Source of the DNA: Rhodospirillaceae bacterium bin65
Lineage (GTDB): Bacteria; Pseudomonadota; Alphaproteobacteria; Bin65
DNA length: 64,000 nucleotides
Assembly: GCA_002238725.1 (NCBI GenBank)
Contig: MPMX01000020.1
Coordinates: forward strand, 1 to 64,000
Reading direction: 5' to 3'
The stretch's first letter is position 1. Each line of letters begins with the position of its first letter. Made by a program: the position numbers and the translations under genes. This document shows, in pieces, positions 1-64,000 of the stretch. The notes beneath the pieces are model-generated. The model ran no database searches and was not told where the DNA came from. It saw only the letters and a list, made by a program, of their open reading frames with translations.

Positions 1-209
1 TGATTCCACAGCGCCGGGGACCGCGCGGCGCGCACAAGATCACCGCCGAGATCCTCGCCTTCGTCGAGGAGTACAGGACCCGCCACGGGCCGGTCGGCAG
101 CCGCAAGCTGGTCCCGCTCATCGCCGAGCGCTTCGGAGTCACCCTGCATCCGCGCGGGCTCGACAAGGCCATCGCGCGCACCAAAAAAAACTCGCCCCGC
201 CGGTCATGA
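1..209 (+). CDS. Hypothetical protein of the recombinase cassette, C-terminal part (5' end outside window)
   Basis: An open frame enters from the left edge (codon phase begins at base 3) and stops with TGA at 207-209. The visible 68 residues are basic and predicted helical, with a GxHKITAEILAFVEEYR stretch followed by a segment like VTLHPRGLDKAIAR, which looks like a helix-turn-helix. The stop overlaps the ATG of the next gene as ATGA, so the two are probably translationally coupled. Its position just before a small ORF and a large serine recombinase suggests an accessory DNA-binding protein of the same mobile element. Function is inferred from context only; the start and any N-terminal domain lie outside the window. 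Confidence 0.6.
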   Translation, partial: IPQRRGPRGAHKITAEILAFVEEYRTRHGPVGSRKLVPLIAERFGVTLHPRGLDKAIARTKKNSPRRS

Positions 210-481
210 CGATGCCGTGGCTCGATACGGAGGGGCTCGAGCGCTACTGCACCTGGCGCCGGCAGTGGAGGGCGAACGTCGACAGCCAGGCGATCGCCAT
301 ACTCCGTCATCACGGCATGGCGCGCGCCCTGGAGCTCACCGCCAGCGTGCCGCCGCCACCGGCGCCACCGACCGGCGCGCAGCCCACGCTCGACCTCATG
401 CCGGTCATGCAGGAGGCCGCCGCCATGGTCCGCGACCTGCTCACCCATGAATGCAACGTCGAGGGAATCTGCCATGTCTGA
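206..481 (+). CDS. Small hypothetical protein of the serine recombinase cassette
   Basis: A 91-residue ORF linked by a 4-bp ATGA overlap to the gene before it and by an 8-bp overlap to the recombinase after it. The sequence has a Trp/Arg-rich N-terminus (WRRQWRANVDSQAIAILRHH), a central Pro-rich stretch (PPPPAPPTG) and a helical C-terminus; no catalytic motif is visible. Overlaps on both sides make it a genuine member of a three-gene transcription unit rather than a chance ORF. I do not recognise a family. It could assist recombinase binding or expression, but nothing in the sequence proves that. Confidence 0.6.
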   Translation: MTMPWLDTEGLERYCTWRRQWRANVDSQAIAILRHHGMARALELTASVPPPPAPPTGAQPTLDLMPVMQEAAAMVRDLLTHECNVEGICHV

Positions 482-2597
482 CGTCCCGACTTCGTTCAAG
501 GTCGCCGAGCATCACCGGCGCCGCGAGGCCTGCCTCTACGTCCGCCAGTCCTCGCCCAAACAGGTCGTCAACCACACCGAGAGCACGCGGCGCCAGTACG
601 GGCTGCGCCAGCGCGCGATCGCGCTCGGCTGGCCCGACGAGGGCATCCGCACCATCGATGACGATCAGGGCATCTCCGGCGAGCACAGCGGCAACCGGAG
701 CGGCTTCCGCGACCTCATGGACCGGGTCGCCGCCGGCGACGTGGGCATCGTCCTCAGCCTTGAGGTGTCCCGGTTGTGCCGGAACGCGGCGGACTGGCAG
801 AGACTGCTCCAGATCGCCGCCTTCTGCGACACGCTGATCCTCGACGAGGACGGCCTCTACGATCCCAACGACAGCAACGACCGGCTTCTCCTGGGGTTCA
901 AGGGCGCACTCTCGGAATACGAGATGCAGAGCATCCGCGCGCGCCTGCTCGGCGGACAGCGCAGCAAGGCGCGCCGCGGCGAGTTGAAAATGCGCCTGCC
1001 TCTCGGCCTGGCCTACAACGACCGCGACGAGGTCGTGCTCGACCCCGACCGCGCTGTCGTCGAGGCCATCTCCCTGGTGTTCGCCACGTTCCGTCGCACG
1101 GGATCCGCGATGCAGACCCTCAAGTGGTTCCGAAAGAACGCCGTGACGCTGCCGTCGCGGCCCTACAGACTGCATGGCGAGCTGATGTGGTCGGTACCCA
1201 ATCACAGCCACATCCTGTTCATCCTCCACAACCCCCGCTACGCCGGATGCTTCGTCTACGGGCGCTCGCGAACCCGGAAACTGCCCGACGGCAAGGCCCA
1301 CTACACCAAGCTGGCGATGGAGGAATGGCAGGTCTGCATCCCCGAGGCCCATGCCGGGTACATCGACTGGGACGAGTACTGCCGCAACCAGGAGACGCTG
1401 GAGAACAACCGCACCGGCTTCATGCCGGGCGCCGGGCGTCAGCCACCGCCGCGAGACGGCCTCGCCATGCTCCAGTCGCGGGTCGTCTGCGGCCATTGCG
1501 GGCACCGGATGACCAGCCACTACAGCCCGGCGCGGCCGGACCGGAACCAGACGGCCCGATGGTACTACTATTGCAAGCACAACATCGTCCGCCATGGAGC
1601 CCGCACCTGCCAGAGCCTGCGCGGCCCGGAGGTCGATGCGGCCGTGTCGGACTTCATCGTGGCAGCGGTGAACCGGGAGAATATCGCCCTCGCCCTCGCC
1701 GTGCGCGACCAGGTGCGCGCCGACTTTGAGGCCTCCGATCGCCAGCACGCGAATAGGATCGAAGCGCTGCGCACCGAAGCGGACATGGCGCGGCGCAGGT
1801 ATCTGGCGGTCGACCCGTCGAACCGCCTGGTCGCCGCCACTCTCGAGGCCGAGTGGAACGCCCGCCTCGAGGCGCTCACGCGCGCCGTCGCCGAGCGCGA
1901 GCAGCTCGGCAAGGCCCACCAGAAGGCCATATCGGCCGAGCAGGACAAACGGGTTCTGGAGATGGCCCGCGACTTCGGACGGGTCTGGAACGCGCCCTCG
2001 ACGAGCAACCTCGACCGCAAGCGCCTCCTCGCGCTGCTCATCGAGGATGCCACCCTGACCCGCGAAGGCTACCGGGCGACCATCGGGCTGCGTCTGCGCG
2101 GCGGCAAGACCCACACGCTCCAGGTCGAGCTGCCGAAGCCATACTTCGTGAAAAGGCAGCGTATGCCGTGCGGGGAAGAAGCGAGGATCGAGATCAAGGC
2201 CCTCGTGGACCAGGGCCATGACAACGACACGGTGGCTGAGGAACTCAACAGGCGCGGACGCAGGGATGCTCAAGGCGACCCCTTCACCGCACGTTGCATC
2301 CAGGAGTTCCGCGGCAACTGGAACTGGCCCAGCTGCACCCAGCTGCATCGGGCCAGGCTTCGCGAGCAGGGCTATGTCAGCGAGCAAGAACTCGCGTCAT
2401 CCATGGGAATCCACCCGTGTACAGTGCGCCAAAGGGCGCACCGCAAGCGCGGCATCGAGGCCCGTCGCTTCAAGGTCGGGGGCAGAAACTTCACCATGTA
2501 CAAAGAGGTGCCCCACAGCGCAGACAACGATCATGGAGACCTTGATTGCCCTTCCGATCCGGGCCTGTCACAACAAAACGAGGGAGTTGCGAAATGA
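474..2597 (+). CDS. Large serine recombinase (site-specific DNA recombinase)
   Basis: Catalyses DNA strand exchange through a 5'-phosphoserine intermediate. From the ATG at 474 (preceded by GAGGGA, and overlapping the previous stop) the protein is 707 residues. The resolvase-like catalytic domain (about 18-165) begins with YVRQSS, so Ser26 is the likely nucleophile; further motifs are DDQGISG and the LSLEVSRLCRN region. A recombinase domain follows (about 180-300), then a zinc ribbon with Cys339, Cys342, Cys367 and Cys379, a charged helical segment (about 415-500), and a C-terminal helix-turn-helix near 635-660. An upstream ATG at 447 would only add nine residues and has a poorer ribosome site. 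The gene ends directly against a truncated transposase read from the other strand, so its last ~15 codons may not be native. Confidence 0.93.
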   Translation: MSDVPTSFKVAEHHRRREACLYVRQSSPKQVVNHTESTRRQYGLRQRAIALGWPDEGIRTIDDDQGISGEHSGNRSGFRDLMDRVAAGDVGIVLSLEVSRLCRNAADWQRLLQIAAFCDTLILDEDGLYDPNDSNDRLLLGFKGALSEYEMQSIRARLLGGQRSKARRGELKMRLPLGLAYNDRDEVVLDPDRAVVEAISLVFATFRRTGSAMQTLKWFRKNAVTLPSRPYRLHGELMWSVPNHSHILFILHNPRYAGCFVYGRSRTRKLPDGKAHYTKLAMEEWQVCIPEAHAGYIDWDEYCRNQETLENNRTGFMPGAGRQPPPRDGLAMLQSRVVCGHCGHRMTSHYSPARPDRNQTARWYYYCKHNIVRHGARTCQSLRGPEVDAAVSDFIVAAVNRENIALALAVRDQVRADFEASDRQHANRIEALRTEADMARRRYLAVDPSNRLVAATLEAEWNARLEALTRAVAEREQLGKAHQKAISAEQDKRVLEMARDFGRVWNAPSTSNLDRKRLLALLIEDATLTREGYRATIGLRLRGGKTHTLQVELPKPYFVKRQRMPCGEEARIEIKALVDQGHDNDTVAEELNRRGRRDAQGDPFTARCIQEFRGNWNWPSCTQLHRARLREQGYVSEQELASSMGIHPCTVRQRAHRKRGIEARRFKVGGRNFTMYKEVPHSADNDHGDLDCPSDPGLSQQNEGVAK

Positions 2598-2601
2598 ATC
2601 C

Positions 2602-3453
2602 TTCGTTCTGATAAGGGGCTCCCGCGAGGGTCGTGGAGTGGACGATGCCGAGCCGGTGCAGCCCCTCCTCGACCTCGCCGGCGATCATCGGCGAGCCGTT
2701 GTCGCTCATCAGCGCGCGCGGCAGGCCGCGCTTCATGAAGGCCTGGCAGAGCCCGTGGACGAAGACCTCGGCGGTCTCCGCCAGATACCACTGCAGGTGG
2801 CAGCCGAGCCGCGAGCGGTCGTCCAGGAACCCGAGCAGGATCGGCGTCTTCCATTCGCCGGACGGCGTCAGCACGCGGCGCTTCGCATGGTGGAAGTCGC
2901 AGTGCCAGAGGCCGTGGCTGCGCTCGACCTCGTAGCTCAGCACCTCGCGCGTCTGCGCGACCGGCTCGGGCTCGCGCTCGAAGCGCCGGCGCCGGCGCTT
3001 GCGGACCAGGCCGCGGCTGCGCATCGCCCGGGTCAGCGTCGCGTAGGACGGCATCGGGCCGAGCGCGGGGTCGGCCTCGGCCAGCGCGCCGAGGTTCTCG
3101 TAGTGCAGCTGCGCCGACCACGACGGATGCGCCCGGTACTGCTCGCGCAGCGCCTCGATCAGCGCCGGCGACATCGCCCGCTCGCGCCCGGCATCGGCGC
3201 GCGGCCGCCGCTGCAGCGCCTTGACCGGATCGTGCTCGGCCGCCCGCGCCTGGTAATACCAGCGTTCGATCGTGGAGGCCGCGAAGCGCACCGGGCCCCT
3301 GCCCGACGGGTGCTCCCAGTCGCGCCGCGACAGCCGCTCAAGCTCCGCCCGCAGCCGCCCTGCCGGCGGCGGCGAGGCCAGCAGCGGCCCGACCACCGCG
3401 AAGCGCAGCCGCGCCCACCGGTCGCGGCGGCCGTTCCCGTCGTTGCTGTCCAT
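2602..3453 (-). pseudogene. IS481-like DDE transposase, 3'-truncated
   Basis: Begins at the ATG ending at 3453. About 284 residues look authentic: an N-terminal HTH/Arg-rich region, then an rve (integrase core) domain with Asp186 in WHCDFHHAKRR and Asp251 in MSDNGSPM. Family members normally continue ...SPYQN-x-KQE, where the Glu, 35 residues after the second Asp, completes the DDE triad. Here the sequence breaks right after PYQN/E (codon 2602-2604) and then reads out of frame through recombinase DNA to a stop at 2491. The catalytic Glu and C-terminus are lost, so I call it inactive. The start lies 50 bp inside the 3' end of the upstream gene, typical of a two-ORF element. Confidence 0.75.
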
Positions 3454-3502
3454 CCCGGCATCCCTCCCTCGCCGTCCTGGGGAGTTGCCGGTGTAGAGCG
3501 GC

Positions 3503-4117
3503 CTATCCGTTCATAAAAGAAACGCTTTCTGCGGGAGATCCCGGCCCGGCGCCGAGCGTGCAAAAGCCGGTCCACGGCATCAGCCAGACCAGGCTGCGCA
3601 ACAGCCGCGAGCGGAAGCTGGCGCCCCGCATCGAACCCAGCAGCCAGCGCAGCAGCGCCTCGCCGGGCGGCGCTGCAAGCGCGCCCCGCTTGGCCCGCCA
3701 TTCCCGGGTGAGCGGGAAGATCTCCTGCCACCAGCGCCGCCAGCGCCTCAGCGTCGACGCCGGAACCCCGCACCGCCGCGCGATCGTCTGCAGCCGCACG
3801 CTGCCGGCCAGAGCCAGAGCGCTCACCAGGAGGAACACAGCCCCGACATAGAACCGGCGCCCGAAGAAACGCACCGACGGAGGATTCACGCGGCGCCGGC
3901 ACACCGAACAGCACAGGCTGAAGCGCCGGGCATCGTCCCGAAGATCGGCCGACAGGCCGTACGGCTTGCGCGGGTAGGTCGCGCTGTGAAGCGCCCCGCC
4001 GCAGCGCGGACAGCCCGCCGCACGGCAGGTCTCCGTCTCCGCCGCGTCGACCCGCTTCAGGAAAGCCCACACCCGGGCATCGGAAAGCATGGAGTGACGG
4101 AACAGCTTGTGCGACAT
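3503..4117 (-). CDS. Zinc-finger/HTH protein of the IS481-like element
   Basis: A 204-residue protein directly upstream of, and overlapping, the truncated transposase gene. It has CPRCGG near residue 38 and CCSVCRRR near residue 70, a plausible four-cysteine zinc site, then a hydrophobic stretch (VGAVFLLVSALALAG) and a helix-turn-helix (LQTIARRCGVPASTLRRWRRWW, in two parts about 110-130). Such proteins commonly accompany this group of DDE transposases and probably help bind the element ends. It seems complete (ATG to stop). With its transposase truncated it is likely a passenger. Confidence 0.65.
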   Translation of the reverse strand: MSHKLFRHSMLSDARVWAFLKRVDAAETETCRAAGCPRCGGALHSATYPRKPYGLSADLRDDARRFSLCCSVCRRRVNPPSVRFFGRRFYVGAVFLLVSALALAGSVRLQTIARRCGVPASTLRRWRRWWQEIFPLTREWRAKRGALAAPPGEALLRWLLGSMRGASFRSRLLRSLVWLMPWTGFCTLGAGPGSPAESVSFMNG

Positions 4118-4259
4118 TGGGGCGTCTCAGATGATTTCACCGTCACCGAGACAAGCCCTCCGGCGGCCTTCTTGCAAGATCGCCGGGGGGCACCCTCCCC
4201 AAACCCTCGATTAATCCGAGCCGATCAGCCCCAGATCGCCGCTGAAAGCGTGCGCCCGC

Positions 4260-5648
4260 TCACCAGGCCGTCTTCTCCCGGATCGCGGCCTCGCGCCCGG
4301 CCTCGTCTTCGATCGCCTCGAAGTCCTTCTTCCAGATGATCCGGGCGGCGCCTTCGAGTCCCATGCCGCCGAACTCGGCGGTCGGCCAGGCGACGAGCAA
4401 GGCCGGGTCCAGCGCCTTCGAACCCATGACATAGTAGCCGAGGCCGTAGGCCTTGCGCATCACGACGGTGAGGCACGGGATCGTCGCGTTGGCGAGCGCG
4501 ACCAGAATCCGCGCGCTGTGCCGCACCAGGCCGGTCGTCTCGACCTCCGGGCCGACCATCAGGCCCGGCGTGTCGCACAGGATGACCATCGGGATGTCGT
4601 GGGCGTCGCACAGCTGGATGAAGCGGGCGATCTTGTCCGAGGTCGGGCTGTCGACGGCGCCGCCGAGAAAGGTCGGCTGGCTGGCGACGACGCCCACCGG
4701 CAACCCTTCCAGCCGGGCGAAGGCGGTGAGCGCCGCGCCGCCGAATTTCGGCCGCAGCTCTTGGACCGAGCCGATATCGAACAGATGGTCGAGTACCCGG
4801 CGCACATTGTAACCCTGCATCGGGTCTTCCGGCACGATATCGCGCAGCTTCGCGACGTCCGGCGCGCGGCCCGGTTCGGCAGCGCCCTGGAAAAAGCCGA
4901 GCGCGCGCCGCGCCATTGCCGTGGCTTCCGCATCGTCCTTGCACAGGATATCGACGGCGCCGGCCCGGACATGGACATCGACCGGGCCGATCTCCTCCGG
5001 CGTCGGCGTGTAGCCCAGCGCCTGCTGGACCAGCGCCGGCCCGGCCATGCCGATCACCGCCCGCTCGGTCGCGATCAGGATATCGCACATGCCGGCGAGA
5101 TTGGCATTGCCGGCGAAGCAGCGCCCGGCGACGACGCCGATCGTCGGCACCAGGCCGGACAGGCGCGCGAAGTTGACGAAGGTCCGCGTATCGCCGCGGG
5201 TCGAGGCGATCATGTCGTGGGGCCGGGCGCCGCCGCCCTCCAGCCAGCTCACCATCGGCCAGCGCTGCGCCGCGGCCAGCGCGTAGATCCGGTCGGTCTT
5301 GCGGTGGTTGGTGAAGCTCTGGGTGCCGGCATGGACGGTGTAGTCGTAAGCCATGACGGCGACCGGTTTGCCGTCCGCCAGCCCGTGGCCCATGACGACG
5401 CCGTCGGCCGCGCCGGCCATGTCCTCGCGCGCCGGCTTGGACACCCGGCCGTATTCGACGAAGCTGCCGGCATCGAGGAAGGCGGCGAGGCTCTCCCGCG
5501 CCGTCATCTGCCCGCGCGCGTGCCGCTTGGCCGTCGCCTCCGGCCGCGCCCTGTCGAGCGCCCCCTGCCGCACGCGCCAGACCGCCTGCAAGTCGGCGCG
5601 TGCCGGGGCGGATGGGGCAGACGCGGAGGGCTTCTTGCGTGCGGTCAT
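4260..5648 (-). CDS. Acyl-CoA carboxyltransferase (PccB/MmdA-like, biotin-dependent carboxylase beta subunit)
   Basis: Transfers a carboxyl group between carboxybiotin and an acyl-CoA. The 462-residue protein has both crotonase-like halves: the N-terminal half carries GGGARPHDM and a glycine-rich oxyanion region (VVAGRCFAGNANLAGMCD), the C-terminal half has SQPTFLGGAVDSPTSDK, LCDTPGLMVG and RKAYGLGYYVMGSKA. It is somewhat shorter than classical PccB (~510). The ATG at 5648 overlaps the stop of the upstream hydratase gene by 4 bp, so it is the third gene of a minus-strand operon. No biotin carboxylase or biotinyl-carrier gene lies in the window, so the acyl-CoA substrate and the direction (carboxylase or decarboxylase) are unknown. 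The linkage to 2-oxopentenoate-hydratase homologues hints at catabolism of an aromatic or dicarboxylic compound. Confidence 0.88.
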   Translation of the reverse strand: MTARKKPSASAPSAPARADLQAVWRVRQGALDRARPEATAKRHARGQMTARESLAAFLDAGSFVEYGRVSKPAREDMAGAADGVVMGHGLADGKPVAVMAYDYTVHAGTQSFTNHRKTDRIYALAAAQRWPMVSWLEGGGARPHDMIASTRGDTRTFVNFARLSGLVPTIGVVAGRCFAGNANLAGMCDILIATERAVIGMAGPALVQQALGYTPTPEEIGPVDVHVRAGAVDILCKDDAEATAMARRALGFFQGAAEPGRAPDVAKLRDIVPEDPMQGYNVRRVLDHLFDIGSVQELRPKFGGAALTAFARLEGLPVGVVASQPTFLGGAVDSPTSDKIARFIQLCDAHDIPMVILCDTPGLMVGPEVETTGLVRHSARILVALANATIPCLTVVMRKAYGLGYYVMGSKALDPALLVAWPTAEFGGMGLEGAARIIWKKDFEAIEDEAGREAAIREKTAW

Positions 5649-6430
5649 GCTGAGAATGTTACGCTGACCGTGCCCAGGATACCGAAATCGGCCGTTGCCG
5701 TGCCCCCGTTCGGGACATATTGCATGCCGGTGCAGGTACCGGTCGTCACGACCTGTCCGGCCAGCAAGCCATAGCCGCGGCGGGAGAGATCGTTGGCCAG
5801 CCAGGCCAGCGCCTCCAGCGGGTGGCCCAGCGCGTCGCGCCCGCGGCCCCGGCCGGTTTCCGCGCCCTTGATGGACATGACGATTTCGGCCTCCTCGAGA
5901 TCGACCGCCGCCCAATCGGAAACGGCATCGCCCAGGACGAGCCCGCCATTCGCGCCGGTGTCCGCCGTCAGCCTGAGAATGCCGGCCTCGGCGAAGCGGG
6001 TGAAGCGCGTGTCGATGATCTCAATGGCCGGGAAGAGGCCGGCGACTCGTTCGGCGACCTCCGCGCGGATCCAGGGATCCTGGCGTGCCGGAATGTCCGC
6101 CGCCAGTTCGAAGGCAAATTCTCCTTCAACGCCCTGCCGGATGAAACTTCCCGCCGGCACGACCGCCGGCGACCGGAACAGGAAGGGGCGGAAGACGCGG
6201 CCGGGAAAGGGCCTGTCCGTTTTCAGCATCTCCTGGGCGGCGGCTGTGGTGCAGCCGATCTTGTAGCCGGCAAGCGGCCAGCCGCACAGGCCGACCATGG
6301 CCTCCTGAATGGCACGACAGTCATCGGTTGTTGCCGGAATACAGCCTTCGGGCAGATCTTCCAGCGCTACCGCCTCGTTCCGGGCGTCGATCAGCGTTTT
6401 TGCGGCCAGTCTGATGGTGTCGGGTGTCAT
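5645..6430 (-). CDS. 2-oxopent-4-enoate hydratase family protein (copy 2)
   Basis: A 261-residue member of the fumarylacetoacetase-fold hydratase/decarboxylase family (MhpD/DmpE/DmpH type), which adds water to 2-oxo-4-enoates or decarboxylates 4-oxalocrotonate. Visible family signatures are AGYKIGCTT, PFPGRVFRPFL, EGEFAFELAADIP (metal-ligand Glu pair), AIEIIDTRF, GANGGLVLGDAV, HPLEALAWLANDL and VVTTGTCTGM. It lies 9 bp after a paralogue and overlaps the carboxyltransferase by 4 bp, so all three are co-transcribed. Sequence alone does not separate hydratase from decarboxylase activity. The paired paralogues may form a hetero-complex, as hydratase/decarboxylase partners do in meta-cleavage pathways, but this is inference. 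Confidence 0.87.
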   Translation of the reverse strand: MTPDTIRLAAKTLIDARNEAVALEDLPEGCIPATTDDCRAIQEAMVGLCGWPLAGYKIGCTTAAAQEMLKTDRPFPGRVFRPFLFRSPAVVPAGSFIRQGVEGEFAFELAADIPARQDPWIRAEVAERVAGLFPAIEIIDTRFTRFAEAGILRLTADTGANGGLVLGDAVSDWAAVDLEEAEIVMSIKGAETGRGRGRDALGHPLEALAWLANDLSRRGYGLLAGQVVTTGTCTGMQYVPNGGTATADFGILGTVSVTFSA

Positions 6431-6439
6431 GGCGCGGCC

Positions 6440-7228
6440 CTATTCTTCGAATGTCACCTGGACCGTGCCCGCCGGTCCGAAATCGCCCACGGCCGTCGCG
6501 CCGGTGTGGCATGGCGTAATGCCGGTCATGGAGCCGGTCGTGACGACCGCGCCCTCCTCCAGCCCGATGCCGCGCCGGGAGAGGTCGTTGGCCAGCCAGA
6601 CCAGCGTGTTCAGAGGATGGCCGAGCACGTTGGCGCCGCTGCCGGTGGTGGCGACTTCGCCATCCACCGTCAGGGTCACGGCGGCGGCGGCAAGGTCGCG
6701 CTCGCGCCAGTCGCCGATCGGGTCGCCGAGCACAAGCGCGCCGTTCGAGCCGTTGTCGGCGACGAAATGGGCGGCGCCGAGCGCCAGCCCGTCGACCCAG
6801 TAATCGTTGACCAGCTCTATCGCCGGATAGGCGGCGGTGACCGCATCGCGGATATCGTCCATCCCGTAATCGGCCTCGCGCGGCGGCAGGGCGCGGCCGA
6901 GCCGGAAGGCGAACTCGCACTCGACGGCGCATTTGTGCAGGGCGGCAGCAGCGACGGTCGCAGGGCTTTGCAGCAGGTAGGGCGCGAAAACCCGGCCGGG
7001 AAATGGCTCGTCAGTGCGGAGCATTTCCATCGCCGCCCGGCTCGCCGCGCCGACCTTCCAGCCGGCGACGTCCAGGCCCCAGAGCTCGGCCAGCGCGTTT
7101 TGGATGGCCATGCCGTCGTCGACGCTCTCCGGCGTGCACTCCGGCGGCAGGCGCTCCAGCCGGCGATGGTCGCCGCGCGCTTTCAGCAGCAGTTCGGCGG
7201 CGGTCCGGGCGGCAGATTCGCTCAACAT
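6440..7228 (-). CDS. 2-oxopent-4-enoate hydratase family protein (copy 1)
   Basis: First gene of the minus-strand operon, 262 residues, homologous along its whole length to the next gene. Shared blocks include AGWKVGAAS, PFPGRVFAPYL, ECEFAFRLGRALP, AIELVNDYW, GSNGALVLGDPI, HPLNTLVWLANDL and VVTTGSMTGI. The fold and metal-binding Glu residues match 2-keto-4-pentenoate hydratases and 4-oxalocrotonate decarboxylases. The copies have diverged considerably, so this is an old duplication with likely different substrates or partner roles. It faces the MATE exporter gene across a 151-bp divergent region that should hold both promoters. Confidence 0.87.
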   Translation of the reverse strand: MLSESAARTAAELLLKARGDHRRLERLPPECTPESVDDGMAIQNALAELWGLDVAGWKVGAASRAAMEMLRTDEPFPGRVFAPYLLQSPATVAAAALHKCAVECEFAFRLGRALPPREADYGMDDIRDAVTAAYPAIELVNDYWVDGLALGAAHFVADNGSNGALVLGDPIGDWRERDLAAAAVTLTVDGEVATTGSGANVLGHPLNTLVWLANDLSRRGIGLEEGAVVTTGSMTGITPCHTGATAVGDFGPAGTVQVTFEE

Positions 7229-7379
7229 GTCGGGGGCCTGAAGCAGCTATCCTTGCGGCGGGCGGTGCCCGTGGGGGTCATAGCACAGACGCCCTGCGGC
7301 GCCAGACCTTGAAGGCCCGCCGGGAGCGACCCCATATCGGCCGGCCCTGCAACCCGATCCGAACGGGAACCGGCCCACC

Positions 7380-8768
7380 ATGACGGCGCCACGGCACGAA
7401 GTGTGGTTAGTGGAAGCGCGGCAGACGATCCGTCTCGCCTTGCCGCTGGCGCTGATGCAGCTCAGCCAGATCGCCATGTCGACGATCGACGTCCTTATGA
7501 TCGGGCGGCTGGGCAAGGAGGCACTGGCCGGCGCGGCTCTTGGCGGCACGCTGATCTTCCTGTGGTCCGTCACCGGCATGGGGCTGGTTACGGCAGTCGC
7601 GCCGCTCGCCGCCCAGGCCTTCGGCGCGGAAGTCCCGGTCCGGGTGCGCCGGGTGACGCGCCAGGGACTGTGGGTGTCGGTGCTGATCAGCGTCCCCGGC
7701 CTGTTCGCTCTGCTGGCGATGGAGCCGGTGCTGCACTGGATGGACCAGCCGGCCGTTGCCGTCCGTGGCGCCGGGGAATATCTCGCTACGGTCGCCTGGA
7801 GCCTGCCGATGATCGTCGGCTTCGTCGTGCTGCGCTGTTTCGGCGCGGCGCTCAACCGGCCGCGGCCGGCGCTGTGGATGATGCTGGCCGGCCTGCCGCT
7901 CAATGCCCTGCTGGATTATGCGCTGATATTCGGCGAACTGGGCGCGCCGCGCCTCGAACTGGCCGGGGCGGGGCTGGCGACGACGATCGTCCAGACCTTC
8001 CTGTTCCTGGGTCTGCTGTGGTTCAGCACAAGGAGCCGGGACCTGCGCGACTATCGCATCCTGATGCGCTTCTGGCGCCCGGACTGGGCGGTCTTCCGGC
8101 GGATCTTCGCCATCGGCCTGCCGATCGCCGGCATCTATCTGATCGAGATGGGGGTCTTCTCCTTTGCCGTGGTGATGATGGGATGGATCGACGCCACCGC
8201 CATCGCCGCCCACCACATTGCGATCCAGGTCGCCGCCGTCACCTTCATGGTGCCGATGGGCATCGGCCAGGCGGCGACCGTCCGGGTCGGACAGGAGATG
8301 GGACGCGGAAATCCGTCCGGCATGCGGCGCGCGGGTTTTGCTGCGCTCGCAATCGGCATTGCCTTCATGTCGGCCATGAGCCTGCTGATCGCGCTGTTTC
8401 CCGCCTTCCTGGCCGGCCTGTTCCTGGACCGGGGCATGGCCGGTTCGGCCGAAGTGCTGGCGCTGGCTGCAAGCCTGCTCTACGTCGCCGCCGCCTTCCA
8501 GATCGTCGATGGCATGCAGGCTATCTGCGCCGGCGCCCTGCGCGGGCTGAACGATACGCGGATCCCGATGGTGGCCGCCGCCGTCGGCTACTGGATTGTT
8601 GGGTTCGGCGTCGGCTGGACGCTCGGTTTCGCTGTCGGATGGGGCGCGGTCGGAATCTGGATCGGCCTCGCCCTCGGCCTCGCGGCGACCGGCACCTTCT
8701 TCGTCACCCGCTTCAACCGGCTGACCCGGTCCCGCCTGCCCTCGCCAGAGGCCCCGGTCCGACGCTAA
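7380..8768 (+). CDS. MATE family multidrug/toxin efflux transporter
   Basis: A 462-residue inner-membrane protein with about twelve hydrophobic segments in the two six-helix halves of the MATE fold. The N-terminus (IRLALPLALMQLSQIAMSTIDVLMIGRLG) is a typical first-helix MATE signature, and RCFGAALNRPRPAL and CAGALRGLNDTRIPM sit at the equivalent positions of the two halves. MATE proteins export cationic compounds in exchange for Na+ or H+. Translation starts at ATG 7380. The next gene, tlyA, starts 8 bp after the stop, suggesting co-transcription although function is unrelated. Confidence 0.92.
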   Translation: MTAPRHEVWLVEARQTIRLALPLALMQLSQIAMSTIDVLMIGRLGKEALAGAALGGTLIFLWSVTGMGLVTAVAPLAAQAFGAEVPVRVRRVTRQGLWVSVLISVPGLFALLAMEPVLHWMDQPAVAVRGAGEYLATVAWSLPMIVGFVVLRCFGAALNRPRPALWMMLAGLPLNALLDYALIFGELGAPRLELAGAGLATTIVQTFLFLGLLWFSTRSRDLRDYRILMRFWRPDWAVFRRIFAIGLPIAGIYLIEMGVFSFAVVMMGWIDATAIAAHHIAIQVAAVTFMVPMGIGQAATVRVGQEMGRGNPSGMRRAGFAALAIGIAFMSAMSLLIALFPAFLAGLFLDRGMAGSAEVLALAASLLYVAAAFQIVDGMQAICAGALRGLNDTRIPMVAAAVGYWIVGFGVGWTLGFAVGWGAVGIWIGLALGLAATGTFFVTRFNRLTRSRLPSPEAPVRR

Positions 8769-8776
8769 AATGGCGC

Positions 8777-9556
8777 ATGGCAGGGCCGGCAGCCAAATCC
8801 GTCAGGAAGCGTGTGGACCAGTTGCTTGTGGATCGTGGCCTGGCCGATTCCCGCAACAAGGCGCAGGCGCTGGTTATGGCCGGGCTGGTGTTCCACGGCG
8901 AGCGGCGGATCGACAAGCCGGGCGCGGCCGTGCCGGACGACGGTGCGCTGGCGGTGCGCGGGCGCGATCATCCCTGGGTCTCGCGCGGCGGCTTGAAGCT
9001 GGCCCACGGCATCGCGCGGTTCGGCGTCGATCCGGCAAGGCGGACCTGCCTCGATATCGGCGCCTCGACCGGCGGTTTTACCGATGTCCTGCTCCATCAC
9101 GGCGCGGCGAAGGTCTACGCCGTCGACGTCGGCCACGGCCAGCTCGCCTGGAAGCTGCGCAACGATCCGCGCGTGACCGTACTGGAAAAAACCAACGCCC
9201 GGCATCTGAGCCGCGATCTGGTCCCGGATCCGCCCGGCGCCATCGTCTGCGACGCCAGCTTCATCGGGCTGGAGACCGTGCTGCCCGCCGGCCTGGCGCT
9301 GGCTGCACCCGGCGCCTGGCTGATCGCCCTGATCAAGCCGCAATTCCAGGCTGGGCGCGAGCAGGTCGGCAAGGGCGGCGTGGTGCGCGACCCGGCGGTC
9401 CATGAAGCGGTCTGTCTTGAGGTGCGGACCTGGCTGGGCGCGCAACCCGGATGGACGGTGCGCGGGATCGCGGAAAGCCCCGTCACCGGGCCGGAAGGCA
9501 ACCGGGAGTTCCTGATCTGTGCGGACTTTCGGGCCGAAGCGGCCGATAGCGCATGA
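8777..9556 (+). CDS. tlyA: TlyA family rRNA (cytidine-2'-O)-methyltransferase / putative hemolysin
   Basis: A 259-residue protein with an N-terminal S4 RNA-binding domain (about 8-70, KRVDQLLVDRGLADSRNKAQ) and a FtsJ-like Rossmann methyltransferase domain (DIGASTGGFTDVLLHHGA, SAM-binding; AVDVGHGQLAWKLR; KPQFQAGREQVGKGG). The family 2'-O-methylates cytidines in 16S and 23S rRNA and is often annotated hemolysin. The ATG at 8777 is chosen over an out-of-frame ATG 7 bp earlier. Its stop overlaps the start of the following 23S methyltransferase-like gene (ATGA). In many alphaproteobacteria tlyA follows dxs; here dxs lies 41 kb away, so that order has been broken. Confidence 0.93.
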   Translation: MAGPAAKSVRKRVDQLLVDRGLADSRNKAQALVMAGLVFHGERRIDKPGAAVPDDGALAVRGRDHPWVSRGGLKLAHGIARFGVDPARRTCLDIGASTGGFTDVLLHHGAAKVYAVDVGHGQLAWKLRNDPRVTVLEKTNARHLSRDLVPDPPGAIVCDASFIGLETVLPAGLALAAPGAWLIALIKPQFQAGREQVGKGGVVRDPAVHEAVCLEVRTWLGAQPGWTVRGIAESPVTGPEGNREFLICADFRAEAADSA

Positions 9557-10933
9557 CCGCTTTCCGGGCCGACGTGACCATCGGGAGCATCGGCCGGCGC
9601 GGCGACGGGGTCGCCGCCGTGGCGGGCGGGACCGTCCATGTCCCGGCCACCGCGCCCGGCGACCGCGCGACGGTCGCCCTGACCGAGACCGGCCCCGGCC
9701 GGTTCCGCGGCCGGCTGCTGGACCTCCTGGAAGCCGGACCGGACCGGCGCGAGCCGCCGTGCCGCCATTTCGGCGCATGCGGCGGCTGCGCCCTGCAGCA
9801 TCTGACGCCGGACGCCTACGGCGCGTGGAAGATGGACATGTTGCGCGGCCTCCTCGCCCGCAACGGCCTGGACGGAGCAGTCGTCGAGCCGCTGCACCGC
9901 AGCCCGCCCGGCAGCCGGCGGCGCGCAACCTTCGCCATCCGGCGGCGGCGCGAGGACGCCATCGTCGGCTTCAACGAGCGCCACAGCCATCGCGTCGTCG
10001 ATCTCGCCGCCTGTCCGGTGGTGTTGCCGCAGATCGCGGCGCTGATCGGGCCTTTGCGCGGCTGGGCGGAATCGGCGTTGCGGGCCGGCGACCGGGCCGA
10101 CGCCCATGTCGCCATGACCGACAGCGGCCTCGACCTGACGATCCGCACGTCCGCGCGGCTCGGCGGCGCGGGCAGGGACGCGCTGGTCGCCCTGCTGGCC
10201 CGCGAAGACCTGGCCCGGGTGGCGCGCGCCCATCCGAAGCAGGAGGGCGCCGAGGTGCTGGCCGAAGCCCGGCCGATGCGGGCGGTCCATGGCGACGTGC
10301 CGGTCGCGCTCGCGCCGGGCGCTTTCGCCCAGGCGACCGCGGACGGCGGGGCGGCGCTCACCGGTTTCGTTCTCGAAGCGGCGGACGGCGCGGCGCGGGC
10401 CGCCGACCTGTTCTGCGGCTCGGGCGCCTTCGCGCTGCCGCTGGCGAAGCGGGGCTGCGCCGTCTACGCCGCCGATATCGACAAGGCCGCCATCGCCAAC
10501 CTTGGCGCAGCGGCGCGGCAGGCCCGGCCCCCCCCGCCTCCGGCCGGGGCGCGCCACCCCATGCGCCACGCCCCCCGATACCCACAAGCCCGCCACCCCC
10601 AACCTTGGCGCAGCGGCGCGGCAGGCCGGCCTCCCGGCGCTGCGGGCCGAGGCGCGCAACCTGATGCGCAGGCCGGTCCCGGCGGCCGAGCTGGCCGGGG
10701 CGGATTTCACGGTCTTCGACCCACCGCGGGCCGGGGCGAAAGACCAGGCCGTCGAGATCGCGGCGTCCCGGGCGCCGGTCGTCGTCGCGGTGTCCTGTGA
10801 CCCCGGCACCTTCATGCGCGACGCGCGTATCCTGACCGACAGCGGCTACCGTCTGACCCGCCTGCGGCCGGTCGACCAGTTCACCTGGTCGGCGCATCTG
10901 GAGCTTGCGGCACGCTTCGACTTTGCCGGATGA
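9553..10933 (+). pseudogene. RlmD/TrmA-like 23S rRNA m5U methyltransferase, frame broken by a 103-bp duplication
   Basis: The first frame (9553 onward) encodes an N-terminal TRAM-like region, a 4Fe-4S cysteine set (CRHFGACGGC plus a later AACPVV) and the SAM-binding DLFCGSGAFALPLA, DIDKAAIANLGAAARQA. At 10498-10600 a 103-bp segment intervenes, after which the next frame continues with NLGAAARQAGLPALRAEARN, FDPPRAGAKD and VSCDPGTFMRD (catalytic Cys) to the stop at 10933. Twenty-seven bases (10498-10524 and 10601-10627) are an exact direct repeat, and deleting 103 bp restores one continuous frame of about 425 residues. As sequenced, the product would lack the catalytic cysteine. It may be a real mutation or an assembly error (see findings). 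Start ATG overlaps the tlyA stop. Confidence 0.85.
10498..10627 (+). repeat. 27-bp direct repeat bounding a degraded 103-bp duplication
   Basis: The two exact copies lie at 10498-10524 and 10601-10627. The 76 bases between them (10525-10600) resemble the sequence that follows the second copy (for instance GGCGCGC-ACC--ATGCGC in both) but with many changes towards C. The whole is best read as an imperfect tandem duplication within the methyltransferase gene. Confidence 0.85.
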
Positions 10934-10942
10934 TGCCGGGCG

Positions 10943-11179
10943 ATGGCCGGACATCCCCACAACAGCGATGATGACGGCGCCGAAGAGCGGGCGCCCGAAT
11001 TGGCTGATGCGCGGCTCCGCGCCCGCAGGGTGCTGAAGCTGCTGATCCGCTGCTACCTGTTCGGCGCGGCCGTCACCTTCGTCGTCCTGCTCCTGAGCGC
11101 CGACCGCGGCCTCGGCCAACTGGTGCTCGATACGCTGTTCTGGCCGAGCACGCTGGGCGAATTTGCGACGACATTATAA
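10943..11179 (+). CDS. Small single-pass membrane protein, hypothetical
   Basis: A 78-residue protein: an acidic N-terminus (HNSDDDGAEERAPE), a basic patch (DARLRARRVLKLLIR), one hydrophobic helix (about 34-54, YLFGAAVTFVVLLL) and a short tail. The positive patch before the helix suggests the N-terminus is cytoplasmic. It begins 9 bp after the methyltransferase stop, so it may be the last gene of that unit. No family recognised. Its TAA stop falls exactly where the DNA switches to AT-rich, so its last codons could have been changed by whatever created the island. Confidence 0.6.
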   Translation: MAGHPHNSDDDGAEERAPELADARLRARRVLKLLIRCYLFGAAVTFVVLLLSADRGLGQLVLDTLFWPSTLGEFATTL

Positions 11180-11484
11180 ACAAGAAATCATAGTGTAAGT
11201 CTGTATAACTTTATGAAACTAGATTTTTTCAATCCCGTATTTTTTGTAAAATAAGAAGAAGAAATGGAATAACAATTCGTGTAGATAGACCGCATTTTAT
11301 TTTTGGTAAGTGAGTTTATCAAAACTAAAATACATAATTTTGACATGTTATCTGAAATTTGAATAAATTTTACAGGTCATATATCGAGTGTTTGGACCAA
11401 AATTATTTTGATATTTCTAATCTTTTCAGCTACAAAATAGAGAGAAGTCGAATAAACTATTCTGAAGCAATTAGGTTCATCTTA
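11180..11484. other. AT-rich non-coding stretch at the left of a low-GC island
   Basis: No ORF worth calling. Base composition drops sharply: 11221-11340 contains 30 G/C in 120 bases (25% counted), whereas the genes on either side are strongly GC-rich. The sequence has long A and T runs. It lies 3' of the small membrane protein gene and 3' of the minus-strand TagO-like gene, so it could hold terminators, but no clean hairpin plus T-run was seen. Confidence 0.8.
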
Positions 11485-12141
11485 TTATGGACTTAAGAGC
11501 CAGTTGCATGTCTTTGCTAGGGGCTTTATTGCTTCATTTAAGCCGGTAATATTGAAGATAGCTGCTATTGGACCTCTATTGTAGGGGGTGGTCTGTGCAA
11601 CCAAGCGTGTGTGTTTAGTCCATTTTCGGATTAAAGAAATCGGTCTATGAGCAAATGTGGCCGTCCCTGATGTGCTGTGTGACCAACTTTGACTCTGAGC
11701 GGTTCCCGAGTCTAAACGAATCACTACTTTTTGACTCGATGCATGTCGACCCAATCCTATGAATTCATGCCATAAAATCAAAACTTCAGTCTTATTGTTT
11801 TGACAGCGGAAGATCAATTGTGACTTTCTCCCGAATCGATTCTGTCCTCCTATTGCGTAAGTATAAATGGTTATTATCGGAGTGTCGTCGATGGGATTAG
11901 TTTTTTGAACCGATCGCCAGTGCTCAGGACGTGAAGTAGGTATTTTTGATGCATTTGTTGAAGATAAGCGCCCCGATAGTTTGTCATAACACTTGAGACG
12001 TTGCATTGGTGCGGCGATCCCGGCGCACTTACTCAGGTCTACAGATTTTTCGGCCGATTCAGTGGGCTCGGCAGCTTGAGTCGCAAACGTGTAGGTGTAG
12101 AAAGTAAAAACGGATAGCACGGCGGAGACTAGGGTGCGCAT
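11485..12141 (-). CDS. TagO/VasI-like type VI secretion-associated protein, orphan in AT-rich island
   Basis: The ATG ending at 12141 gives 218 residues beginning with a signal peptide (MRTLVSAVLSVFTFYTYTFA, then TQAAEP); a longer frame to 12282 would put 47 charged residues before it and is less likely. After the signal come CAGIAAPMQRLKCYDKLSG, a motif with two cysteines, and a domain with DDTPIITIYTYA, SQLIFRCQNNKTEVLILW, VVIRLDSGTAQSQSWS, LVAQTTPY and FNITGLNEAIKPLAKTC. These match the order of conserved blocks in VasI/TagO proteins of type VI secretion clusters. No other T6SS gene is in the window. The AT-rich composition differs from all neighbours and marks it as acquired. Periplasmic function is inferred; role without a T6SS is unknown. 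Confidence 0.7.
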   Translation of the reverse strand: MRTLVSAVLSVFTFYTYTFATQAAEPTESAEKSVDLSKCAGIAAPMQRLKCYDKLSGRLSSTNASKIPTSRPEHWRSVQKTNPIDDTPIITIYTYAIGGQNRFGRKSQLIFRCQNNKTEVLILWHEFIGLGRHASSQKVVIRLDSGTAQSQSWSHSTSGTATFAHRPISLIRKWTKHTRLVAQTTPYNRGPIAAIFNITGLNEAIKPLAKTCNWLLSP

Positions 12142-12303
12142 TGTGTTAGGTTCAGATTGTGTAGTGGAAGGTAGGCACGTCGAGAAAACGGGAGACAAGA
12201 ATTGCCAAGACCGTTTGTATCGCAACGCGTTTCTCTCACTGATGTAGAACATTGCATTCTGCATTTGCATTGAGTGACACACAAGCGCGCCATTTGTCGT
12301 CGC

Positions 12304-13677
12304 CTACGCCGTAGCCGCCGCCCTCTGCCCGGCCGGGCCGTCGGCATCGCCGAACAGGGCGGCGAAGCGGCGGCGGGTCCAGCCGCTGGTCGGGCGGCGT
12401 TCGGTGCGTTCGGCGATCAGGGCCCTGGCCCGGGCAGTGCGGCCGGCCCGGATGTTGGCCTCGATCATCATCTGGACGAACAGGTCGCGCTGGGCGTGGC
12501 TGCCGCCGAGCCGCCGCAGGTCGTAGCGCACAGCGCCCAGCAGGTCGGCGGCCCGGCCGTAGTCGCCGGCGCCGTAGGCCGCCCCGGCGTCGCACACCGG
12601 AATCGCGACATCCCGGTAGACCGCCGCTTGGGTTCCGTCAGCTTGCGCCGCTTCCCGGATGCCCGCTCGCAGGGTCGTCAGCGCCGCGCTGTCGCCGGTC
12701 CGGGCAATGGCGATGGCATAGTGGGCATCGACGAAGGCGAGCAGCAGGTCGGTGGCATGATCGGCGCAGTGGCCGGCGACTTCCTGCCAGCGGTCGCCGA
12801 CATCGACGCCTTCCGATTCGAGGCGCCACAACAGGGCGACCGCGTTGGTCAGGTCGAGATAATCGCCCGATTCCTCCTCGCGCACGCCGCGGTCGTAGAG
12901 GTCGAGCACCGCGTCGCAATCGCCGAGTTCGATGTGAAACAGCGCGCGGTGCCACCACAGGTGAAAGCGGAAATTCTGGACCTGGGTCCAGTGCGGCTCC
13001 AGGGCGGACAGCCAGGCGATGCCCTCGGCCTGCCGGCCTTGCATCTCCATGACATGGGCGACGGCATGGGTGCCCCAGGGATCGTCCGGGTTGATCCCGA
13101 CGGCTTCCCGGCCGCGCTGTTCGGCGCGGGCATAGTCGCCGTCCTCCTCCAGTGCGAAGGCATAGCAACCGGCGACGAAGCCATAGTCCGGCACCGTCGG
13201 GTCCCAGGCGTGCATGATCCGCGCCATCGAATCGCGCATGGCCGCCGAATCGCCGCTGTAGAAATGGGTGTAGTGCGCCAGCCGCATGGCGAGAAGGTCG
13301 TGCGGATGGTCGGTCAGGATGCCGTCCCACAGCGCGGTCGCGCCTTTCATGTCGCCTTCGACCCAGCGATCGAGCGCCGCGATATGCGCGGCTTCGCGCT
13401 CGGTGACGGGTCGGGCGGCAGCGGCCTGTTGCGCCGCCGCCAGCGACTTGCGCCCGCTGGCCCAGCGCTTCGCCTCGCTGAACAGCAGCATGAAATAGCC
13501 GCGCAGACAGTGCGCCATCGGCATGTCGGTATCGGCAGCGTAGGCTTCCTTGAGGCGGTCGCCGGTGTCGCGCCGCATGCCGAGATAGCTGCGGACCGTG
13601 CGGTCCCAGGCCTCGGCGGCCTCGGGCGATCCGGCCGTCAGCGCGAGGCCGCGGCTGTCGGGATAGGAATTCGGCAT
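12304..13677 (-). CDS. Tetratricopeptide repeat protein (TTC38-like)
   Basis: A 457-residue soluble protein built of helical pairs typical of TPRs, e.g. MAHCLRGYFMLLF, EREAAHIAALDRWVEGD, ALWDGILTDHPHDLLAMRLAH, GCYAFALEEDGDYARAEQRG and AVAHVMEMQGRQAEGIAWL. The layout and the HAVAHVMEM block resemble the TTC38-like family, whose biochemical role is unknown. The ATG at 13677 has CAGGAGAG upstream, a good ribosome site. The gene ends exactly at the edge of the AT-rich island. The glutathione transferase gene lies 51 bp upstream on the same strand, so the two are probably one transcript. Confidence 0.82.
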   Translation of the reverse strand: MPNSYPDSRGLALTAGSPEAAEAWDRTVRSYLGMRRDTGDRLKEAYAADTDMPMAHCLRGYFMLLFSEAKRWASGRKSLAAAQQAAAARPVTEREAAHIAALDRWVEGDMKGATALWDGILTDHPHDLLAMRLAHYTHFYSGDSAAMRDSMARIMHAWDPTVPDYGFVAGCYAFALEEDGDYARAEQRGREAVGINPDDPWGTHAVAHVMEMQGRQAEGIAWLSALEPHWTQVQNFRFHLWWHRALFHIELGDCDAVLDLYDRGVREEESGDYLDLTNAVALLWRLESEGVDVGDRWQEVAGHCADHATDLLLAFVDAHYAIAIARTGDSAALTTLRAGIREAAQADGTQAAVYRDVAIPVCDAGAAYGAGDYGRAADLLGAVRYDLRRLGGSHAQRDLFVQMMIEANIRAGRTARARALIAERTERRPTSGWTRRRFAALFGDADGPAGQRAAATA

Positions 13678-13728
13678 GCGTGCTCTCCTGACCGGGTTGG
13701 CGCGTAACCGGGTTGGCGTCGACGGCGC

Positions 13729-14349
13729 TCAGGTCAGCGGCAGCATGACATGCTTCTCGAAGGCCGGACGCTTCTCGAGCCGATCCATCCAGTCCGCGAT
13801 ATGCAGCAGTTCGGGCCGTTCGATATGCAGGTTGAGATAGCGCCAGGTCGCCGCGCCGACCGGGATGTCGCCCATGGTGAAGCGGCTGCCGGCGACATAG
13901 TCCCGGTGCGCCAGGGCGGCATCGAGAATCTGGAAGACGTGGCAGCACTCGTTCGCCTTCTCGGCGATCAGCCCCATGTCGCGCTGGTCCGGCGGCGTGC
14001 GCACCAATCCGGCGAACACCGGGATCAGCGGCCCGATGACGGTGGTCTGGAGCCAGTCCATCCACATGTCCGCCGCCGCCCGTTCGGCCAGGTCGGTCGG
14101 CCACAGATCGCCCTCGCTCCATTTGGCGGCGACATAGCGCACGACGGCGTTCGATTCCCAGATCACCGTATCGCCGTCGATCAGGGTCGGAACGCGGCGG
14201 TTGGGGTTGAGCCGGCCATAGCTCTCCGTATCGAGTTGGCCGAACTCGAGCCCGGCGTCGATCCGGTCGAACGGCACGCCCGCTTCCTCGAGCGCCCAGA
14301 TCGCCTTTTGCACGTTGAGCGAATTCTTGCGGCCCCACACCGTAACCAT
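13729..14349 (-). CDS. Glutathione S-transferase family protein
   Basis: A 206-residue cytosolic GST. The N-terminal thioredoxin-like domain has WGRKNSLNVQKAIWALEEAG (candidate Ser/Asn active site), the cis-Pro NRRVPTLIDGD and WESNAVVRYVAAK (glutathione gamma-Glu contact); the helical C-terminal domain follows from about residue 90, with the N-capping motif FTMGDIPVG. Start ATG 14349 is preceded by GGGAGGAG at good spacing, so the longer frame to 14466 is rejected. It is divergent from the flavin-dependent oxidoreductase gene. Substrate unknown. Confidence 0.9.
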   Translation of the reverse strand: MVTVWGRKNSLNVQKAIWALEEAGVPFDRIDAGLEFGQLDTESYGRLNPNRRVPTLIDGDTVIWESNAVVRYVAAKWSEGDLWPTDLAERAAADMWMDWLQTTVIGPLIPVFAGLVRTPPDQRDMGLIAEKANECCHVFQILDAALAHRDYVAGSRFTMGDIPVGAATWRYLNLHIERPELLHIADWMDRLEKRPAFEKHVMLPLT

Positions 14350-14519
14350 GCGGCAAACTCCTCCCTGGAATGACTTTCCTCGCGACGATAGCGCCGCTGC
14401 GGCCGCCGCCCAAGGGAAATACCGACCTGAAATACACGTTTGACCTGCTGCATCGGCACCGGGCATGGTCGGCGGGGATCGCGGTTCGGCGACAACGACT
14501 TGCCCGGGAATCCGGAACC

Positions 14520-15614
14520 TTGGACTTCTGCCTGTTCCACCTGCCGACCTGGCGCAGCGCCTATCCGGTGACGCTGAACCGGTTTTACGAGGAATTGATC
14601 GCTTCGGTGAAGCTGGCCGACGCGCTGGGCTGGCGCTGCTACCGCACGACCGAACATCATTTTCACTATTACGGCGGGGCGGTGCCCAACCCGGCGCTCT
14701 ATCTCACCGCGCTCGCCCGCGAGACCCGGCAGATCCGGCTCGGCACCGCGGTGTCGCTGCTGCCCCTGCGCCACCCCTTGCAGGTGGCCGAAGACCTGGC
14801 CTCCCTCGACCAGTTTTCCGGCGGCCGGGCCGAGATCGGCATCTCCCGCGGGTTCGTGCCGCACGAGTTCGCCGCCTTCGGCGTAACCCGGGAGGACAGC
14901 GCCGAGAAGATGTACGAGGGGCTGGAGGTCATCGAGAAATTCTGGGCCGGCGAACCCTTTGCCCATACCGGCCGGTTCTGGTCGTTCGACCGGGTCGAGC
15001 CCTGGCCGGCGCCGGTGCAGCCGCATCCGTCGGTCTGGGTCGCGGCGTCGAACGACCGCAACAGTTTCGAGGCGGCTGGCCGGCGCGGCTACAACCTGAT
15101 GATGAACCAGTATCCGATGAGCCCGGAAAGCCTGGCGCAGAAGATGGCCTGGTATCGCGACGCGCTGACCGGCGCCGGCCATCCCGATGTCGGCGCCCCG
15201 AATGGCGTTAAGGGGCCGCAGGGCCGCAAGGCCATGGTTGCGCTGCTGACGGTGATCGCCGATACCGAGGAGGAAGCCGTCGCGATCGGCCAGCCGGCGG
15301 TGCAGGAGCATGTCGCCGCCTTCGGCAAGGTTCTGGCCGGCGACACCTGGAACCGGGATTTCGCTGCCAGCGAGGCGGCGCTCACCGGCAGCACCGGGAT
15401 CGAAGACCTGACTACGCTGTTCCGCGAGCGTTGCCTGATGACGACTGCCGAACGGGCGGCAGAAAAGATCGCCGCTTATCGCGAACTCGGCTTCACTGAA
15501 ATCGGCTTCATCGCGCGCTTCACCAGCATAAGCGCCGAACGGGAGCGCGAGACCATCGAGCGGCTGCACCGGGATGTGCTGCCGATGCTCGGCGCGGACG
15601 CCGTAGCGGCCTGA
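14520..15614 (+). CDS. LLM-class flavin-dependent oxidoreductase (luciferase-like monooxygenase)
   Basis: Bacterial luciferase-like TIM-barrel enzyme using reduced FMN or F420. Motifs: LDFCLFHLPTW (first strand), TTEHHF (cofactor region), LGTAVSLLPLRHPLQVAEDLA, LDQFSGGRAEIGISRGFV, RDSAEKMYEGLEVIEKFW and PSVWVAASN. I place the start at TTG 14520, with GGGAA 9 bp upstream, because homologues begin at this first strand; the frame is open back to ATG 14370, but those 50 residues are basic, Pro-rich and unlike the family. Either start gives the same stop. From 14520 the protein is 364 residues. It is divergent from a GST gene. Substrate unknown. Confidence 0.85.
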   Translation: MDFCLFHLPTWRSAYPVTLNRFYEELIASVKLADALGWRCYRTTEHHFHYYGGAVPNPALYLTALARETRQIRLGTAVSLLPLRHPLQVAEDLASLDQFSGGRAEIGISRGFVPHEFAAFGVTREDSAEKMYEGLEVIEKFWAGEPFAHTGRFWSFDRVEPWPAPVQPHPSVWVAASNDRNSFEAAGRRGYNLMMNQYPMSPESLAQKMAWYRDALTGAGHPDVGAPNGVKGPQGRKAMVALLTVIADTEEEAVAIGQPAVQEHVAAFGKVLAGDTWNRDFAASEAALTGSTGIEDLTTLFRERCLMTTAERAAEKIAAYRELGFTEIGFIARFTSISAERERETIERLHRDVLPMLGADAVAA

Positions 15615-15716
15615 TCCTGCGCGCGCCGGCACGGCCGGTCTATTGACGCCCCTGCTTGCGGTTCCTACGCTCGCCTTCACCCAGCCTCCGAGGAGGCTTG
15701 CGAGGAAGGGAAATCC

Positions 15717-17861
15717 ATGCCGCTCGATACCGCGCTTCCCGCCGCCGGGGTGACAGCGGCGCCGGCCGCCGGGGCGGTCGCGACCGTCCGATCCGCCTGC
15801 CCCCACGATTGCCCGAGCGCCTGCGCGCTCGAGGTCGAGCGCCTGTCGCCGACGCGCATCGGCCGCATCCGCGGCAACAAGGAACTGCCCTACACCGCCG
15901 GCGTGGTCTGCGAGAAGGTTTCCCGCTATGCCGAGCGGGTGCATCACCCGGACCGTCTGGGCCGCCCGCTGCGCCGGACCGGGGCGAAGGGCGAGGGCGC
16001 GTTCGCCCCGATTGCCTGGGACGACGCCCTCGACGAGATCGCCGAAGCGTTCCTGCGCGCCGCGGCGCGCCACGGCAGCGAGACGGTCTGGCCCTATCAT
16101 TCCGGCGGCACGCTGGGCATCGTGAGCCGTTGGGGCCTCGACCGGCTGCGCAACGCCAAGCGCTATTCGAAGCAGCGCTCGACCATCTGCGTCGGCCCGT
16201 CGTCCTCCGGCTGGCAGGCCGGCGTCGGCATGCTGACCGGCCCGGACCCGGCGGAAGCGGTGAAATCCGACCTGGTCGTCGTGTGGGGCGGCAACCCGGT
16301 CGCCACCCATGTCAACCTGATGAGCCACATCCAGCGCGCCCGCAAGGAGCGCGGCGCCGAACTGGTCGTGGTCGATGTCTACGACACGCCGACGGTGCAG
16401 GCCGCGGACTGGGCCCTGATCCTGCGCCCGGGCACCGACGGCGCGCTGGCGCTCGCCATGATGCAGGTGATCCTGGCCGAAGGGCTGGCGGACCGCGACT
16501 ATCTCGCCCGGCTGACCGATTTCGACCCGGAGGTCGAGCGCCACATTCTCAGCCGGACACCGGCCCGGGCGGCGGACATCACCGGCCTGCCGGAACAGGA
16601 CATTATCGATTTCGCCCGCCTGTACGGCCGGACGAAGCGGAGCTTCCTGCGCCTCGGCCTTGGCTTTACCCGGTCGCGCAACGGGGCCGTCGCCATGCAC
16701 GCCGTGAGTTGCCTGCCGGCGCTGACCGGGGCGTGGCAGGAGGAGGGCGGCGGCGCCTTCTATGCCCGGCTGGAGGACTGGGGCCTGGATCTGAACCTCG
16801 CCCACGGCCTCGATCTTGCCGATCCGGCGATCCGCTCGCTCGACCAGTCGCGCATCGGGCCGGTCCTGACCGGCGAGCCCGGCGCGCTGGAGGGCGGCCC
16901 GCCGGTCACGGCGATGTTAATCCAGAACGCCAATTCCGCCGAGGTTGCGCCGGACAGCCGCGCCGTCCGCGCCGGCCTGGCGCGGGACGACCTGTTCCTG
17001 TGCGTCCACGAGCAGTTCATGACGGCGACCGCGCGCTACGCCGATATCGTGTTGCCGGCGACCACCTTCCTCGAATGCGACGACTTCTACATGGGCTGGG
17101 GCCATTCGGCGCTCACCGTCGGCAAGCGCGTGCTGGAGCCCTTTGCCGAGACCCGCAGCAACCACGACGTCGTGTGCGGGCTGGCGAAACGGCTGGGCGC
17201 CGAAAGCCCGGCCTTCGGCATGAGCGCCTGGGAATTGATCGACGCCACCCTGCAGACTTCCGGCAAGGGCGGCGCCGAAGCGGCGGCGGCCAAGGGCTGG
17301 ATCGACTGCAACCACGCCTTCGACGACGCGCATTTCCTGAACGGCTTTCCGACTGCGGACGGCAGGTTCCATTTCCGGCCGGACTGGGCCGCCGTCGGTC
17401 CCTACCATGTCGGCATGCCGGCGCTGCCCGACCACTGGGCGGTCACCGAGGCGGCCGACGACGCCCGGCCGTTCCGCATGGTGGCGCCGCCGGCCCGGAC
17501 CTTCCTGAATTCCAGTTTCACGGAAACCGTCGGTTCGCAGCGGCGGGAGGGGACGCCGACCGTCCTGATCCATGCCGACGACGCTGCGGCGCACGGCATC
17601 GCGGAGGGCGACAGTGTGCGCGTCGGCAACGGCCGGGGCGCGGTGACGCTGACGGCGCGGCTGACCGACGGCGTCCGGCCCGGCACCGTGATCGTCGAAG
17701 GCATCTGGCCCGCCGACAGCTACCGCGACCCGGCCGGCGAAGGCATGGGCATCAACCAGCTCGTCTCCGCCGAAGCGGTCGGGCCGGTCGGCGGCGTGGC
17801 GTTCCACGACACGGCGGTATGGCTGAAACCGGCGGGCGAAGGGGCGGCCGGCGCAGCCTGA
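15717..17861 (+). CDS. Molybdopterin-dependent oxidoreductase (DMSO reductase family)
   Basis: A 714-residue molybdenum or tungsten enzyme. After a short Ala-rich leader come the 4Fe-4S ligands CPHDCPSAC and Cys in GVVCEKVSR, then the molybdopterin domain (WDDALDEIAEAF, HSGGTLGIVSRW, WGGNPVATHVN) and the C-terminal MGD-binding barrel (FLNSSFTETVGSQRREGTP, VRVGNGRGAVTLTARLTDG, INQLVSAEA). No twin-arginine signal is seen, so it is probably cytoplasmic. The proteins most alike are annotated as generic molybdopterin oxidoreductases; electron donor and substrate are unknown, and no partner subunit gene is adjacent. An MBL-fold hydrolase gene follows 87 bp later. Confidence 0.9.
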   Translation: MPLDTALPAAGVTAAPAAGAVATVRSACPHDCPSACALEVERLSPTRIGRIRGNKELPYTAGVVCEKVSRYAERVHHPDRLGRPLRRTGAKGEGAFAPIAWDDALDEIAEAFLRAAARHGSETVWPYHSGGTLGIVSRWGLDRLRNAKRYSKQRSTICVGPSSSGWQAGVGMLTGPDPAEAVKSDLVVVWGGNPVATHVNLMSHIQRARKERGAELVVVDVYDTPTVQAADWALILRPGTDGALALAMMQVILAEGLADRDYLARLTDFDPEVERHILSRTPARAADITGLPEQDIIDFARLYGRTKRSFLRLGLGFTRSRNGAVAMHAVSCLPALTGAWQEEGGGAFYARLEDWGLDLNLAHGLDLADPAIRSLDQSRIGPVLTGEPGALEGGPPVTAMLIQNANSAEVAPDSRAVRAGLARDDLFLCVHEQFMTATARYADIVLPATTFLECDDFYMGWGHSALTVGKRVLEPFAETRSNHDVVCGLAKRLGAESPAFGMSAWELIDATLQTSGKGGAEAAAAKGWIDCNHAFDDAHFLNGFPTADGRFHFRPDWAAVGPYHVGMPALPDHWAVTEAADDARPFRMVAPPARTFLNSSFTETVGSQRREGTPTVLIHADDAAAHGIAEGDSVRVGNGRGAVTLTARLTDGVRPGTVIVEGIWPADSYRDPAGEGMGINQLVSAEAVGPVGGVAFHDTAVWLKPAGEGAAGAA

Positions 17862-17948
17862 CCCCCTCCTTCGTGCGGCAGATCGGGGCTTGCGCCCCTC
17901 CCGGCCGCGCGACATGTCAGGGGCCCGACCGCTAACCGCCCTCCCGCC

Positions 17949-18626
17949 ATGTCCGAAACCGCCGCCAAACCGCCGATCCAGGCGGTAATGATTCCGGTCA
18001 CGCCGTTTCAGCAGAACTGCTCGCTGCTCTGGTGCACCGGGACGATGCGCGGCGCGGTGACCGATCCGGGCGGCGACCTGGAGCTGATCGAGAGCGCGAT
18101 CGCCGAACAGGCGGTCACGGTCGAAAAGATCCTCATCACCCACGGCCATCTCGACCATGCCGGCGGCACGAAAGACCTTGCCGAGCGATTGCAGGTGCCG
18201 GTCGAAGGCCCGCACGAGGCGGACATCTTCTGGATCGGCCAAATGGAGGAGCAGTGCCGGATGTTCGGCTTCGCCGGCGCCAGGACGTTCGAGCCGGACC
18301 GCTGGCTGAAAGACGGCGATACGGTGAGCTTCGGCAACGTCACGATGGACGTGATCCACTGCCCCGGCCACACACCCGGCCATGTCGTCTTCGTCCATCG
18401 CGATGCCGGCTTTGCGGTCGTCGGCGACGTGCTGTTCCAGGGTTCGATCGGGCGGTCCGATTTTCCGATGGGCAACCACGACGAGCTGGTCGCCAGCATC
18501 CGCAACAAGCTGTTCCCGCTCGGCGACGACATCGCCTTCATCCCCGGCCACGGCCCGCCCTCGACCTTCGGGCAGGAACGGCAGACCAACCCCTTCGTCT
18601 CCGACACCGCGCTCGGCCTGGCCTGA
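17949..18626 (+). CDS. Metallo-beta-lactamase fold hydrolase (glyoxalase II-like)
   Basis: A 225-residue hydrolase with the full di-metal set: THGHLDHAGG (HxHxDH), HCPGHTPGH, GDVLFQGSIGRSDFP and the last His in IPGHGPPSTFGQER. The N-terminus (MIPVTPFQQNCSLLW) is typical of glyoxalase II-like YcbL-type enzymes, which cleave thioesters such as S-lactoylglutathione. Length fits the short YcbL group lacking the C-terminal helical domain. It follows the molybdopterin enzyme on the same strand; no functional link is evident. Confidence 0.9.
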   Translation: MSETAAKPPIQAVMIPVTPFQQNCSLLWCTGTMRGAVTDPGGDLELIESAIAEQAVTVEKILITHGHLDHAGGTKDLAERLQVPVEGPHEADIFWIGQMEEQCRMFGFAGARTFEPDRWLKDGDTVSFGNVTMDVIHCPGHTPGHVVFVHRDAGFAVVGDVLFQGSIGRSDFPMGNHDELVASIRNKLFPLGDDIAFIPGHGPPSTFGQERQTNPFVSDTALGLA

Positions 18627-19181
18627 TCCCGTTCGCCGGACCGGGCCGAATCCCTCCACCCGCTACGCCCGGGATAACGAACGGGACGGCGGGACAGGCG
18701 TCTGCGGATGTCATGATGTGTCATGAAATGTCATGATTCGTCATGGTCCGGTTCTCTCCGCCCGTTCCGCCAATCCTGTCACGCCGGCCGCCTGCCCCGA
18801 CCTGCCCCGGACACCGAAACCGCTCCCCGGGCCCGCCTGGACTGGACAGACCGGTCTATATTTCGAAAAAAATTCCGCGCACCGGTCCTCCTGTCCGGTT
18901 TCCGTCCGGCGGAAAGCGTCCGCCCTCTTGCCGGAAGCGGTTGTTTTGCGCCGCTTTCCAACCAGGCCGCCGCCGTCCGCGCCCGCCGTTCCGGGCCCAG
19001 CCCGGCGCAAAATTGGGTACAAAATGAATCAACAAAGGAATATTATCTCCTGAATGCCGTCATGTTTGTCATGACCGGGCCTCCGCCGGGCCGGAGCGGC
19101 GGCGGCCCTGCAAGGCAAGGCATCGCCGGAACAGGCAGAATGTTCATATAATGTTCTTTCCCGGCAAGTCAACCCGGCGTC
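18627..19181. other. Long intergenic region with phased repeats, no convincing gene
   Basis: About 555 bp with no ORF that looks like protein; the longest frames are Arg/Pro-rich shadows. Visible contents: an 8-bp inverted repeat (18628-18635 / 18678-18685), four TCATG boxes at exact 10-bp spacing (18711-18750), two further TCATG boxes at 19060 and 19069, and a locally AT-rich patch at 19020-19050 and 19140-19160 (with CATATAAT). It ends at the MITE-like element. Confidence 0.75.
18711..18750. repeat. Four TCATG boxes repeated every 10 bp
   Basis: TCATG begins at 18711, 18721, 18731 and 18741. The first three read TCATGA, a perfect 6-bp palindrome; the fourth is TCATGG. Spacing equals about one helical turn, so a protein could bind all boxes on one DNA face. 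Two more boxes occur about 320 bp downstream. No regulator is identified. Confidence 0.85.
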
Positions 19182-19783
19182 GGGTAGTGTCTCGGTTAAA
19201 TTTCAGCGTCGGCCGCAGCCGATCCCTTATCCGTCATTTCGACCGGAGCCCCGGATTCATCCGGGGCGAAGCAGCCTGCCCTGAGCAAAGTCGAAGGGGC
19301 CGTGAAGCGGAGATTTCTTTGGGTATTATATACCAGACTATGCGGTGCCGGGCTTCCGGCTGACGGCGCGGACAGTCCGGTGGCAATGAGCGCCCGCCGC
19401 ACCCTCACCCCCATCGACCCCGGATTTCATCCGGGGCCACTTCCCCCTCTGAAGAGGGGGAAGGAAAATGGAGGTTAAGCTCTTGTTCTGGCTTGTTTTT
19501 ACCTCCCCCTCTTCAGAGGGGGAGGTCGGTCCGCGCCCAGTGCACTGGGCGCGCACCGGGTGGGGGTGGCGCGGCGCCAGCCGCGCGCCGCCGCCCCGGC
19601 GGCATAGTCAGATAAATGATACCCATTTCTTTCGCCAGCAGTGCTGGGGCGAAAGCGCTGAGCGTGAAAGATTTCTCCCCCACGCGGGTGCGCCGCTTCG
19701 GTCGAAATGACGGAGAGGGGCGAGGAGAGGCGAGCGGGTTCGTGCCGCCGCATACTCTGTTCTTTCAAACTGAGACACGACCC
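19182..19783. mobile_element. 602-bp MITE-like element with terminal inverted repeats
   Basis: The left end GGGTAGTGTCTCGGTTAAA (19182-19200) matches the inverted right end (19763-19783; GGGTCGTGTCTCAGTTTGA when read inwards) with few mismatches. GGCGTC flanks both ends (19176-19181 and 19784-19789), a probable 6-bp target duplication, or 8 bp if the shared CC is counted. Inside are nested inverted repeats: a perfect 15-bp pair (19231-19245 / 19699-19713), an imperfect ~23-bp pair starting at 19320 and ending at 19626, and two inverted copies of a CCCCCTCT/AGAGGGGG hairpin. No transposase ORF. It is non-autonomous; the family is not identified. Confidence 0.65.
19441..19526. repeat. Pair of perfect GC-rich hairpins in inverted orientation
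   Basis: 19441-19462 is a 10-bp-arm palindrome (TTCCCCCTCT-GA-AGAGGGGGAA in two parts) and 19501-19526 a 12-bp-arm palindrome (ACCTCCCCCTCT-TC- and its complement). Their 18-bp cores are exact reverse complements of each other. Transcribed in either direction they form strong stem-loops. The first is followed by an A-rich stretch and the second is preceded by a T run, so they could terminate transcription. Confidence 0.8.
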
Positions 19784-19871
19784 GGCGTCAGCGTTCTGTA
19801 TATTAGCGAGTCGAAACTATTTGAGGCCTGACTGTTTGGCCGGCGGACAATCCATGCTATGCCCCGGCCTC

Positions 19872-20357
19872 ATGAATGCCCCCGACTCGCTGAACGACCC
19901 CGCTGCCGGCCCGGCTGCGCCCGGCCGGGAAGCGGTCGATCTCGGCCGGCTCGCGGCCCTGCTGGGCTACCGGCTGCGCCGGGCCGAGGTGTTCGCGTTC
20001 CAGAATTTCGCCGCCCATCTGGGCGCCGACGGCATCAGCCCAGGCCAGCTCGGCGTGCTGCTGCTGGTCCAGGCCAACCCGGGCTCCAACCAGACCCGGA
20101 TCGGCAAGGCGCTCGGCATCGACCGCTCCACCCTGGTGTCGATCATCGACATGCTGGAGAAGCGCGGCCTGATCCGGCGCGAACCGTCGCCGACCGACCG
20201 GCGCTCCCACGCGCTGAAGCTGTCGGAGGACGGGGCCGAATTCCTGCGCGCGATCCGGCCGCGGCTCGACGCCCACGAGGCGGAGATCGCGCGCAACCTG
20301 TCGGCGGCCGAGCGGGCGCAACTGATCGATCTGCTGCAGCGGCTGGCGGCGCCGTGA
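19872..20357 (+). CDS. MarR family transcriptional regulator
   Basis: A 161-residue winged-helix repressor. The DNA-binding part shows ISPGQLGVLLLVQANPGSNQ, IGKALGIDRSTLVSIIDMLE (recognition helix, here in its natural order) and the wing RRSHALKLSEDG with DRR; flanking helices form the dimer interface. The ATG at 19872 (MNAPDS) is preferred; ATG 19854 in the same frame would add six residues. The stop overlaps the GTG of the acyl-CoA ligase gene by 4 bp, so it probably controls that ligase in response to its substrate or CoA ester, as in similar MarR-ligase pairs of phenylpropanoid catabolism. Confidence 0.9.
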   Translation: MNAPDSLNDPAAGPAAPGREAVDLGRLAALLGYRLRRAEVFAFQNFAAHLGADGISPGQLGVLLLVQANPGSNQTRIGKALGIDRSTLVSIIDMLEKRGLIRREPSPTDRRSHALKLSEDGAEFLRAIRPRLDAHEAEIARNLSAAERAQLIDLLQRLAAP

Positions 20358-22012
20358 CGGCACGAGAATTCGGGGACTTCCCGCAGACCTTCGGCGCCCT
20401 GCTGCGCGAGAGCGCGATGCGCCATCCCGGCAGGGCGGCGGTCGTGGGCTATCGCGGCGGCGAACGGCTGGCGCTCAGCTATGCCACGCTCGACCGGGCG
20501 GCCGACCGGCTGGCCAATGCGCTGGTCAGCGAAGGCTATGCGAAAACGCCGGACCGGCCGGGGCGCTGGCTCGCGATCCTGTCGCCGAACGACGCCGACT
20601 ACGCGGCGGTCCATTTCGGCGCGGCGCGCGCCGGCTGCCCGCTCGCCCACGTCTCGGTGCGCGCCAACGAAGCCGGCCGGGCCGAGATGCTCGCCCGGGT
20701 CGGCGCGGAACTGCTGTTCGTCCATGCCGGCCTGGCGGACGAGGCGTGCGCCCTGCTCGCCGCTTCCCCGACGCTGAAGCGGGTCGTCGTCATCGGCGGC
20801 GGCAAACGCACGGAGTTGCTGGACGCTTTCGTCGCCGGCGCGCCGGAAGCCGACCCGCCGGTCGCCGTCCTGCCCGACGATCCGGCTTCGGTGACCTTTT
20901 CCAGCGGCTCGACCGGCGCGCCCAAGGGCGTGCTGGTCTCGCACCGCAACCGCACCCTCGCCTCCTGCCTCGGCGCGCAGGCCTTCGAACTGGCCGACGA
21001 CGACGTCATGGCCTGCACCACGCCATTGTTCCACGTCGCCGGCCTGTTCATGTGGCTCCAGATCGGCATAAGACGCGGCCTCACCGTCGTGCTGCTGGAG
21101 AAGTGGGCGCCGGACCTGTTCGCCGACGCCATCGAACGCGACGGCGCGACCGCGGCCTTCCTGGTGCCGTCCCAGGTGACGGCCCTGCTCGACGATCCGG
21201 CGGCGGCTGCGCGGGTGCGGCAGGGCGGCGGCGGCCTGCGCCATCTCAACATCAGCGGCGCGCCGATGCCGTCCGGCCTGCTCGACCGCGCGCTAGGCGC
21301 CTGGCCCGGCCTCGACATCGTCGAGCATTACGGCCAGTCGGAAAGCTGCCCGCTCGCCTACCGGCCAGCCGCCTTCGCGCGCGCCAAGCCGATGAGCGCC
21401 GGGCGGCCCTGCGTCGAGATGGCGGTGCTCGACGGGACGGGCCGGCCCCTGCCGCAGGGGGAGGCCGGCGAGGTCGCGAGCCGCGGCGAACACACGCTGC
21501 TCGGCTATATCGGCAACGATATCGGCGGCGATACCGGCGACGGGGCGGGGCTGGCGGACCTGCGCGCCGGCGACGGCTGGCTCCGGACCGGCGACATCGG
21601 CCGCATCGACGAAGACGGCTTCCTCCATCTGATCGACCGCTCGAAGGACGTCATCGTCTCCGGCGGCGAGAACATCTTCCCCGCCGAGGTCGAGCGCGCG
21701 CTCTACCGCCATCCCGCCGTGAGCGAATGCGCCGTGTTCGGTGTGCCCGACGACAAGTGGGGCGAGGTGCCGGCCGCCCATGTCGTGGCGAACGGCGCGG
21801 CGTGGGACGGCGCTGCCCCGGACGATGCCCGGGATACCACGGGGCTGCCCGATGAAGCCGCCCTGATCGACTTCGTGGCGACCCAGATCCCGCGCTACAA
21901 GCGCCCCCGCTTCGTCAAATTCGTCGAAACCCTGCCCCGCACCGCCATCGGCAAAATCCAGAAGAACGTGATCCGGTCGGAATACTGGAAAGGACGGGAG
22001 CGGGCGATATGA
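20354..22012 (+). CDS. Acyl-CoA synthetase (AMP-binding, class I adenylate-forming)
   Basis: Activates a carboxylic acid with ATP and joins it to CoA. The 552-residue protein contains SSGSTGAPKGVLVSH (phosphate loop), LFHVAGLFMWL, EHYGQSESCP, GWLRTGDIGRIDEDGF, DRSKDVIVSGGENIFP (hinge) and the catalytic lysine in PRTAIGKIQK. It starts at GTG 20354, which overlaps the MarR stop. An unusual Gly/Asp-rich insert (NDIGGDTGDGAGLADL) lies between the LLGY motif and GWLRTGD. Substrate is unknown; the linked MarR gene suggests an aromatic or fatty acid. Confidence 0.92.
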   Translation: MTAREFGDFPQTFGALLRESAMRHPGRAAVVGYRGGERLALSYATLDRAADRLANALVSEGYAKTPDRPGRWLAILSPNDADYAAVHFGAARAGCPLAHVSVRANEAGRAEMLARVGAELLFVHAGLADEACALLAASPTLKRVVVIGGGKRTELLDAFVAGAPEADPPVAVLPDDPASVTFSSGSTGAPKGVLVSHRNRTLASCLGAQAFELADDDVMACTTPLFHVAGLFMWLQIGIRRGLTVVLLEKWAPDLFADAIERDGATAAFLVPSQVTALLDDPAAAARVRQGGGGLRHLNISGAPMPSGLLDRALGAWPGLDIVEHYGQSESCPLAYRPAAFARAKPMSAGRPCVEMAVLDGTGRPLPQGEAGEVASRGEHTLLGYIGNDIGGDTGDGAGLADLRAGDGWLRTGDIGRIDEDGFLHLIDRSKDVIVSGGENIFPAEVERALYRHPAVSECAVFGVPDDKWGEVPAAHVVANGAAWDGAAPDDARDTTGLPDEAALIDFVATQIPRYKRPRFVKFVETLPRTAIGKIQKNVIRSEYWKGRERAI

Positions 22013-22441
22013 GGGGGCGGTCGGTGCTCTATCCGGGATTTATATGCTTGACGATGCAGCGTCGAATTTCCCTCCAACGGCGAGACGAAGCCTGAGGAAA
22101 CTGCAAAGGCCGCTCGTTTGTCGGTGTTCAAAAATACCATGCCGCCCCGGACTTGTTCCGGGGCCCAGGGCCGACCCGAAAATGTCTTTCCTGTGGTCCC
22201 TGGACCCCGGATCTCCGCTGCGCTCCGTCCGGGGTGGCAACTTTGAGAATTTGAGATCGGCGCGCAAAGTTCCTACTGGTGGCGGGCGACCCGAAAGGCC
22301 TGTGCCTGTGCCCCCGCACCCTGCATCGTGGTCCGGGGCAGGCCGCTCCGTCCGGGGCGGCATTGAGGGGAATTTGCGGCATCGGCCATCGGAGCAGCAG
22401 TGGGCTGCGAACGCATAATCGCAGATATGACGCCCTCTGTT
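22013..22441. repeat. Intergenic region with REP-like palindromes
   Basis: No gene is seen in this 429-bp stretch between convergent genes. It contains CCCCGGACTTGTTCCGGGG (22145-22163), a second CCCCGGA...TCCGGGG stem (22205-22234) and a further GTCCGGGG-type half near 22350. The same CCCCGGA/TCCGGGG core occurs twice in the MITE-like element (19249-19266 and 19418-19436), so it is a dispersed family in this genome. Location downstream of two converging genes suits a transcription end or nucleoid-binding role. Confidence 0.75.
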
Positions 22442-23074
22442 TCACCCGCCACCCGCCACAACTCCCTCCGCTACCGGCAGCATCGGGACATGGTCCGGCA
22501 TCGCCGCCACGCGGGCGAGCCAGGCGGTGACGGCGGGGTAGCCGGCGAGGTCGAAGCCGCCTTCATGGGCGACGTGGGTGTAGGCGTAGAGGGCGATGTC
22601 GGCGACGGTCAGGGCGTCGCCGCCGAACCAGTCCGCGCCGCCGAGATGCCCCTCCATTACCGCGAGCGCGGCGTGGCCGCCCTCTTGCTTCGCCGGAAGC
22701 TGGGTGCGCTGGGCGTCCGTCATGTCGGAATGCCGGATCCAGTGGCGCGCGACGGCGATGTTGGGCTCGTGGCTGTATTGCTCGAAGAACAGCCATTGCA
22801 GGGTCAGCGCCCGCTCCAGCCGCCCGGCCGGCAGGAAGCGCGAGCCCTCGGCGAGGTAGCACAGGATCGCGTTCGATTCGGCGAGCGGCGTGCCGTCCTC
22901 CAGCACCAGCAGCGGAATGCGCCCGTTCGGGTTGAGGGCGAGAAACTCCGGCGTCCGGGTCTCGCCGGTCATGATATCGAGCTCGATCCGCTCGTAGCTC
23001 AGGCCGAGATGGGCCATCAGCAGGCGCGGCTTGTAGCCGTTGCCGGAAAGATGGTTGTCGTACAGGCGAAGCAT
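22442..23074 (-). CDS. Glutathione S-transferase family protein
   Basis: A 210-residue GST. The thioredoxin-like domain starts MLRLYDNHLSGNGYKPRLLMAHLG with Ser10 as candidate catalytic residue, then NGRIPLLVLEDGTPLAESNAILCYLA (cis-Pro and glutathione contacts, positions about 50-75); the all-helical domain ends with FGGDALTVADIALYAYTH, the usual N-capping box and hydrophobic staple. The frame is open far upstream, but only as the shadow of the divergent gene, and ATG 23074 fits the family. Substrate unknown. Confidence 0.9.
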   Translation of the reverse strand: MLRLYDNHLSGNGYKPRLLMAHLGLSYERIELDIMTGETRTPEFLALNPNGRIPLLVLEDGTPLAESNAILCYLAEGSRFLPAGRLERALTLQWLFFEQYSHEPNIAVARHWIRHSDMTDAQRTQLPAKQEGGHAALAVMEGHLGGADWFGGDALTVADIALYAYTHVAHEGGFDLAGYPAVTAWLARVAAMPDHVPMLPVAEGVVAGGG

Positions 23075-23099
23075 GGGCGGATTCCAGCAGGCAGGGTCG

Positions 23100-23147
23100 G
23101 ACATCGGGACCGGCATTGGGACGGGCATCGCGACTGGCATCGCGACT
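23100..23147. repeat. Four 12-bp tandem repeats between divergent genes
   Basis: Four consecutive 12-bp units (consensus GGCATCGSGACY) at 23100, 23112, 23124 and 23136; the last two are identical. They lie 25 bp upstream of the GST start. Such a short array is prone to copy-number change; on the minus strand it produces several in-frame ATG codons upstream of the chosen GST start. Confidence 0.8.
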
Positions 23148-23269
23148 GGCGCGGCGCGCCATGCCGGCGCGCCGTGCATCTGCCCGATGGACGGCGGGCG
23201 TGCAACCGGACCATAGTCGCGCCCCCATCCCCGCCGCGCCGACAGGACCGCAACCATGACCGCGCAACC

Positions 23270-23713
23270 ATGACCGGTGAAATCGACCCCGCATCCGGCC
23301 CGCTCGGCCGCTTCGTCCGCGCGTTCTACGACGCTCGCCGCGCCGCGTCGCGCAGCGGCGGCCTGTCCGCGCTCGAAGCGTACGTCGCGCCCGACGTGGA
23401 CTGGCAGGAACCGGATGTCGGCGACCATATGGGCGACCTGCGAGGCCGCGAGGCGGTGCTCGACATGATCCGCCGCGCGCTCGGCACGACCGGCGGCACG
23501 TTTGCGCTCAGCGTCGTCTCGACGGTCGAAACCAGGAGCCATGTCGCCGCCCTGATCGCCTGGTCGGCGGAGAAGGACGGCCGGCGCATCGAAGGGCGGG
23601 AGCTGGCGGTCTACGAAGTCCGCGGCGGCCGCATCGCGGCGGCATGGTTCCACCCGGACAATATCGCCGACGACCGGGCCTTCTGGGGCGAGGAGGCCGC
23701 CTCGAAGCCCTGA
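23270..23713 (+). CDS. SnoaL/NTF2-like domain protein
   Basis: A 147-residue single-domain protein of the NTF2-like cone fold: N-terminal helix (LGRFVRAFYDARRAA), YVAPDVDWQEP, LRGREAVLDMIRRAL, SHVAALIAWSAEKDGRRIEG and ELAVYEVRGGRIAAAWFHPDN. This pattern is typical of SnoaL-like proteins with ketosteroid-isomerase fold, many of unknown function. Two ATGs are near: 23256 (out of frame) and 23270, used here. Divergent from the GST gene. Enzyme or binding role cannot be told. Confidence 0.82.
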   Translation: MTGEIDPASGPLGRFVRAFYDARRAASRSGGLSALEAYVAPDVDWQEPDVGDHMGDLRGREAVLDMIRRALGTTGGTFALSVVSTVETRSHVAALIAWSAEKDGRRIEGRELAVYEVRGGRIAAAWFHPDNIADDRAFWGEEAASKP

Positions 23714-24115
23714 CCCGCGTTGCCCGGCAGCGGCGACATGGATCGGGCAGGGAATTGCGGCAGCCGGCCCTTCGATGCGCCGCTTCGCGGCTACTCAGGG
23801 TGAGGGCAAGTCTGGAGCTTGAGGGACAACAATACCTCCCTCCTCCCGAGTAGGTCCCGCAGGGGCCGTTGCGGCAGCCGGCCCTTCGATACGCCGCTTC
23901 GCGGCTACTCAGGGTGAGGACAAGTTTGGAGCTTGAGGGACAACAATACCTTCCTCCTCCCGAGTAGGTCCCGCAGGGGCCGTTGCGGCAGCCGGCCCTT
24001 CGATACGCCGCTTCGCGGCTACTCAGGATGAGGGTAAGTTTGGAGCTTGAGGGAAAACAATACCTCCCTCATCCCGAGTAGGTCCCGCAGGGGCCGTATC
24101 GAGGGACCGCCGGCC
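23714..24115. repeat. Intergenic array: three 114-bp tandem units with inverted arms
   Basis: Three nearly identical 114-bp units at 23755-23868, 23869-23982 and 23983-24096. Each contains CCGCTTCGCGG (a small hairpin), then CTACTCAGGRTGAGG, about 35 bp of spacer (GAGCTTGAGGGA), and the inverted CCTCMTCCCGAGTAGG followed by GTCCCGCAGGGGCCG. So each unit folds as a stem formed by the CTACTC / GAGTAG arms. The units differ by a few substitutions. No coding potential; the region separates two converging genes. Confidence 0.88.
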
Positions 24116-25141
24116 CTACTCCGGTTTCCGGCCAAGAAGGAAATACATCGGGCTGAAAATGCCCAGCCGGCCGGCCTCGGCAAAGGCTTCGCCGGCGACG
24201 TTCAGGAACGCTGCGACCTGCGCCGTGCCGCGCGGCACGATGCGCAGCCGTTCGAGCAGCCAAAGCGAACCGCGGGTCAGCCGGCGGCCCACGGGCGAAC
24301 TGCGGGCGCTGGCGAATGACAGGCCGGAACCGACCAGCGGCTGGTACCAGGGGATGCCGGGCGGCGCGTCGGCCGCCAGGTCGCGCGCGTCCAGCAGGTC
24401 GAAACCGACCCGGCGCATCGCGTCGTCCATCTCGTGCGGCCGGGCGATGTCGGGCAGGCCGCCGCCATACTCCATATCGGCCTTGAGCTTCAGGTGCAGG
24501 GGATCCTGCGCATCGAAAAGGTCTGTCAGGCAGAAATCGTAGGCGCCGAAACGGCCGCCGGGCTTGAGGAGGCGGAACGCCTCGCCGAAGACGCCGGCCT
24601 TGTCGGGCGCGCAGCAGGTCGCCTCGATGGCGTAAACCGCGTCGAAGGTGTTGTCCGGCGCGTCGACATTCATGAAATCGCATTTGAGATATTCGACCCG
24701 ATGGCTCAGATATTCCGCCTCGGTCAGTTTTGCGGCGCGCTTCAACTGATACTCGTTGTTGTTGACGCCGAGGATTCTGGCGCCGGAAAAGCGCGCGATC
24801 TCGCGTAACGAACCGCCGATCCCGCAGCCCAGGTCGACCGCCGTCATGCCGGGTTGCAGGTCGAGGCGGTGCGCCAGGTAATGCTCGTGCCGCGCCAGAG
24901 AAGCGGCAAAGCTTTCCCCTTCGATACGCGGCGCAAAGTGGAACGACCGGCCCCAGCCGTATTCGTAGAAGTCGGTCACCAGGTCGTAATAGGTATTCTC
25001 GAAATCCTTGTAGTCGGACTTGCGCTCGTCCCGGCCGCCGCGCGCCGCGCCGCCGTAGCGCCGGTCGTAGTCTTCGGCGCGGGAGGCGACACCGTCACCG
25101 GATTTTGCGTCTTTCAGAATGTCGGTGAGTTTGACAGCCAT
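24116..25141 (-). CDS. Sterol C-24 methyltransferase (SMT/ERG6) homologue
   Basis: Predicted to transfer methyl from SAM to C-24 of a sterol side chain. All four regions regarded as diagnostic of eukaryotic SMTs are visible in the 341-residue protein: region I YEYGWGRSFHFAPR (59-72) followed by GESFAASLARHEHYLA, SAM site VDLGCGIGGSLREIARF (102-118) with NNNEYQLKRA, region III YAIEATCCAPD (170-180; usually ATCHAPD, so His is Cys here), and region IV GAYDFCLTDLFD (199-210). A C-terminal domain continues (PWYQPLVGSGLSF). Length is close to plant and fungal SMTs (~340-380). No obvious signal peptide. Divergent from a Rieske oxygenase gene. Other C-methyltransferases of this superfamily (tocopherol, squalene) lack region I in this form, so the SMT assignment is fairly strong; activity is untested. 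Confidence 0.85.
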   Translation of the reverse strand: MAVKLTDILKDAKSGDGVASRAEDYDRRYGGAARGGRDERKSDYKDFENTYYDLVTDFYEYGWGRSFHFAPRIEGESFAASLARHEHYLAHRLDLQPGMTAVDLGCGIGGSLREIARFSGARILGVNNNEYQLKRAAKLTEAEYLSHRVEYLKCDFMNVDAPDNTFDAVYAIEATCCAPDKAGVFGEAFRLLKPGGRFGAYDFCLTDLFDAQDPLHLKLKADMEYGGGLPDIARPHEMDDAMRRVGFDLLDARDLAADAPPGIPWYQPLVGSGLSFASARSSPVGRRLTRGSLWLLERLRIVPRGTAQVAAFLNVAGEAFAEAGRLGIFSPMYFLLGRKPE

Positions 25142-25403
25142 TGCGAAAGACCGGTCCGCTGCGCCGGGAGCAACCTCAACGCGCGGACAGTAACGGCGCA
25201 GACGCTGCGAGTCATGGCAAATGCGCGGAAAGGAAAAGGTTCCGGCGCGCGAGAATTCAACCTTGTCCGGATTGCGATGGCCGAATTACCCTTCCCGGGG
25301 AGCGGTCCCGGGCCGGGCGCACCGGTCGCAGCGGCGCGGGCCGGCGGCAGGGCGCCGGGAAACGCCCGTACCCGCACAAGGGGCCTCATGGTGGAGAACG
25401 AAG

Positions 25404-26462
25404 ATGGCCTATCTCGACGACAGCGCCTGGCGCTATTTCTGGCATCCGGTCTGCACCCTGTCGGAGCTTGCCGCCGCCAGCGCCGACAAGCGGGCACTCC
25501 CGGTCACGCTGCTCGGCGAGCCGATCGCAGTCGCCGAGATATTCGGCACCGTGGCGGCCTTTCCCGACCGGTGCATCCATCGCTCGACGCGGCTGACGGT
25601 CGGCTGCGTCGAGGCGGGCGGACTGCGCTGCGCCTATCACGGCTGGCTCTACGATGCCGGCGGCGCGTGCGTCGAAATTCCCTCGATGCCGAATTATCGC
25701 ATTCCGCCCGGCTTCCGGCTTCGGAAGATCGAGACCGCCGTCGCCTACGACCTGGTCTGGCTGCGCCTCGATCCGGAGGCCGGCACCGACATTCCCGGGT
25801 GCCCGGCCTGGGGCGACGAGGCGTTCCGCTGCGTCGAGGGCGAGCCCTATACCTGGCCGACATCGGCCGGGCGCCGGCTGGAAAATTTCGTTGACCTGTC
25901 GCATTTCCCCTTCGTCCATGACGGCTCGCTCGGCGACCGCCGGCACACGACGGTTCCGATCGCGGATATCGCCCGCGTCGGTGGCGAGCTCCGGTTCCGC
26001 TTCGAACCGGAGCCGGACATGGACCTGCCCGACGTCGCCCTGATGGCGCCGACCGACTACCGGATCTGGATGCCGTTCACGGTCAATCTCGAATTCTTCT
26101 TTCCGGACGGCGAGCGTGGCCAGCTCTGGATGACCGCCTCGCCGGTCGAATCCGGAACCTGCCGCAGTTTCTGGTTTACCTGCCGCACTGCCGACCGGGA
26201 CGGCGACGACCGACCCCATCTCGACTTCCAGGATCTGGTCCTCGCCGAGGATCTTCCGGTGATTGCGGCCCAGGATCCGCCTGAGATCCCGGGTCCGGCC
26301 GGGGAGCAATCCGTGCCGGTCGACGCCGTCTCGCTGGCCTATCGCCGGTGGCTGCGCGAACTCTCCGCAGCCGCACAGAAAGGGGCCGGGGCCGTCGCCC
26401 GCGGCCTCGCTTCCGAAAAACGCTCGGGAAAGCAGGGGTCAGGCGCCGCGCGCAGCGCCTGA
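25404..26462 (+). CDS. Rieske [2Fe-2S] non-haem iron oxygenase
   Basis: A 352-residue oxygenase alpha subunit. The Rieske cluster is bound by Cys57-x-His59 (DRCIHRST) and Cys76-x2-His79 (CAYHGW); the mononuclear iron site is NFVDLSHFPFVHDG (Asn161/Asp164, His167, His172). The overall arrangement resembles vanillate O-demethylase and phthalate oxygenase-type enzymes. It uses an electron-transfer partner that is not encoded nearby. Start ATG 25404 has GTGGAG upstream; an open frame to 25221 is non-homologous. Being divergent from a sterol methyltransferase homologue, it might act on a sterol, since Rieske enzymes carry out C-4 demethylation and C-7 desaturation of sterols; this is inference. 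The last ~35 residues are basic and low-complexity. Confidence 0.88.
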   Translation: MAYLDDSAWRYFWHPVCTLSELAAASADKRALPVTLLGEPIAVAEIFGTVAAFPDRCIHRSTRLTVGCVEAGGLRCAYHGWLYDAGGACVEIPSMPNYRIPPGFRLRKIETAVAYDLVWLRLDPEAGTDIPGCPAWGDEAFRCVEGEPYTWPTSAGRRLENFVDLSHFPFVHDGSLGDRRHTTVPIADIARVGGELRFRFEPEPDMDLPDVALMAPTDYRIWMPFTVNLEFFFPDGERGQLWMTASPVESGTCRSFWFTCRTADRDGDDRPHLDFQDLVLAEDLPVIAAQDPPEIPGPAGEQSVPVDAVSLAYRRWLRELSAAAQKGAGAVARGLASEKRSGKQGSGAARSA

Positions 26463-26511
26463 CCCCGGGGCGCTTCAGGGCGCTTCGGGGCGGCCCGGCC
26501 GGTCCGGCCCG

Positions 26512-27870
26512 TCAGCCCCCGATTTCCTCGGGCAGCACGGCGTTCAGAATCGCCGCCGTGACACCCGAAACCACGATGCCCGAGACGAACAGCGGCAACG
26601 ACCAGGCCGGCAGGACATCGGCCGGCAGCGGTCCGAAGCCGGCGGCGCCGGCAAGCTGCTGGACCTGCCACAGCCCCATGCCGAGGCCGAGGGAGATCGC
26701 CGCGATCAGCATGTTGCGGGTCGAAAGTCCGTCCCGCGCCACCAGCTTGAGGCCGGCGGCGACGATCAGGCCGAACATGATCACCGCAGCGCCGCCGAGC
26801 ACCGGCTCGGGCATCGCGCCGATGACGGCGGCCAGTTTCGGGATGAAGCCGCAGAGGATCAGGAAGACTGCGCCCACCGTCACCACATGCCGGCTCATCA
26901 CCCGGGTGAAGGAGACCAGGCCGACATTCTGGCTGTAGGACGTGTTGGGCAGACCGCCGAAGAGCGCGACGATCGCCGAGCCGAGGCCGTCTGCCATGAT
27001 GCCGCCCTTGAGCTCCTTGTCGGTCGGCTCGCGATCCGCGCCGCCAACCGTCACGCCGGAGATGTCGCCGACCGTCTCGACCGTGGTGATGAACGCCATG
27101 ATGACCATGAGGCCGATCAGCCCGAGCGCAGTCGGCGTAGAGAATTCGAGGCCGAACCACTGGTCGGGCAGGCCGATCCAGTCAGCCTTGGCAATGCCCT
27201 CGACCTTCCGCGGGTTCATCATCCCGAACGGGATCGCCACCAGGTAGCCGATCACGATTCCGATGAAGACCGACGCGGTCGACCAGATTCCCTTGCCGTA
27301 TCTGCGGATCGCGAGAATGGCGAGGATGACGAACAGAGCCATCGCCCAGTTGCCGACGTCGCCGAAGCCGGCTTTCTTGCAAAAGCCGGCGGGGTATGCG
27401 CCGCAGCCGGCGGAGTACTTGATGCCGACCGGCAGCAGGGTGAATCCGATCGTCATGACCACGACGCCGGAAACGAGGCCCGGGATGAACTTGCGGACCT
27501 GCGGAATGAAATATCCGAGAAGAATCTGGAAGAGCCCACCGACGAGGCTGGCGCCGAAGACGGCGGCGAGGCTCGCACCGCCCTTGATCGCCGCGGTCAG
27601 TATGCCGACGTAGGCAAAGCTGGTTCCCTGGACGATCGGAAGACGGGACCCTACGGGCCCGATGCCGATCGTCTGGATCAGCGTTGCGACGCCGGCCGCC
27701 AGCAGGGCGATCTGCACAAGTACGGTGATGTACTGCGGCCCCGCGGCCAGGGCGATCAGCAGCGGCACCGTGATGTTGCCCGCAAACATGGCGAGGACAT
27801 GCTGGATGCCGAGAGGAACGGCCTCGCGCATCGGCGGCCGGTAATCGGGATTTTTGAGTTGTTCATCCAT
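26512..27870 (-). CDS. NCS2 family nucleobase permease (xanthine/uric acid/uracil)
   Basis: A 452-residue proton- or sodium-coupled inner-membrane importer with about 14 hydrophobic segments. Visible are GIQHVLAMFAGNITVPLLIA, the substrate-site motif VQGTSFAYVG, FITTVETVGDISG (conserved Glu) and the NAT signature QNVGLVSFTR. The purine group (xanthine or urate) is favoured by the NAT signature, but uracil cannot be excluded. The start ATG 27870 (MDEQLKNPDYRPP) is chosen over a frame reaching 28068 that lacks membrane-protein character. It converges with the Rieske gene, and 280 bp separate it from the divergent ATP-grasp gene. Confidence 0.9.
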   Translation of the reverse strand: MDEQLKNPDYRPPMREAVPLGIQHVLAMFAGNITVPLLIALAAGPQYITVLVQIALLAAGVATLIQTIGIGPVGSRLPIVQGTSFAYVGILTAAIKGGASLAAVFGASLVGGLFQILLGYFIPQVRKFIPGLVSGVVVMTIGFTLLPVGIKYSAGCGAYPAGFCKKAGFGDVGNWAMALFVILAILAIRRYGKGIWSTASVFIGIVIGYLVAIPFGMMNPRKVEGIAKADWIGLPDQWFGLEFSTPTALGLIGLMVIMAFITTVETVGDISGVTVGGADREPTDKELKGGIMADGLGSAIVALFGGLPNTSYSQNVGLVSFTRVMSRHVVTVGAVFLILCGFIPKLAAVIGAMPEPVLGGAAVIMFGLIVAAGLKLVARDGLSTRNMLIAAISLGLGMGLWQVQQLAGAAGFGPLPADVLPAWSLPLFVSGIVVSGVTAAILNAVLPEEIGG

Positions 27871-28150
27871 GACCAGCGTTCCGTGGACTGAGTGACGGGA
27901 GGCGCCGGAACATGTCCGAAGCGCCAGCTGTTGACACCGAACTGGGCCAAGCCTGCCATCGTCGCATGGCCGGCGGCGGCGAAGCAAGATACCGGCCCGA
28001 GCCGTTTCTTCACTATTCCGACAGAGACCGGCGGCGGGGCCGATGGAAAAATCCTGCTTGCCCAACATCGAAGGGCCGACTTACGCTGTCGGCCTCTGAG
28101 CGGCGGGCCTTGCGCGACAGGGCAAATCAGCAACGGACGAGGTGAAGCCG

Positions 28151-29629
28151 ATGCCGGTCGAACAGGCGGGGACCGGCGATCCGGCGGAAGGGGCCCAACT
28201 CTTCGCCGGCTACGGGACGGACCCCGCTTTCTACGATGAAATGTTCGACGCTGCCGGCGCGCCGCGCGCCCATTGCCGCGAGCTGTGGGAAGCCCTCGGC
28301 GAAACCACGCGCGACGAGATTGCGACCATGCAGGAGCGGGCCGAGCGGTCGTTCCTGCACGAGGGCATCACCTTTTCCGTCTATGGCGAGGAAGGGGCGC
28401 AGGAGCGGATCATCCCGATCGATATCATCCCGCGGCTGATCGCGGCGGAAGAATGGGATTTCCTGGAGCGCGGCCTGCGCCAGCGGCTCGAAGCGCTGAA
28501 CCTGTTCCTGGCGGATATCTACGGTCCGGGGCGGATCGTTGCCGACGGGGTCGTTCCGGCCGATCTGGTCCGCGGCTGTCCGCAATTCCGGATCGCGATG
28601 CGCGGCGTGGAGGTGCAGCACGGCGCCTATGTCTCGGTCTGCGGAACCGACCTGGTCCGGACCCATGACGGTTTCCTGGTTCTGGAAGACAATCTGCGCG
28701 TGCCGTCGGGCGTCTCCTACATGCTGGCCAACCGCCAGGCGGTGAAGACCAGCCTGCGCAACGTGTTCCGCCGGCACCGGGTGCGCGGGATCGAGAATTA
28801 CGGACGTTTGCTGCGCCAGACCCTGGCCGAGCTCTCGCCGCGCGGCGATGCCGATCCCACCATCGTCCTGCTCACTCCCGGCGTCTACAATTCGGCATTT
28901 TACGAGCACATGTTCCTGGCCCGGGAAATGGGCGTGGAACTGGTGCAGGGCAGCGATCTGGTTGCCCGCAACGATTTCGTCTACATGCGCACGACCGGCG
29001 GCCTGCGGCGCGTCGACGTGATCTACCGCCGGATCGACGACGACTTCCTCGATCCGATGGCGTTCCGGCCGGATTCGGTGCTTGGCACGCCGGGACTGTT
29101 CAACGCCTACCGGCTGGGCAACGTCGCCATCGCTAACGCGCCGGGCACCGGTGTGGCCGACGACAAGAGCGTCTACGCCTTTGTGCCGGACATGATCCGT
29201 TATTTCCTTAACGAGGAACCGCTGCTCGCCAACGTCGAGACCCATCTCTGCCGCGACCCCGAAGGGCTCGAATTTACGCTCGACAATCTCGACCGGCTGG
29301 TCGTCAAGGAGGTCGGCGGCTCCGGCGGCTACGGCATGCTGGTCGGGGCTCATGCGACACCGGAGGAGCGCACGGCCTTTGCCGAGCTGATCCGGCAGAA
29401 TCCGTCCAACTACATTTCCCAGCCCACCCTCGACCTTTCCTGTGCGCCGTGCCTGACGGATGACGGCGCCGCGCCGCGCCATGTCGATCTGCGGCCCTTC
29501 GTGCTGCGCGGGCAGGAGACCCGCCTGGTTCCCGGAGCCTTTTGCCGGGTCGCCCTTACGCCCGGTTCGCTCGTCGTCAATTCGAGCCAGGGCGGCGGCG
29601 GCAAGGATCTCTGGGTCTTGTCGGCGTAA
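28151..29629 (+). CDS. Circularly permuted ATP-grasp protein
   Basis: A 492-residue protein of the circularly permuted ATP-grasp group (formerly DUF404/DUF407), predicted to form amide bonds using ATP. Motifs: YDEMFDAAGAPRAHCRELW at the N-terminus, FLADIYGPGRIVADGVVP, LEDNLRVPSGVSYMLANR, VDVIYRRIDDDFLDP and the nucleotide-binding VVKEVGGSGGYGMLVG with QPTLDLS. ATG 28151 is preceded by GAGGTGA at ideal spacing; GTG 28142 lies inside that site. The alpha-E gene follows 4 bp later. In other genomes these two genes occur with a transglutaminase-like cysteine protease and sometimes a proteasome-like hydrolase; neither is here. Confidence 0.9.
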   Translation: MPVEQAGTGDPAEGAQLFAGYGTDPAFYDEMFDAAGAPRAHCRELWEALGETTRDEIATMQERAERSFLHEGITFSVYGEEGAQERIIPIDIIPRLIAAEEWDFLERGLRQRLEALNLFLADIYGPGRIVADGVVPADLVRGCPQFRIAMRGVEVQHGAYVSVCGTDLVRTHDGFLVLEDNLRVPSGVSYMLANRQAVKTSLRNVFRRHRVRGIENYGRLLRQTLAELSPRGDADPTIVLLTPGVYNSAFYEHMFLAREMGVELVQGSDLVARNDFVYMRTTGGLRRVDVIYRRIDDDFLDPMAFRPDSVLGTPGLFNAYRLGNVAIANAPGTGVADDKSVYAFVPDMIRYFLNEEPLLANVETHLCRDPEGLEFTLDNLDRLVVKEVGGSGGYGMLVGAHATPEERTAFAELIRQNPSNYISQPTLDLSCAPCLTDDGAAPRHVDLRPFVLRGQETRLVPGAFCRVALTPGSLVVNSSQGGGGKDLWVLSA

Positions 29630-29633
29630 CGGC

Positions 29634-30626
29634 ATGCTATCGCGCAGCGCCCAGGGTCTCTACTGGATCGGCCGCTACCTCGAGCGGGCGCAGCACGGTT
29701 GCCGTCTGATCGCCGACCAGTTCGAAACGATGAAGGACCGGCCGGTCGATGAGATCGACAAGAGCTGGCGGCGGCTTTATCTCGGGCTCCAGCGCGCCCC
29801 GGTCGGCGGCGAACTGCGCTCGAACCTGGACGATGAGCAATTCATGCTGGTCGACGCCTATACGCTGGCCGACGACCTCACCTTCGAGCCCGGCAACCCC
29901 GATTCGATCCGCAACAGCCTTGCCAACGCGCGGGAGAACGCCCGCCAGGTGCGCAATGTGGTCGACGAGGATCTCTGGACCTGCCTCAACCTCGCCTTTC
30001 TGGAAGTCCGGGATATTGAGATCGTAGATATCTGGCGAGACCGCCCGAACGAATTCTACCGCCGTACCGAGGACGCGGTCCGGACATTCTTCGGCATCGC
30101 CGACGGCGCCATGTACCGCGACGACGGCTGGCACTTCCTGCAGCTCGGCCGCTTCGTCGAACGGGCGCAACTTCTTGCCGGCCTGATCGACGCCCAGCTC
30201 AGCGTCTATTCCGCCGGTGGATCCCAGGCCGACCGGGCGACCGATCCGGACTGGCTGTCCCTGCTGCGGATCTGCGCGGCGCAGGATGCCTACGGCCGCC
30301 TGCATTCGCTGCAGTTCGAGCCGGCCGCCGTGGTCGATTTCCTGGTCGCCGACCCGCTGCTTTCCCACTCGGTCCGCTACGCCCTGGCCCGGATTTGCGA
30401 GGCGCTCGACGCGGTCTCCGCCGGCCGTCCGCTTCTTGTCGAGGCCGGGCGCCGGGCCGGCCGGCTGGCGGCAACGATCGACTACGATTGGCCGAACCGC
30501 GATCCCGGCGACGACAGCACCAACCGGGCGACTCTCCGGGAGATCGGCGACTCCTGCCGCCGGCTCCACGACGATATCGACGCGGCATATTTCAGCTACG
30601 GGGTGGAAGACAGCCCGGAGGCGTGA
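29634..30626 (+). CDS. Alpha-E domain protein, partner of the ATP-grasp protein
   Basis: A 330-residue all-helical protein of the alpha-E family. The start MLSRSAQGLYWIGRYLERAQH is the characteristic N-terminus of this family, with a repeat of it at GWHFLQLGRFVERAQLLAGLID. The spacing of 4 bp from the ATP-grasp gene indicates co-expression. Proteins of this family are thought to work with the permuted ATP-grasp enzyme in making a peptide-like product; the biochemistry is not established. It converges with the histidine kinase gene. Confidence 0.9.
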   Translation: MLSRSAQGLYWIGRYLERAQHGCRLIADQFETMKDRPVDEIDKSWRRLYLGLQRAPVGGELRSNLDDEQFMLVDAYTLADDLTFEPGNPDSIRNSLANARENARQVRNVVDEDLWTCLNLAFLEVRDIEIVDIWRDRPNEFYRRTEDAVRTFFGIADGAMYRDDGWHFLQLGRFVERAQLLAGLIDAQLSVYSAGGSQADRATDPDWLSLLRICAAQDAYGRLHSLQFEPAAVVDFLVADPLLSHSVRYALARICEALDAVSAGRPLLVEAGRRAGRLAATIDYDWPNRDPGDDSTNRATLREIGDSCRRLHDDIDAAYFSYGVEDSPEA

Positions 30627-30644
30627 ACCGGCGCCGAAGCCGTC

Positions 30645-32819
30645 TTACTCCTTCGGCAGCTCGATAGTCATTTCGGTGAATTCGCCGGCCTCGGTCTCGA
30701 CCCGGATGTGGCCGCCGTGCTGGCGGACGATGTCGCTGGAAAGCGCGAGGCCGAGGCCCGTGCCCTGGTCGGTCGGCTTGGTCGTGAAGAAGGGGTGGAA
30801 GATCTTCTCGACCAGTTCGTCCGGAATCCCGCTGCCATTGTCCCGGATGCGGATCTCGATGTTGTCCCCGGAGCCACGGGTGGTAAGCCGCAACTGCGGC
30901 TCGTAAGCCGCGCCCCCTTCTTTCAGCTTGACGGAGTCCGGGTCGGCCTCCTTCAACGCCATGCGTTTCTCGTGGGTCGCATAACAGGCGTTGGTCACCA
31001 TGTTCAGGAACACCCGGCTGAGATCCTGGGGAACGATCTCGATTTCGCCGATGCCGGGGTCGAAATCCTCCTGCAGGTCGATGTTGAAGTCCGGATCGCT
31101 GGCCCGTGCGCTGTGATAGGCGAGCTTGGCATGTTCCGAGAGCAGCGCGTTGATGTTGGACAATCGGCGCTCGCCGGAGCCGCGGCCCATCTGGAGCATG
31201 CTCTGAACGATATTGTTCGCCCGTTCGCCATGTTCGTGGATCGTCTTGAGGTTCCCGGTCAGGTCGCCGGCAATCTCCTCGATCACCTCCGCGGTGTCGT
31301 CGTCTTCCGGCTCCTCGGCCCCGTCACCGTTCTCCGCCGCCTTGCGGTCGCCGGCGAGGGTGCGGACTTCTTCCAGCAGTTCGTCCAGAAGCTCAACCGA
31401 GACTTCGGAGAAATTCTTGATGAAATTCAGCGGGTTCTTGATTTCGTGGGCCACCCCGGCGGTCAGTTCGCCGAGCGCCGCCAGCTTTTCGCGCATGACG
31501 ATCTGGTCCTGGGCCTTCTCCAGGTCGCCGAGCGCCGTCTCGAGCTGGTCGTTCTTGCTCGTGAGCTCTTCGGCCAGCTTCTCCACCAGGTTCAGGCGCT
31601 GGACTTCGAGGGCGTGGCGGCGAAAGACTTCGAGCGCAGCGGCCATTTCGCCGACCTCGTCGCGTCCGCCGATATCCACCTCGGCCTCCAGGTCGCCCTC
31701 GGCCATGCGCCGCATGCGGTCGGACAGGCGTCCCAGCCGGCGCGACAGGAACCGGCCGACATAGATCCAGGACAGCAGCACCGCGCCGACGACGCTGATC
31801 GCGCTGATCAGCAGCAGGAGGTTGCGCCCTGTCAGTATCGCCTCGGCCGAGGCGAGCGTCGCCTCCTGGACGCTGGTGCTGGCGGCGCGCACCAGACCCT
31901 CGGCGCCGGCCACCAGCTCGACGGCGAGGCTGCGGTTGCGCTCCAGAAGGTTGCGCTGGCGGCTGTCGAGGGCGAGCTCGTCGGCGCGCAGCCCGAACAC
32001 ATTGCCCGGCCCTTCGCCCAGCCCGATCAGCCGCGCGAACGGCGCGGTGAGCCGCTCGCCCAGCGAAGCGGCGTCGAGCCGCGACAGGCGCCGTTTGATC
32101 CCGCGGGAAGTCGCTTCGAAGCTCTCGCGCAACGGTTCGAGCAAAGAGGCGTCGGAAATGTTCAGTGCGGTCGCCAGCAGCTGGACGCCGGTCGTCGCGT
32201 CGGACCTCAGCTCGGCGAGACGGCGGTAGCGGGTGATCGCCGCCTCGGAGGCATGTTCGGCCCGCGGCGCCGGCGGCTGGCCGATCCGGCGGTACCCGGT
32301 CACGGCGTAGAACAGTTGATCGTCGATCAGCGGAATCAGGTTGCCGACCAGCCGGCTGCGCAATTCCGTCAGTTCCCGGAGCCGCGCCTGGCGCTGTCCG
32401 GCCAGTTCGAAGCGTTTGGCCATCGAGACCTCGATCGCCTCGATATTGGTCATCAGGGCTTCGCCGCTCCGGCGCAGCGATTGGGAGCGCGACGCATCGC
32501 CTTCGATGCCGGTCAGCGCTTTGAGCTGCGCCTCGAATGACTTTCGGTCCTCGGCGATTCTACCGGCAATCCGTGCCAGTTCGCCCGGCGTGGCGGCGGC
32601 GGTCAGGCGCGGCGCGGCGGCAACCAGGGTACCGCTCTGCTGGGCGACGGCGAACGCGGCGGCCATTTCGGGCACGCTGCCTTCGTTGACCCGGCTTTGC
32701 ATGTCGCCGACGCGGTCGAAGGATATCCAGCCGACCAGGCTGGCGACAATCGTGAAGAAGACGGCCCCCCCGATCCCGAGATAGAGCTGCGTTGACAGGC
32801 TTTTCGGAAAGCGGATCAC
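30645..32819 (-). CDS. Membrane sensor histidine kinase with HAMP domain
   Basis: A 724-residue kinase: transmembrane helix 1 (about 12-33), a ~295-residue helical extracytoplasmic sensor, transmembrane helix 2 (333-355), HAMP (355-407, RRMAEGDLEAEVDIGGRDEVGEM), a coiled coil (408-445), the phospho-acceptor His458 in VAHEIKNPLNF and a HATPase domain with NACYATHEKR, RDNGSGIP and GTGLGLALSS. An acidic insert (EEPEDDDTAEVIEEI) lies between the two helices of the dimerisation domain. The GTG start overlaps the stop of the binding-protein gene, so receptor and kinase are co-translated. The long helical sensor next to a periplasmic binding protein recalls TorS/TorT. Its likely phosphorylation target is the receiver-phosphatase encoded upstream. 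Confidence 0.92.
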   Translation of the reverse strand: MIRFPKSLSTQLYLGIGGAVFFTIVASLVGWISFDRVGDMQSRVNEGSVPEMAAAFAVAQQSGTLVAAAPRLTAAATPGELARIAGRIAEDRKSFEAQLKALTGIEGDASRSQSLRRSGEALMTNIEAIEVSMAKRFELAGQRQARLRELTELRSRLVGNLIPLIDDQLFYAVTGYRRIGQPPAPRAEHASEAAITRYRRLAELRSDATTGVQLLATALNISDASLLEPLRESFEATSRGIKRRLSRLDAASLGERLTAPFARLIGLGEGPGNVFGLRADELALDSRQRNLLERNRSLAVELVAGAEGLVRAASTSVQEATLASAEAILTGRNLLLLISAISVVGAVLLSWIYVGRFLSRRLGRLSDRMRRMAEGDLEAEVDIGGRDEVGEMAAALEVFRRHALEVQRLNLVEKLAEELTSKNDQLETALGDLEKAQDQIVMREKLAALGELTAGVAHEIKNPLNFIKNFSEVSVELLDELLEEVRTLAGDRKAAENGDGAEEPEDDDTAEVIEEIAGDLTGNLKTIHEHGERANNIVQSMLQMGRGSGERRLSNINALLSEHAKLAYHSARASDPDFNIDLQEDFDPGIGEIEIVPQDLSRVFLNMVTNACYATHEKRMALKEADPDSVKLKEGGAAYEPQLRLTTRGSGDNIEIRIRDNGSGIPDELVEKIFHPFFTTKPTDQGTGLGLALSSDIVRQHGGHIRVETEAGEFTEMTIELPKE

Positions 32820-34012
32820 TGCGCCGCCGAATCCCGGAGCGTCTCGACCGGGCGATACCGGCCATCGCTGCCGATGACGGTCAGGAAGACGCGGTCCGAT
32901 CCCTGGTTATCGTCCGTGTCGTAGCGCAGTTTGAAGCCGTCCAGGTCAATCTCTTTCTTGCGCCTCAGGCGGTCCAGAAAACAGGCCCGGTCCGGTTGCA
33001 GGCCGCAGTCCCGGAGCGCGGCGATCGCGAGGCGCCCGGCCAGATAGCCTTCGAGAGAGACGAAACCGGGCTGCCCGCCCTTCGGATGCCTGGCCAGCGC
33101 CCGGCGGTAGGCCTTGAGGACGGGCGGCCGGTCCGCCGTCGGAAACGGGACGACCTGGGTGACGAAGACGCCGACGCCGCGCGAGCCCAGTTCGCGACGC
33201 AGGGCGTTGCTGCCGACGAAGGAGATGGTCATGAACACCGGATCGAAGCCGATATGCCGGGCCCAGGCGATAAACGTCGCCACCGGCTTGTAGGCGCCGA
33301 CAAGAACGACCGCGCCGGGGTCGGCGCTGCGCAGATCCAGCAGGGCGGTTTTGACGGCCGTGGTATTGCGCGGATACACGCCTGTGCCGACCGGCTTCAG
33401 GTTGCGGCTCTTGAGGGCCCGGAGCACGCCCCGATAGCCCGCCCGGCCGAAAGTGTCGTCCTGATACAGCACGGCGATCCGCCTGATGCCGCGGTCGCCG
33501 ATCAGGCGCGCCACCATTTCTTCGGTTTCCTGATAGTAGGAGGCGCGCATATTGACGACGATCCGGAGTTTCGGATCGCGCAGGAATTCGGCGCCGGTGA
33601 ACGGCGCGACATAGGGAACGCCGGCGGCGGCGGCGACCGGCACAGCGGAGCGCGAGGTCGGCGTGCCGACCGCCCCGATCAGGGCGAAAACGCCGGTTTC
33701 CTTTGCCAGCCTGGCGGTATTGGCGATCGCCGCTTCCGGCTCGTAGGCGTCGTCGAGCGACGTGAGCTTGAGCCGCCGGCCGTGGACGCCGCCGTTTTCG
33801 TTTACCTCGGCAAACGCGGCCTCGATCCCGCGTCGCATATTCGTGCCCAGATCCCGCGCCGGACCGCTGAAGGCAGCGGACTGGCCGAACAGAACCCGTT
33901 CGGCGGAAACCCCTTTTTCCGCTGCGTTCGCGGGTGCCGCCGCGCCCGGTGCCAATCCCGTCAGCGCCGCAGCCAGAAAGGCCGCGGCGCGCCGGCCGGG
34001 CAGGCGCCTCAT
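32816..34012 (-). CDS. Periplasmic branched-chain amino acid-type binding protein (type I fold)
   Basis: A 398-residue exported protein with a signal peptide (RRAAAFLAAALTGLAPGAAAPANA). The mature part has the bilobed LivJ-like fold: LFGQSAAFSGPARDLGTNMR, INDENGG-like FAEVNENGGVHGRRLKL, IGAVGTPTSRSAVPVAAAAG, RIAVLYQDDTFGRAGYRGV and FVSLEGYLAGRLAIAAL. No permease or ATPase gene is adjacent. Instead it overlaps by 4 bp with an anti-sigma-like kinase gene before it and a histidine kinase gene after it, so it probably serves as a ligand receptor for signalling and not for import. Ligand unknown. Confidence 0.9.
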   Translation of the reverse strand: MRRLPGRRAAAFLAAALTGLAPGAAAPANAAEKGVSAERVLFGQSAAFSGPARDLGTNMRRGIEAAFAEVNENGGVHGRRLKLTSLDDAYEPEAAIANTARLAKETGVFALIGAVGTPTSRSAVPVAAAAGVPYVAPFTGAEFLRDPKLRIVVNMRASYYQETEEMVARLIGDRGIRRIAVLYQDDTFGRAGYRGVLRALKSRNLKPVGTGVYPRNTTAVKTALLDLRSADPGAVVLVGAYKPVATFIAWARHIGFDPVFMTISFVGSNALRRELGSRGVGVFVTQVVPFPTADRPPVLKAYRRALARHPKGGQPGFVSLEGYLAGRLAIAALRDCGLQPDRACFLDRLRRKKEIDLDGFKLRYDTDDNQGSDRVFLTVIGSDGRYRPVETLRDSAAQ

Positions 34013-34425
34013 TCCTCTCTCCGCTTGACCAGGGTCAAACGGTTCAACGGGCCGTCCCGGCGATAGCTCACCTCATCCATCATGGTCAGGACCAGATGGA
34101 CGCCGAGGCCGCCGATCGACCGGTCCTCGATGGCCGATGACGTGTCGGCCTCCGGGGTTTCCACCAGGGGGTCGAACGGCTTTCCTCCGTCGGCCAGTTC
34201 TATGGTCAGCCGGTCGGGTTCGGACTTGAAATCGATCTGTACGGTTTCGCCGGGGCATTCGCCGTAGTTGACGACATTGGTGAACAATTCCTCGACGACC
34301 AGTTTGACCTCGAATTCGAGTTTCGAGGTCCAGCCGTCCTGCTTTGCAAACGCCTCGAGCCCGTCGTGGAGTTTTACAATGTCATCGAGCGTTGCCGACA
34401 ACTGCAGGGACAGTTCCGCGCTCAC
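34009..34425 (-). CDS. RsbW-like serine kinase / anti-sigma regulatory factor (GHKL ATPase)
   Basis: A 138-residue GHKL-fold protein. N-box FEVKLVVEELFTNVVNYG, G1-like IELADGGKPFDP and G2-like GGLGVHLVLTMMDEVSY match anti-sigma factor kinases such as RsbW and SpoIIAB. GTG at 34425 overlaps the phosphatase stop (GTGA) and has GGAGGG upstream; an in-frame ATG at 34446 is possible. In partner switching such a kinase phosphorylates a STAS antagonist and binds either that protein or a sigma factor/effector. No sigma factor gene lies nearby, so its output partner is elsewhere or is a different protein. Confidence 0.88.
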   Translation of the reverse strand: MSAELSLQLSATLDDIVKLHDGLEAFAKQDGWTSKLEFEVKLVVEELFTNVVNYGECPGETVQIDFKSEPDRLTIELADGGKPFDPLVETPEADTSSAIEDRSIGGLGVHLVLTMMDEVSYRRDGPLNRLTLVKRREE

Positions 34426-35591
34426 CCACGCCCTCCACCGCGCCACAATGTCAGGCAGGTAATGTCGTCGAACTGGGGTGCGCCGTCGGCAAATGCCGTG
34501 ACGGCTTTCAGGACGTCGATCGTGGCGGTGCGGGCGTCGCCCGGCGGAGCCTCGGCAAAAACGTCGTACAGCCGATCGAGTTCGAACTGTTCCCCCGCAT
34601 CGTTTTCCGCCTCGGTCACGCCGTCGCTGTAAAGGATTGCCGTATCGCCCGGGGCCAGCGTGATCGTATTCTCGCGGAATGAGATGTCGGGGAAGATGCC
34701 CAGCGCGATCCCGTCTGTGGTCGGCAGCAGGCTGAAGGTGCCGTCGGACCGGAATATCACCGGCGGATTATGCCCGCCGTTGGCATAGACCAGTTCGCCG
34801 GTCGCTGGATCGTAAACGGCCAGAAACAGCGTGACGAACATTGCGGTGTCGTTGTTCTCGCACAGCAGCTGGTTGACTTCTCTCAGTATCTTGGAAGGGT
34901 CGGACTGGCCGATGGCCGCGCCCCTGAGCAACGTGCGGCTCGACATCATGAACATCGCCGCCGGAATGCCCTTGCCGGACACATCGGCAACCGCCAGGCC
35001 GATTCGGCCGCCCTCCATGGGCAGCAGATCGTAGAAATCGCCGCCGACGTCGCGCGCCGCCTCCATGCTGGCGAAGACCTGATACTGGTCGGTTTCGGGA
35101 AAGGTCGTCGGGAGGATCGACTGCTGCATCCGGTTGGCGAGGCTGAGCTCGCTTTCCAGCACAACCAGCTTGTCGCGGGATTCGAGCGCCGCACGCCACA
35201 ATTCGATGGTTTCCAGGGTGCGGGTGATCGTGATCCGCAGATCGTCGAAATCGATCGGCTTGGTGACGAAGTCGAAGGCGCCGCGGTTCATTGCCGTGCG
35301 GATATTCTTCATGTCGCCGTATGCCGAGACGACGACGGAACGCACGTTGGGATCGACCGAAGGGATTTGCTGGAGCAGCGTCAGGCCGTCCATCTCGGGC
35401 ATATTGATGTCCGAGAGGACCATGTCGATGTCCTGATGCTCGCGTAGCTGCTCCAGCGCTTCGATGCCGTTGCCGGCAAAGACGAATTCATACTGGCCAC
35501 TGCGAATCTCGCGGCGCATGCGCTGGCGCACGAGCCGCTCGACATCCGGCTCGTCGTCCACAACCAGGATCTTGTTGGCTGCCCGTTTGAT
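34422..35591 (-). CDS. Response regulator fused to PP2C (SpoIIE/RsbU-type) phosphatase
   Basis: A receiver domain (acidic pair Asp12-Asp13, phospho-Asp61 in VLSDINMPEMDG, TKPID lysine) is joined by a coiled linker to a PP2C phosphatase domain (ARDVGGDFYDLL, VADVSGKGIPAAMFM, ILYSDGVTEAEN, FDDITCLTLW). Phosphorylation should activate dephosphorylation of the STAS protein. The start is problematic: the only standard start in frame, GTG 35561, lies inside the first receiver strand (ILVVDDEP). No ATG, GTG or TTG occurs between it and the upstream in-frame stop. ATC at 35589-35591 sits just after GGGGAGGG and would give KRAANKILVVDDE, so I use it. The 389-residue count assumes this. The last base pairs overlap the RsbW-like gene. 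Confidence 0.85.
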   Translation of the reverse strand: MKRAANKILVVDDEPDVERLVRQRMRREIRSGQYEFVFAGNGIEALEQLREHQDIDMVLSDINMPEMDGLTLLQQIPSVDPNVRSVVVSAYGDMKNIRTAMNRGAFDFVTKPIDFDDLRITITRTLETIELWRAALESRDKLVVLESELSLANRMQQSILPTTFPETDQYQVFASMEAARDVGGDFYDLLPMEGGRIGLAVADVSGKGIPAAMFMMSSRTLLRGAAIGQSDPSKILREVNQLLCENNDTAMFVTLFLAVYDPATGELVYANGGHNPPVIFRSDGTFSLLPTTDGIALGIFPDISFRENTITLAPGDTAILYSDGVTEAENDAGEQFELDRLYDVFAEAPPGDARTATIDVLKAVTAFADGAPQFDDITCLTLWRGGGRG

Positions 35592-35818
35592 GTCGCCCTC
35601 CCCGCTATCTGACGTGCGATGTCCCGCTTCGGAAACGGCCCGCGCAAGAATTGTCGGAGGCGGGCTCGTTCAAGCAAGTGCGCTGGCCGCCGCATGGATT
35701 GCCGGCGGCTGCGGGATTGCCGTTCACCGACCACCGGAAATTGCGATGTCAATCTTCTGTTCGGAATAACCTCATCGCGCGTTGAATCGGATATCGGGCG
35801 CGAGCGGCGCGGCCGACG

Positions 35819-36160
35819 TCAGCGGTCCAGCGAGGCGAGCGCTTCGTCCTTCGACGGGTGGATCGGCAGGATCTTGTCGAAGCCGCTGATCTCGAAAACC
35901 TCGCGGATCCGGTCGGAGAGGGAGCACAGCAACAATTTGGCGTCGCGGTTCTGGAGGGACTTGGCCGTCAGCAGAATGGCGCGCAGGCCCGCACTGCTGA
36001 TGTAAACCAGCTTCTCGAAATTCATAATCACAGCGCGATCGCTGTCTTCGATGGCGGTCCTGACCGCCTCCTCGAACTGGACGACATTGGAGCCGTCGAT
36101 GCGTCCTTCGACATCGGCGGACAGAATGTCGTCAATCCGTTCGGTCGTTACATTCACCAT
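35819..36160 (-). CDS. STAS-domain anti-sigma factor antagonist (RsbV/SpoIIAA-like)
   Basis: A 113-residue single STAS domain. The central YISSAGLRAIL (residues 53-63) carries the Ser55/Ser56 pair where these proteins are phosphorylated; strands VTTERIDDILSADVEGRID and AVIMNFEKL precede it. ATG 36160 has a GGAGGG ribosome site. It lies 227 bp upstream of the phosphatase/kinase operon on the same strand, and is the natural substrate of both the PP2C phosphatase and the RsbW-like kinase there. Confidence 0.92.
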   Translation of the reverse strand: MVNVTTERIDDILSADVEGRIDGSNVVQFEEAVRTAIEDSDRAVIMNFEKLVYISSAGLRAILLTAKSLQNRDAKLLLCSLSDRIREVFEISGFDKILPIHPSKDEALASLDR

Positions 36161-36257
36161 CGTTTACCCTCCGCAAAACGCCTGTTGCGCCGCACACCCG
36201 CTTCGTCCGGCGGCAGACGGAAGCCAATCTATTTCGCCGGGACAGTTCGTCCAACTC

Positions 36258-37655
36258 TCAATCGTCGCTTTCCGGTAGGAGGACGAATTCCGGATAGGCT
36301 TCGATCCCCAGTTCCACCACGTCCTGACCCAGATCCTCGGCCGCAGGCGCGATGCGCACGCCGATTGTCAACTTAAGCACCGACCATATAGCCCATGAGG
36401 TGGCGAAAACGAAAGCGCCGATGGCCGCAACGCCGATCAGTTGTACTAGCAGATCGCCTCCGCCCGCAATGGACACGGCGAGCGTGCCCCAGATGCCGGC
36501 AAACAGATGGGCCGGCACGGCGCCTACGACATCGTCGATTTTCAGCCGTTCGAGAACCCTCAGGCCGACCACGACGATCACGCCGCCGACTCCGCCGATA
36601 ACGACGGCCCAATAGTGCTCGGCGATATCCGGCGCCGCGGTGATCGAGACCAGGCCGCCGATCGCGCCGTTCAGGCTCGCCAGCAGGTCGACGCGACCCA
36701 GCAGGGGCCGCGACAGGGCGATGGCCGCCATAACGCCCGCCCCGGCGGCGAGATTGGTGTTGGCCAGGATATTGCTGAGCGCCACGGCATCGGCCGCGCC
36801 GCCGAGCGCCAGTTGCGATCCGCCGTTGAAGCCGAACCAGCCGAGCCACAGGATGAAAACGCCCAGCGTGACCGCCGGCACGTTCGACGGCGGCGTCGCC
36901 TTGACGCTGCCGTCCTGCCGGAACTTGCCCTTGCGCGCACCGACCACGAGGGCGCCGGCCAGCGCGGCCCAGCCGCCTGTCGAATGGACGATGGTCGATC
37001 CGGCGAAATCCTTGAAGCCCATGGCCGAGAGCCAGCCGCCGCCCCAGGTCCAGGCGCCGACGATCGGGTAGACGACCGCGGTGAGCAGGGTGATGAAGGC
37101 GAAGAAGGACCACAGCTTGACCCGCTCGGCCAGGGCGCCGGAGACGATCGATGCGGTCGTGGCGACGAACACCATCTGGAAGAACCAGTCGGACATCGTC
37201 GAATAGCCGTTCTCGACCACGGCGGCGGCGGCCGCCGCCTTGGCCGCCGCGTCCTCGCTGGTCAGCAGCGTCACCTCGTCGGCCGTGGTGCCGTAGAACA
37301 GCGAGAGGCTGCCGAACCAGCCGCCCTCGGGCACGCCGACATACATGATGTTGTAGCCGACGAAATAGAACATCAGCCCGGCGATGGCGTAGAGGCCGAT
37401 ATTCTTGAGGCAGATCACCGACGCGTTCTTGGTCCGCACCGAGCCCGATTCGAGCATGGTGAAACCGGCGCACATCCACATCACCAGCGCGCCCCAGATC
37501 AGGAACGAGAAGCTGTTGAGGACGAACTGCGTTTCGTCGTTCAGGGCCGCGTACGCGTCTGTTGGAATGAGCGCGAGGAATCCAGCGGCGACAAGGCCGA
37601 AGGCTGCCGGGTGACGCACCCGGGAACCGCGCCGGCCAAAATCGTGGAGAATCAT
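36258..37655 (-). CDS. amtB: Ammonium transporter (Amt/MEP/Rh family)
   Basis: A 465-residue ammonium channel. After a signal-like N-terminus (LVAAGFLALIPTDAYA) come eleven membrane helices. Signature segments are MLESGSVRTKNASVICLKN, the pore-region GGWFGSLSLFYG and SDWFFQMVFVATTASIVSGALAE (Phe gate), DFAGSTIVHSTGGWAALAGA (first pore His) and VVGAVPAHLFAGIWGTLAVS (second pore His). The loop around residues 150-160 is unusually Ala-rich (DAAAKAAAAAAVVENG). Start ATG 37655 excludes an upstream frame to 38024. No glnK/glnB gene is adjacent, unlike the usual glnK-amtB pairing. Confidence 0.93.
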   Translation of the reverse strand: MILHDFGRRGSRVRHPAAFGLVAAGFLALIPTDAYAALNDETQFVLNSFSFLIWGALVMWMCAGFTMLESGSVRTKNASVICLKNIGLYAIAGLMFYFVGYNIMYVGVPEGGWFGSLSLFYGTTADEVTLLTSEDAAAKAAAAAAVVENGYSTMSDWFFQMVFVATTASIVSGALAERVKLWSFFAFITLLTAVVYPIVGAWTWGGGWLSAMGFKDFAGSTIVHSTGGWAALAGALVVGARKGKFRQDGSVKATPPSNVPAVTLGVFILWLGWFGFNGGSQLALGGAADAVALSNILANTNLAAGAGVMAAIALSRPLLGRVDLLASLNGAIGGLVSITAAPDIAEHYWAVVIGGVGGVIVVVGLRVLERLKIDDVVGAVPAHLFAGIWGTLAVSIAGGGDLLVQLIGVAAIGAFVFATSWAIWSVLKLTIGVRIAPAAEDLGQDVVELGIEAYPEFVLLPESDD

Positions 37656-37996
37656 CACGGGTTCGTTTCCTGTCGGTTCACCGTATTGAGCCCGGCGTCC
37701 AAATCGGCGCCGAAAACCGGTCTGTTTCGGTGCTTGGCAGACGGGAAAAGGTGCGTCTGCGCCGTACGGTGTGGCACGCATTACGGCGCGACCGGACAAC
37801 GCTGTCAAGCGAAGACGCCACCGAAAACACCTAAAACGGAGCATTTCCGGCCCGATCGGGCGCGATTCCGCGCCGGTCTTGCCTTCCCGGCCGTCAGCCC
37901 TGCATCCGTTCGGAAGAAATCGGGTCGTCCGCCGAACCTGCCGGAACAACCGGCTGCCGCGCCTGAAATATTGCAGAATTCCGGCCGATACGGTTT
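37656..37996. other. Intergenic region upstream of amtB
   Basis: 341 bp between amtB and the tRNA gene, both on the minus strand. No credible ORF. The region must hold the amtB promoter, but I find no sigma-54 (-24/-12) match or other recognisable operator. Confidence 0.6.
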
Positions 37997-38087
37997 TGGC
38001 GGATGGGGTGGGATTCGAACCCACGATACGGGATCACCGTATACACACTTTCCAGGCGTGCGCCTTCGACCGCTCGGCCACCCATCC
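37997..38087 (-). tRNA. tRNA-Ser(GGA)
   Basis: Read from 38087 downward: acceptor GGATGGG pairing with CCCATCC, T8 G9, D-arm (GCCGAGCGGTCGAAGGC), anticodon stem CACGC/GTGTG with loop CTGGAAA giving anticodon GGA, a long class II variable arm (stem TATACGG/CCCGTAT), T-arm GTGGG-TTCGAAT-CCCAC, discriminator G, and encoded CCA at 37997-37999. Decodes UCC and UCU. Confidence 0.97.
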
Positions 38088-38243
38088 GCTTGGCCCGATA
38101 TGTAGCAACCGGCCCCCGGCGCGCCAAGCCCCGCCGGCCGGCCCGTACTGGCGGCCCGTACTGGCGGCCCGTACTGGCGCAGGGCGGCCGAACCTGCTAG
38201 CAAACCGGCGGGTTCGCAATGCCGGCACTTTCAGCGAGGCGCA

Positions 38244-38537
38244 ATGATCGTTTTCCGCATACTCGCCTGGCTGCTGCTTCTGGCCGGGATCGGGATCTTC
38301 GGCCATGCCGCGGTCGAACTGCTCAAGACCGGCGCCTTCGAGCCCGTGGTCTTCGCCCAACTCTGGTTTTCGATCGACCAGTCCTCCCAGCTCGGCGCCA
38401 ACCATTTCCTCGAGCAGACTTTCGGCGCCGATATCCAACAGTCGTTCCTCATCCCCTATTTCTGGGGCGCCGCGGCCTACGCCGTCTTTCTCGTGCCGGG
38501 CGTCCTGCTCTGGATGATCTCCCGCCCGCGCGACTAG
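38244..38537 (+). CDS. Small two-helix membrane protein, hypothetical
   Basis: A 97-residue protein with hydrophobic helices at about 3-25 (FRILAWLLLLAGIGIFGHAAV) and 68-92 (SFLIPYFWGAAAYAVFLVP), separated by a soluble loop with WFSIDQSSQLGANHFLEQ, and ending in a short basic tail (SRPRD). The composition is that of a real inner-membrane protein, and the ATG starts MIVFRIL. No function recognised. It converges with lepA. Confidence 0.7.
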   Translation: MIVFRILAWLLLLAGIGIFGHAAVELLKTGAFEPVVFAQLWFSIDQSSQLGANHFLEQTFGADIQQSFLIPYFWGAAAYAVFLVPGVLLWMISRPRD

Positions 38538-38617
38538 GCGGCGGCCGGGATGCCGCCTGGCGGACCCGGAGCCGGGCGGAACCATTCGCTAGGATCGCGC
38601 TAAGGAAAGTTTTTTAC

Positions 38618-40432
38618 TCAATCCTCCCCCATCCTGAGCGCTTCGATGAAGGCGCTCTGGGGGATGTCGACCTTGCCGAACTGGCGCATCTTCTTCTTGC
38701 CGGCCTTCTGCTTCTCCAGCAGCTTGCGTTTGCGGGTGACGTCGCCGCCATAGCATTTGGCGGTGACGTCCTTGCGCAGGGCGGAGATGGTCTCCCGCGC
38801 GATCACCTTGCCGCCGATCGCCGCCTGGATCGGGATCTTGAAGAGCTGGCGCGGGATCAGCTCCTTGAGCCGGCCGCAGATCGCCCGGCCGCGCTGTTCG
38901 GCCGACGGGCGCGGCACGATCATCGAGAGCGCATCGACCGGCTCGGCGTTGACCAGGATCTGCACCTTGACCAGGTCGCCCTCGCGATAGCCGTCCATCC
39001 GGTAGTCGAAGCTGGCATAGCCGCGGGTGACGGATTTCAGCCGGTCGTAGAAATCGTAGACCACCTCGTTGAGCGGCAGCCGGTAGACCAGCATGGCGCG
39101 CGACCCGGCGTAGGTCAGGTCGATCTGCTCGCCGCGCCGCTCCGTGCACAGGGCGAGCACGGCGCCGAGAAAGTCGTCGGGCGTCAGGATGGTGGCGCGG
39201 ATCCACGGCTCCTCGATCGCGGCGATGCGGGTCTCATCCGGCATGTCGACCGGGTTGTGCAGCTCGAGCGCCGACCCGTCGTTCATGTGGAGCCGGTAGA
39301 CGACGCTCGGCGCCGTCGTGATGAGGTCGAGATCGAACTCGCGGGCAAGGCGCTCCTGCACGATCTCCAGATGCAAGAGGCCGAGGAAGCCGCAGCGGAA
39401 TCCGTAGCCCAGCGCCGCCGAGGTTTCGGGCTCGGCATGGAAGCTCGAATCGTTCAGCGCCAGCTTTTCCAGCGATTCGCGCAGATGCTCGAAATCGCCG
39501 TTATCGACCGGGAAGATGCCGCAGAACACGACCGGCAGGCTGGGCTGGAAGCCGGGCAGCGGCTCGGCCGTGCGGCGCCGGTCCTCGGTGATCGTGTCGC
39601 CGACCTTGCAGTCCGCCACCGTCTTGATGCCGGCGGTGATGTAGCCGATCTCGCCGGGGCCGAGCGCATCGATCGGCGCGCGCTTGGGCGTGAAGACGCC
39701 GACCCGGTCGGCCTCGTAGACGCCGCCGGTCGCCATCATGCGGATGCGCTGGCCCTTGCGCAGCCTTCCCTCGCGCACCCGAACCAGGATGATGACGCCG
39801 AGATAGGGGTCGTACCAGCTGTCCACCAGCAGCGCCTTGACCGGCGCGTCCGCGTCGCCCTGCGGCGGCGGCACCTGCGCCACCAGGGCGGCGATCAGCT
39901 CTTCGACGCCGGCGCCGGTCTTGGCGGACACGGGCAGCGCGCCTGCGGCGTCGAGGCCGATGACATCCTCGATCTGCTGCCGGACGCGCTCGGGCTCCGC
40001 GGCCGGCAGGTCGATCTTGTTGAGCACCGGGATGATCTCCAGGTCGGCGTCGAGCGCCAGATACACGTTGGCCAGCGTCTGCGCCTCGACGCCCTGGGAG
40101 GCGTCGACGACCAAGAGCGCGCCCTCGCAGGCGGCGAGCGAGCGGCTGACCTCGTAGGAGAAATCGACATGGCCGGGCGTGTCCATCAGGTTCAGGAACC
40201 AGGCCTTGCCGTCCGGCCCGGTCCATTTCAGGCGCACGGTCTGGGCCTTGATGGTGATGCCGCGCTCGCGCTCCAGGTCCATGCTGTCGAGGACCTGCTG
40301 CGTCATCTCCCGGTCGGTCAGCCCGCCGGTCTGCTGGATCAGCCGGTCCGCCAGCGTCGACTTGCCGTGGTCGATATGGGCGATGATCGCAAAATTGCGG
40401 ATCTGCGCGATGTCGGTCGGGGAATCGGTCAT
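38618..40432 (-). CDS. lepA: Elongation factor 4 (LepA), back-translocating GTPase
   Basis: A 604-residue translational GTPase. G motifs: [14 protein letters not shown] (P-loop), DTPGHVDF (with catalytic His), NKIDLP; then EF-G-like domains II, III and V, and the LepA-specific C-terminal domain ending MLWRRRHPQ-equivalent [24 protein letters not shown]. Length is standard. ATG 40432 ([21 protein letters not shown]) is the family start; an open frame to 40504 is not. LepA acts on stalled ribosomes under stress. Confidence 0.97.
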
Positions 40433-40534
40433 CTGGGGCAGGGCTGCGGAAAAATCGGGGCGCCGGGCCGGCCGGGAGTTAGCACCGCGCCGGCGCGCCG
40501 CCAATGGCGCAAATGCAGCGCAGCGCGGCGGCGC

Positions 40535-41353
40535 CTACCCCATCCGCATGCCGCCGGAGATGGAGATGGTCTGGCCGGTCATGCCGTCGGATTCCGGCGA
40601 AGCGAGGTAGACCGCGATATGGGCGATCTCTTCCGGCTGGAGCAGGCGGCCCGTGGGTATCCGGGCCGTCATGGCGGCTTTGAAAGCCTCGAAATCCATG
40701 CCCGCCCGCTCGGCGTGGCCCTCGAACTCACCGATCATGTCGGTCTCGACGAAGCCGGGGCAGATGGCGTTGACCCGGATTCCGGCCGCGGCGTTCTCCA
40801 GCGCCGCGCAGCGGGTCAGCGCGACGACGGCGTGCTTGGAGGCGTTGTAGGCCGCCTGGTTCGGGCTTTCCCATTTGCCGGCGGTCGAGGCGATGTTGAC
40901 GATCTTGCCGCGGCCCCGGCCCTGCATGTGGCGCAATGCCTGCTGCATGACGTGGAAGGTGCCGTAGGCGTTGACCCGCATGACCCGGTCGAACTCGGCT
41001 GCCGTGTATTCGGTAAACGGCTTGCCGGTGTAGACGCCGGCATTGTTGACCACGATGTCGACCCCCCCGAAGGCGTCGACCGCGGCGGCGAACAGGGCCT
41101 CGACACCCGTTTCGTCGGAAACGTCAACGGCGCCGGCCGCGACCCGGCGCCCGGCCGCCGCGACTTGCGCTTCGACATCGGCGAGGTTTCCGCGCGACGT
41201 TGCACTGAGGAACAGGTCGGCGCCTTCCCGGGCGAAGGCTTCGGCAATCGCCCGGCCGATGCCGCGGCTGGCGCCGGTGATCAGCGCGGTCGCCCCGGCG
41301 AGGCGTCCGGTATTCGGTGAAAGGGCGGTCGGCGTGGCGGGTTCGTTCGTCAT
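40535..41353 (-). CDS. Short-chain dehydrogenase/reductase (SDR)
   Basis: A 272-residue classical SDR with ITGASRGIGRAIAEAFA (NAD(P) site), VNNAGVY, catalytic Ser in NIASTAGKW and YNASK (Tyr/Lys) and the PGFVETDM segment. The C-terminus ISISGGMRMG is typical of FabG-like 3-oxoacyl reductases and 3-hydroxybutyrate dehydrogenases. The Arg after the TGASRG motif suggests NADPH. Substrate cannot be settled from sequence. It is divergent from ubiE, 145 bp away. Confidence 0.9.
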   Translation of the reverse strand: MTNEPATPTALSPNTGRLAGATALITGASRGIGRAIAEAFAREGADLFLSATSRGNLADVEAQVAAAGRRVAAGAVDVSDETGVEALFAAAVDAFGGVDIVVNNAGVYTGKPFTEYTAAEFDRVMRVNAYGTFHVMQQALRHMQGRGRGKIVNIASTAGKWESPNQAAYNASKHAVVALTRCAALENAAAGIRVNAICPGFVETDMIGEFEGHAERAGMDFEAFKAAMTARIPTGRLLQPEEIAHIAVYLASPESDGMTGQTISISGGMRMG

Positions 41354-41498
41354 GGCGGCACCATACGCCGGCCCGCTGAAATGGCCAGCTTCGCCCGTGA
41401 CGCAGCCCTTGCGGCAGGGGCTCGCGGTCGGCCATGCGGCGCCCCATGCGATATCAAGTCGGTTGGCAGGGCTGCTGCGGCGCGCTTACCTGTCGGAC

Positions 41499-42254
41499 AT
41501 GACAGACCGGGCAGACAGCAGCGAGACCGCCGATTTCGGCTTCCGCACCGTGGCGGCGGACGAGAAGCAGCATCTGGTGCGCGACGTGTTCGACAGCGTC
41601 GCGGCGCGCTACGACCTGATGAACGACCTGATGTCCGGCGGCCTGCACCGGCTGTGGAAGCGCGAATGTATCGCGATGCTGCGCCCGTCGATCGACCGCA
41701 CCCTGCTCGACGTTGCCGGCGGCACCGGCGACATCGCCTTCCTGTGGCGGCGCAGGGGCGGCGGGCCTGCCATCGTGTGCGATATCAACCCCGCCATGGT
41801 TGCTCAGGGGCGGGACCGCGGCATCGACCGGGGAATGCTCGACGGCATCGAGTGGCTGTGCGGCGACGCCGAGCGGCTGCCCTTGCCGGACCGGAGCGTC
41901 GATGCCGCCACCATTGCGTTCGGCCTGCGCAACGTGACGGACAAACCCGCGGCGCTCGCCGACATTTGCCGGGTATTGCGGCCGGGCGGGCGGTTCCTGT
42001 GCCTGGAATTCAGCGCGGTTTCCGTGCCGTTGCTGGGAGAACTCTACGATCGCTATTCCTTCGCCGTGCTGCCGCGCATCGGCGAGATCGTGGCCGGGGA
42101 CGGCGAGGCCTACCGCTACCTGGTGGAAAGCATCCGCCGCTTTCCGCCGCAAGCCGAACTGGCTGACATGATGCGCGAGGCCGGGTTCGGGCAGGTGAGC
42201 TGGCGCGACCTCAGCGGCGGCATCGTCGCGATCCATTCCGGCTGGCGGCTGTGA
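41499..42254 (+). CDS. ubiE: Demethylmenaquinone/2-polyprenyl-6-methoxybenzoquinol C-methyltransferase
   Basis: A 251-residue class I methyltransferase of ubiquinone synthesis. UbiE signatures are HLVRDVFDSVAARYDLMNDLMS, LDVAGGTGDIAF (SAM site), GDAERLPLPD, FGLRNVTDKPAAL (UbiE-specific), RVLRPGGRFLCLEFS and YRYLVESIRRFP. Start ATG 41499 (MTDRADSS). The ubiB gene begins 16 bp after the stop, an arrangement common in alphaproteobacteria. Confidence 0.96.
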   Translation: MTDRADSSETADFGFRTVAADEKQHLVRDVFDSVAARYDLMNDLMSGGLHRLWKRECIAMLRPSIDRTLLDVAGGTGDIAFLWRRRGGGPAIVCDINPAMVAQGRDRGIDRGMLDGIEWLCGDAERLPLPDRSVDAATIAFGLRNVTDKPAALADICRVLRPGGRFLCLEFSAVSVPLLGELYDRYSFAVLPRIGEIVAGDGEAYRYLVESIRRFPPQAELADMMREAGFGQVSWRDLSGGIVAIHSGWRL

Positions 42255-42270
42255 GGCGCCGGCGAACCCG

Positions 42271-43776
42271 ATGTTCCGCTCCGTCCGCAACGTCGCCCGG
42301 CTGATCGCCATCGCCGCCACGCTGGCGCGGCACGATGCGCTGTTCCCGCTGGAGCGGTTGCACATCGCGCCGTTCGCGCTGTGGATCGGCCGCCGATTCC
42401 GCAAGCGGCAGTTCGCGGGCCGGCCGGGCGAGAGGCTGGCGCTGGCGCTGCAGCGCCTGGGGCCGACCTTCATCAAGCTGGGCCAGATGCTGTCGACCCG
42501 GCCCGACCTGCTGGGCGAACAGGTGGCGGGCGATCTGGCGGCCTTGCAGGACCGGCTGCCGCCCTTCGACGGGACCGCAGCCCGGCGCACGATCGAGGAA
42601 GAACTGGGCCGGCCGGTCGGCGACCTGTTCCGGCAGTTCGACGACAAAGCCGCCGCCGCCGCGTCCATCGCCCAGGTTCATTTCGCCGTCACGGCCGAAG
42701 GGCGGGAGGTTGCCGTCAAGGTGCTGCGCCCTGAGATCGAGGCCGCCTTCGCGCGGGATCTGGACCTGTTCTACTGGATCGCCGGGCTGATCGACCGGCT
42801 GCGGCCCGACCTGCGCCGGCTCAGGCCGGTCGAGGTGGTGAAGACCTTCGCCGATTCGACCCGGGTGGAAATGGACCTGCGCATGGAGGCCGCCGCCGCC
42901 CGGGAGCTGGCGGAGAATTTCGACGACGACCCGACGTTCCGCACGCCGGACGTGGACTGGGAGCGCACCGGCCGCCGGGTGCTCACCCTGGAGCGGATCC
43001 AGGGCATTCCGGTCGACCAGCGCGAGCGGCTGATCGAGGCCGGCCACGATCCGACCGAAATTCTCGGCAACGCGGCCGCTGTGTTCTTCAACCAGGTGTT
43101 CCGCGACGGCTTCTTCCATGCCGACCAGCATCCCGGCAACGCCTTCGTGGATGCCGACGGCCGGATCGTCGCCGTCGATTTCGGCATCATGGGCCGGCTC
43201 GACCGCGAGACCCGCTACTACCTCGCCGACATGCTGATGGGCTTCCTGAGCCGCGACTACAAGGCGGTCGCCGACGTCCATTTTCGCGCCGGCTATATTC
43301 CGCCGCACCAGTCGCGCGCGGCGTTTGCGCTGGCGCTGCGCGCGATCGCCGAGCCGATCTTCGACCGGCCCCTGCACGGCATCTCGATCGCCCGGCTGCT
43401 CGGCCTGCTGTTCCAGGTCACCGAACGCTTCGAGATGGAGACGCAGCCGCAGCTGCTTCTGCTGCAGAAGACGATGCTGGTGACCGAGGGCGTCGGCCGC
43501 ACGCTCAACCCGGACATCAACATGTGGACCCTCGCCCGGCCGCTGATCGAGGCCTGGATGCGCGAGCACCGCGGCCCCCAGGCCCGTGTTATGGAGCAGT
43601 TGCGCGCGCTGGCGGAGGCCGCCGAACGCCTGCCGGCCGCGATGCGCAATCTGGATCTTGCCCTGGAGCGCGCACACCGGCCGGCAGAACCGCCGCCGCC
43701 CGCGGCCGACCGGCTGTGGCCGATATGGGCGGCCGTCGCCGCGCTGGCCGCCGCCGTGTTGCTGCTGGCCCTCTGA
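42271..43776 (+). CDS. ubiB: Ubiquinone biosynthesis protein UbiB (atypical kinase/ATPase)
   Basis: A 501-residue ADCK/UbiB-family protein. The N-terminal KxGQ motif appears as TFIKLGQMLSTRPDL (67-81), the Ala-rich loop as AAAASIAQVHF, with VAVKVLRP (Lys), FFHADQHPGNAFV (catalytic) and VDFGIMG (metal). The C-terminus has a hydrophobic helix (WPIWAAVAALAAAVLLL), the usual membrane anchor. UbiB is needed for ubiquinone synthesis, likely extracting lipid intermediates from the membrane using ATP. Coupled to ubiE. Confidence 0.96.
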   Translation: MFRSVRNVARLIAIAATLARHDALFPLERLHIAPFALWIGRRFRKRQFAGRPGERLALALQRLGPTFIKLGQMLSTRPDLLGEQVAGDLAALQDRLPPFDGTAARRTIEEELGRPVGDLFRQFDDKAAAAASIAQVHFAVTAEGREVAVKVLRPEIEAAFARDLDLFYWIAGLIDRLRPDLRRLRPVEVVKTFADSTRVEMDLRMEAAAARELAENFDDDPTFRTPDVDWERTGRRVLTLERIQGIPVDQRERLIEAGHDPTEILGNAAAVFFNQVFRDGFFHADQHPGNAFVDADGRIVAVDFGIMGRLDRETRYYLADMLMGFLSRDYKAVADVHFRAGYIPPHQSRAAFALALRAIAEPIFDRPLHGISIARLLGLLFQVTERFEMETQPQLLLLQKTMLVTEGVGRTLNPDINMWTLARPLIEAWMREHRGPQARVMEQLRALAEAAERLPAAMRNLDLALERAHRPAEPPPPAADRLWPIWAAVAALAAAVLLLAL

Positions 43777-43951
43777 AGCGCCGCCCACCGCAGCCCGCGG
43801 CAAAAGGCTTGCTTCGCAATTTCGGTCTTGTAACCTTGCGCCCGCAAGAAACAGGGCACGTTATGGCGCCTACCGGCTGGACGGCCTGACCCGAAAGCAG
43901 CGCCGCGCATCGTCCTGAATGGCAAGAACAGACCCAGGGAGATGCAACGCC

Positions 43952-45973
43952 ATGGCCGGAACCACCGACCCGAGATGTGTGGCGCTTGTCGGACCGTATC
44001 TGAGCGGGAAGACAAGCCTGATGGAAGCCATGCTGGCGGCGGCCGGCAAAATCCAGCGCAAGGGCAGCGTGCCGGCGGGCAATACGGTCGGCGACGCCTC
44101 GCCCGAATCCCGTGACCGGGAAATGAGCACTGAGCTCAATGTTGCGAATTTCGACTATCTCGGCGACCACTGGACGGTGCTGGACTGTCCCGGTTCGGTG
44201 GAATTCCAGCAGGATACGCGCCACGCGCTGATGGTCGCCGACATTGCCGTCGTGGTGTGCGAACCGTCGGTCGACAAGGCGATGATGACCGCGCCGGTCC
44301 TGAAATTCCTGGACGATCACGACGTCCCGCACTGCCTGTTCCTCAACAAGATCGACCATCTGGCGGGTACGAGCGTTCCTGAAATGATGGAAGCGCTGCA
44401 AAGCGCCTCGGACAAGCCGCTGGTGCTTCGCCACGTTCCGATTTTGGATGGCGAGGCGATCACCGGCTATGTCGATCTGGCGAGCGAGCGCGCCTACGAA
44501 TACCAGCCGGGCAAGGCCTCGAAGCTGATCCAGATTCCGTCGGACACGGCGGACGAGGGCGCGCTGGCCCGGCAGGAAATGCTCGAGTCCCTGGCCGACT
44601 TCGACGACGGCCTGCTGGAGCAATTGCTGGAAGACGCCGTGCCGCCCAAGGAAGAGGTCTACGGCTATCTCACCGCCACGCTGCAGGCGGACAGCCTCGT
44701 GCCCGTGTTCATCGGCTCGGCCCAGAACGATGCCGGAATCCGGCGGTTGCTGAAAATGCTGCGTCACGAAACGCCCGGCGTCGATGCGGTCCGGGACCGG
44801 CTGGAACTGGGCGAGTGGAACGGCAACGGCGCAACCGTCTTCAAGACGCTCTACATGCCGCACACGGGCAAGCTCTCCATCGCCCGCGTCCTCGGCGGCG
44901 AAATCAAGGACGGCATGGTCCTGAGCGGCACCCGGGTCGGCGGCATGAACCGGCTGAACGGCTACGATCAGGAAAAGGTCGCGAAGGCCGGCAAGGGCGA
45001 TGTCGTGGCCCTGGGCCGGATGGAGCCGGTGAAGACCGGGGCGACGCCGATCGAGGGCGGCGATGCGCTGGACACTCTGTGGCCCGCGCCGGCAATGCCG
45101 CTGTTCGCGCTCGCCGTCGAGGCGGAAAAGCGCGAGGACGAGGTCAAGCTGACCGGCGCCATGGGCCGGATGGCCGAGGAAGACACCTCGCTCATCCTCG
45201 AACACAACCAGGACACCCGCGAGCTGGTGCTGGCCGGCCAGGGCGAGATCCATCTCAAGGTCGCGATCGACCGGCTCAAGAGCAAATACAATCTGACGGT
45301 GGCGAGCCGGCGGCCGAAGGTCGCCTACAAGGAGACGATCAAGCAGTCGGTGTCCCAGCACGCACGGCACAAGAAACAGTCGGGCGGGCACGGCCAGTTC
45401 GGCGACGTGCATGTCGATATCAAGCCGCTGCCGCGCGGCGCCGGCTTCGAGTTCCAGAACACGATCGTCGGCGGCCGGGTGCCGCGCCAGTACATTCCGG
45501 CGGTCGAAGCCGGGGTGAAGGAGTATTTGTCGTCCGGGCCGCTCGGCTTTCCGGTGGTCGACGTTTCGGTGACGCTGACCGACGGCCAGTATCATTCGGT
45601 CGATAGCTCCGACCAGGCCTTCAAGACCGCCGGATCGCTCGCCATGCGCGAAGGCATGCCGAAGGCGCGGCCGGTGCTTCTGGAGCCGATCTACGATGTG
45701 AAGATCTCGGCGCCGTCGCACTTCACATCGAACATCCAGGGCCTGATCAGCGGCCGGCGCGGCCAGATCCTGGGCTTCGATTCGAAGGCGGGCTGGAACA
45801 ACTGGGACGAGATCAGCGCCAAGCTGCCCCAGGCCGAATTGCAGGACCTGATTATCGAGCTGCGCTCGCTCACCCAGGGCGTCGGCACGTTCGAATACGC
45901 CTTCGACCATCTCCAGGAGCTGACCGGCCGGATGGCCGACCAGGTCGTCGAGACCTACAACGGCTCGGAATAA
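43952..45973 (+). CDS. Elongation factor G-like protein (divergent EF-G paralogue)
   Basis: A 673-residue protein with the five-domain EF-G layout. The P-loop is GPYLSGKTS (14-22), G4 is NKID (132-135), and domain III/IV/V sequences are well conserved (HARHKKQSGGHGQFGDVHV, AMREGMPKARPVLLEPI, ISGRRGQILGF). The G3 motif reads DCPGSVEF (78-85), where canonical factors have D-T/C-P-G-H; Ser82 replaces the GTPase-activating His. So GTP hydrolysis on the ribosome may be weak or absent. Start ATG 43952 follows AGGGAG; an ATG at 43919 is in frame but lacks a site. It belongs to the EF-G-like group often misannotated as fusA. Role unknown. Confidence 0.88.
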   Translation: MAGTTDPRCVALVGPYLSGKTSLMEAMLAAAGKIQRKGSVPAGNTVGDASPESRDREMSTELNVANFDYLGDHWTVLDCPGSVEFQQDTRHALMVADIAVVVCEPSVDKAMMTAPVLKFLDDHDVPHCLFLNKIDHLAGTSVPEMMEALQSASDKPLVLRHVPILDGEAITGYVDLASERAYEYQPGKASKLIQIPSDTADEGALARQEMLESLADFDDGLLEQLLEDAVPPKEEVYGYLTATLQADSLVPVFIGSAQNDAGIRRLLKMLRHETPGVDAVRDRLELGEWNGNGATVFKTLYMPHTGKLSIARVLGGEIKDGMVLSGTRVGGMNRLNGYDQEKVAKAGKGDVVALGRMEPVKTGATPIEGGDALDTLWPAPAMPLFALAVEAEKREDEVKLTGAMGRMAEEDTSLILEHNQDTRELVLAGQGEIHLKVAIDRLKSKYNLTVASRRPKVAYKETIKQSVSQHARHKKQSGGHGQFGDVHVDIKPLPRGAGFEFQNTIVGGRVPRQYIPAVEAGVKEYLSSGPLGFPVVDVSVTLTDGQYHSVDSSDQAFKTAGSLAMREGMPKARPVLLEPIYDVKISAPSHFTSNIQGLISGRRGQILGFDSKAGWNNWDEISAKLPQAELQDLIIELRSLTQGVGTFEYAFDHLQELTGRMADQVVETYNGSE

Positions 45974-46000
45974 AGGGGTACCGCGCAGCCACAGGCCGAC

Positions 46001-47062
46001 ATGGCCGACCTCACGCTGACCCGGATACGGAAAACCTTCGACGCGACGGTTGCGGTCGACTCCATTTCGCTGGACGCACCGCAAGGCTGCTTCCTCGCCC
46101 TGTTGGGCCCGTCCGGTTGCGGCAAGACGACGATCTTGCGTCTGATCGCCGGGTTTGAGACCGCGACGGCAGGCCGGATCGTCCACGGGGATACGATCTG
46201 GTCGGACGCCGACGCCGCTATCCATCTCCCGGCCGAAAGACGCCGCGTCGGCGTGGTGTTCCAGTCCTACGCCCTGTGGCCGCACCTGACCGTGGCCGGC
46301 AATGTCGGTTATCCGTTGCGGGTCGCGAAAATGAACCGCCCGGATCGCGATGCGGCCGTCAAGCAGGCGCTGGAGACGGTCGGCCTTACCGGCTTCGGCG
46401 AACGCCAGCCGGCCGAACTCTCGGGCGGTCAGCGCCAGCGGGTCGCGCTCGCCCGTTGTCTGGTCATGGAGCCCGAGATCGTCGTTCTGGACGAACCGCT
46501 GGCCAATCTCGATGCCCATCTGCGCGTTGCAATGATGGACGTGTTCGGCGCCTTCCATCGCGAAACCGGCGCGACCATGATCTACGTCACCCACGACCAG
46601 GCCGAGGCGATGGCGCTGGCCGACCGCATCGCCGTCATGTTCGACGGCCGGTTCGCGCAGATAGACAGCCCGGAGAGGATTTACAGCCGGCCGGCGGACG
46701 AAACGGTCGCCCGGTTCATCGGCGAAGGCGCGGTGCTGGAGGTTCCGGTGTTGCGCCGGAACGGCAACGCCGCCGTCGCCGATCTGTTCGGGCAGGAAAT
46801 CCCGCTTCCGGTGTCGGGCACAGGGGCGGGCGACGTCGCGACGGTGTGCGTCCGGCCCGACCGTTGCCGGATCGCCCCGGACGGCGCCATCGAAGCGCGG
46901 GTCCTGCGGACCACCTACCGCGGCAGTCACTGGCTGGTCGATCTGGCGCCCGTTGCCGCGGCCGGGGCGGTTCTGCACCTCGCTTGCGGCGACCGGCCGC
47001 CCGGCGCCGGCGATACGGTCCGGGTCGCCGTCGAATCGGTCACGCCGGTCGGCGCTGCCTGA
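46001..47062 (+). CDS. ABC transporter ATP-binding protein, iron(III)/thiamine type (FbpC-like)
   Basis: A 353-residue ATPase: Walker A LGPSGCGKTTILRL, Q-loop VFQSYALWPHLT, signature LSGGQRQRVALARCL, Walker B VVLDEPLANLDA, H-loop YVTHDQAEAMALADR, then a TOBE-like C-terminal domain (VCVRPDRCRIAP). This arrangement is typical of ATPases for iron(III), sulfate, spermidine or 2-aminoethylphosphonate import. The permease and binding-protein genes lie just downstream on the opposite strand, ending 22 bp from this gene, so the three likely form one transporter. Confidence 0.9.
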   Translation: MADLTLTRIRKTFDATVAVDSISLDAPQGCFLALLGPSGCGKTTILRLIAGFETATAGRIVHGDTIWSDADAAIHLPAERRRVGVVFQSYALWPHLTVAGNVGYPLRVAKMNRPDRDAAVKQALETVGLTGFGERQPAELSGGQRQRVALARCLVMEPEIVVLDEPLANLDAHLRVAMMDVFGAFHRETGATMIYVTHDQAEAMALADRIAVMFDGRFAQIDSPERIYSRPADETVARFIGEGAVLEVPVLRRNGNAAVADLFGQEIPLPVSGTGAGDVATVCVRPDRCRIAPDGAIEARVLRTTYRGSHWLVDLAPVAAAGAVLHLACGDRPPGAGDTVRVAVESVTPVGAA

Positions 47063-47084
47063 CGGCCCGGGCGGTCAGGCGCGC

Positions 47085-48788
47085 TCAGTCCCGCCAGGGC
47101 AGCACGCCGGCCGGCAATCTGCGCCCGGCGAAATGCGCTGCGAACATCAGCGCGACGATGACGACGATCGCTATGACGGCAATCGCCGCCGCCTGGATGT
47201 GGTTGCCGCTCTCGTCCAGATTGTAGAGCACGACGCCCAGCGTTTCCGACCCGCTGGACCAGAGCAAGGCCGAGACGGTCAGTTCGTTGAAGGCGGTCAG
47301 GAACACCAGGATGCCGCCGGCCGCCGTGAGCGGCAGGGTCAGCGGCCCGATCACCGTGCGCAGGCGAAAGCCGAAACCGGCGCCGGTCATGCGCGCCGCC
47401 TCGTCCATGCCGCGGTCCATCTGGGTCAGGCCGGCGATCGCCGGGCGCACCGCCAGGGTCGCGAACCGGCCGAGATAGGCGACCAGGATGATCCACAGGG
47501 TGCCGTACAGGCTGTATTCGATAACCGGCACCGGCTTCAGAAACACCAGGATCGCGGCAATCGCCAGCACGATGCCGGGCATGGCGTAGGGGATGTCGAT
47601 GACGGTGCCGAGGGCGCCGGCCAGCCGGTGGCGCCGCCAGGCGATGAAATAGGCCAGCGGAACGCTGGCGAGCACGAGCAGGATCGTTGCCGTGGCCGCC
47701 AGAAAGCCGCTGTTCTGGAAGGCCCGGACGGTCACCGCCTGGCGCCACAACACCTCGACATAGGCGTCGACGGTCATGCTGTCCCAGGTCAGCGGCACGC
47801 CGAAGGCCGGCACCAGCGTGATCGCGATCAGGGCCATGACCGGCATGACGAGTATCAGCAGGATGACGAGCCAGCATCCGGCTTCGGCCGGCGCGCGCCA
47901 GGTCCCCAGGGCGAAGGCGAGCGGCCGGCTCGGCACGCCAATGGTCCGGAAGTCGCCGCGCCGCATCAGCCAGGACTGGACCGCAACGCCGATGGCGGCG
48001 ATCGCGCTGACGAGAATGGCGAGCACGGCCACTTCGGAAATGATCGAAGGCCCGAAGCCGGACAGGCGGGAAAAGATCAGGACCGGCAGGGTCTGGTATC
48101 CGGCCGGCTGGCCGAGGAACAGCGGAATGCCGAAATTGCCGATGCTCGAGACGAAGGCGAGCGCCACGCCCACGGTGAGCGTCGGCGTCATCAGCGGCAG
48201 GATGATGGTTCGGAAAACGGTCTGCGTCCCGGCACCCGCCATGCGCGCCGCTTCCACCGCCTCGCGCGGCAGGCTGCGCAGCCCGGCCCGCACCGTCAGG
48301 AAGACCAGCGGCGCGTGCTGGATGCCCAGCAGCAGCATGATGCCTTCACGGGAATAGAGCGGGTGTTTCGAGCCCGGCGCCGGGGCGAGATCGAGCATGG
48401 TGAGCAGGGTGCTGGATGTGCCGAACACCTGGATCCAGCTGAGCGCCGTAACCTGCGGCGGGATCATCAGCGGGATCATGAAGCAGAAGGTGAGGACCAG
48501 CTTGCCGCGCAGGTCCGTCAGCGCAACCAGCAGCGCAAACAGGGTGCCGAGGAGGAGGGACAGGGCCGCGCCGCCCAGCGCGGTCTCGAGGGACCGCCAG
48601 GTCGCGCGCCAGGTGGTCCGGTCCGAGAGCACCTCGACCAGCGGGCTGTCGTGGCCGGCAAGGAACGGTCCGGCGCCCTCCCAGAGCAGCCGGACGATCG
48701 GCAGGACGGCGATGATCCCGACGAAGACGACCAGGGCGGCGAGCCAATAGGGTTCGCCGCCCGCCGCCCGCAGCGCCGGGAGTCTCAA
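47085..48788 (-). CDS. ABC transporter permease, iron(III) type (FbpB-like, two-halves)
   Basis: A 567-residue permease with twelve predicted helices in two homologous halves. Each half has an EAA loop for ATPase docking: EAARMAGAGTQTVFRTIILP and EAARMTGAGFGFRLRTVIGP. This fused double permease is characteristic of Fe3+ importers such as FbpB/SfuB. It follows the binding-protein gene by 6 bp. Iron is the most probable substrate; 2-aminoethylphosphonate or thiamine systems look similar. Confidence 0.91.
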   Translation of the reverse strand: MRLPALRAAGGEPYWLAALVVFVGIIAVLPIVRLLWEGAGPFLAGHDSPLVEVLSDRTTWRATWRSLETALGGAALSLLLGTLFALLVALTDLRGKLVLTFCFMIPLMIPPQVTALSWIQVFGTSSTLLTMLDLAPAPGSKHPLYSREGIMLLLGIQHAPLVFLTVRAGLRSLPREAVEAARMAGAGTQTVFRTIILPLMTPTLTVGVALAFVSSIGNFGIPLFLGQPAGYQTLPVLIFSRLSGFGPSIISEVAVLAILVSAIAAIGVAVQSWLMRRGDFRTIGVPSRPLAFALGTWRAPAEAGCWLVILLILVMPVMALIAITLVPAFGVPLTWDSMTVDAYVEVLWRQAVTVRAFQNSGFLAATATILLVLASVPLAYFIAWRRHRLAGALGTVIDIPYAMPGIVLAIAAILVFLKPVPVIEYSLYGTLWIILVAYLGRFATLAVRPAIAGLTQMDRGMDEAARMTGAGFGFRLRTVIGPLTLPLTAAGGILVFLTAFNELTVSALLWSSGSETLGVVLYNLDESGNHIQAAAIAVIAIVVIVALMFAAHFAGRRLPAGVLPWRD

Positions 48789-48794
48789 ACCGGA

Positions 48795-49775
48795 TTACTT
48801 CGCGAAAAGGTCGGCGAACGCCTTCCGGCTGTTCTTGACGTCGGCCAGCGCCTTGGCCGGATCGAAGGTCATCAGCTTGATTTTCGCGCGCGCCGGAAAC
48901 CCTTTCGGCCCCGCCACTTCGGAGTGCGCCGGCAGGTAGCCCTGCCGCTGGGCGAACTGCTGGCCTTCCTTCGAGAGCAGGAAATCGACGAACGCCTTGG
49001 CGGCCGCCGGATTCTTCGCCGTCTTCATGATGGCGACCGGTTCAGTCACCATGCTGACGCCCTCCTTGGGGAAAACGAACTCGACCGGCGAACCCTTGGC
49101 CTTGGCGCGGATCGCCATAAAATCGACGATCATGCCGTACAGCATCTCGCCGCTGGCGACGCGCTTCAGCGTCCGGCCATTGCCGCCGGCCGCCGACGCC
49201 TGCTGCGCCGCCAGGCCCTTGTAGAAGTTCCAGCCCAGCGCGGGGCTGTTCTTGATCGCCTGCATGTGGATGGTCGCGGCGCCCGACGTGAGCGGGCTCG
49301 GCATGGCGATCTGGCCCTTGGCCGCCGGCTTCAGCAAGTCGGCCCAGGACGCCGGTTTCATCTTGCCGTTGGTGTTGTAGATGATGCCGGTCGTGATCAG
49401 CTTGGTGCTGAAATAGGTCCGGTCCTTGTCGTAGAGCGCGGGGTCGTAGCTTTCGACCTTCGCGCCCTTGTGGGCCAGCAGGCGGCCTTCCTGCTTGAGG
49501 CCCTCCATGGTCACCATGTCGGCGATCAGCAGCACGTCCGCCTTCAGGCTGCCGGCGGCGATCTCGGCGCGCACCTTGGCCATCATCTTGGTCGTGCCCT
49601 GGCGGATCCAGGTAACCTTGACCTGCGGATTCTTCTTCGCGAAGGCGTCGACGGTCTGCTGCGCGTCTTTCGCCGGCTGGCTGGTGTAGACGACCAGATC
49701 GCCGGACGCGGCCTGCGCTGCACACGGGAATGCCAGTGCGACGGCCGCGGCAATCGCTGTAATGATGCGTTTCAT
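48795..49775 (-). CDS. Extracellular solute-binding protein, iron(III) type (FbpA-like)
   Basis: A 326-residue periplasmic protein with a signal peptide (MKRIITAIAAAVALAFPCAAQA). Mature motifs LVVYTSQPAKDAQQTVDAFAKK, WIRQGTTKMMAKVRAEI and FVDFLLSKEGQQF match class II binding proteins of Fe3+ ABC systems. Tyrosine ligands of FbpA cannot be assigned confidently. ATG 49775 is preceded by GGGGGC inside a quasi-palindrome (see below). First gene of the binding protein-permease unit. Confidence 0.9.
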   Translation of the reverse strand: MKRIITAIAAAVALAFPCAAQAASGDLVVYTSQPAKDAQQTVDAFAKKNPQVKVTWIRQGTTKMMAKVRAEIAAGSLKADVLLIADMVTMEGLKQEGRLLAHKGAKVESYDPALYDKDRTYFSTKLITTGIIYNTNGKMKPASWADLLKPAAKGQIAMPSPLTSGAATIHMQAIKNSPALGWNFYKGLAAQQASAAGGNGRTLKRVASGEMLYGMIVDFMAIRAKAKGSPVEFVFPKEGVSMVTEPVAIMKTAKNPAAAKAFVDFLLSKEGQQFAQRQGYLPAHSEVAGPKGFPARAKIKLMTFDPAKALADVKNSRKAFADLFAK

Positions 49776-49778
49776 GAT

Positions 49779-49800
49779 TTGCCCCCAATCTAATTGGCAA
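49779..49800 (-). promoter_or_regulatory. Quasi-palindrome covering the ribosome site of the iron-type transporter
   Basis: A 22-bp dyad lies 3 bp before the start codon: outer arms TTGCC / GGCAA and inner arms CCAAT / ATTGG, interrupted by three extra C on one side. It overlaps the G-rich ribosome site, so a bound repressor or an RNA hairpin could block translation or transcription. No known iron-box consensus is matched. Confidence 0.35.
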
Positions 49801-49888
49801 TCTGCCCTTCGGAACGGATCAGGCAATCCTGCCGAAAGCCTGTTTCAGAGAAATGACAGGCAACCGAGCGTGCGGGCGTCGCTAACGC

Positions 49889-51817
49889 CTACGCCGTCAG
49901 ATCGATTTCCCCGATGTCCTGGCCGAGCGCCGTCAAGGCCGTGCGGACGATGTGGCGCGTGCTCAGGCCGGCGGCCTCGACCTGCTTCTCCGGCTTGTCC
50001 TGGTCGAAGAAGCGGTCGGCCTGCACCATCGGCCGGAATTTGAGGGTGCCGCGGTCGAGCAGGCCGTCATGGCTCATGAACTGGGCGACGAAGCTGCCGA
50101 AGCCGCCGACCGAGCCTTCCTCGACGGTGATCAGCACCTCGTGCTCCCGGGCGAGGCGGCGGATCAGGTCTTCGTCGAGCGGCTTGGCGAAGCGCGCGTC
50201 GGCGATGGTTGTGCTCCAGCCGCGCGCCGCCAGTTCGTCCGCCGCCGTCAGCGAATCCTGCAGGCGCTGGCCGTAGCACAGGATGGCAACCGAATTGCCT
50301 TCACGCACGATCCGGCCCTTGCCGATCTCAAGGGGCACGCCCTCTTCGGGCATGTCCAGGCCCACACCCTCGCCGCGCGGATAGCGGAAGCCGCACGGCC
50401 GGTCGTCGATGGCAACGGCGGTCGCCACCATGTGAACCAGTTCGGATTCGTCCGAACAGGCCATCAGCACGAAGCCGGGCAGGCAGCCGAGATAGGCGAT
50501 GTCGAACGAGCCGGCATGGGTCTGGCCGTCGGCGCCGACCTGGCCGGCCCGGTCCATGGCGAAGCGCACCGGCAGCTTCTGGATCGCCACGTCGTGGACG
50601 ATCTGGTCGTAGCCGCGCTGGAGGAAGGTCGAATAGATCGCGCAGAACGGCTTCATGCCGTCGGCGGCGAGGCCGCCGGCGAAGGTGACCGCATGTTGCT
50701 CGGCGATGCCGACGTCGAAGGTCCGCGCCGGAAACGCCTTGCCGAACAGGTCGAGGCCGGTCCCCGACGGCATGGCGGCGGTGATCGCCACGATCCTGTC
50801 GTCCTTCTGCGCCTCCTTGACCAGCGCATTGGCGAACACCTTGGTGTAGCTCGGCGCATTCGACGGCGCCTTGTAGAGCTCGCCGGTCACCACATCGAAC
50901 TTGCCGACGCCGTGGTAGCGGTCGGCGGAGGATTCGGCCGGCTCGTAGCCCTTGCCCTTCTTGGTGACGCAGTGGACCAGGATCGGGCCGCCCTGCGGAT
51001 CGTCCCGGACGTTTTTCAGAACCGGGATCAGATGGTCCAGATTGTGCCCGTCGATCGGGCCGACATAGTAGAGGCCCAGCTCCTCGAACAGGGTGCCGCC
51101 GGTCAGCAGGCCGCGGGCATATTCCTCCGCCCGCTGGGCCGCCCGCTCGATCTGGCGCGGAAACTTCTCGGCCAGCATCATGGTGAGCTGACGGACGGAC
51201 CGGAAGCTGCGCGAGGAAATCAGCCGGCTGAGATAGGCCGACAGCCCGCCGACCGGCGGCGCGATCGACATGTCGTTGTCGTTCAGGATGACGATCAGGC
51301 GCGAGCCCGTGACCGCCGCGTTGTTCATGGCCTCATACGCCATGCCCGCGCTCATGGCGCCGTCGCCGATCACGGCGATGACGTTGCGGCCCTCCTTCTT
51401 CTGCAGTTCGCCCGACACGGCGAAACCCAGGCCTGCGGAAATGGAGGTCGAGCTGTGCGCCGCGCCGAACGGGTCGTAGACGCTTTCCGTTCGTTTGGTG
51501 AAGCCGTAGAGGCCGCCGCCCTGGCGGATCGTGCGGATCCGGTCGCGCCGTTCGGTGAGGATCTTGTGGGGATAGCATTGATGGCCGACATCCCAGATCA
51601 GGATGTCGTCCGGCGTGTCGAACAGGTAGTGGATCGCCGTGGTCAGTTCGACGACGCCGAGGCCGGCGCCGAGATGGCCTCCGGTAACGGACACCGCGTC
51701 GACCGTCTCGGCCCGCAACTCATCGGCAAACTGGCGCAAATCCTTGACATCGAGCCCGCGCAGGTCGGCCGGCGATCTCACCGTGTCGAGCAACGGAGTC
51801 TTGCTGGTCTCGGACAT
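49889..51817 (-). CDS. dxs: 1-deoxy-D-xylulose-5-phosphate synthase
   Basis: Condenses pyruvate and glyceraldehyde 3-phosphate, first step of the MEP isoprenoid route, with thiamine diphosphate. The 642-residue protein has [30 protein letters not shown] (thiamine motif, GDG...NN), [26 protein letters not shown] (catalytic Glu) and [15 protein letters not shown]. Length is normal. It lies 47 bp after ispA on the same strand, so two steps of isoprenoid synthesis are co-transcribed. Confidence 0.97.
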
Positions 51818-51864
51818 ATCGAATCTCGCCTCCAGCGCGGAAATTCCGGCTCAACCGTGCCGCA

Positions 51865-52767
51865 TCAGGCCCGTCGGCCCACGACAAAATGCGCTGCTTC
51901 CCGCAGGAGATCGGCGCGCGTTCCGAAACATTCCAACACCTTAACTGCCTGTAATGCAATCGATTTGGCCCGTTCTCGGGCAAGGTCAAGGCCCAGGACG
52001 GAGATGAAGGTGGCTTTCCCGGCGGCGGCGTCTTTGCCCACCTGCTTGCCGACTTCCGCCGCGTCGCCGGTCTCATCCAGAATATCGTCGGCGATCTGAA
52101 ATGCGAGGCCGAGGGCGTCGGTATAGGCCGCCAATGCCGCCCGTTCCCCGTCGCTCGCACCGCCCAGGATCGCGCCGGCCTGGCACGATACGTCGAACAG
52201 GCGGCCGGTCTTCATCCGCTGCAACCGGGTGATCTGTTCCAGGGTAAAGCCGGCGCCGGCGGTTTCCGCCGCTATGTCGAACATCTGGCCGCCGACCATG
52301 CCGTGCGCGCCGGCGGCAGAGGCGAGCGCTGCAACCAGGTCGGACCGGACTTTGCCGTCCGGGTGGGTCGCCGGATCAGCCAATACTTCGAAGGCCAGGG
52401 TCTGCAGGGCGTCGCCGGCCAGGATCGCGGTCGCTTCGTCGAACTCGATATGGTTGGACGGCCGGCCGCGGCGCAGGTCGTCGTCGTCCATCGCCGGCAG
52501 ATCGTCATGGACGAGCGAGTAGCAATGGACGAACTCGATCGCCGCGCCGGCGCGCAGGCTCCACCTGTCCGGCACATCGAACAGCCGGGCCGCCTCGACG
52601 GTCAGGAACGGCCGCAGGCGCTTGCCGCCGCCCAGCGCGGCATAGGCCATGGCCTCGTATACGCGCGCTTCCGGCCCGTCTCCCCTCGGCAGCAGGGCAG
52701 CCAGGGTATCTTCGATCCGGTCGGCGGTTTCGTTCATCGCCGCAATCAGGCGGGTAGGGTCGGTCAC
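51865..52767 (-). CDS. ispA: Polyprenyl (farnesyl) diphosphate synthase
   Basis: Adds isopentenyl units to form farnesyl (or geranylgeranyl) diphosphate. The 300-residue protein has GGGKRLRPFL, the first Asp-rich motif DDLPAMDDDDLRRGRP and the second motif FQIADDILDETGD. GTG 52767 follows CAGGAAG closely; an ATG at 52806 in frame has a weaker site and gives an extension unlike the family. Lies between xseB and dxs as in many alphaproteobacteria. Chain length is assigned by context. Confidence 0.94.
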   Translation of the reverse strand: MTDPTRLIAAMNETADRIEDTLAALLPRGDGPEARVYEAMAYAALGGGKRLRPFLTVEAARLFDVPDRWSLRAGAAIEFVHCYSLVHDDLPAMDDDDLRRGRPSNHIEFDEATAILAGDALQTLAFEVLADPATHPDGKVRSDLVAALASAAGAHGMVGGQMFDIAAETAGAGFTLEQITRLQRMKTGRLFDVSCQAGAILGGASDGERAALAAYTDALGLAFQIADDILDETGDAAEVGKQVGKDAAAGKATFISVLGLDLARERAKSIALQAVKVLECFGTRADLLREAAHFVVGRRA

Positions 52768-52826
52768 AATCTTCCTGGAGGCAGGCGCGGGGCGGTTATC
52801 CAGCATTTCCGGAAATCGGCGGGGTG

Positions 52827-53093
52827 CTACCCCAGTTCGGCGGGTTCGAGCCGGTTCTGCCCGTCGGGTCCGGTGACGATCTTGTCGACCTTCGCCTGGG
52901 CGTCGCGCAGTTTGGCTTCGCAATGCCGCTTCAGGGCCGCACCCCTTTCGTAGGCGGCGATCGCATCGTCCAGCTTCGCCTGTCCGGTTTCGAGATCGCG
53001 CACGATTTTCTCAAGTTCGGCGAGCGCCTCTTCGAAGCTGAGCGCGGCAAGATCGGGAGCGGCGGAATGGGCTGGTTCGGGTGCGTCTGACAT
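52827..53093 (-). CDS. xseB: Exodeoxyribonuclease VII small subunit
   Basis: An 88-residue helical protein with SFEEALAELEKIVRDLETGQAKLDDAIAAYERG in outline, the typical XseB coiled-coil, followed by CEAKLRDAQAKVDKI. It partners the XseA nuclease, not in this window. Located directly before ispA, the common bacterial order. N-terminal ten residues are a variable, Ala/Pro-rich extension. Confidence 0.94.
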   Translation of the reverse strand: MSDAPEPAHSAAPDLAALSFEEALAELEKIVRDLETGQAKLDDAIAAYERGAALKRHCEAKLRDAQAKVDKIVTGPDGQNRLEPAELG

Positions 53094-53211
53094 GAAGCGG
53101 CGTTCTGTAACCGGAAATATTCGCGATTCGCGGCATTATTTGCGTTTTCGCCGCCGGAAGCAATCGAAACTGCGACAATCTGTTCCGACCGGAACCGATC
53201 GCGAGCGGCGT

Positions 53212-54147
<936 letters not shown>

Positions 54148-54340
54148 GCACCCTCGACTGGCTCGGATATTCCCGGCGGTAGCCTTCTTGCGCCCTGCGG
54201 CGCCGGGCTCCCGGCCGCCGATCGCGGGAAGTTTCAGGTGGATCGATCGTGTCCGGAGACCATATCATGATAAATCGGGGCGTCGCCAAGGCCTTATGGC
54301 CGTTACCTGACGTCCCTGGGTTGGAGAACGGTACCGAGCC

Positions 54341-55702
54341 GTGAGTACGGCAGCATTAACGCGCAGGCATGGCGTGGCGCGTCGGTTGCTTATGGGAGCA
54401 ACGGCGGTGTTGTGCCTTGCCGCAACGGCAGCCGACGGCAACGCCGCCGGGGCCGAAGCCAAGGCCGGGCCCCAGGCCGAGAAGCGCGACGGGCAGCAGA
54501 ATTGGCAGCGGGAGCGGCAGCAGGGCCGCCCGCCGGCCGATGCGCGGGGCGGGTCGGGCGCGAAACCCGGCAATCGGAACCCGCAGGAGAAGCGCCGCCG
54601 CGCCGGCGGGGGTGCAGGGGCCGGGCCCGGTGCGGGCGGCAAGCCCCGATCCGGCGGCCAACCGGGCGGCCGGCCGCCGATGTTCGTCGGCGTCGACCCG
54701 GTGCGCGAGGGTCCCTTGACCCGGACGGAGCCGGTGATCGGCCGTGTCGTTCCCACCCGGAAGGGTGTGGTCGCCGCCCGGGTCTCCGGGGCGGTGGTTG
54801 GTATCGATGCCGCGGTCGGCCAGCATGTCAAGAAGGGCCAGATACTGGCCCGGCAGGACACCAGCCTCGCCGAGGCGCGCCTGGCTTTCGAAACGGCCGA
54901 ACTGAAGCTGGCGGAGCAGGAACTCAAGCGGTTCGAGGCGCTGCGCACCAACCGGTCGGCTGCGTTCGCCCGGTCCCGCTACGATACGGCGGTGCATCGC
55001 CTGGCTCGCGCCGAAGCCAACGTCCGGCTGGTGCGCCTGGCGATCGAAGGGGCTGTCGTGGTTGCGCCCTACGACGGCGTCGTGGTGCGCAAGGCGACAG
55101 AGCTGGGCGCGTATCTGAAAGACGGCGCCACTGTCGTCGAACTGGTGAACGATACCGATGTCGAGATCGAAGCCGATGTGCCGGCCGACCGGCTGAGCGG
55201 CCTGCGGCCCGGCAGGGCAATTACCTTCAAGGTGCGCGACGGCGGCGTTCCGCGCAGGGCGCGGGTACGCGCCGTGCTGCCCATGCAGAACGCGCTGACC
55301 CGCACCCAGGCGGTGCGCTTCATACCGTTCGGCGCCGTTCCCGCGGTCCGCCTGTCGATCAACCAGGCGGTGACGGTCGATGTGCCGCTCGGGGCCACGC
55401 GCACGGCGGTTTCGGTTCACAAGGACGCCATCGTCAACCGCGGCGCCCAGCGTCTGGTCTTTCTGGTCAAGGGCGGCCGCGCCGTGCCTCGCCCGGTCAG
55501 GCTCGGCGACGCAATCGGCTCCCGGTTCGTCGTGCTCGACGGCGTGGCGCCGGGCGACATCGCGGTGGTGCGCGGCAACGAGCGGCTGCGGCCGGGACAG
55601 GCAGTGCGGCATCGTCCGCTGATGGGCGCCGCGGCACACCGCCGGCCCGGAAATCGCGATCCGGGGAACCGCGGCCCCGCGGAACAGAGCCCGGCGAACT
55701 GA
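54341..55702 (+). CDS. RND efflux periplasmic adaptor (membrane fusion protein)
   Basis: A 453-residue adaptor. The N-terminus (RRLLMGATAVLCLAATAADGNAAG) looks like an export signal. Then comes an unusual ~75-residue low-complexity stretch rich in Arg, Gln, Gly and Pro (about 40-112), before the standard lipoyl half (GVVAARVSGAVVGIDAAVGQHVKKG), a helical hairpin and the second lipoyl half (GAVVVAPYDGVVVRKATELG), beta-barrel and C-terminal domains. GTG start with no strong ribosome site nearby. The pump gene starts one base after the stop. Confidence 0.9.
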   Translation: MSTAALTRRHGVARRLLMGATAVLCLAATAADGNAAGAEAKAGPQAEKRDGQQNWQRERQQGRPPADARGGSGAKPGNRNPQEKRRRAGGGAGAGPGAGGKPRSGGQPGGRPPMFVGVDPVREGPLTRTEPVIGRVVPTRKGVVAARVSGAVVGIDAAVGQHVKKGQILARQDTSLAEARLAFETAELKLAEQELKRFEALRTNRSAAFARSRYDTAVHRLARAEANVRLVRLAIEGAVVVAPYDGVVVRKATELGAYLKDGATVVELVNDTDVEIEADVPADRLSGLRPGRAITFKVRDGGVPRRARVRAVLPMQNALTRTQAVRFIPFGAVPAVRLSINQAVTVDVPLGATRTAVSVHKDAIVNRGAQRLVFLVKGGRAVPRPVRLGDAIGSRFVVLDGVAPGDIAVVRGNERLRPGQAVRHRPLMGAAAHRRPGNRDPGNRGPAEQSPAN

Positions 55703-55703
55703 A

Positions 55704-58700
55704 GTGAACCTGATCCGGACAGCCCTGGACCGGCCGGTCGCGGTCGTTGCCGGTGTGCTGATGATCGTCATGTTCGGTTTCGTGGCGCTGCAGCAGATCC
55801 CGATCCAGCTCACCCCGGACGTCCGCAAACCCAACCTGACCGTCACGACCCGATGGCCCGGCGCTGCGCCGGCCGAGGTCGAGCGCGAAATCCTGAACCG
55901 GCAGGAAGAGGTTCTGAAGGGCGTGGAAGGGGTCGAGCGGATCGTCTCCACGGCCGGCACCGGCCGGTCGCGGATCACGCTGGAGTTCCAGATCGGCCAG
56001 AATATGGACCGGGCCATCCTGCTGGTCGCCAACCGTCTCGACCGGGTGGTCGGCTATCCCGACGAAGTGCAGCGGCCGCAGATCCAGACCCAGGGATCCG
56101 ACGACAATCCCATCGCCTGGTTCGTCGTCACCCGGCTCGAAGGCAACGACCGCCCGATCCACACGTTCGGCGATTTCATCGAGGATTTCGTCATCGAACG
56201 CATGGAGCGGCTGGAAGGCGTCTCCGGCACCAATTTCTACGGCGGCAGCGCCAAAGAACTGCGAATCGTCGTGAAGCCGGCGGAAATGGCGCAATTCGGC
56301 CTGACGATACCGGCGGTCGTCTCGGCCCTGCAACGCGCCAACATCGCCCTGTCGGCCGGAGAGGTGAACGAGGGCAAGCGGCGCTATGTTGTGCGCTTCG
56401 AAGGCGAGTTGACAGCGGTCGATGCGGCGCGGCGCGTCCTGATCCGCACCGTCGAGGACAAGGCGTCCGGACGGGTCGCCCGGGTCACGCTGGGCGACAT
56501 TGCCGACATCCGGTTCGGCTACAAGGATCCGACGGCGGGCATCCGGGCCAGCGGCCGGCCGGCGCTGGTTTTCAACGTGCTGCGCGATACCGGCGCCAAT
56601 GTGATTCAGGTGATGGGCCTGGTTCGCGCGAAAGTCGCGGAGCTCAACCGGACGGTGCTGAATCCGGCCGGGCTGCACGCCGACCAGGTCTATGACGAGA
56701 CCGACTATATCCACTCCGCGATCGATCTGGTGACGCAGAATATCTGGGTCGGCGGGGTGCTGGCGGCGCTGATCCTGCTGCTCTTCCTGCGCTCGCCGCG
56801 GGCCACCCTGGTGATCTCGCTGGCGATCCCGGTGTCCGTTATCGGCTCATTCGTCGCCATGGCGGCGCTCGGCCGCTCGATCAACGTGATTTCGCTGGCC
56901 GGCATCGCGTTTGCCGTCGGCATGGTGGTCGACGCCGCCATCGTCGTGTTGGAGAACATCTACCGCCTGAAAGAACAGGGCAAACCGACCCGGCAGGCCG
57001 CCTACGAAGGGGCGAGCCAGGTGTGGGGCGCCGTTCTCGTATCCGCTCTGACGACGGTGATGGTGTTCATCCCCATCCTGGTGCTGGAGCTCGAGGTCGG
57101 TCAGTTGTTCCGCGATATCGCGGTCGCCATATCGGTTTCCGTCATCCTGTCGCTGCTGGTCGCCGTCACCCTGATCCCGGCGCTGGCCACCTGGCTGCTG
57201 CCGTCCCGGCGGGCGTCGGGCAAACGGCGCCGGCCGGTCGCGGGCCAAACGGCGGACGAAACGGGACAGAACCCGGACCCGCCGCCCCTCCGGCTCCCCC
57301 TACCGGGGATCGATCATCTGGCCCGGCTGTTCGTCTGGGTCGTGATGAAGTTTACCGCGCTGGTGGTGTCCTACCGCATTCTGGCGATCCTGGTGGCGGC
57401 TTCGGTATCCGGCGGCGCGGCCTTCGCCACCTGGAAGCTGCTGCCGAAGCTGGAATATCTGCCCACCGGCAACCGCAATCTTGTAATCGCCCTCTCGCTG
57501 CCGCCGCCGGGCTACAATCTGGATACGGTGACCGGCATTGCGCGCAGCGTGGAAGCGGATCTGGAATCCTACCTCGCGACCGGCGAAGGCGTTGTGCGCG
57601 GCAAGACGCTCAAACCGCCGAACCTGCCGGAGCGGGTGATGGCGACGCTCGGGCTCGGCGAGGATAATCCGGCGTCCAAGGGCCCGCCGCAGATTTCGCG
57701 CTTTTTCTTCGTGGCGCGCAACACGCTCACCATCGTCGGCGCCGCGGCGGTCGATCCGACCCGGGCGGGCGAACTGATCCCGATCATCCAGAAAACCCTG
57801 CGCAAGGAACCCGGCACCTTCGGCCGAACCTTCCAGCCCTCGCTGTTCGGTCGCGGCGTCGGCGGCGGCCGCGTGATCAATTTCGACATTTCGGGCCCCG
57901 ACCTGGGCCGGAACCTCCAGGTGGCGCAGCAGGCCTTCTTCATCATCAACCGCTTCCTGCCGCGCAGCGGCGGCACGCAAATCCGGCCGCGGCCCGGTCT
58001 CACTCTCGGTGCGCCGGAAGTCAAGGTGATCCCGGACCGGACCCGGCTGGACGAAGTCGGCGTCAACGCGCGTGAGCTGGCGTCGACCATCGACGCCTTC
58101 AACGACGGGCTGCGGGTCGCCGAAGTCACGGTCGGAGGCCGGCGCACCGACCTGATGCTGACCGGGCCGAAACGCGGCATCCGGACGACCCAGGGAATCG
58201 AAAACATTCCCGTGGTGACGCCGTCCGGCAAGATCGTGCCGGTCCGCTCTCTGGCCCGGGTCGAGGTCACGTCCGGCGCGACCGAGATCCGGCATACCGA
58301 GCGCAACCGGACGGTCACGCTGGAGATCAGCCCGTCCAAGGCGATCGCGCTCGAGGCCGCCATGGACATCCTGCGCGAGAAGGTCATCCCGGCGCTCGAG
58401 AAACAGGGGGTGCCGGAAGGCGTGAAAATCAACCTTTCGGGCGAGGCCGACCAGTTGACCCGCACCTGGAACGCCATGGTCTGGCAGCTCGTGATGGCGA
58501 TCGCGATCGTCTACCTGGTGATGGCGATCCTGTTCGAGAGTTTCCTCTATCCCCTGATCATCATCTTCTCGGTGCCGCTGGCGACCGCCGGGGGCATCCT
58601 CGGCCTCGCCCTGCTCAACGAGTATGTGCGCCAGCCGCTCGACATGCTGACGCTGCTCGGCTTCGTCATCCTGATCGGCACGGTGGTCAACAACGCGATC

Positions 58701-59021
58701 CTGCTGGTCGACGGGACGCTGCGCCTTGCCCGCGACCACGGCATGGACCCGCAGAGCGCCATCCTCGTGGCGACCCGCCACCGGATGAGGCCGATCTTCA
58801 TGTCGACGACGACCAGCGTGATCGGCATGGCGCCGCTGGTCCTGTTCCCCGGCGCCGGCTCGGAACTCTATCGCGGGCTGGGATCGGTCGTGCTCGGCGG
58901 ACTGGCGCTCTCGGCCGTCCTGACCCTGCTGATCATCCCGGCGCTATTGGCGCTGGTCGTGCGGACCTTCCGGCCGCGCGTGTCAGCGCCCGCTCCCGCC
59001 GTACCTGCGCCGGCGGAGTGA
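55704..59021 (+). CDS. RND family efflux pump, inner-membrane permease
   Basis: A 1105-residue AcrB/MexB-superfamily transporter. It has two sets of six helices with large periplasmic loops. Helix 1 (VAVVAGVLMIVMFGFVALQQ), helix 4 with the proton-relay region GIAFAVGMVVDAAIVVLEN (Asp pair region), and its C-terminal counterpart GFVILIGTVVNNAILLVDG are visible, plus RPIFMSTTTSVIGMAPLVLF. A charged linker (RRASGKRRRPVAGQTADETG) follows helix 6. Expected to work with the preceding adaptor and an unlinked outer-membrane channel. Begins with GTG. Substrate unknown. Confidence 0.94.
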   Translation: MNLIRTALDRPVAVVAGVLMIVMFGFVALQQIPIQLTPDVRKPNLTVTTRWPGAAPAEVEREILNRQEEVLKGVEGVERIVSTAGTGRSRITLEFQIGQNMDRAILLVANRLDRVVGYPDEVQRPQIQTQGSDDNPIAWFVVTRLEGNDRPIHTFGDFIEDFVIERMERLEGVSGTNFYGGSAKELRIVVKPAEMAQFGLTIPAVVSALQRANIALSAGEVNEGKRRYVVRFEGELTAVDAARRVLIRTVEDKASGRVARVTLGDIADIRFGYKDPTAGIRASGRPALVFNVLRDTGANVIQVMGLVRAKVAELNRTVLNPAGLHADQVYDETDYIHSAIDLVTQNIWVGGVLAALILLLFLRSPRATLVISLAIPVSVIGSFVAMAALGRSINVISLAGIAFAVGMVVDAAIVVLENIYRLKEQGKPTRQAAYEGASQVWGAVLVSALTTVMVFIPILVLELEVGQLFRDIAVAISVSVILSLLVAVTLIPALATWLLPSRRASGKRRRPVAGQTADETGQNPDPPPLRLPLPGIDHLARLFVWVVMKFTALVVSYRILAILVAASVSGGAAFATWKLLPKLEYLPTGNRNLVIALSLPPPGYNLDTVTGIARSVEADLESYLATGEGVVRGKTLKPPNLPERVMATLGLGEDNPASKGPPQISRFFFVARNTLTIVGAAAVDPTRAGELIPIIQKTLRKEPGTFGRTFQPSLFGRGVGGGRVINFDISGPDLGRNLQVAQQAFFIINRFLPRSGGTQIRPRPGLTLGAPEVKVIPDRTRLDEVGVNARELASTIDAFNDGLRVAEVTVGGRRTDLMLTGPKRGIRTTQGIENIPVVTPSGKIVPVRSLARVEVTSGATEIRHTERNRTVTLEISPSKAIALEAAMDILREKVIPALEKQGVPEGVKINLSGEADQLTRTWNAMVWQLVMAIAIVYLVMAILFESFLYPLIIIFSVPLATAGGILGLALLNEYVRQPLDMLTLLGFVILIGTVVNNAILLVDGTLRLARDHGMDPQSAILVATRHRMRPIFMSTTTSVIGMAPLVLFPGAGSELYRGLGSVVLGGLALSAVLTLLIIPALLALVVRTFRPRVSAPAPAVPAPAE

Positions 59022-59378
59022 TCCCGCCCGCGCTTCCTCTGGCTGCAACCCTTGCTCGTGCAAGGTCGACCGTCCTGAGCCACAGAAAGTAGAGTTCGAC
59101 CGCCCAGCCTTCTGCGACCGCAATGCGAACATGCCTCAAGCGCGCTCGACCGGACAAGGTGGTCTCGATGGCAAAACTCCGCCTCTTGCGCAGATTCCTG
59201 TCCAATTGCTGCGATACACTGCGTGCAGCCGGAACGGCACCTGCCGAATAGTCGGACGGCGACAGGCGCAGGGCTTCGATATCGGCGTTCAAAACTGAAA
59301 GGGCTGTTCCTTTCCTTCCAGCAGCGACCCGGAAAACGTCGTCTTCCCCGCGCCGTTCGGGCTGGCGAGGATCAGCAT
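59022..59378 (-). pseudogene. Zeta-toxin-like P-loop kinase, frameshifted and 3'-truncated
   Basis: From ATG 59378, 21 bp after the ubiG stop, one frame reads MLILASPNGAGKTTFSGSLL, a Walker A with the zeta-toxin PNGAGKTTF form, and stops at TGA after PFQF (around 59290). The adjacent frame then continues LNADIEALRLSP, RSFAIETTLSGR, AEGWAVELYFLWL and DLARARVAARGSAGG, the order of motifs in zeta-like kinases (NAD, ETT-LSG, RV.RV..GGH). One extra T in the TTTT run near 59293 would join them. Past GG it resembles nothing and runs into the end of the RND pump gene. No epsilon-like antitoxin is seen. A decayed gene or a sequencing error; both breaks together favour decay. Confidence 0.65.
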
Positions 59379-59398
59379 TCGCGGCTGCTGCCCGGTGT

Positions 59399-60211
59399 TC
59401 ACACGGGCCTCTGCGCGACCATCATGTAGTTCACGCCGAGGTCGCCGCTCTCGCGCCAGCTGTCGGTCAGCGGATTGTAGACGAGACCGGCAGCGCGCTC
59501 GACGGTCAGGCCGGCGGCGCGAAGGTGCGCCGCGACTTCCGACGGCCTGAGGAACTTGCGCCAGTCATGGGTGCCGGGCGGGACCCAGCGCAGGAGGTAT
59601 TCCGCCGCGACGACGCCGAGCGCCATCGAGCGCATCGTGCGGTTGAGGGTGGCGACGATCTGGAGGCCGCCGGGCTTCACCAGGGCGCCGGCCGCCGCCA
59701 TGAAGGCAGCGACGTCCGCGACATGCTCGACGACTTCCAGGTTCAGGACGACATCGAACGCTTCCCCGGCGCCGGCCAGCGCCTCCGCCGTGCCGTGCCG
59801 GTAGTCTATCTCAAGCCCCGTCTGCTCTGCATGGGTGCGGGCGATCTCGACGGCCTGCCCATCCGCATCGATCCCGAGGACCGCAGCGCCCAGCCGCGCC
59901 ATCGGCTCGCAGACCAGGCCGCCGCCGCAGCCCAGGTCGACAATGCGCAGCCCGTCGAACGGCCGGGCGCTCGACGGATCCAGGCCGAAGTTCCGGCAGA
60001 TTGCGTCGCGGATCAGGCGCAGGCGCGCCGGGTTCAGCCGGTGCAGCGGCGCAAATTTTCCGCGCGGGTCCCACCATTCGCCGGCCATGGCGGCGAAGCG
60101 CGCAATTTCGGCCTCGTCGACCGTCGCGCCCTGGGCCCGGCCCCCGGCCCCGGTCCCGGCTCTGGCCCCGTTCCCGGCTGCGCTGCGGCGATCTTGCGAT
60201 GCATCGGTCAT
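59399..60211 (-). CDS. ubiG: Bifunctional 3-demethylubiquinol/2-octaprenyl-6-hydroxyphenol O-methyltransferase
   Basis: A 270-residue O-methyltransferase of ubiquinone synthesis. UbiG signatures: FAAMAGEWWDPRGKFAPLHRLNP, RIVDLGCGGGLVCEPMARLG (SAM), IDADGQAVEIARTHA, LNLEVVEHVADV and WVPPGTHDWRKFLRPSE. The first ~28 residues are a variable Gly/Ala-rich leader (AGNGARAGTGAGGRAQG). It is divergent from lysC, 122 bp away, the order seen in many alphaproteobacteria. Confidence 0.96.
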   Translation of the reverse strand: MTDASQDRRSAAGNGARAGTGAGGRAQGATVDEAEIARFAAMAGEWWDPRGKFAPLHRLNPARLRLIRDAICRNFGLDPSSARPFDGLRIVDLGCGGGLVCEPMARLGAAVLGIDADGQAVEIARTHAEQTGLEIDYRHGTAEALAGAGEAFDVVLNLEVVEHVADVAAFMAAAGALVKPGGLQIVATLNRTMRSMALGVVAAEYLLRWVPPGTHDWRKFLRPSEVAAHLRAAGLTVERAAGLVYNPLTDSWRESGDLGVNYMMVAQRPV

Positions 60212-60333
60212 GGCGTCCCGGTTGCCCTCCTCCAGACGCTTTCATATGTATGGCGCGCCCGGCTGGCGGCAAACCGCCGCCGGCAATCGGCCGGCAGAGC
60301 GCCCGTTCCGTCCGCCTTACCCCAGGGATACCG

Positions 60334-61554
60334 ATGGCGCGCATCGTTCAGAAATTCGGCGGCACCTCTGTCGGCGACATGGAGCGCATCCGGAGAGTCG
60401 CCGCGCGGGTGCAGCGCGAGGTGACGGCCGGCAACGAGGTCGCGGTCGTCCTGTCCGCCATGGCCGGGACGACGGATCAGCTCGTGGCCTGGACGCGCGA
60501 GGCGTCGGCCGGGGCGGACCCGCGGGAATTCGACCTCGTGGTCTCCACCGGTGAGCAGATCACCATCGGGCTGCTGGCGATCGTCCTTCAGGACATGGGG
60601 GTTGCGGCGCGGTCCTGGACGAGCTGGCAATTGCCGATCCGCACCGACGGCGCCCACACCAAGGCGCGCATCGAAAACATCGATACCGCTGCGCTCGAAG
60701 CCGATCTGGAGCGGGGGCGGGTCGCGATCGTGCCGGGCTTTCAGGGCATTTCGCCGGAGGGCCGGATCGCCACGCTGGGCCGCGGCGGCTCGGATACCTC
60801 CGCCGTTGCACTGGCCGCGGCGCTGAACGCCGACCGCTGCGATATCTTTACCGATGTCGATGGCGTCTATACCTGCGATCCGCGGATCGTCGCCAAGGCG
60901 CGCAAGCTCGACCGGATCACCTACGAGGAAATGCTGGAAAGCGCCTCCCAGGGCGCCAGGGTGCTGCAGACGCGCGCCGTCGAAATGGGCATGAAACACC
61001 ATGTGCGCATCCAGGTTCTGTCCTCTTTCGAGGACGTTCCGGGGACGCTGGTGGTGGATGAGGACGAGATCGTGGAACAGGAAATCATCAGCGGCATCGC
61101 CTACAGCCGGGACGAAGCCAAGATCACCGTCGCGCGGGTCGCCGACAAGCCGGGCGTCGCCGCCGCCATATTCGGGCCACTTGCCGACGCCGCGATCAAT
61201 GTCGATATGATCGTCCAGAATGTGTCGGAGGACGGCGACGAGACGGATATCACCTTCACCGTGCCGGAAGGCGACCATCAGCGCGCCATCGACGCCATTG
61301 AGCGCTCGCGCGACGCGATCGGCTACGAGCGGCTCGATCATGACGCGAATGTGGTCAAGGTGTCGGTCATCGGCGTCGGCATGCGCAGCCACGCCGGCGT
61401 CGCCCAGCGGATGTTCAGGACCCTGGCCGAAAAGGGTATCAACATCCAGGTGATCTCGACGTCCGAGATCAAGGTGAGCGTCCTGATCGCCGAGGAATAT
61501 ACCGAGTTGGCGTTGCGCGCTCTGCATTCGGCCTACGGCCTGGACGCGGAATAA
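60334..61554 (+). CDS. lysC: Aspartate kinase
   Basis: Phosphorylates aspartate, the entry to lysine, threonine and methionine synthesis. The 406-residue protein has KFGGTSVGD (ATP/Asp site), STGEQITIGLLA, LGRGGSDTSAVALAAAL, FTDVDGVYTCDPR and two ACT domains (KITVARVADKPGVAAAIF; VVKVSVIGVGMRSHAGVA) typical of the lysine/threonine-regulated form. ATG 60334 (MARIVQKFGG). The ptsP gene lies 76 bp downstream. Confidence 0.97.
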   Translation: MARIVQKFGGTSVGDMERIRRVAARVQREVTAGNEVAVVLSAMAGTTDQLVAWTREASAGADPREFDLVVSTGEQITIGLLAIVLQDMGVAARSWTSWQLPIRTDGAHTKARIENIDTAALEADLERGRVAIVPGFQGISPEGRIATLGRGGSDTSAVALAAALNADRCDIFTDVDGVYTCDPRIVAKARKLDRITYEEMLESASQGARVLQTRAVEMGMKHHVRIQVLSSFEDVPGTLVVDEDEIVEQEIISGIAYSRDEAKITVARVADKPGVAAAIFGPLADAAINVDMIVQNVSEDGDETDITFTVPEGDHQRAIDAIERSRDAIGYERLDHDANVVKVSVIGVGMRSHAGVAQRMFRTLAEKGINIQVISTSEIKVSVLIAEEYTELALRALHSAYGLDAE

Positions 61555-61630
61555 ACCGGCCGGCCCGCACCGCCCCACCCGGCCTCCGGGCGCGGCGAAC
61601 GGGCCGCAGCAGGAAGGAAGCGGGTCTGCG

Positions 61631-63979
61631 ATGACCGAACTGCCCGGATCGACCGACAGCATGGGCGCGGCGCCGCGGCTGCCGGCCGGCGGGCTGTCGG
61701 ATATCCGGCGGCTGCTCCGGCGCATCCGCAATGTCATGGCCGGCGCCCAGACGATCTCCGGCCAGGCGCGGCTCGACAGGATCGTCTCCCTGATCGCGGC
61801 CAACATGGTTGCAGAGGTCTGTTCGCTGTATCTGCGGCGCGCCGGCGAGGTCTTGGAACTCTACGCTACCGAAGGCCTGAACAAGGCGGCGGTTCACAAG
61901 ACCCGCCTGCGCATCGGCGAGGGCGTGATCGGCGATGTGGCCGCGCGCGCCCGGCCGGTCGCCCTGTCGAACGCGCAGACCCATCCCGGGTTCGCCTACC
62001 GGCCGGAAACCGGCGAGGAAATCTATCATTCGATGATGGGCGTGCCGGTCTTGCGCAACAGCCGGGTCGTCGGCGTGCTCGCCGTCCAGAACCGCACCCA
62101 GCGCCACTATACCGACGAAGAGGTCGAGACCCTTCAGACCGTGGCCATGGTCGTGGCCGAGATGGTCGGGTCCGGCGATCTGGTCAGCCGGGACGAGCTG
62201 CGCGAGGCCGACGGCATCGCGCTGCTGCCCCTGCGCCTGACCGGGCTGAAGCTGCATGGCGGGCCGGCGACCGGCGAGGCCGTCGTCCATCGCGACCGGC
62301 CGCGCATCGTCAACGTCGTCGCCGAAGATCCGGCGCTGGAGCTGGAGCGGCTCAATGCAGCGCTGACGTCGATGTACGATGCACTGGATGTCATGCTCTC
62401 GGACGACCGGCTGGAGAGCGGCTCGGAGAGCCGGGAGATTCTCGAAACCTACCGCCTGATCGCCGAGGACCGGGGCTGGCTGCATCGCATCCGCGAGGCG
62501 ATCGGCGAGGGCCTGACCGCAGAGGCCGCCGTCGCCAAGGTCCAGGAGGCGACCAGCGCCCGCATGGCGACGATCCAGGATCCCTACCTGCGGGCCCGGA
62601 TGGCGGATTTCGACGACCTCGGCAATCGCCTGCAGCAGCACCTGTCGGCGTCGAGCGATGCGCCGGCGGCACTCGAGACGCCGGCGGCGGACCGGATCGT
62701 GGTGTTCGCGCGGAATCTGGGGCCGGCCGAGTTGCTGGACTACGACCAGGACCGGCTGCGCGGGATCGTTCTGGAGGAAGGCTCGCCGACGTCCCACGCC
62801 GCGATCATGGCCCGGGCGATGGATATTCCGGTCGTCGGCCGTGTCTCCGGCTGCCTCGCCCGTATCGAAGCGGGCGATCCCGTCATCCTGGACGGCGACA
62901 ATGCGCAGGTGTTCGTGCGGCCGACCGAGGATGTCCGCACCCTGTTCGAGAACAGCGTGCGCGACCGGGCCAAGCGGTTGGCGCTCTACACGGCGTTGCG
63001 GGATCTCGAGCCGGTCAGCCGCGACGGCGTGCGCGTGTCGCTCAACCAGAATGCCGGCCTCCTCGTCGAGCTGAACGATTTTTCCGACCACGGCGTCGAC
63101 GGCATCGGCCTGTACCGCACCGAAATCCCGTTCATGGTCCGCCAGAATTTCCCGGATGTCGGCGAACAGGCGGAAATCTACATGCGTGTCCTTGCGGCGG
63201 CGGAGGGCGCGCCCGTGGTCTTCCGCACGCTCGATATCGGCGGCGACAAGGTGCTGCCCTATCTGCGCGATCCGAAGGACGACAATCCGGCGATGGGCTG
63301 GCGCGCCATCCGGATCGGTCTCGACCGGCCGGCGATCCTGCGCCACCAGTTGCGCGCCATGATCCGGGCGGCGGCCGGACAGGCGCTGAACCTCATGTTT
63401 CCGATGGTCTCCGACCTGGCGGAATTCGAGACGGCGCGCGGGCTGGTCGATATGGAGCTGGCGCGGGCCGGGAAGGCCGGCGACCTGCTGCCGGAGAGCG
63501 TTTCCGTCGGCGTCATGCTCGAAGTGCCGGCGCTGATCTGGCAGCTCCCCGCGCTGGTCGAGCGGGCCGATTTCATCTCGGTCGGCAGCAATGACCTGCT
63601 CCAGTTCATGTTCGCCAGCGACCGGGGCAATCCGCGCCTGTCCGGCCGGTACGATCCGCTTTCGCCGGCATTTCTTGCGATGGTCCGGCAGATCGTGGAA
63701 AACTGCCGCGCGGCGCGTGGCGGCGAGGGCGTGCCGGTCACCGTGTGCGGAGAAATGGCGGGCGTGCCGCTTGAGGCCATGACGTTGATCGGTCTCGGCG
63801 TCCGGCGGCTTTCGATGTCCGCCGCCGCCATCGGCCCGGTCAAGGCGATGGTGCGCAGCCTGGACATCGGGGTGTTGGAGGATTTCCTCGACCGGCAGCT
63901 CGGCGCCGGCGAACACTCGTTGCGCAACCGGCTTGCCGGCCATGCCAGGGATCACGATGTAGTCATCGACCAGCACTGA
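61631..63979 (+). CDS. ptsP: Phosphoenolpyruvate-protein phosphotransferase with GAF domain (EI-Ntr)
   Basis: First enzyme of the nitrogen phosphotransferase system; transfers phosphate from PEP to NPr. The 782-residue protein has an N-terminal GAF domain (about 30-170, SLIAANMVAEVCSLYL, GEGVIGDVAARA), the EI N-terminal region, the phospho-His in GSPTSHAAIMARAMDIP, the TIM-barrel PEP site (GIGLYRTEIPFM, TLDIGGDKVLPYL, SVGSNDLLQFMFASDRGN) and the catalytic Cys in VCGEMAG. GAF domains of EI-Ntr bind glutamine or 2-oxoglutarate. Translation starts at ATG 61631 with AGGAAGG ahead. Follows lysC, as in related genomes. Confidence 0.96.
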   Translation: MTELPGSTDSMGAAPRLPAGGLSDIRRLLRRIRNVMAGAQTISGQARLDRIVSLIAANMVAEVCSLYLRRAGEVLELYATEGLNKAAVHKTRLRIGEGVIGDVAARARPVALSNAQTHPGFAYRPETGEEIYHSMMGVPVLRNSRVVGVLAVQNRTQRHYTDEEVETLQTVAMVVAEMVGSGDLVSRDELREADGIALLPLRLTGLKLHGGPATGEAVVHRDRPRIVNVVAEDPALELERLNAALTSMYDALDVMLSDDRLESGSESREILETYRLIAEDRGWLHRIREAIGEGLTAEAAVAKVQEATSARMATIQDPYLRARMADFDDLGNRLQQHLSASSDAPAALETPAADRIVVFARNLGPAELLDYDQDRLRGIVLEEGSPTSHAAIMARAMDIPVVGRVSGCLARIEAGDPVILDGDNAQVFVRPTEDVRTLFENSVRDRAKRLALYTALRDLEPVSRDGVRVSLNQNAGLLVELNDFSDHGVDGIGLYRTEIPFMVRQNFPDVGEQAEIYMRVLAAAEGAPVVFRTLDIGGDKVLPYLRDPKDDNPAMGWRAIRIGLDRPAILRHQLRAMIRAAAGQALNLMFPMVSDLAEFETARGLVDMELARAGKAGDLLPESVSVGVMLEVPALIWQLPALVERADFISVGSNDLLQFMFASDRGNPRLSGRYDPLSPAFLAMVRQIVENCRAARGGEGVPVTVCGEMAGVPLEAMTLIGLGVRRLSMSAAAIGPVKAMVRSLDIGVLEDFLDRQLGAGEHSLRNRLAGHARDHDVVIDQH

Positions 63980-64000
63980 TCCGACCCCGTTCCAGCGAGC

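Follow-up and report, generated by a model that had tools for sequence, protein, structure and literature searches.

The window, by which we mean the whole 64,000-nt stretch of DNA analysed here, carries on its minus strand at 24116–25141 an open reading frame of 341 aa with an ATG start and no internal stops, assigned as a sterol methyltransferase (SMT) by its Sterol_MT_C and Methyltransf_11 domains, its dN/dS and its position in the tree. The C-terminal Sterol_MT_C domain (residues 277–341; 24119–24313, minus strand) matched the full Pfam profile PF08498 (positions 2–66 of 66) at 73.3 bits and an E-value of 1.7e-20, the cut-off being 21.7, and the class I SAM methyltransferase domain with its Region II motif matched Methyltransf_11 (PF08241) at 67.7 bits. 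The UbiE and CMAS profiles scored 35.7 and 45.5, and every NCBIfam equivalog, whether UbiE, CMAS or another methyltransferase, stayed far below its cut-off (top score 49.8 vs 155). Compared by BLASTP with reference sequences that are not database records, the protein showed 47.8% identity to Arabidopsis SMT1 over 324 aa (E 2e-114) and 40.8% to yeast ERG6 over 338 aa (E 3e-96); identity to Arabidopsis SMT2, likewise not a database record, is 34.3% across almost the full length. Judged by its sequence, the open reading frame is a genuine full-length SMT homologue, and the original prediction of such a homologue in an alphaproteobacterium is borne out by the Sterol_MT_C score and the homology to SMT1 and ERG6. 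A sequence search of solved structures found no SMT structure, the nearest sequences belonging to natural-product methyltransferases, MitM and RebM among them. The AlphaFold2 model (mean pLDDT 81, with poor values below 50 at Region I residues 60–67) has a predicted fold closest to TleD and other class I methyltransferases; also among the matches are geranyl diphosphate C-methyltransferases, enzymes that add methyl groups to prenyl double bonds.

The motifs YEYGWGRSFHF, GESFAASLARHEHYLA, VDLGCGIGG, YAIEATCCAP and YDFCLTDLFD (residues 201–210) were all found in the order in which they had been predicted, and were compared in an alignment of 75 rows comprising the window SMT, 71 other bacterial SMTs and three eukaryotic ones. 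Region I, the side-chain/cation-pi region YEYGWGRSFHFAPR (residues 59–72; 24926–24967, minus strand, as are the following regions), was compared position by position with ERG6 81–94; its YEYGWGRSFHF stretch (residues 59–69) corresponds to ERG6 81–91, and YEYGWG is identical to ERG6 81–86. The GESFAASLARHEHYLA motif (residues 75–90; 24872–24919) aligned with ERG6 GESFAASIARHEHYLA, while Region II, the SAM-binding VDLGCGIGG (residues 102–110; 24812–24838), lies in the Methyltransf_11 match and includes the invariant G105, C106, G107 and G110. The alignment further located Region III, YAIEATCCAP (residues 170–179; 24605–24634), and Region IV, AYDFCLTDLFD (residues 200–210; 24512–24544). The SAM motif, E195 and the C-terminal GIFSPMYFLLGRKP are also kept, and all family-invariant residues are retained. 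The predicted replacement of the Region III His (ERG6 His199) by Cys was confirmed at residue 177; however, this position is His in 42 and Cys in 33 of the 75 SMTs, so that Cys177 is a feature common within the clade rather than an oddity, and its reading as a mark of lost function could be ruled out. The protein thus shares full-length homology, Regions I–IV and the Sterol_MT_C domain with yeast ERG6 and plant SMT1, but differs from them in its bacterial clade, in the Region III Cys for His and in an Asp for ERG6 E224 in Region IV (a change seen in 13/75 SMTs), and its N-terminus is shorter than that of ERG6. Nematode 4-SMT lacks the Region I aromatics Y81EYGWG86, which in C-24 methylation stabilise the cation (PMC6997595; PMC5711494); with YEYGWG intact, the window SMT would by this literature criterion resemble a C-24 enzyme.

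When 84,980 species genomes were scanned with the window SMT, 54 loci were found at 41–76% identity. From their bin names and source studies, we take most of them to be from sponge microbiomes (Aplysina, Ircinia, Rhopaloeides and Coscinoderma), and a minority presumably from non-sponge sources, namely groundwater Deltaproteobacteria, a Spirochaetes bin and Myxococcales. In the tree, the window SMT fell inside a bacterial SMT clade of 39 rows (support 100/100) that mixes Nitrospinota, Nitrospirota, Binatota, Chloroflexota, Actinomycetota, Gemmatimonadota and Alphaproteobacteria and consists largely, to judge by bin names, of sponge-symbiont MAGs, with weakly supported branching in its immediate group. 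The bacterial clade joins ERG6/SMT1 apart from two other methyltransferases of the same genome, with a separating support of 91/91, just below the tool's star. The protein therefore groups with SMTs, and a placement among ubiquinone, tocopherol or phospholipid methyltransferases was not seen. The gene is not markedly eukaryote-like, as the original prediction had stressed: the closest kin of the window SMT are in other bacteria.

The distribution of identities does not follow the organisms. LepA, whose gene also lies in the window, is 95–96% identical within the genus and 56–61% identical to the Nitrospinota, Binatota and Nitrospirota genomes, whereas the window SMT is 72–75% identical to the window-type SMTs of the congeners G030 and G031 and 75–76% identical to individual members of these phyla (another Nitrospirota genome, G005, gives 67%). 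Identity at fourfold-degenerate sites of LepA is 84% to G030 and G031 vs 31% to the Nitrospinota genome G002, while that of the SMT is 67–68% vs 67%. Both measures indicate that the SMT departs from organismal descent, and vertical descent within the genus is ruled out by the LepA comparison; as read from these sequences, the gene has moved between bacterial phyla by horizontal transfer. Synteny with the window extends in G031 from the SMT over the divergent Rieske gene and the permease through LepA, so that the SMT contig is no binning error. The G031 SMT at that locus, cut by a contig end, is about 72% identical to the window SMT while most neighbours are 83–96% identical; a small tree was unsupported at its placement, and it may be either the ortholog or a replacement. 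This low identity and the isolated position of the gene are what a decaying or non-functional import might show, but we regard such decay as extremely improbable, given the intact full-length frame, an NG86 dN/dS of 0.20–0.30 against six relatives, which indicates constraint by purifying selection, and a native base composition (GC3 0.82 vs 0.83–0.86 in the neighbours).

None of the immediate neighbours of the window SMT is sterol-related. The divergent neighbour (25404–26462, plus strand, with an inferred start) encodes a Rieske oxygenase resembling the methylxanthine N-demethylase NdmA (258 bits to 6icp), and beyond it lies a xanthine/uracil permease (26512–28068, minus strand; PF00860, 283 bits), a probable partner to this NdmA-like gene that is syntenic in G031. 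The top NCBIfam hit of the Rieske protein, the sterol C-4 demethylase SdmA (NF052579), reached 49.7 bits vs a cut-off of 600, and this assignment is rejected on that score, on NdmA being nearest and on the adjoining permease; the last two suggest purine metabolism. The stretch 25404–28068 could be a candidate pair for methylpurine uptake and N-demethylation, 86–95% conserved in G031. Rfam, promoter and terminator scans of the SMT locus gave nothing informative. Near the window edge, 447–2597 encodes a large serine recombinase with Resolvase, Recombinase and Zn-ribbon domains.

The absence of a sterol cyclase, originally remarked for the window, holds for the entire genome, a 4.29-Mb MAG (G000) that is 96.3% complete. 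Neither squalene epoxidase (SE) nor squalene/oxidosqualene cyclase (OSC) was found in it with models that match all four cluster-bearing congeners, and no ERG4/ERG24 reductase was found with PF01222, a model silent in control genomes that nevertheless matches the ERG24 of relatives. An SMT is encoded in 7/7 genomes of the genus and in 0/4 family members of other genera. The window SMT is no member of a sterol-synthesis cluster with ERG24-CYP51-ERG7 beside it. Four congeners (G028, G030, G031 and G032) encode an OSC-like cyclase of about 190 bits, which we tentatively set apart by score from squalene-hopene cyclases (>430 bits), together with an SE match of 76–90 bits, whereas G000, G027 and G029 lack the cyclase and have SE hits of at most 26 bits. 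In both G028 and G030, rplI is followed by a cluster of SdmB, Rieske, ERG24, CYP51, SE-OSC and SMT, arranged as Kelly et al. report (PMC9531527). In G000, the fabG-fabD-rpsF-rpsR-rplI side is syntenic and is followed by an unrelated gene on an unbroken 123-kb contig, so that the absence of the cluster is real at this site.

That the organism synthesises sterols through a cluster merely missing from the MAG is suggested by its 96% completeness and by the SdmB-Rieske-ERG24-CYP51-(SE-OSC) clusters of the four congeners, mostly with an adjoining SMT. We consider this quite unlikely, as the orthologous rplI site is assembled without the cluster, SE, OSC and ERG24 are all missing, G027 and G029 likewise lack OSC, and the 26-bit SE hits are weak and of the same kind as second hits elsewhere. 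An SMT without a cyclase also appears to be common, since 20/33 SMT-bearing genomes examined lack the OSC-like cyclase, a count inflated by MAG incompleteness. The original prediction had left open whether the substrate sterols were made or taken from a host; acquisition is favoured over synthesis because SE, OSC and ERG24 are absent. In the cluster of G030, L084:11073-15824 (G030:C40) encodes SE (FAD_binding_3/SE) and OSC (SQHop_cyclase N and C) in one frame, an apparent SE-OSC fusion that also occurs in the sponge-symbiont sterol clusters of G028:C88, G031:C96, G032:C11, G005:C98 and G014:C23; no report of a bacterial SE-OSC fusion was found in the open-licence literature, which is weak evidence. 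Beside the same cluster lie three tandem SMT genes (L084:16237-19576, G030:C40); two are window-type, and the third comes from another SMT clade.

A second SMT locus lies on contig C50 of the genome. Its SMT paralogue (L058:9778-10815), 38% identical to the window SMT with 56 bits to Sterol_MT_C, has lost Y81 and E82 in a Region I that reads MIFGWG, a loss shared by its relatives in L093 and L002, and its methylation site has possibly changed. It resembles nematode 4-SMT in this respect alone, whereas the window SMT, unlike 4-SMT, keeps the Region I aromatics. The nematode enzyme is also an example of an SMT homologue acting on imported sterol, and it shows a family able to change its site (PMC6997595). 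Together with the paralogue and the lack of flanking sterol genes, this could suggest that the window SMT has been repurposed for another position, such as C-4 of the sterol nucleus, or for another lipid, such as a non-sterol polyprenoid. Such repurposing seems unlikely to us, because YEYGWG and all the family-invariant residues are kept and because the genome lacks a squalene-hopene cyclase, which makes hopanoids an unlikely substrate.

The paralogue adjoins a Rieske oxygenase with a KshA_C domain, whose nearest solved proteins are 3-ketosteroid 9-alpha-hydroxylases. This neighbour might point to an SMT serving the degradation of host sterols rather than the making of alkylated membrane sterols, a role that we hold to be very unlikely, as the addition of a C-24 branch gives no aid to side-chain breakdown. 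The locus further encodes a fusion of GPP34 (Golgi phosphoprotein 3) and cytochrome P450 (L058:7721-9748, 675 aa), with a weak best solved match to Methylococcus CYP51, and an MMPL transporter with similarity to HpnN and to sterol-sensing domains; it is shared in part by the congeners G027 and G029. The GPP34-P450 fusion, found at full length across many phyla, occurs in 27/33 SMT genomes (a few have split pieces only) and in 0/4 SMT-less family members, an association with a p of 0.003 that is only indicative owing to genome relatedness, and no description of it was found in the open-licence literature, which counts as weak evidence. Methylococcus BstA, an HpnN-like MMPL/RND protein, uses its periplasmic domain to bind sterols (PMC10942540), making a sterol role plausible for the C50 transporter by analogy. 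The genome G110 belongs to another family; there, a window-type SMT (72%) is located among a KshA-type Rieske protein, an MMPL transporter (79%) and a LolA-like protein, an arrangement that ties the window SMT to the C50 locus. The SMT paralogue, KshA-type Rieske, GPP34-P450 and MMPL/HpnN-like transporter plausibly belong to the same sterol-remodelling capacity as the window SMT. Elsewhere in the genome, L059 (C24:33000-47000) encodes another MMPL transporter, whose hit to the sterol-sensing domain is clear (45 bits), adjoining a FAD_binding_4 oxidoreductase and two methyltransferases that are related to the SMTs but fall outside them.

Brown et al. (2023) described bacterial SMTs with C-24 activity in vitro, among them an active enzyme from a Chlamydiae MAG that has no further sterol genes, for which the authors raised action on host-acquired sterols, while some homologues were inactive on the two sterols tried (PMC10070321). 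Those enzymes, from sponge-symbiont metagenomes and other uncultured bacteria, are like the window SMT bacterial SMT homologues, but they were assayed in vitro (PMC10070321), whereas the window SMT is described here by its sequence and is compared with them through their published description. Kelly et al. (2022), studying Ircinia symbionts, found SMT1/ERG6 enriched in sponge MAGs and reported steroid gene clusters (CSGs) in Alphaproteobacteria and ten other classes, proposing horizontal transfer (PMC9531527). The window SMT, by contrast, lies outside any CSG, in a genome without a CSG altogether. With bacterial C-24-active SMTs (PMC10070321) and sponge-symbiont SMT1/ERG6 (PMC9531527) already in print, the window SMT belongs to a known kind, and the novelty implied by the original prediction does not stand. 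The present analysis adds three points: the lack of sterol-synthesis genes in this genome, a transfer across phyla, and a link to what may be a sterol-remodelling module.

Taken together, we consider it probable that the window SMT is a C-24 SMT acting on acquired sterols, its gene having been transferred horizontally among symbionts; the MAG's completeness of 96%, the silence of PF01222 in control genomes (though it matches the ERG24 of relatives), the purine-like appearance of the neighbouring Rieske/permease pair and the inactivity of some homologues assayed by Brown et al. count against this reading. The enzyme would methylate a sterol side chain at its delta-24 double bond, taking the methyl group from SAM, and the Region I aromatics would stabilise the cation that results. 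As the genome lacks sterol-ring enzymes, the substrate, for example desmosterol or 24-methylenecholesterol, would most likely be acquired externally, supplied by an animal host, which is probably a sponge, or by other symbionts; both the product and the direction of transport are inferred. The gene would have come into the lineage by transfer among symbionts of different phyla, and the second SMT locus may serve the same sterol remodelling. More broadly, and tentatively, many sponge symbionts of about ten phyla could possess a transferable module for remodelling host sterols, comprising one or more SMTs, GPP34-P450, KshA-type Rieske, MMPL/HpnN-like and LolA-like proteins, and distinct from the synthesis clusters.

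C-24 alkylated steranes serve as eukaryote biomarkers, and 24-isopropylcholestane as a sponge biomarker. If bacteria that do not synthesise sterols carry alkylation as a mobile gene, searches for bacterial OSC would miss them, and symbionts could partly set the sterol profiles of their hosts. Should the module exist as proposed, its carriers would be a source, so far overlooked, of sponge sterols alkylated in the side chain, without any sterol synthesis of their own.
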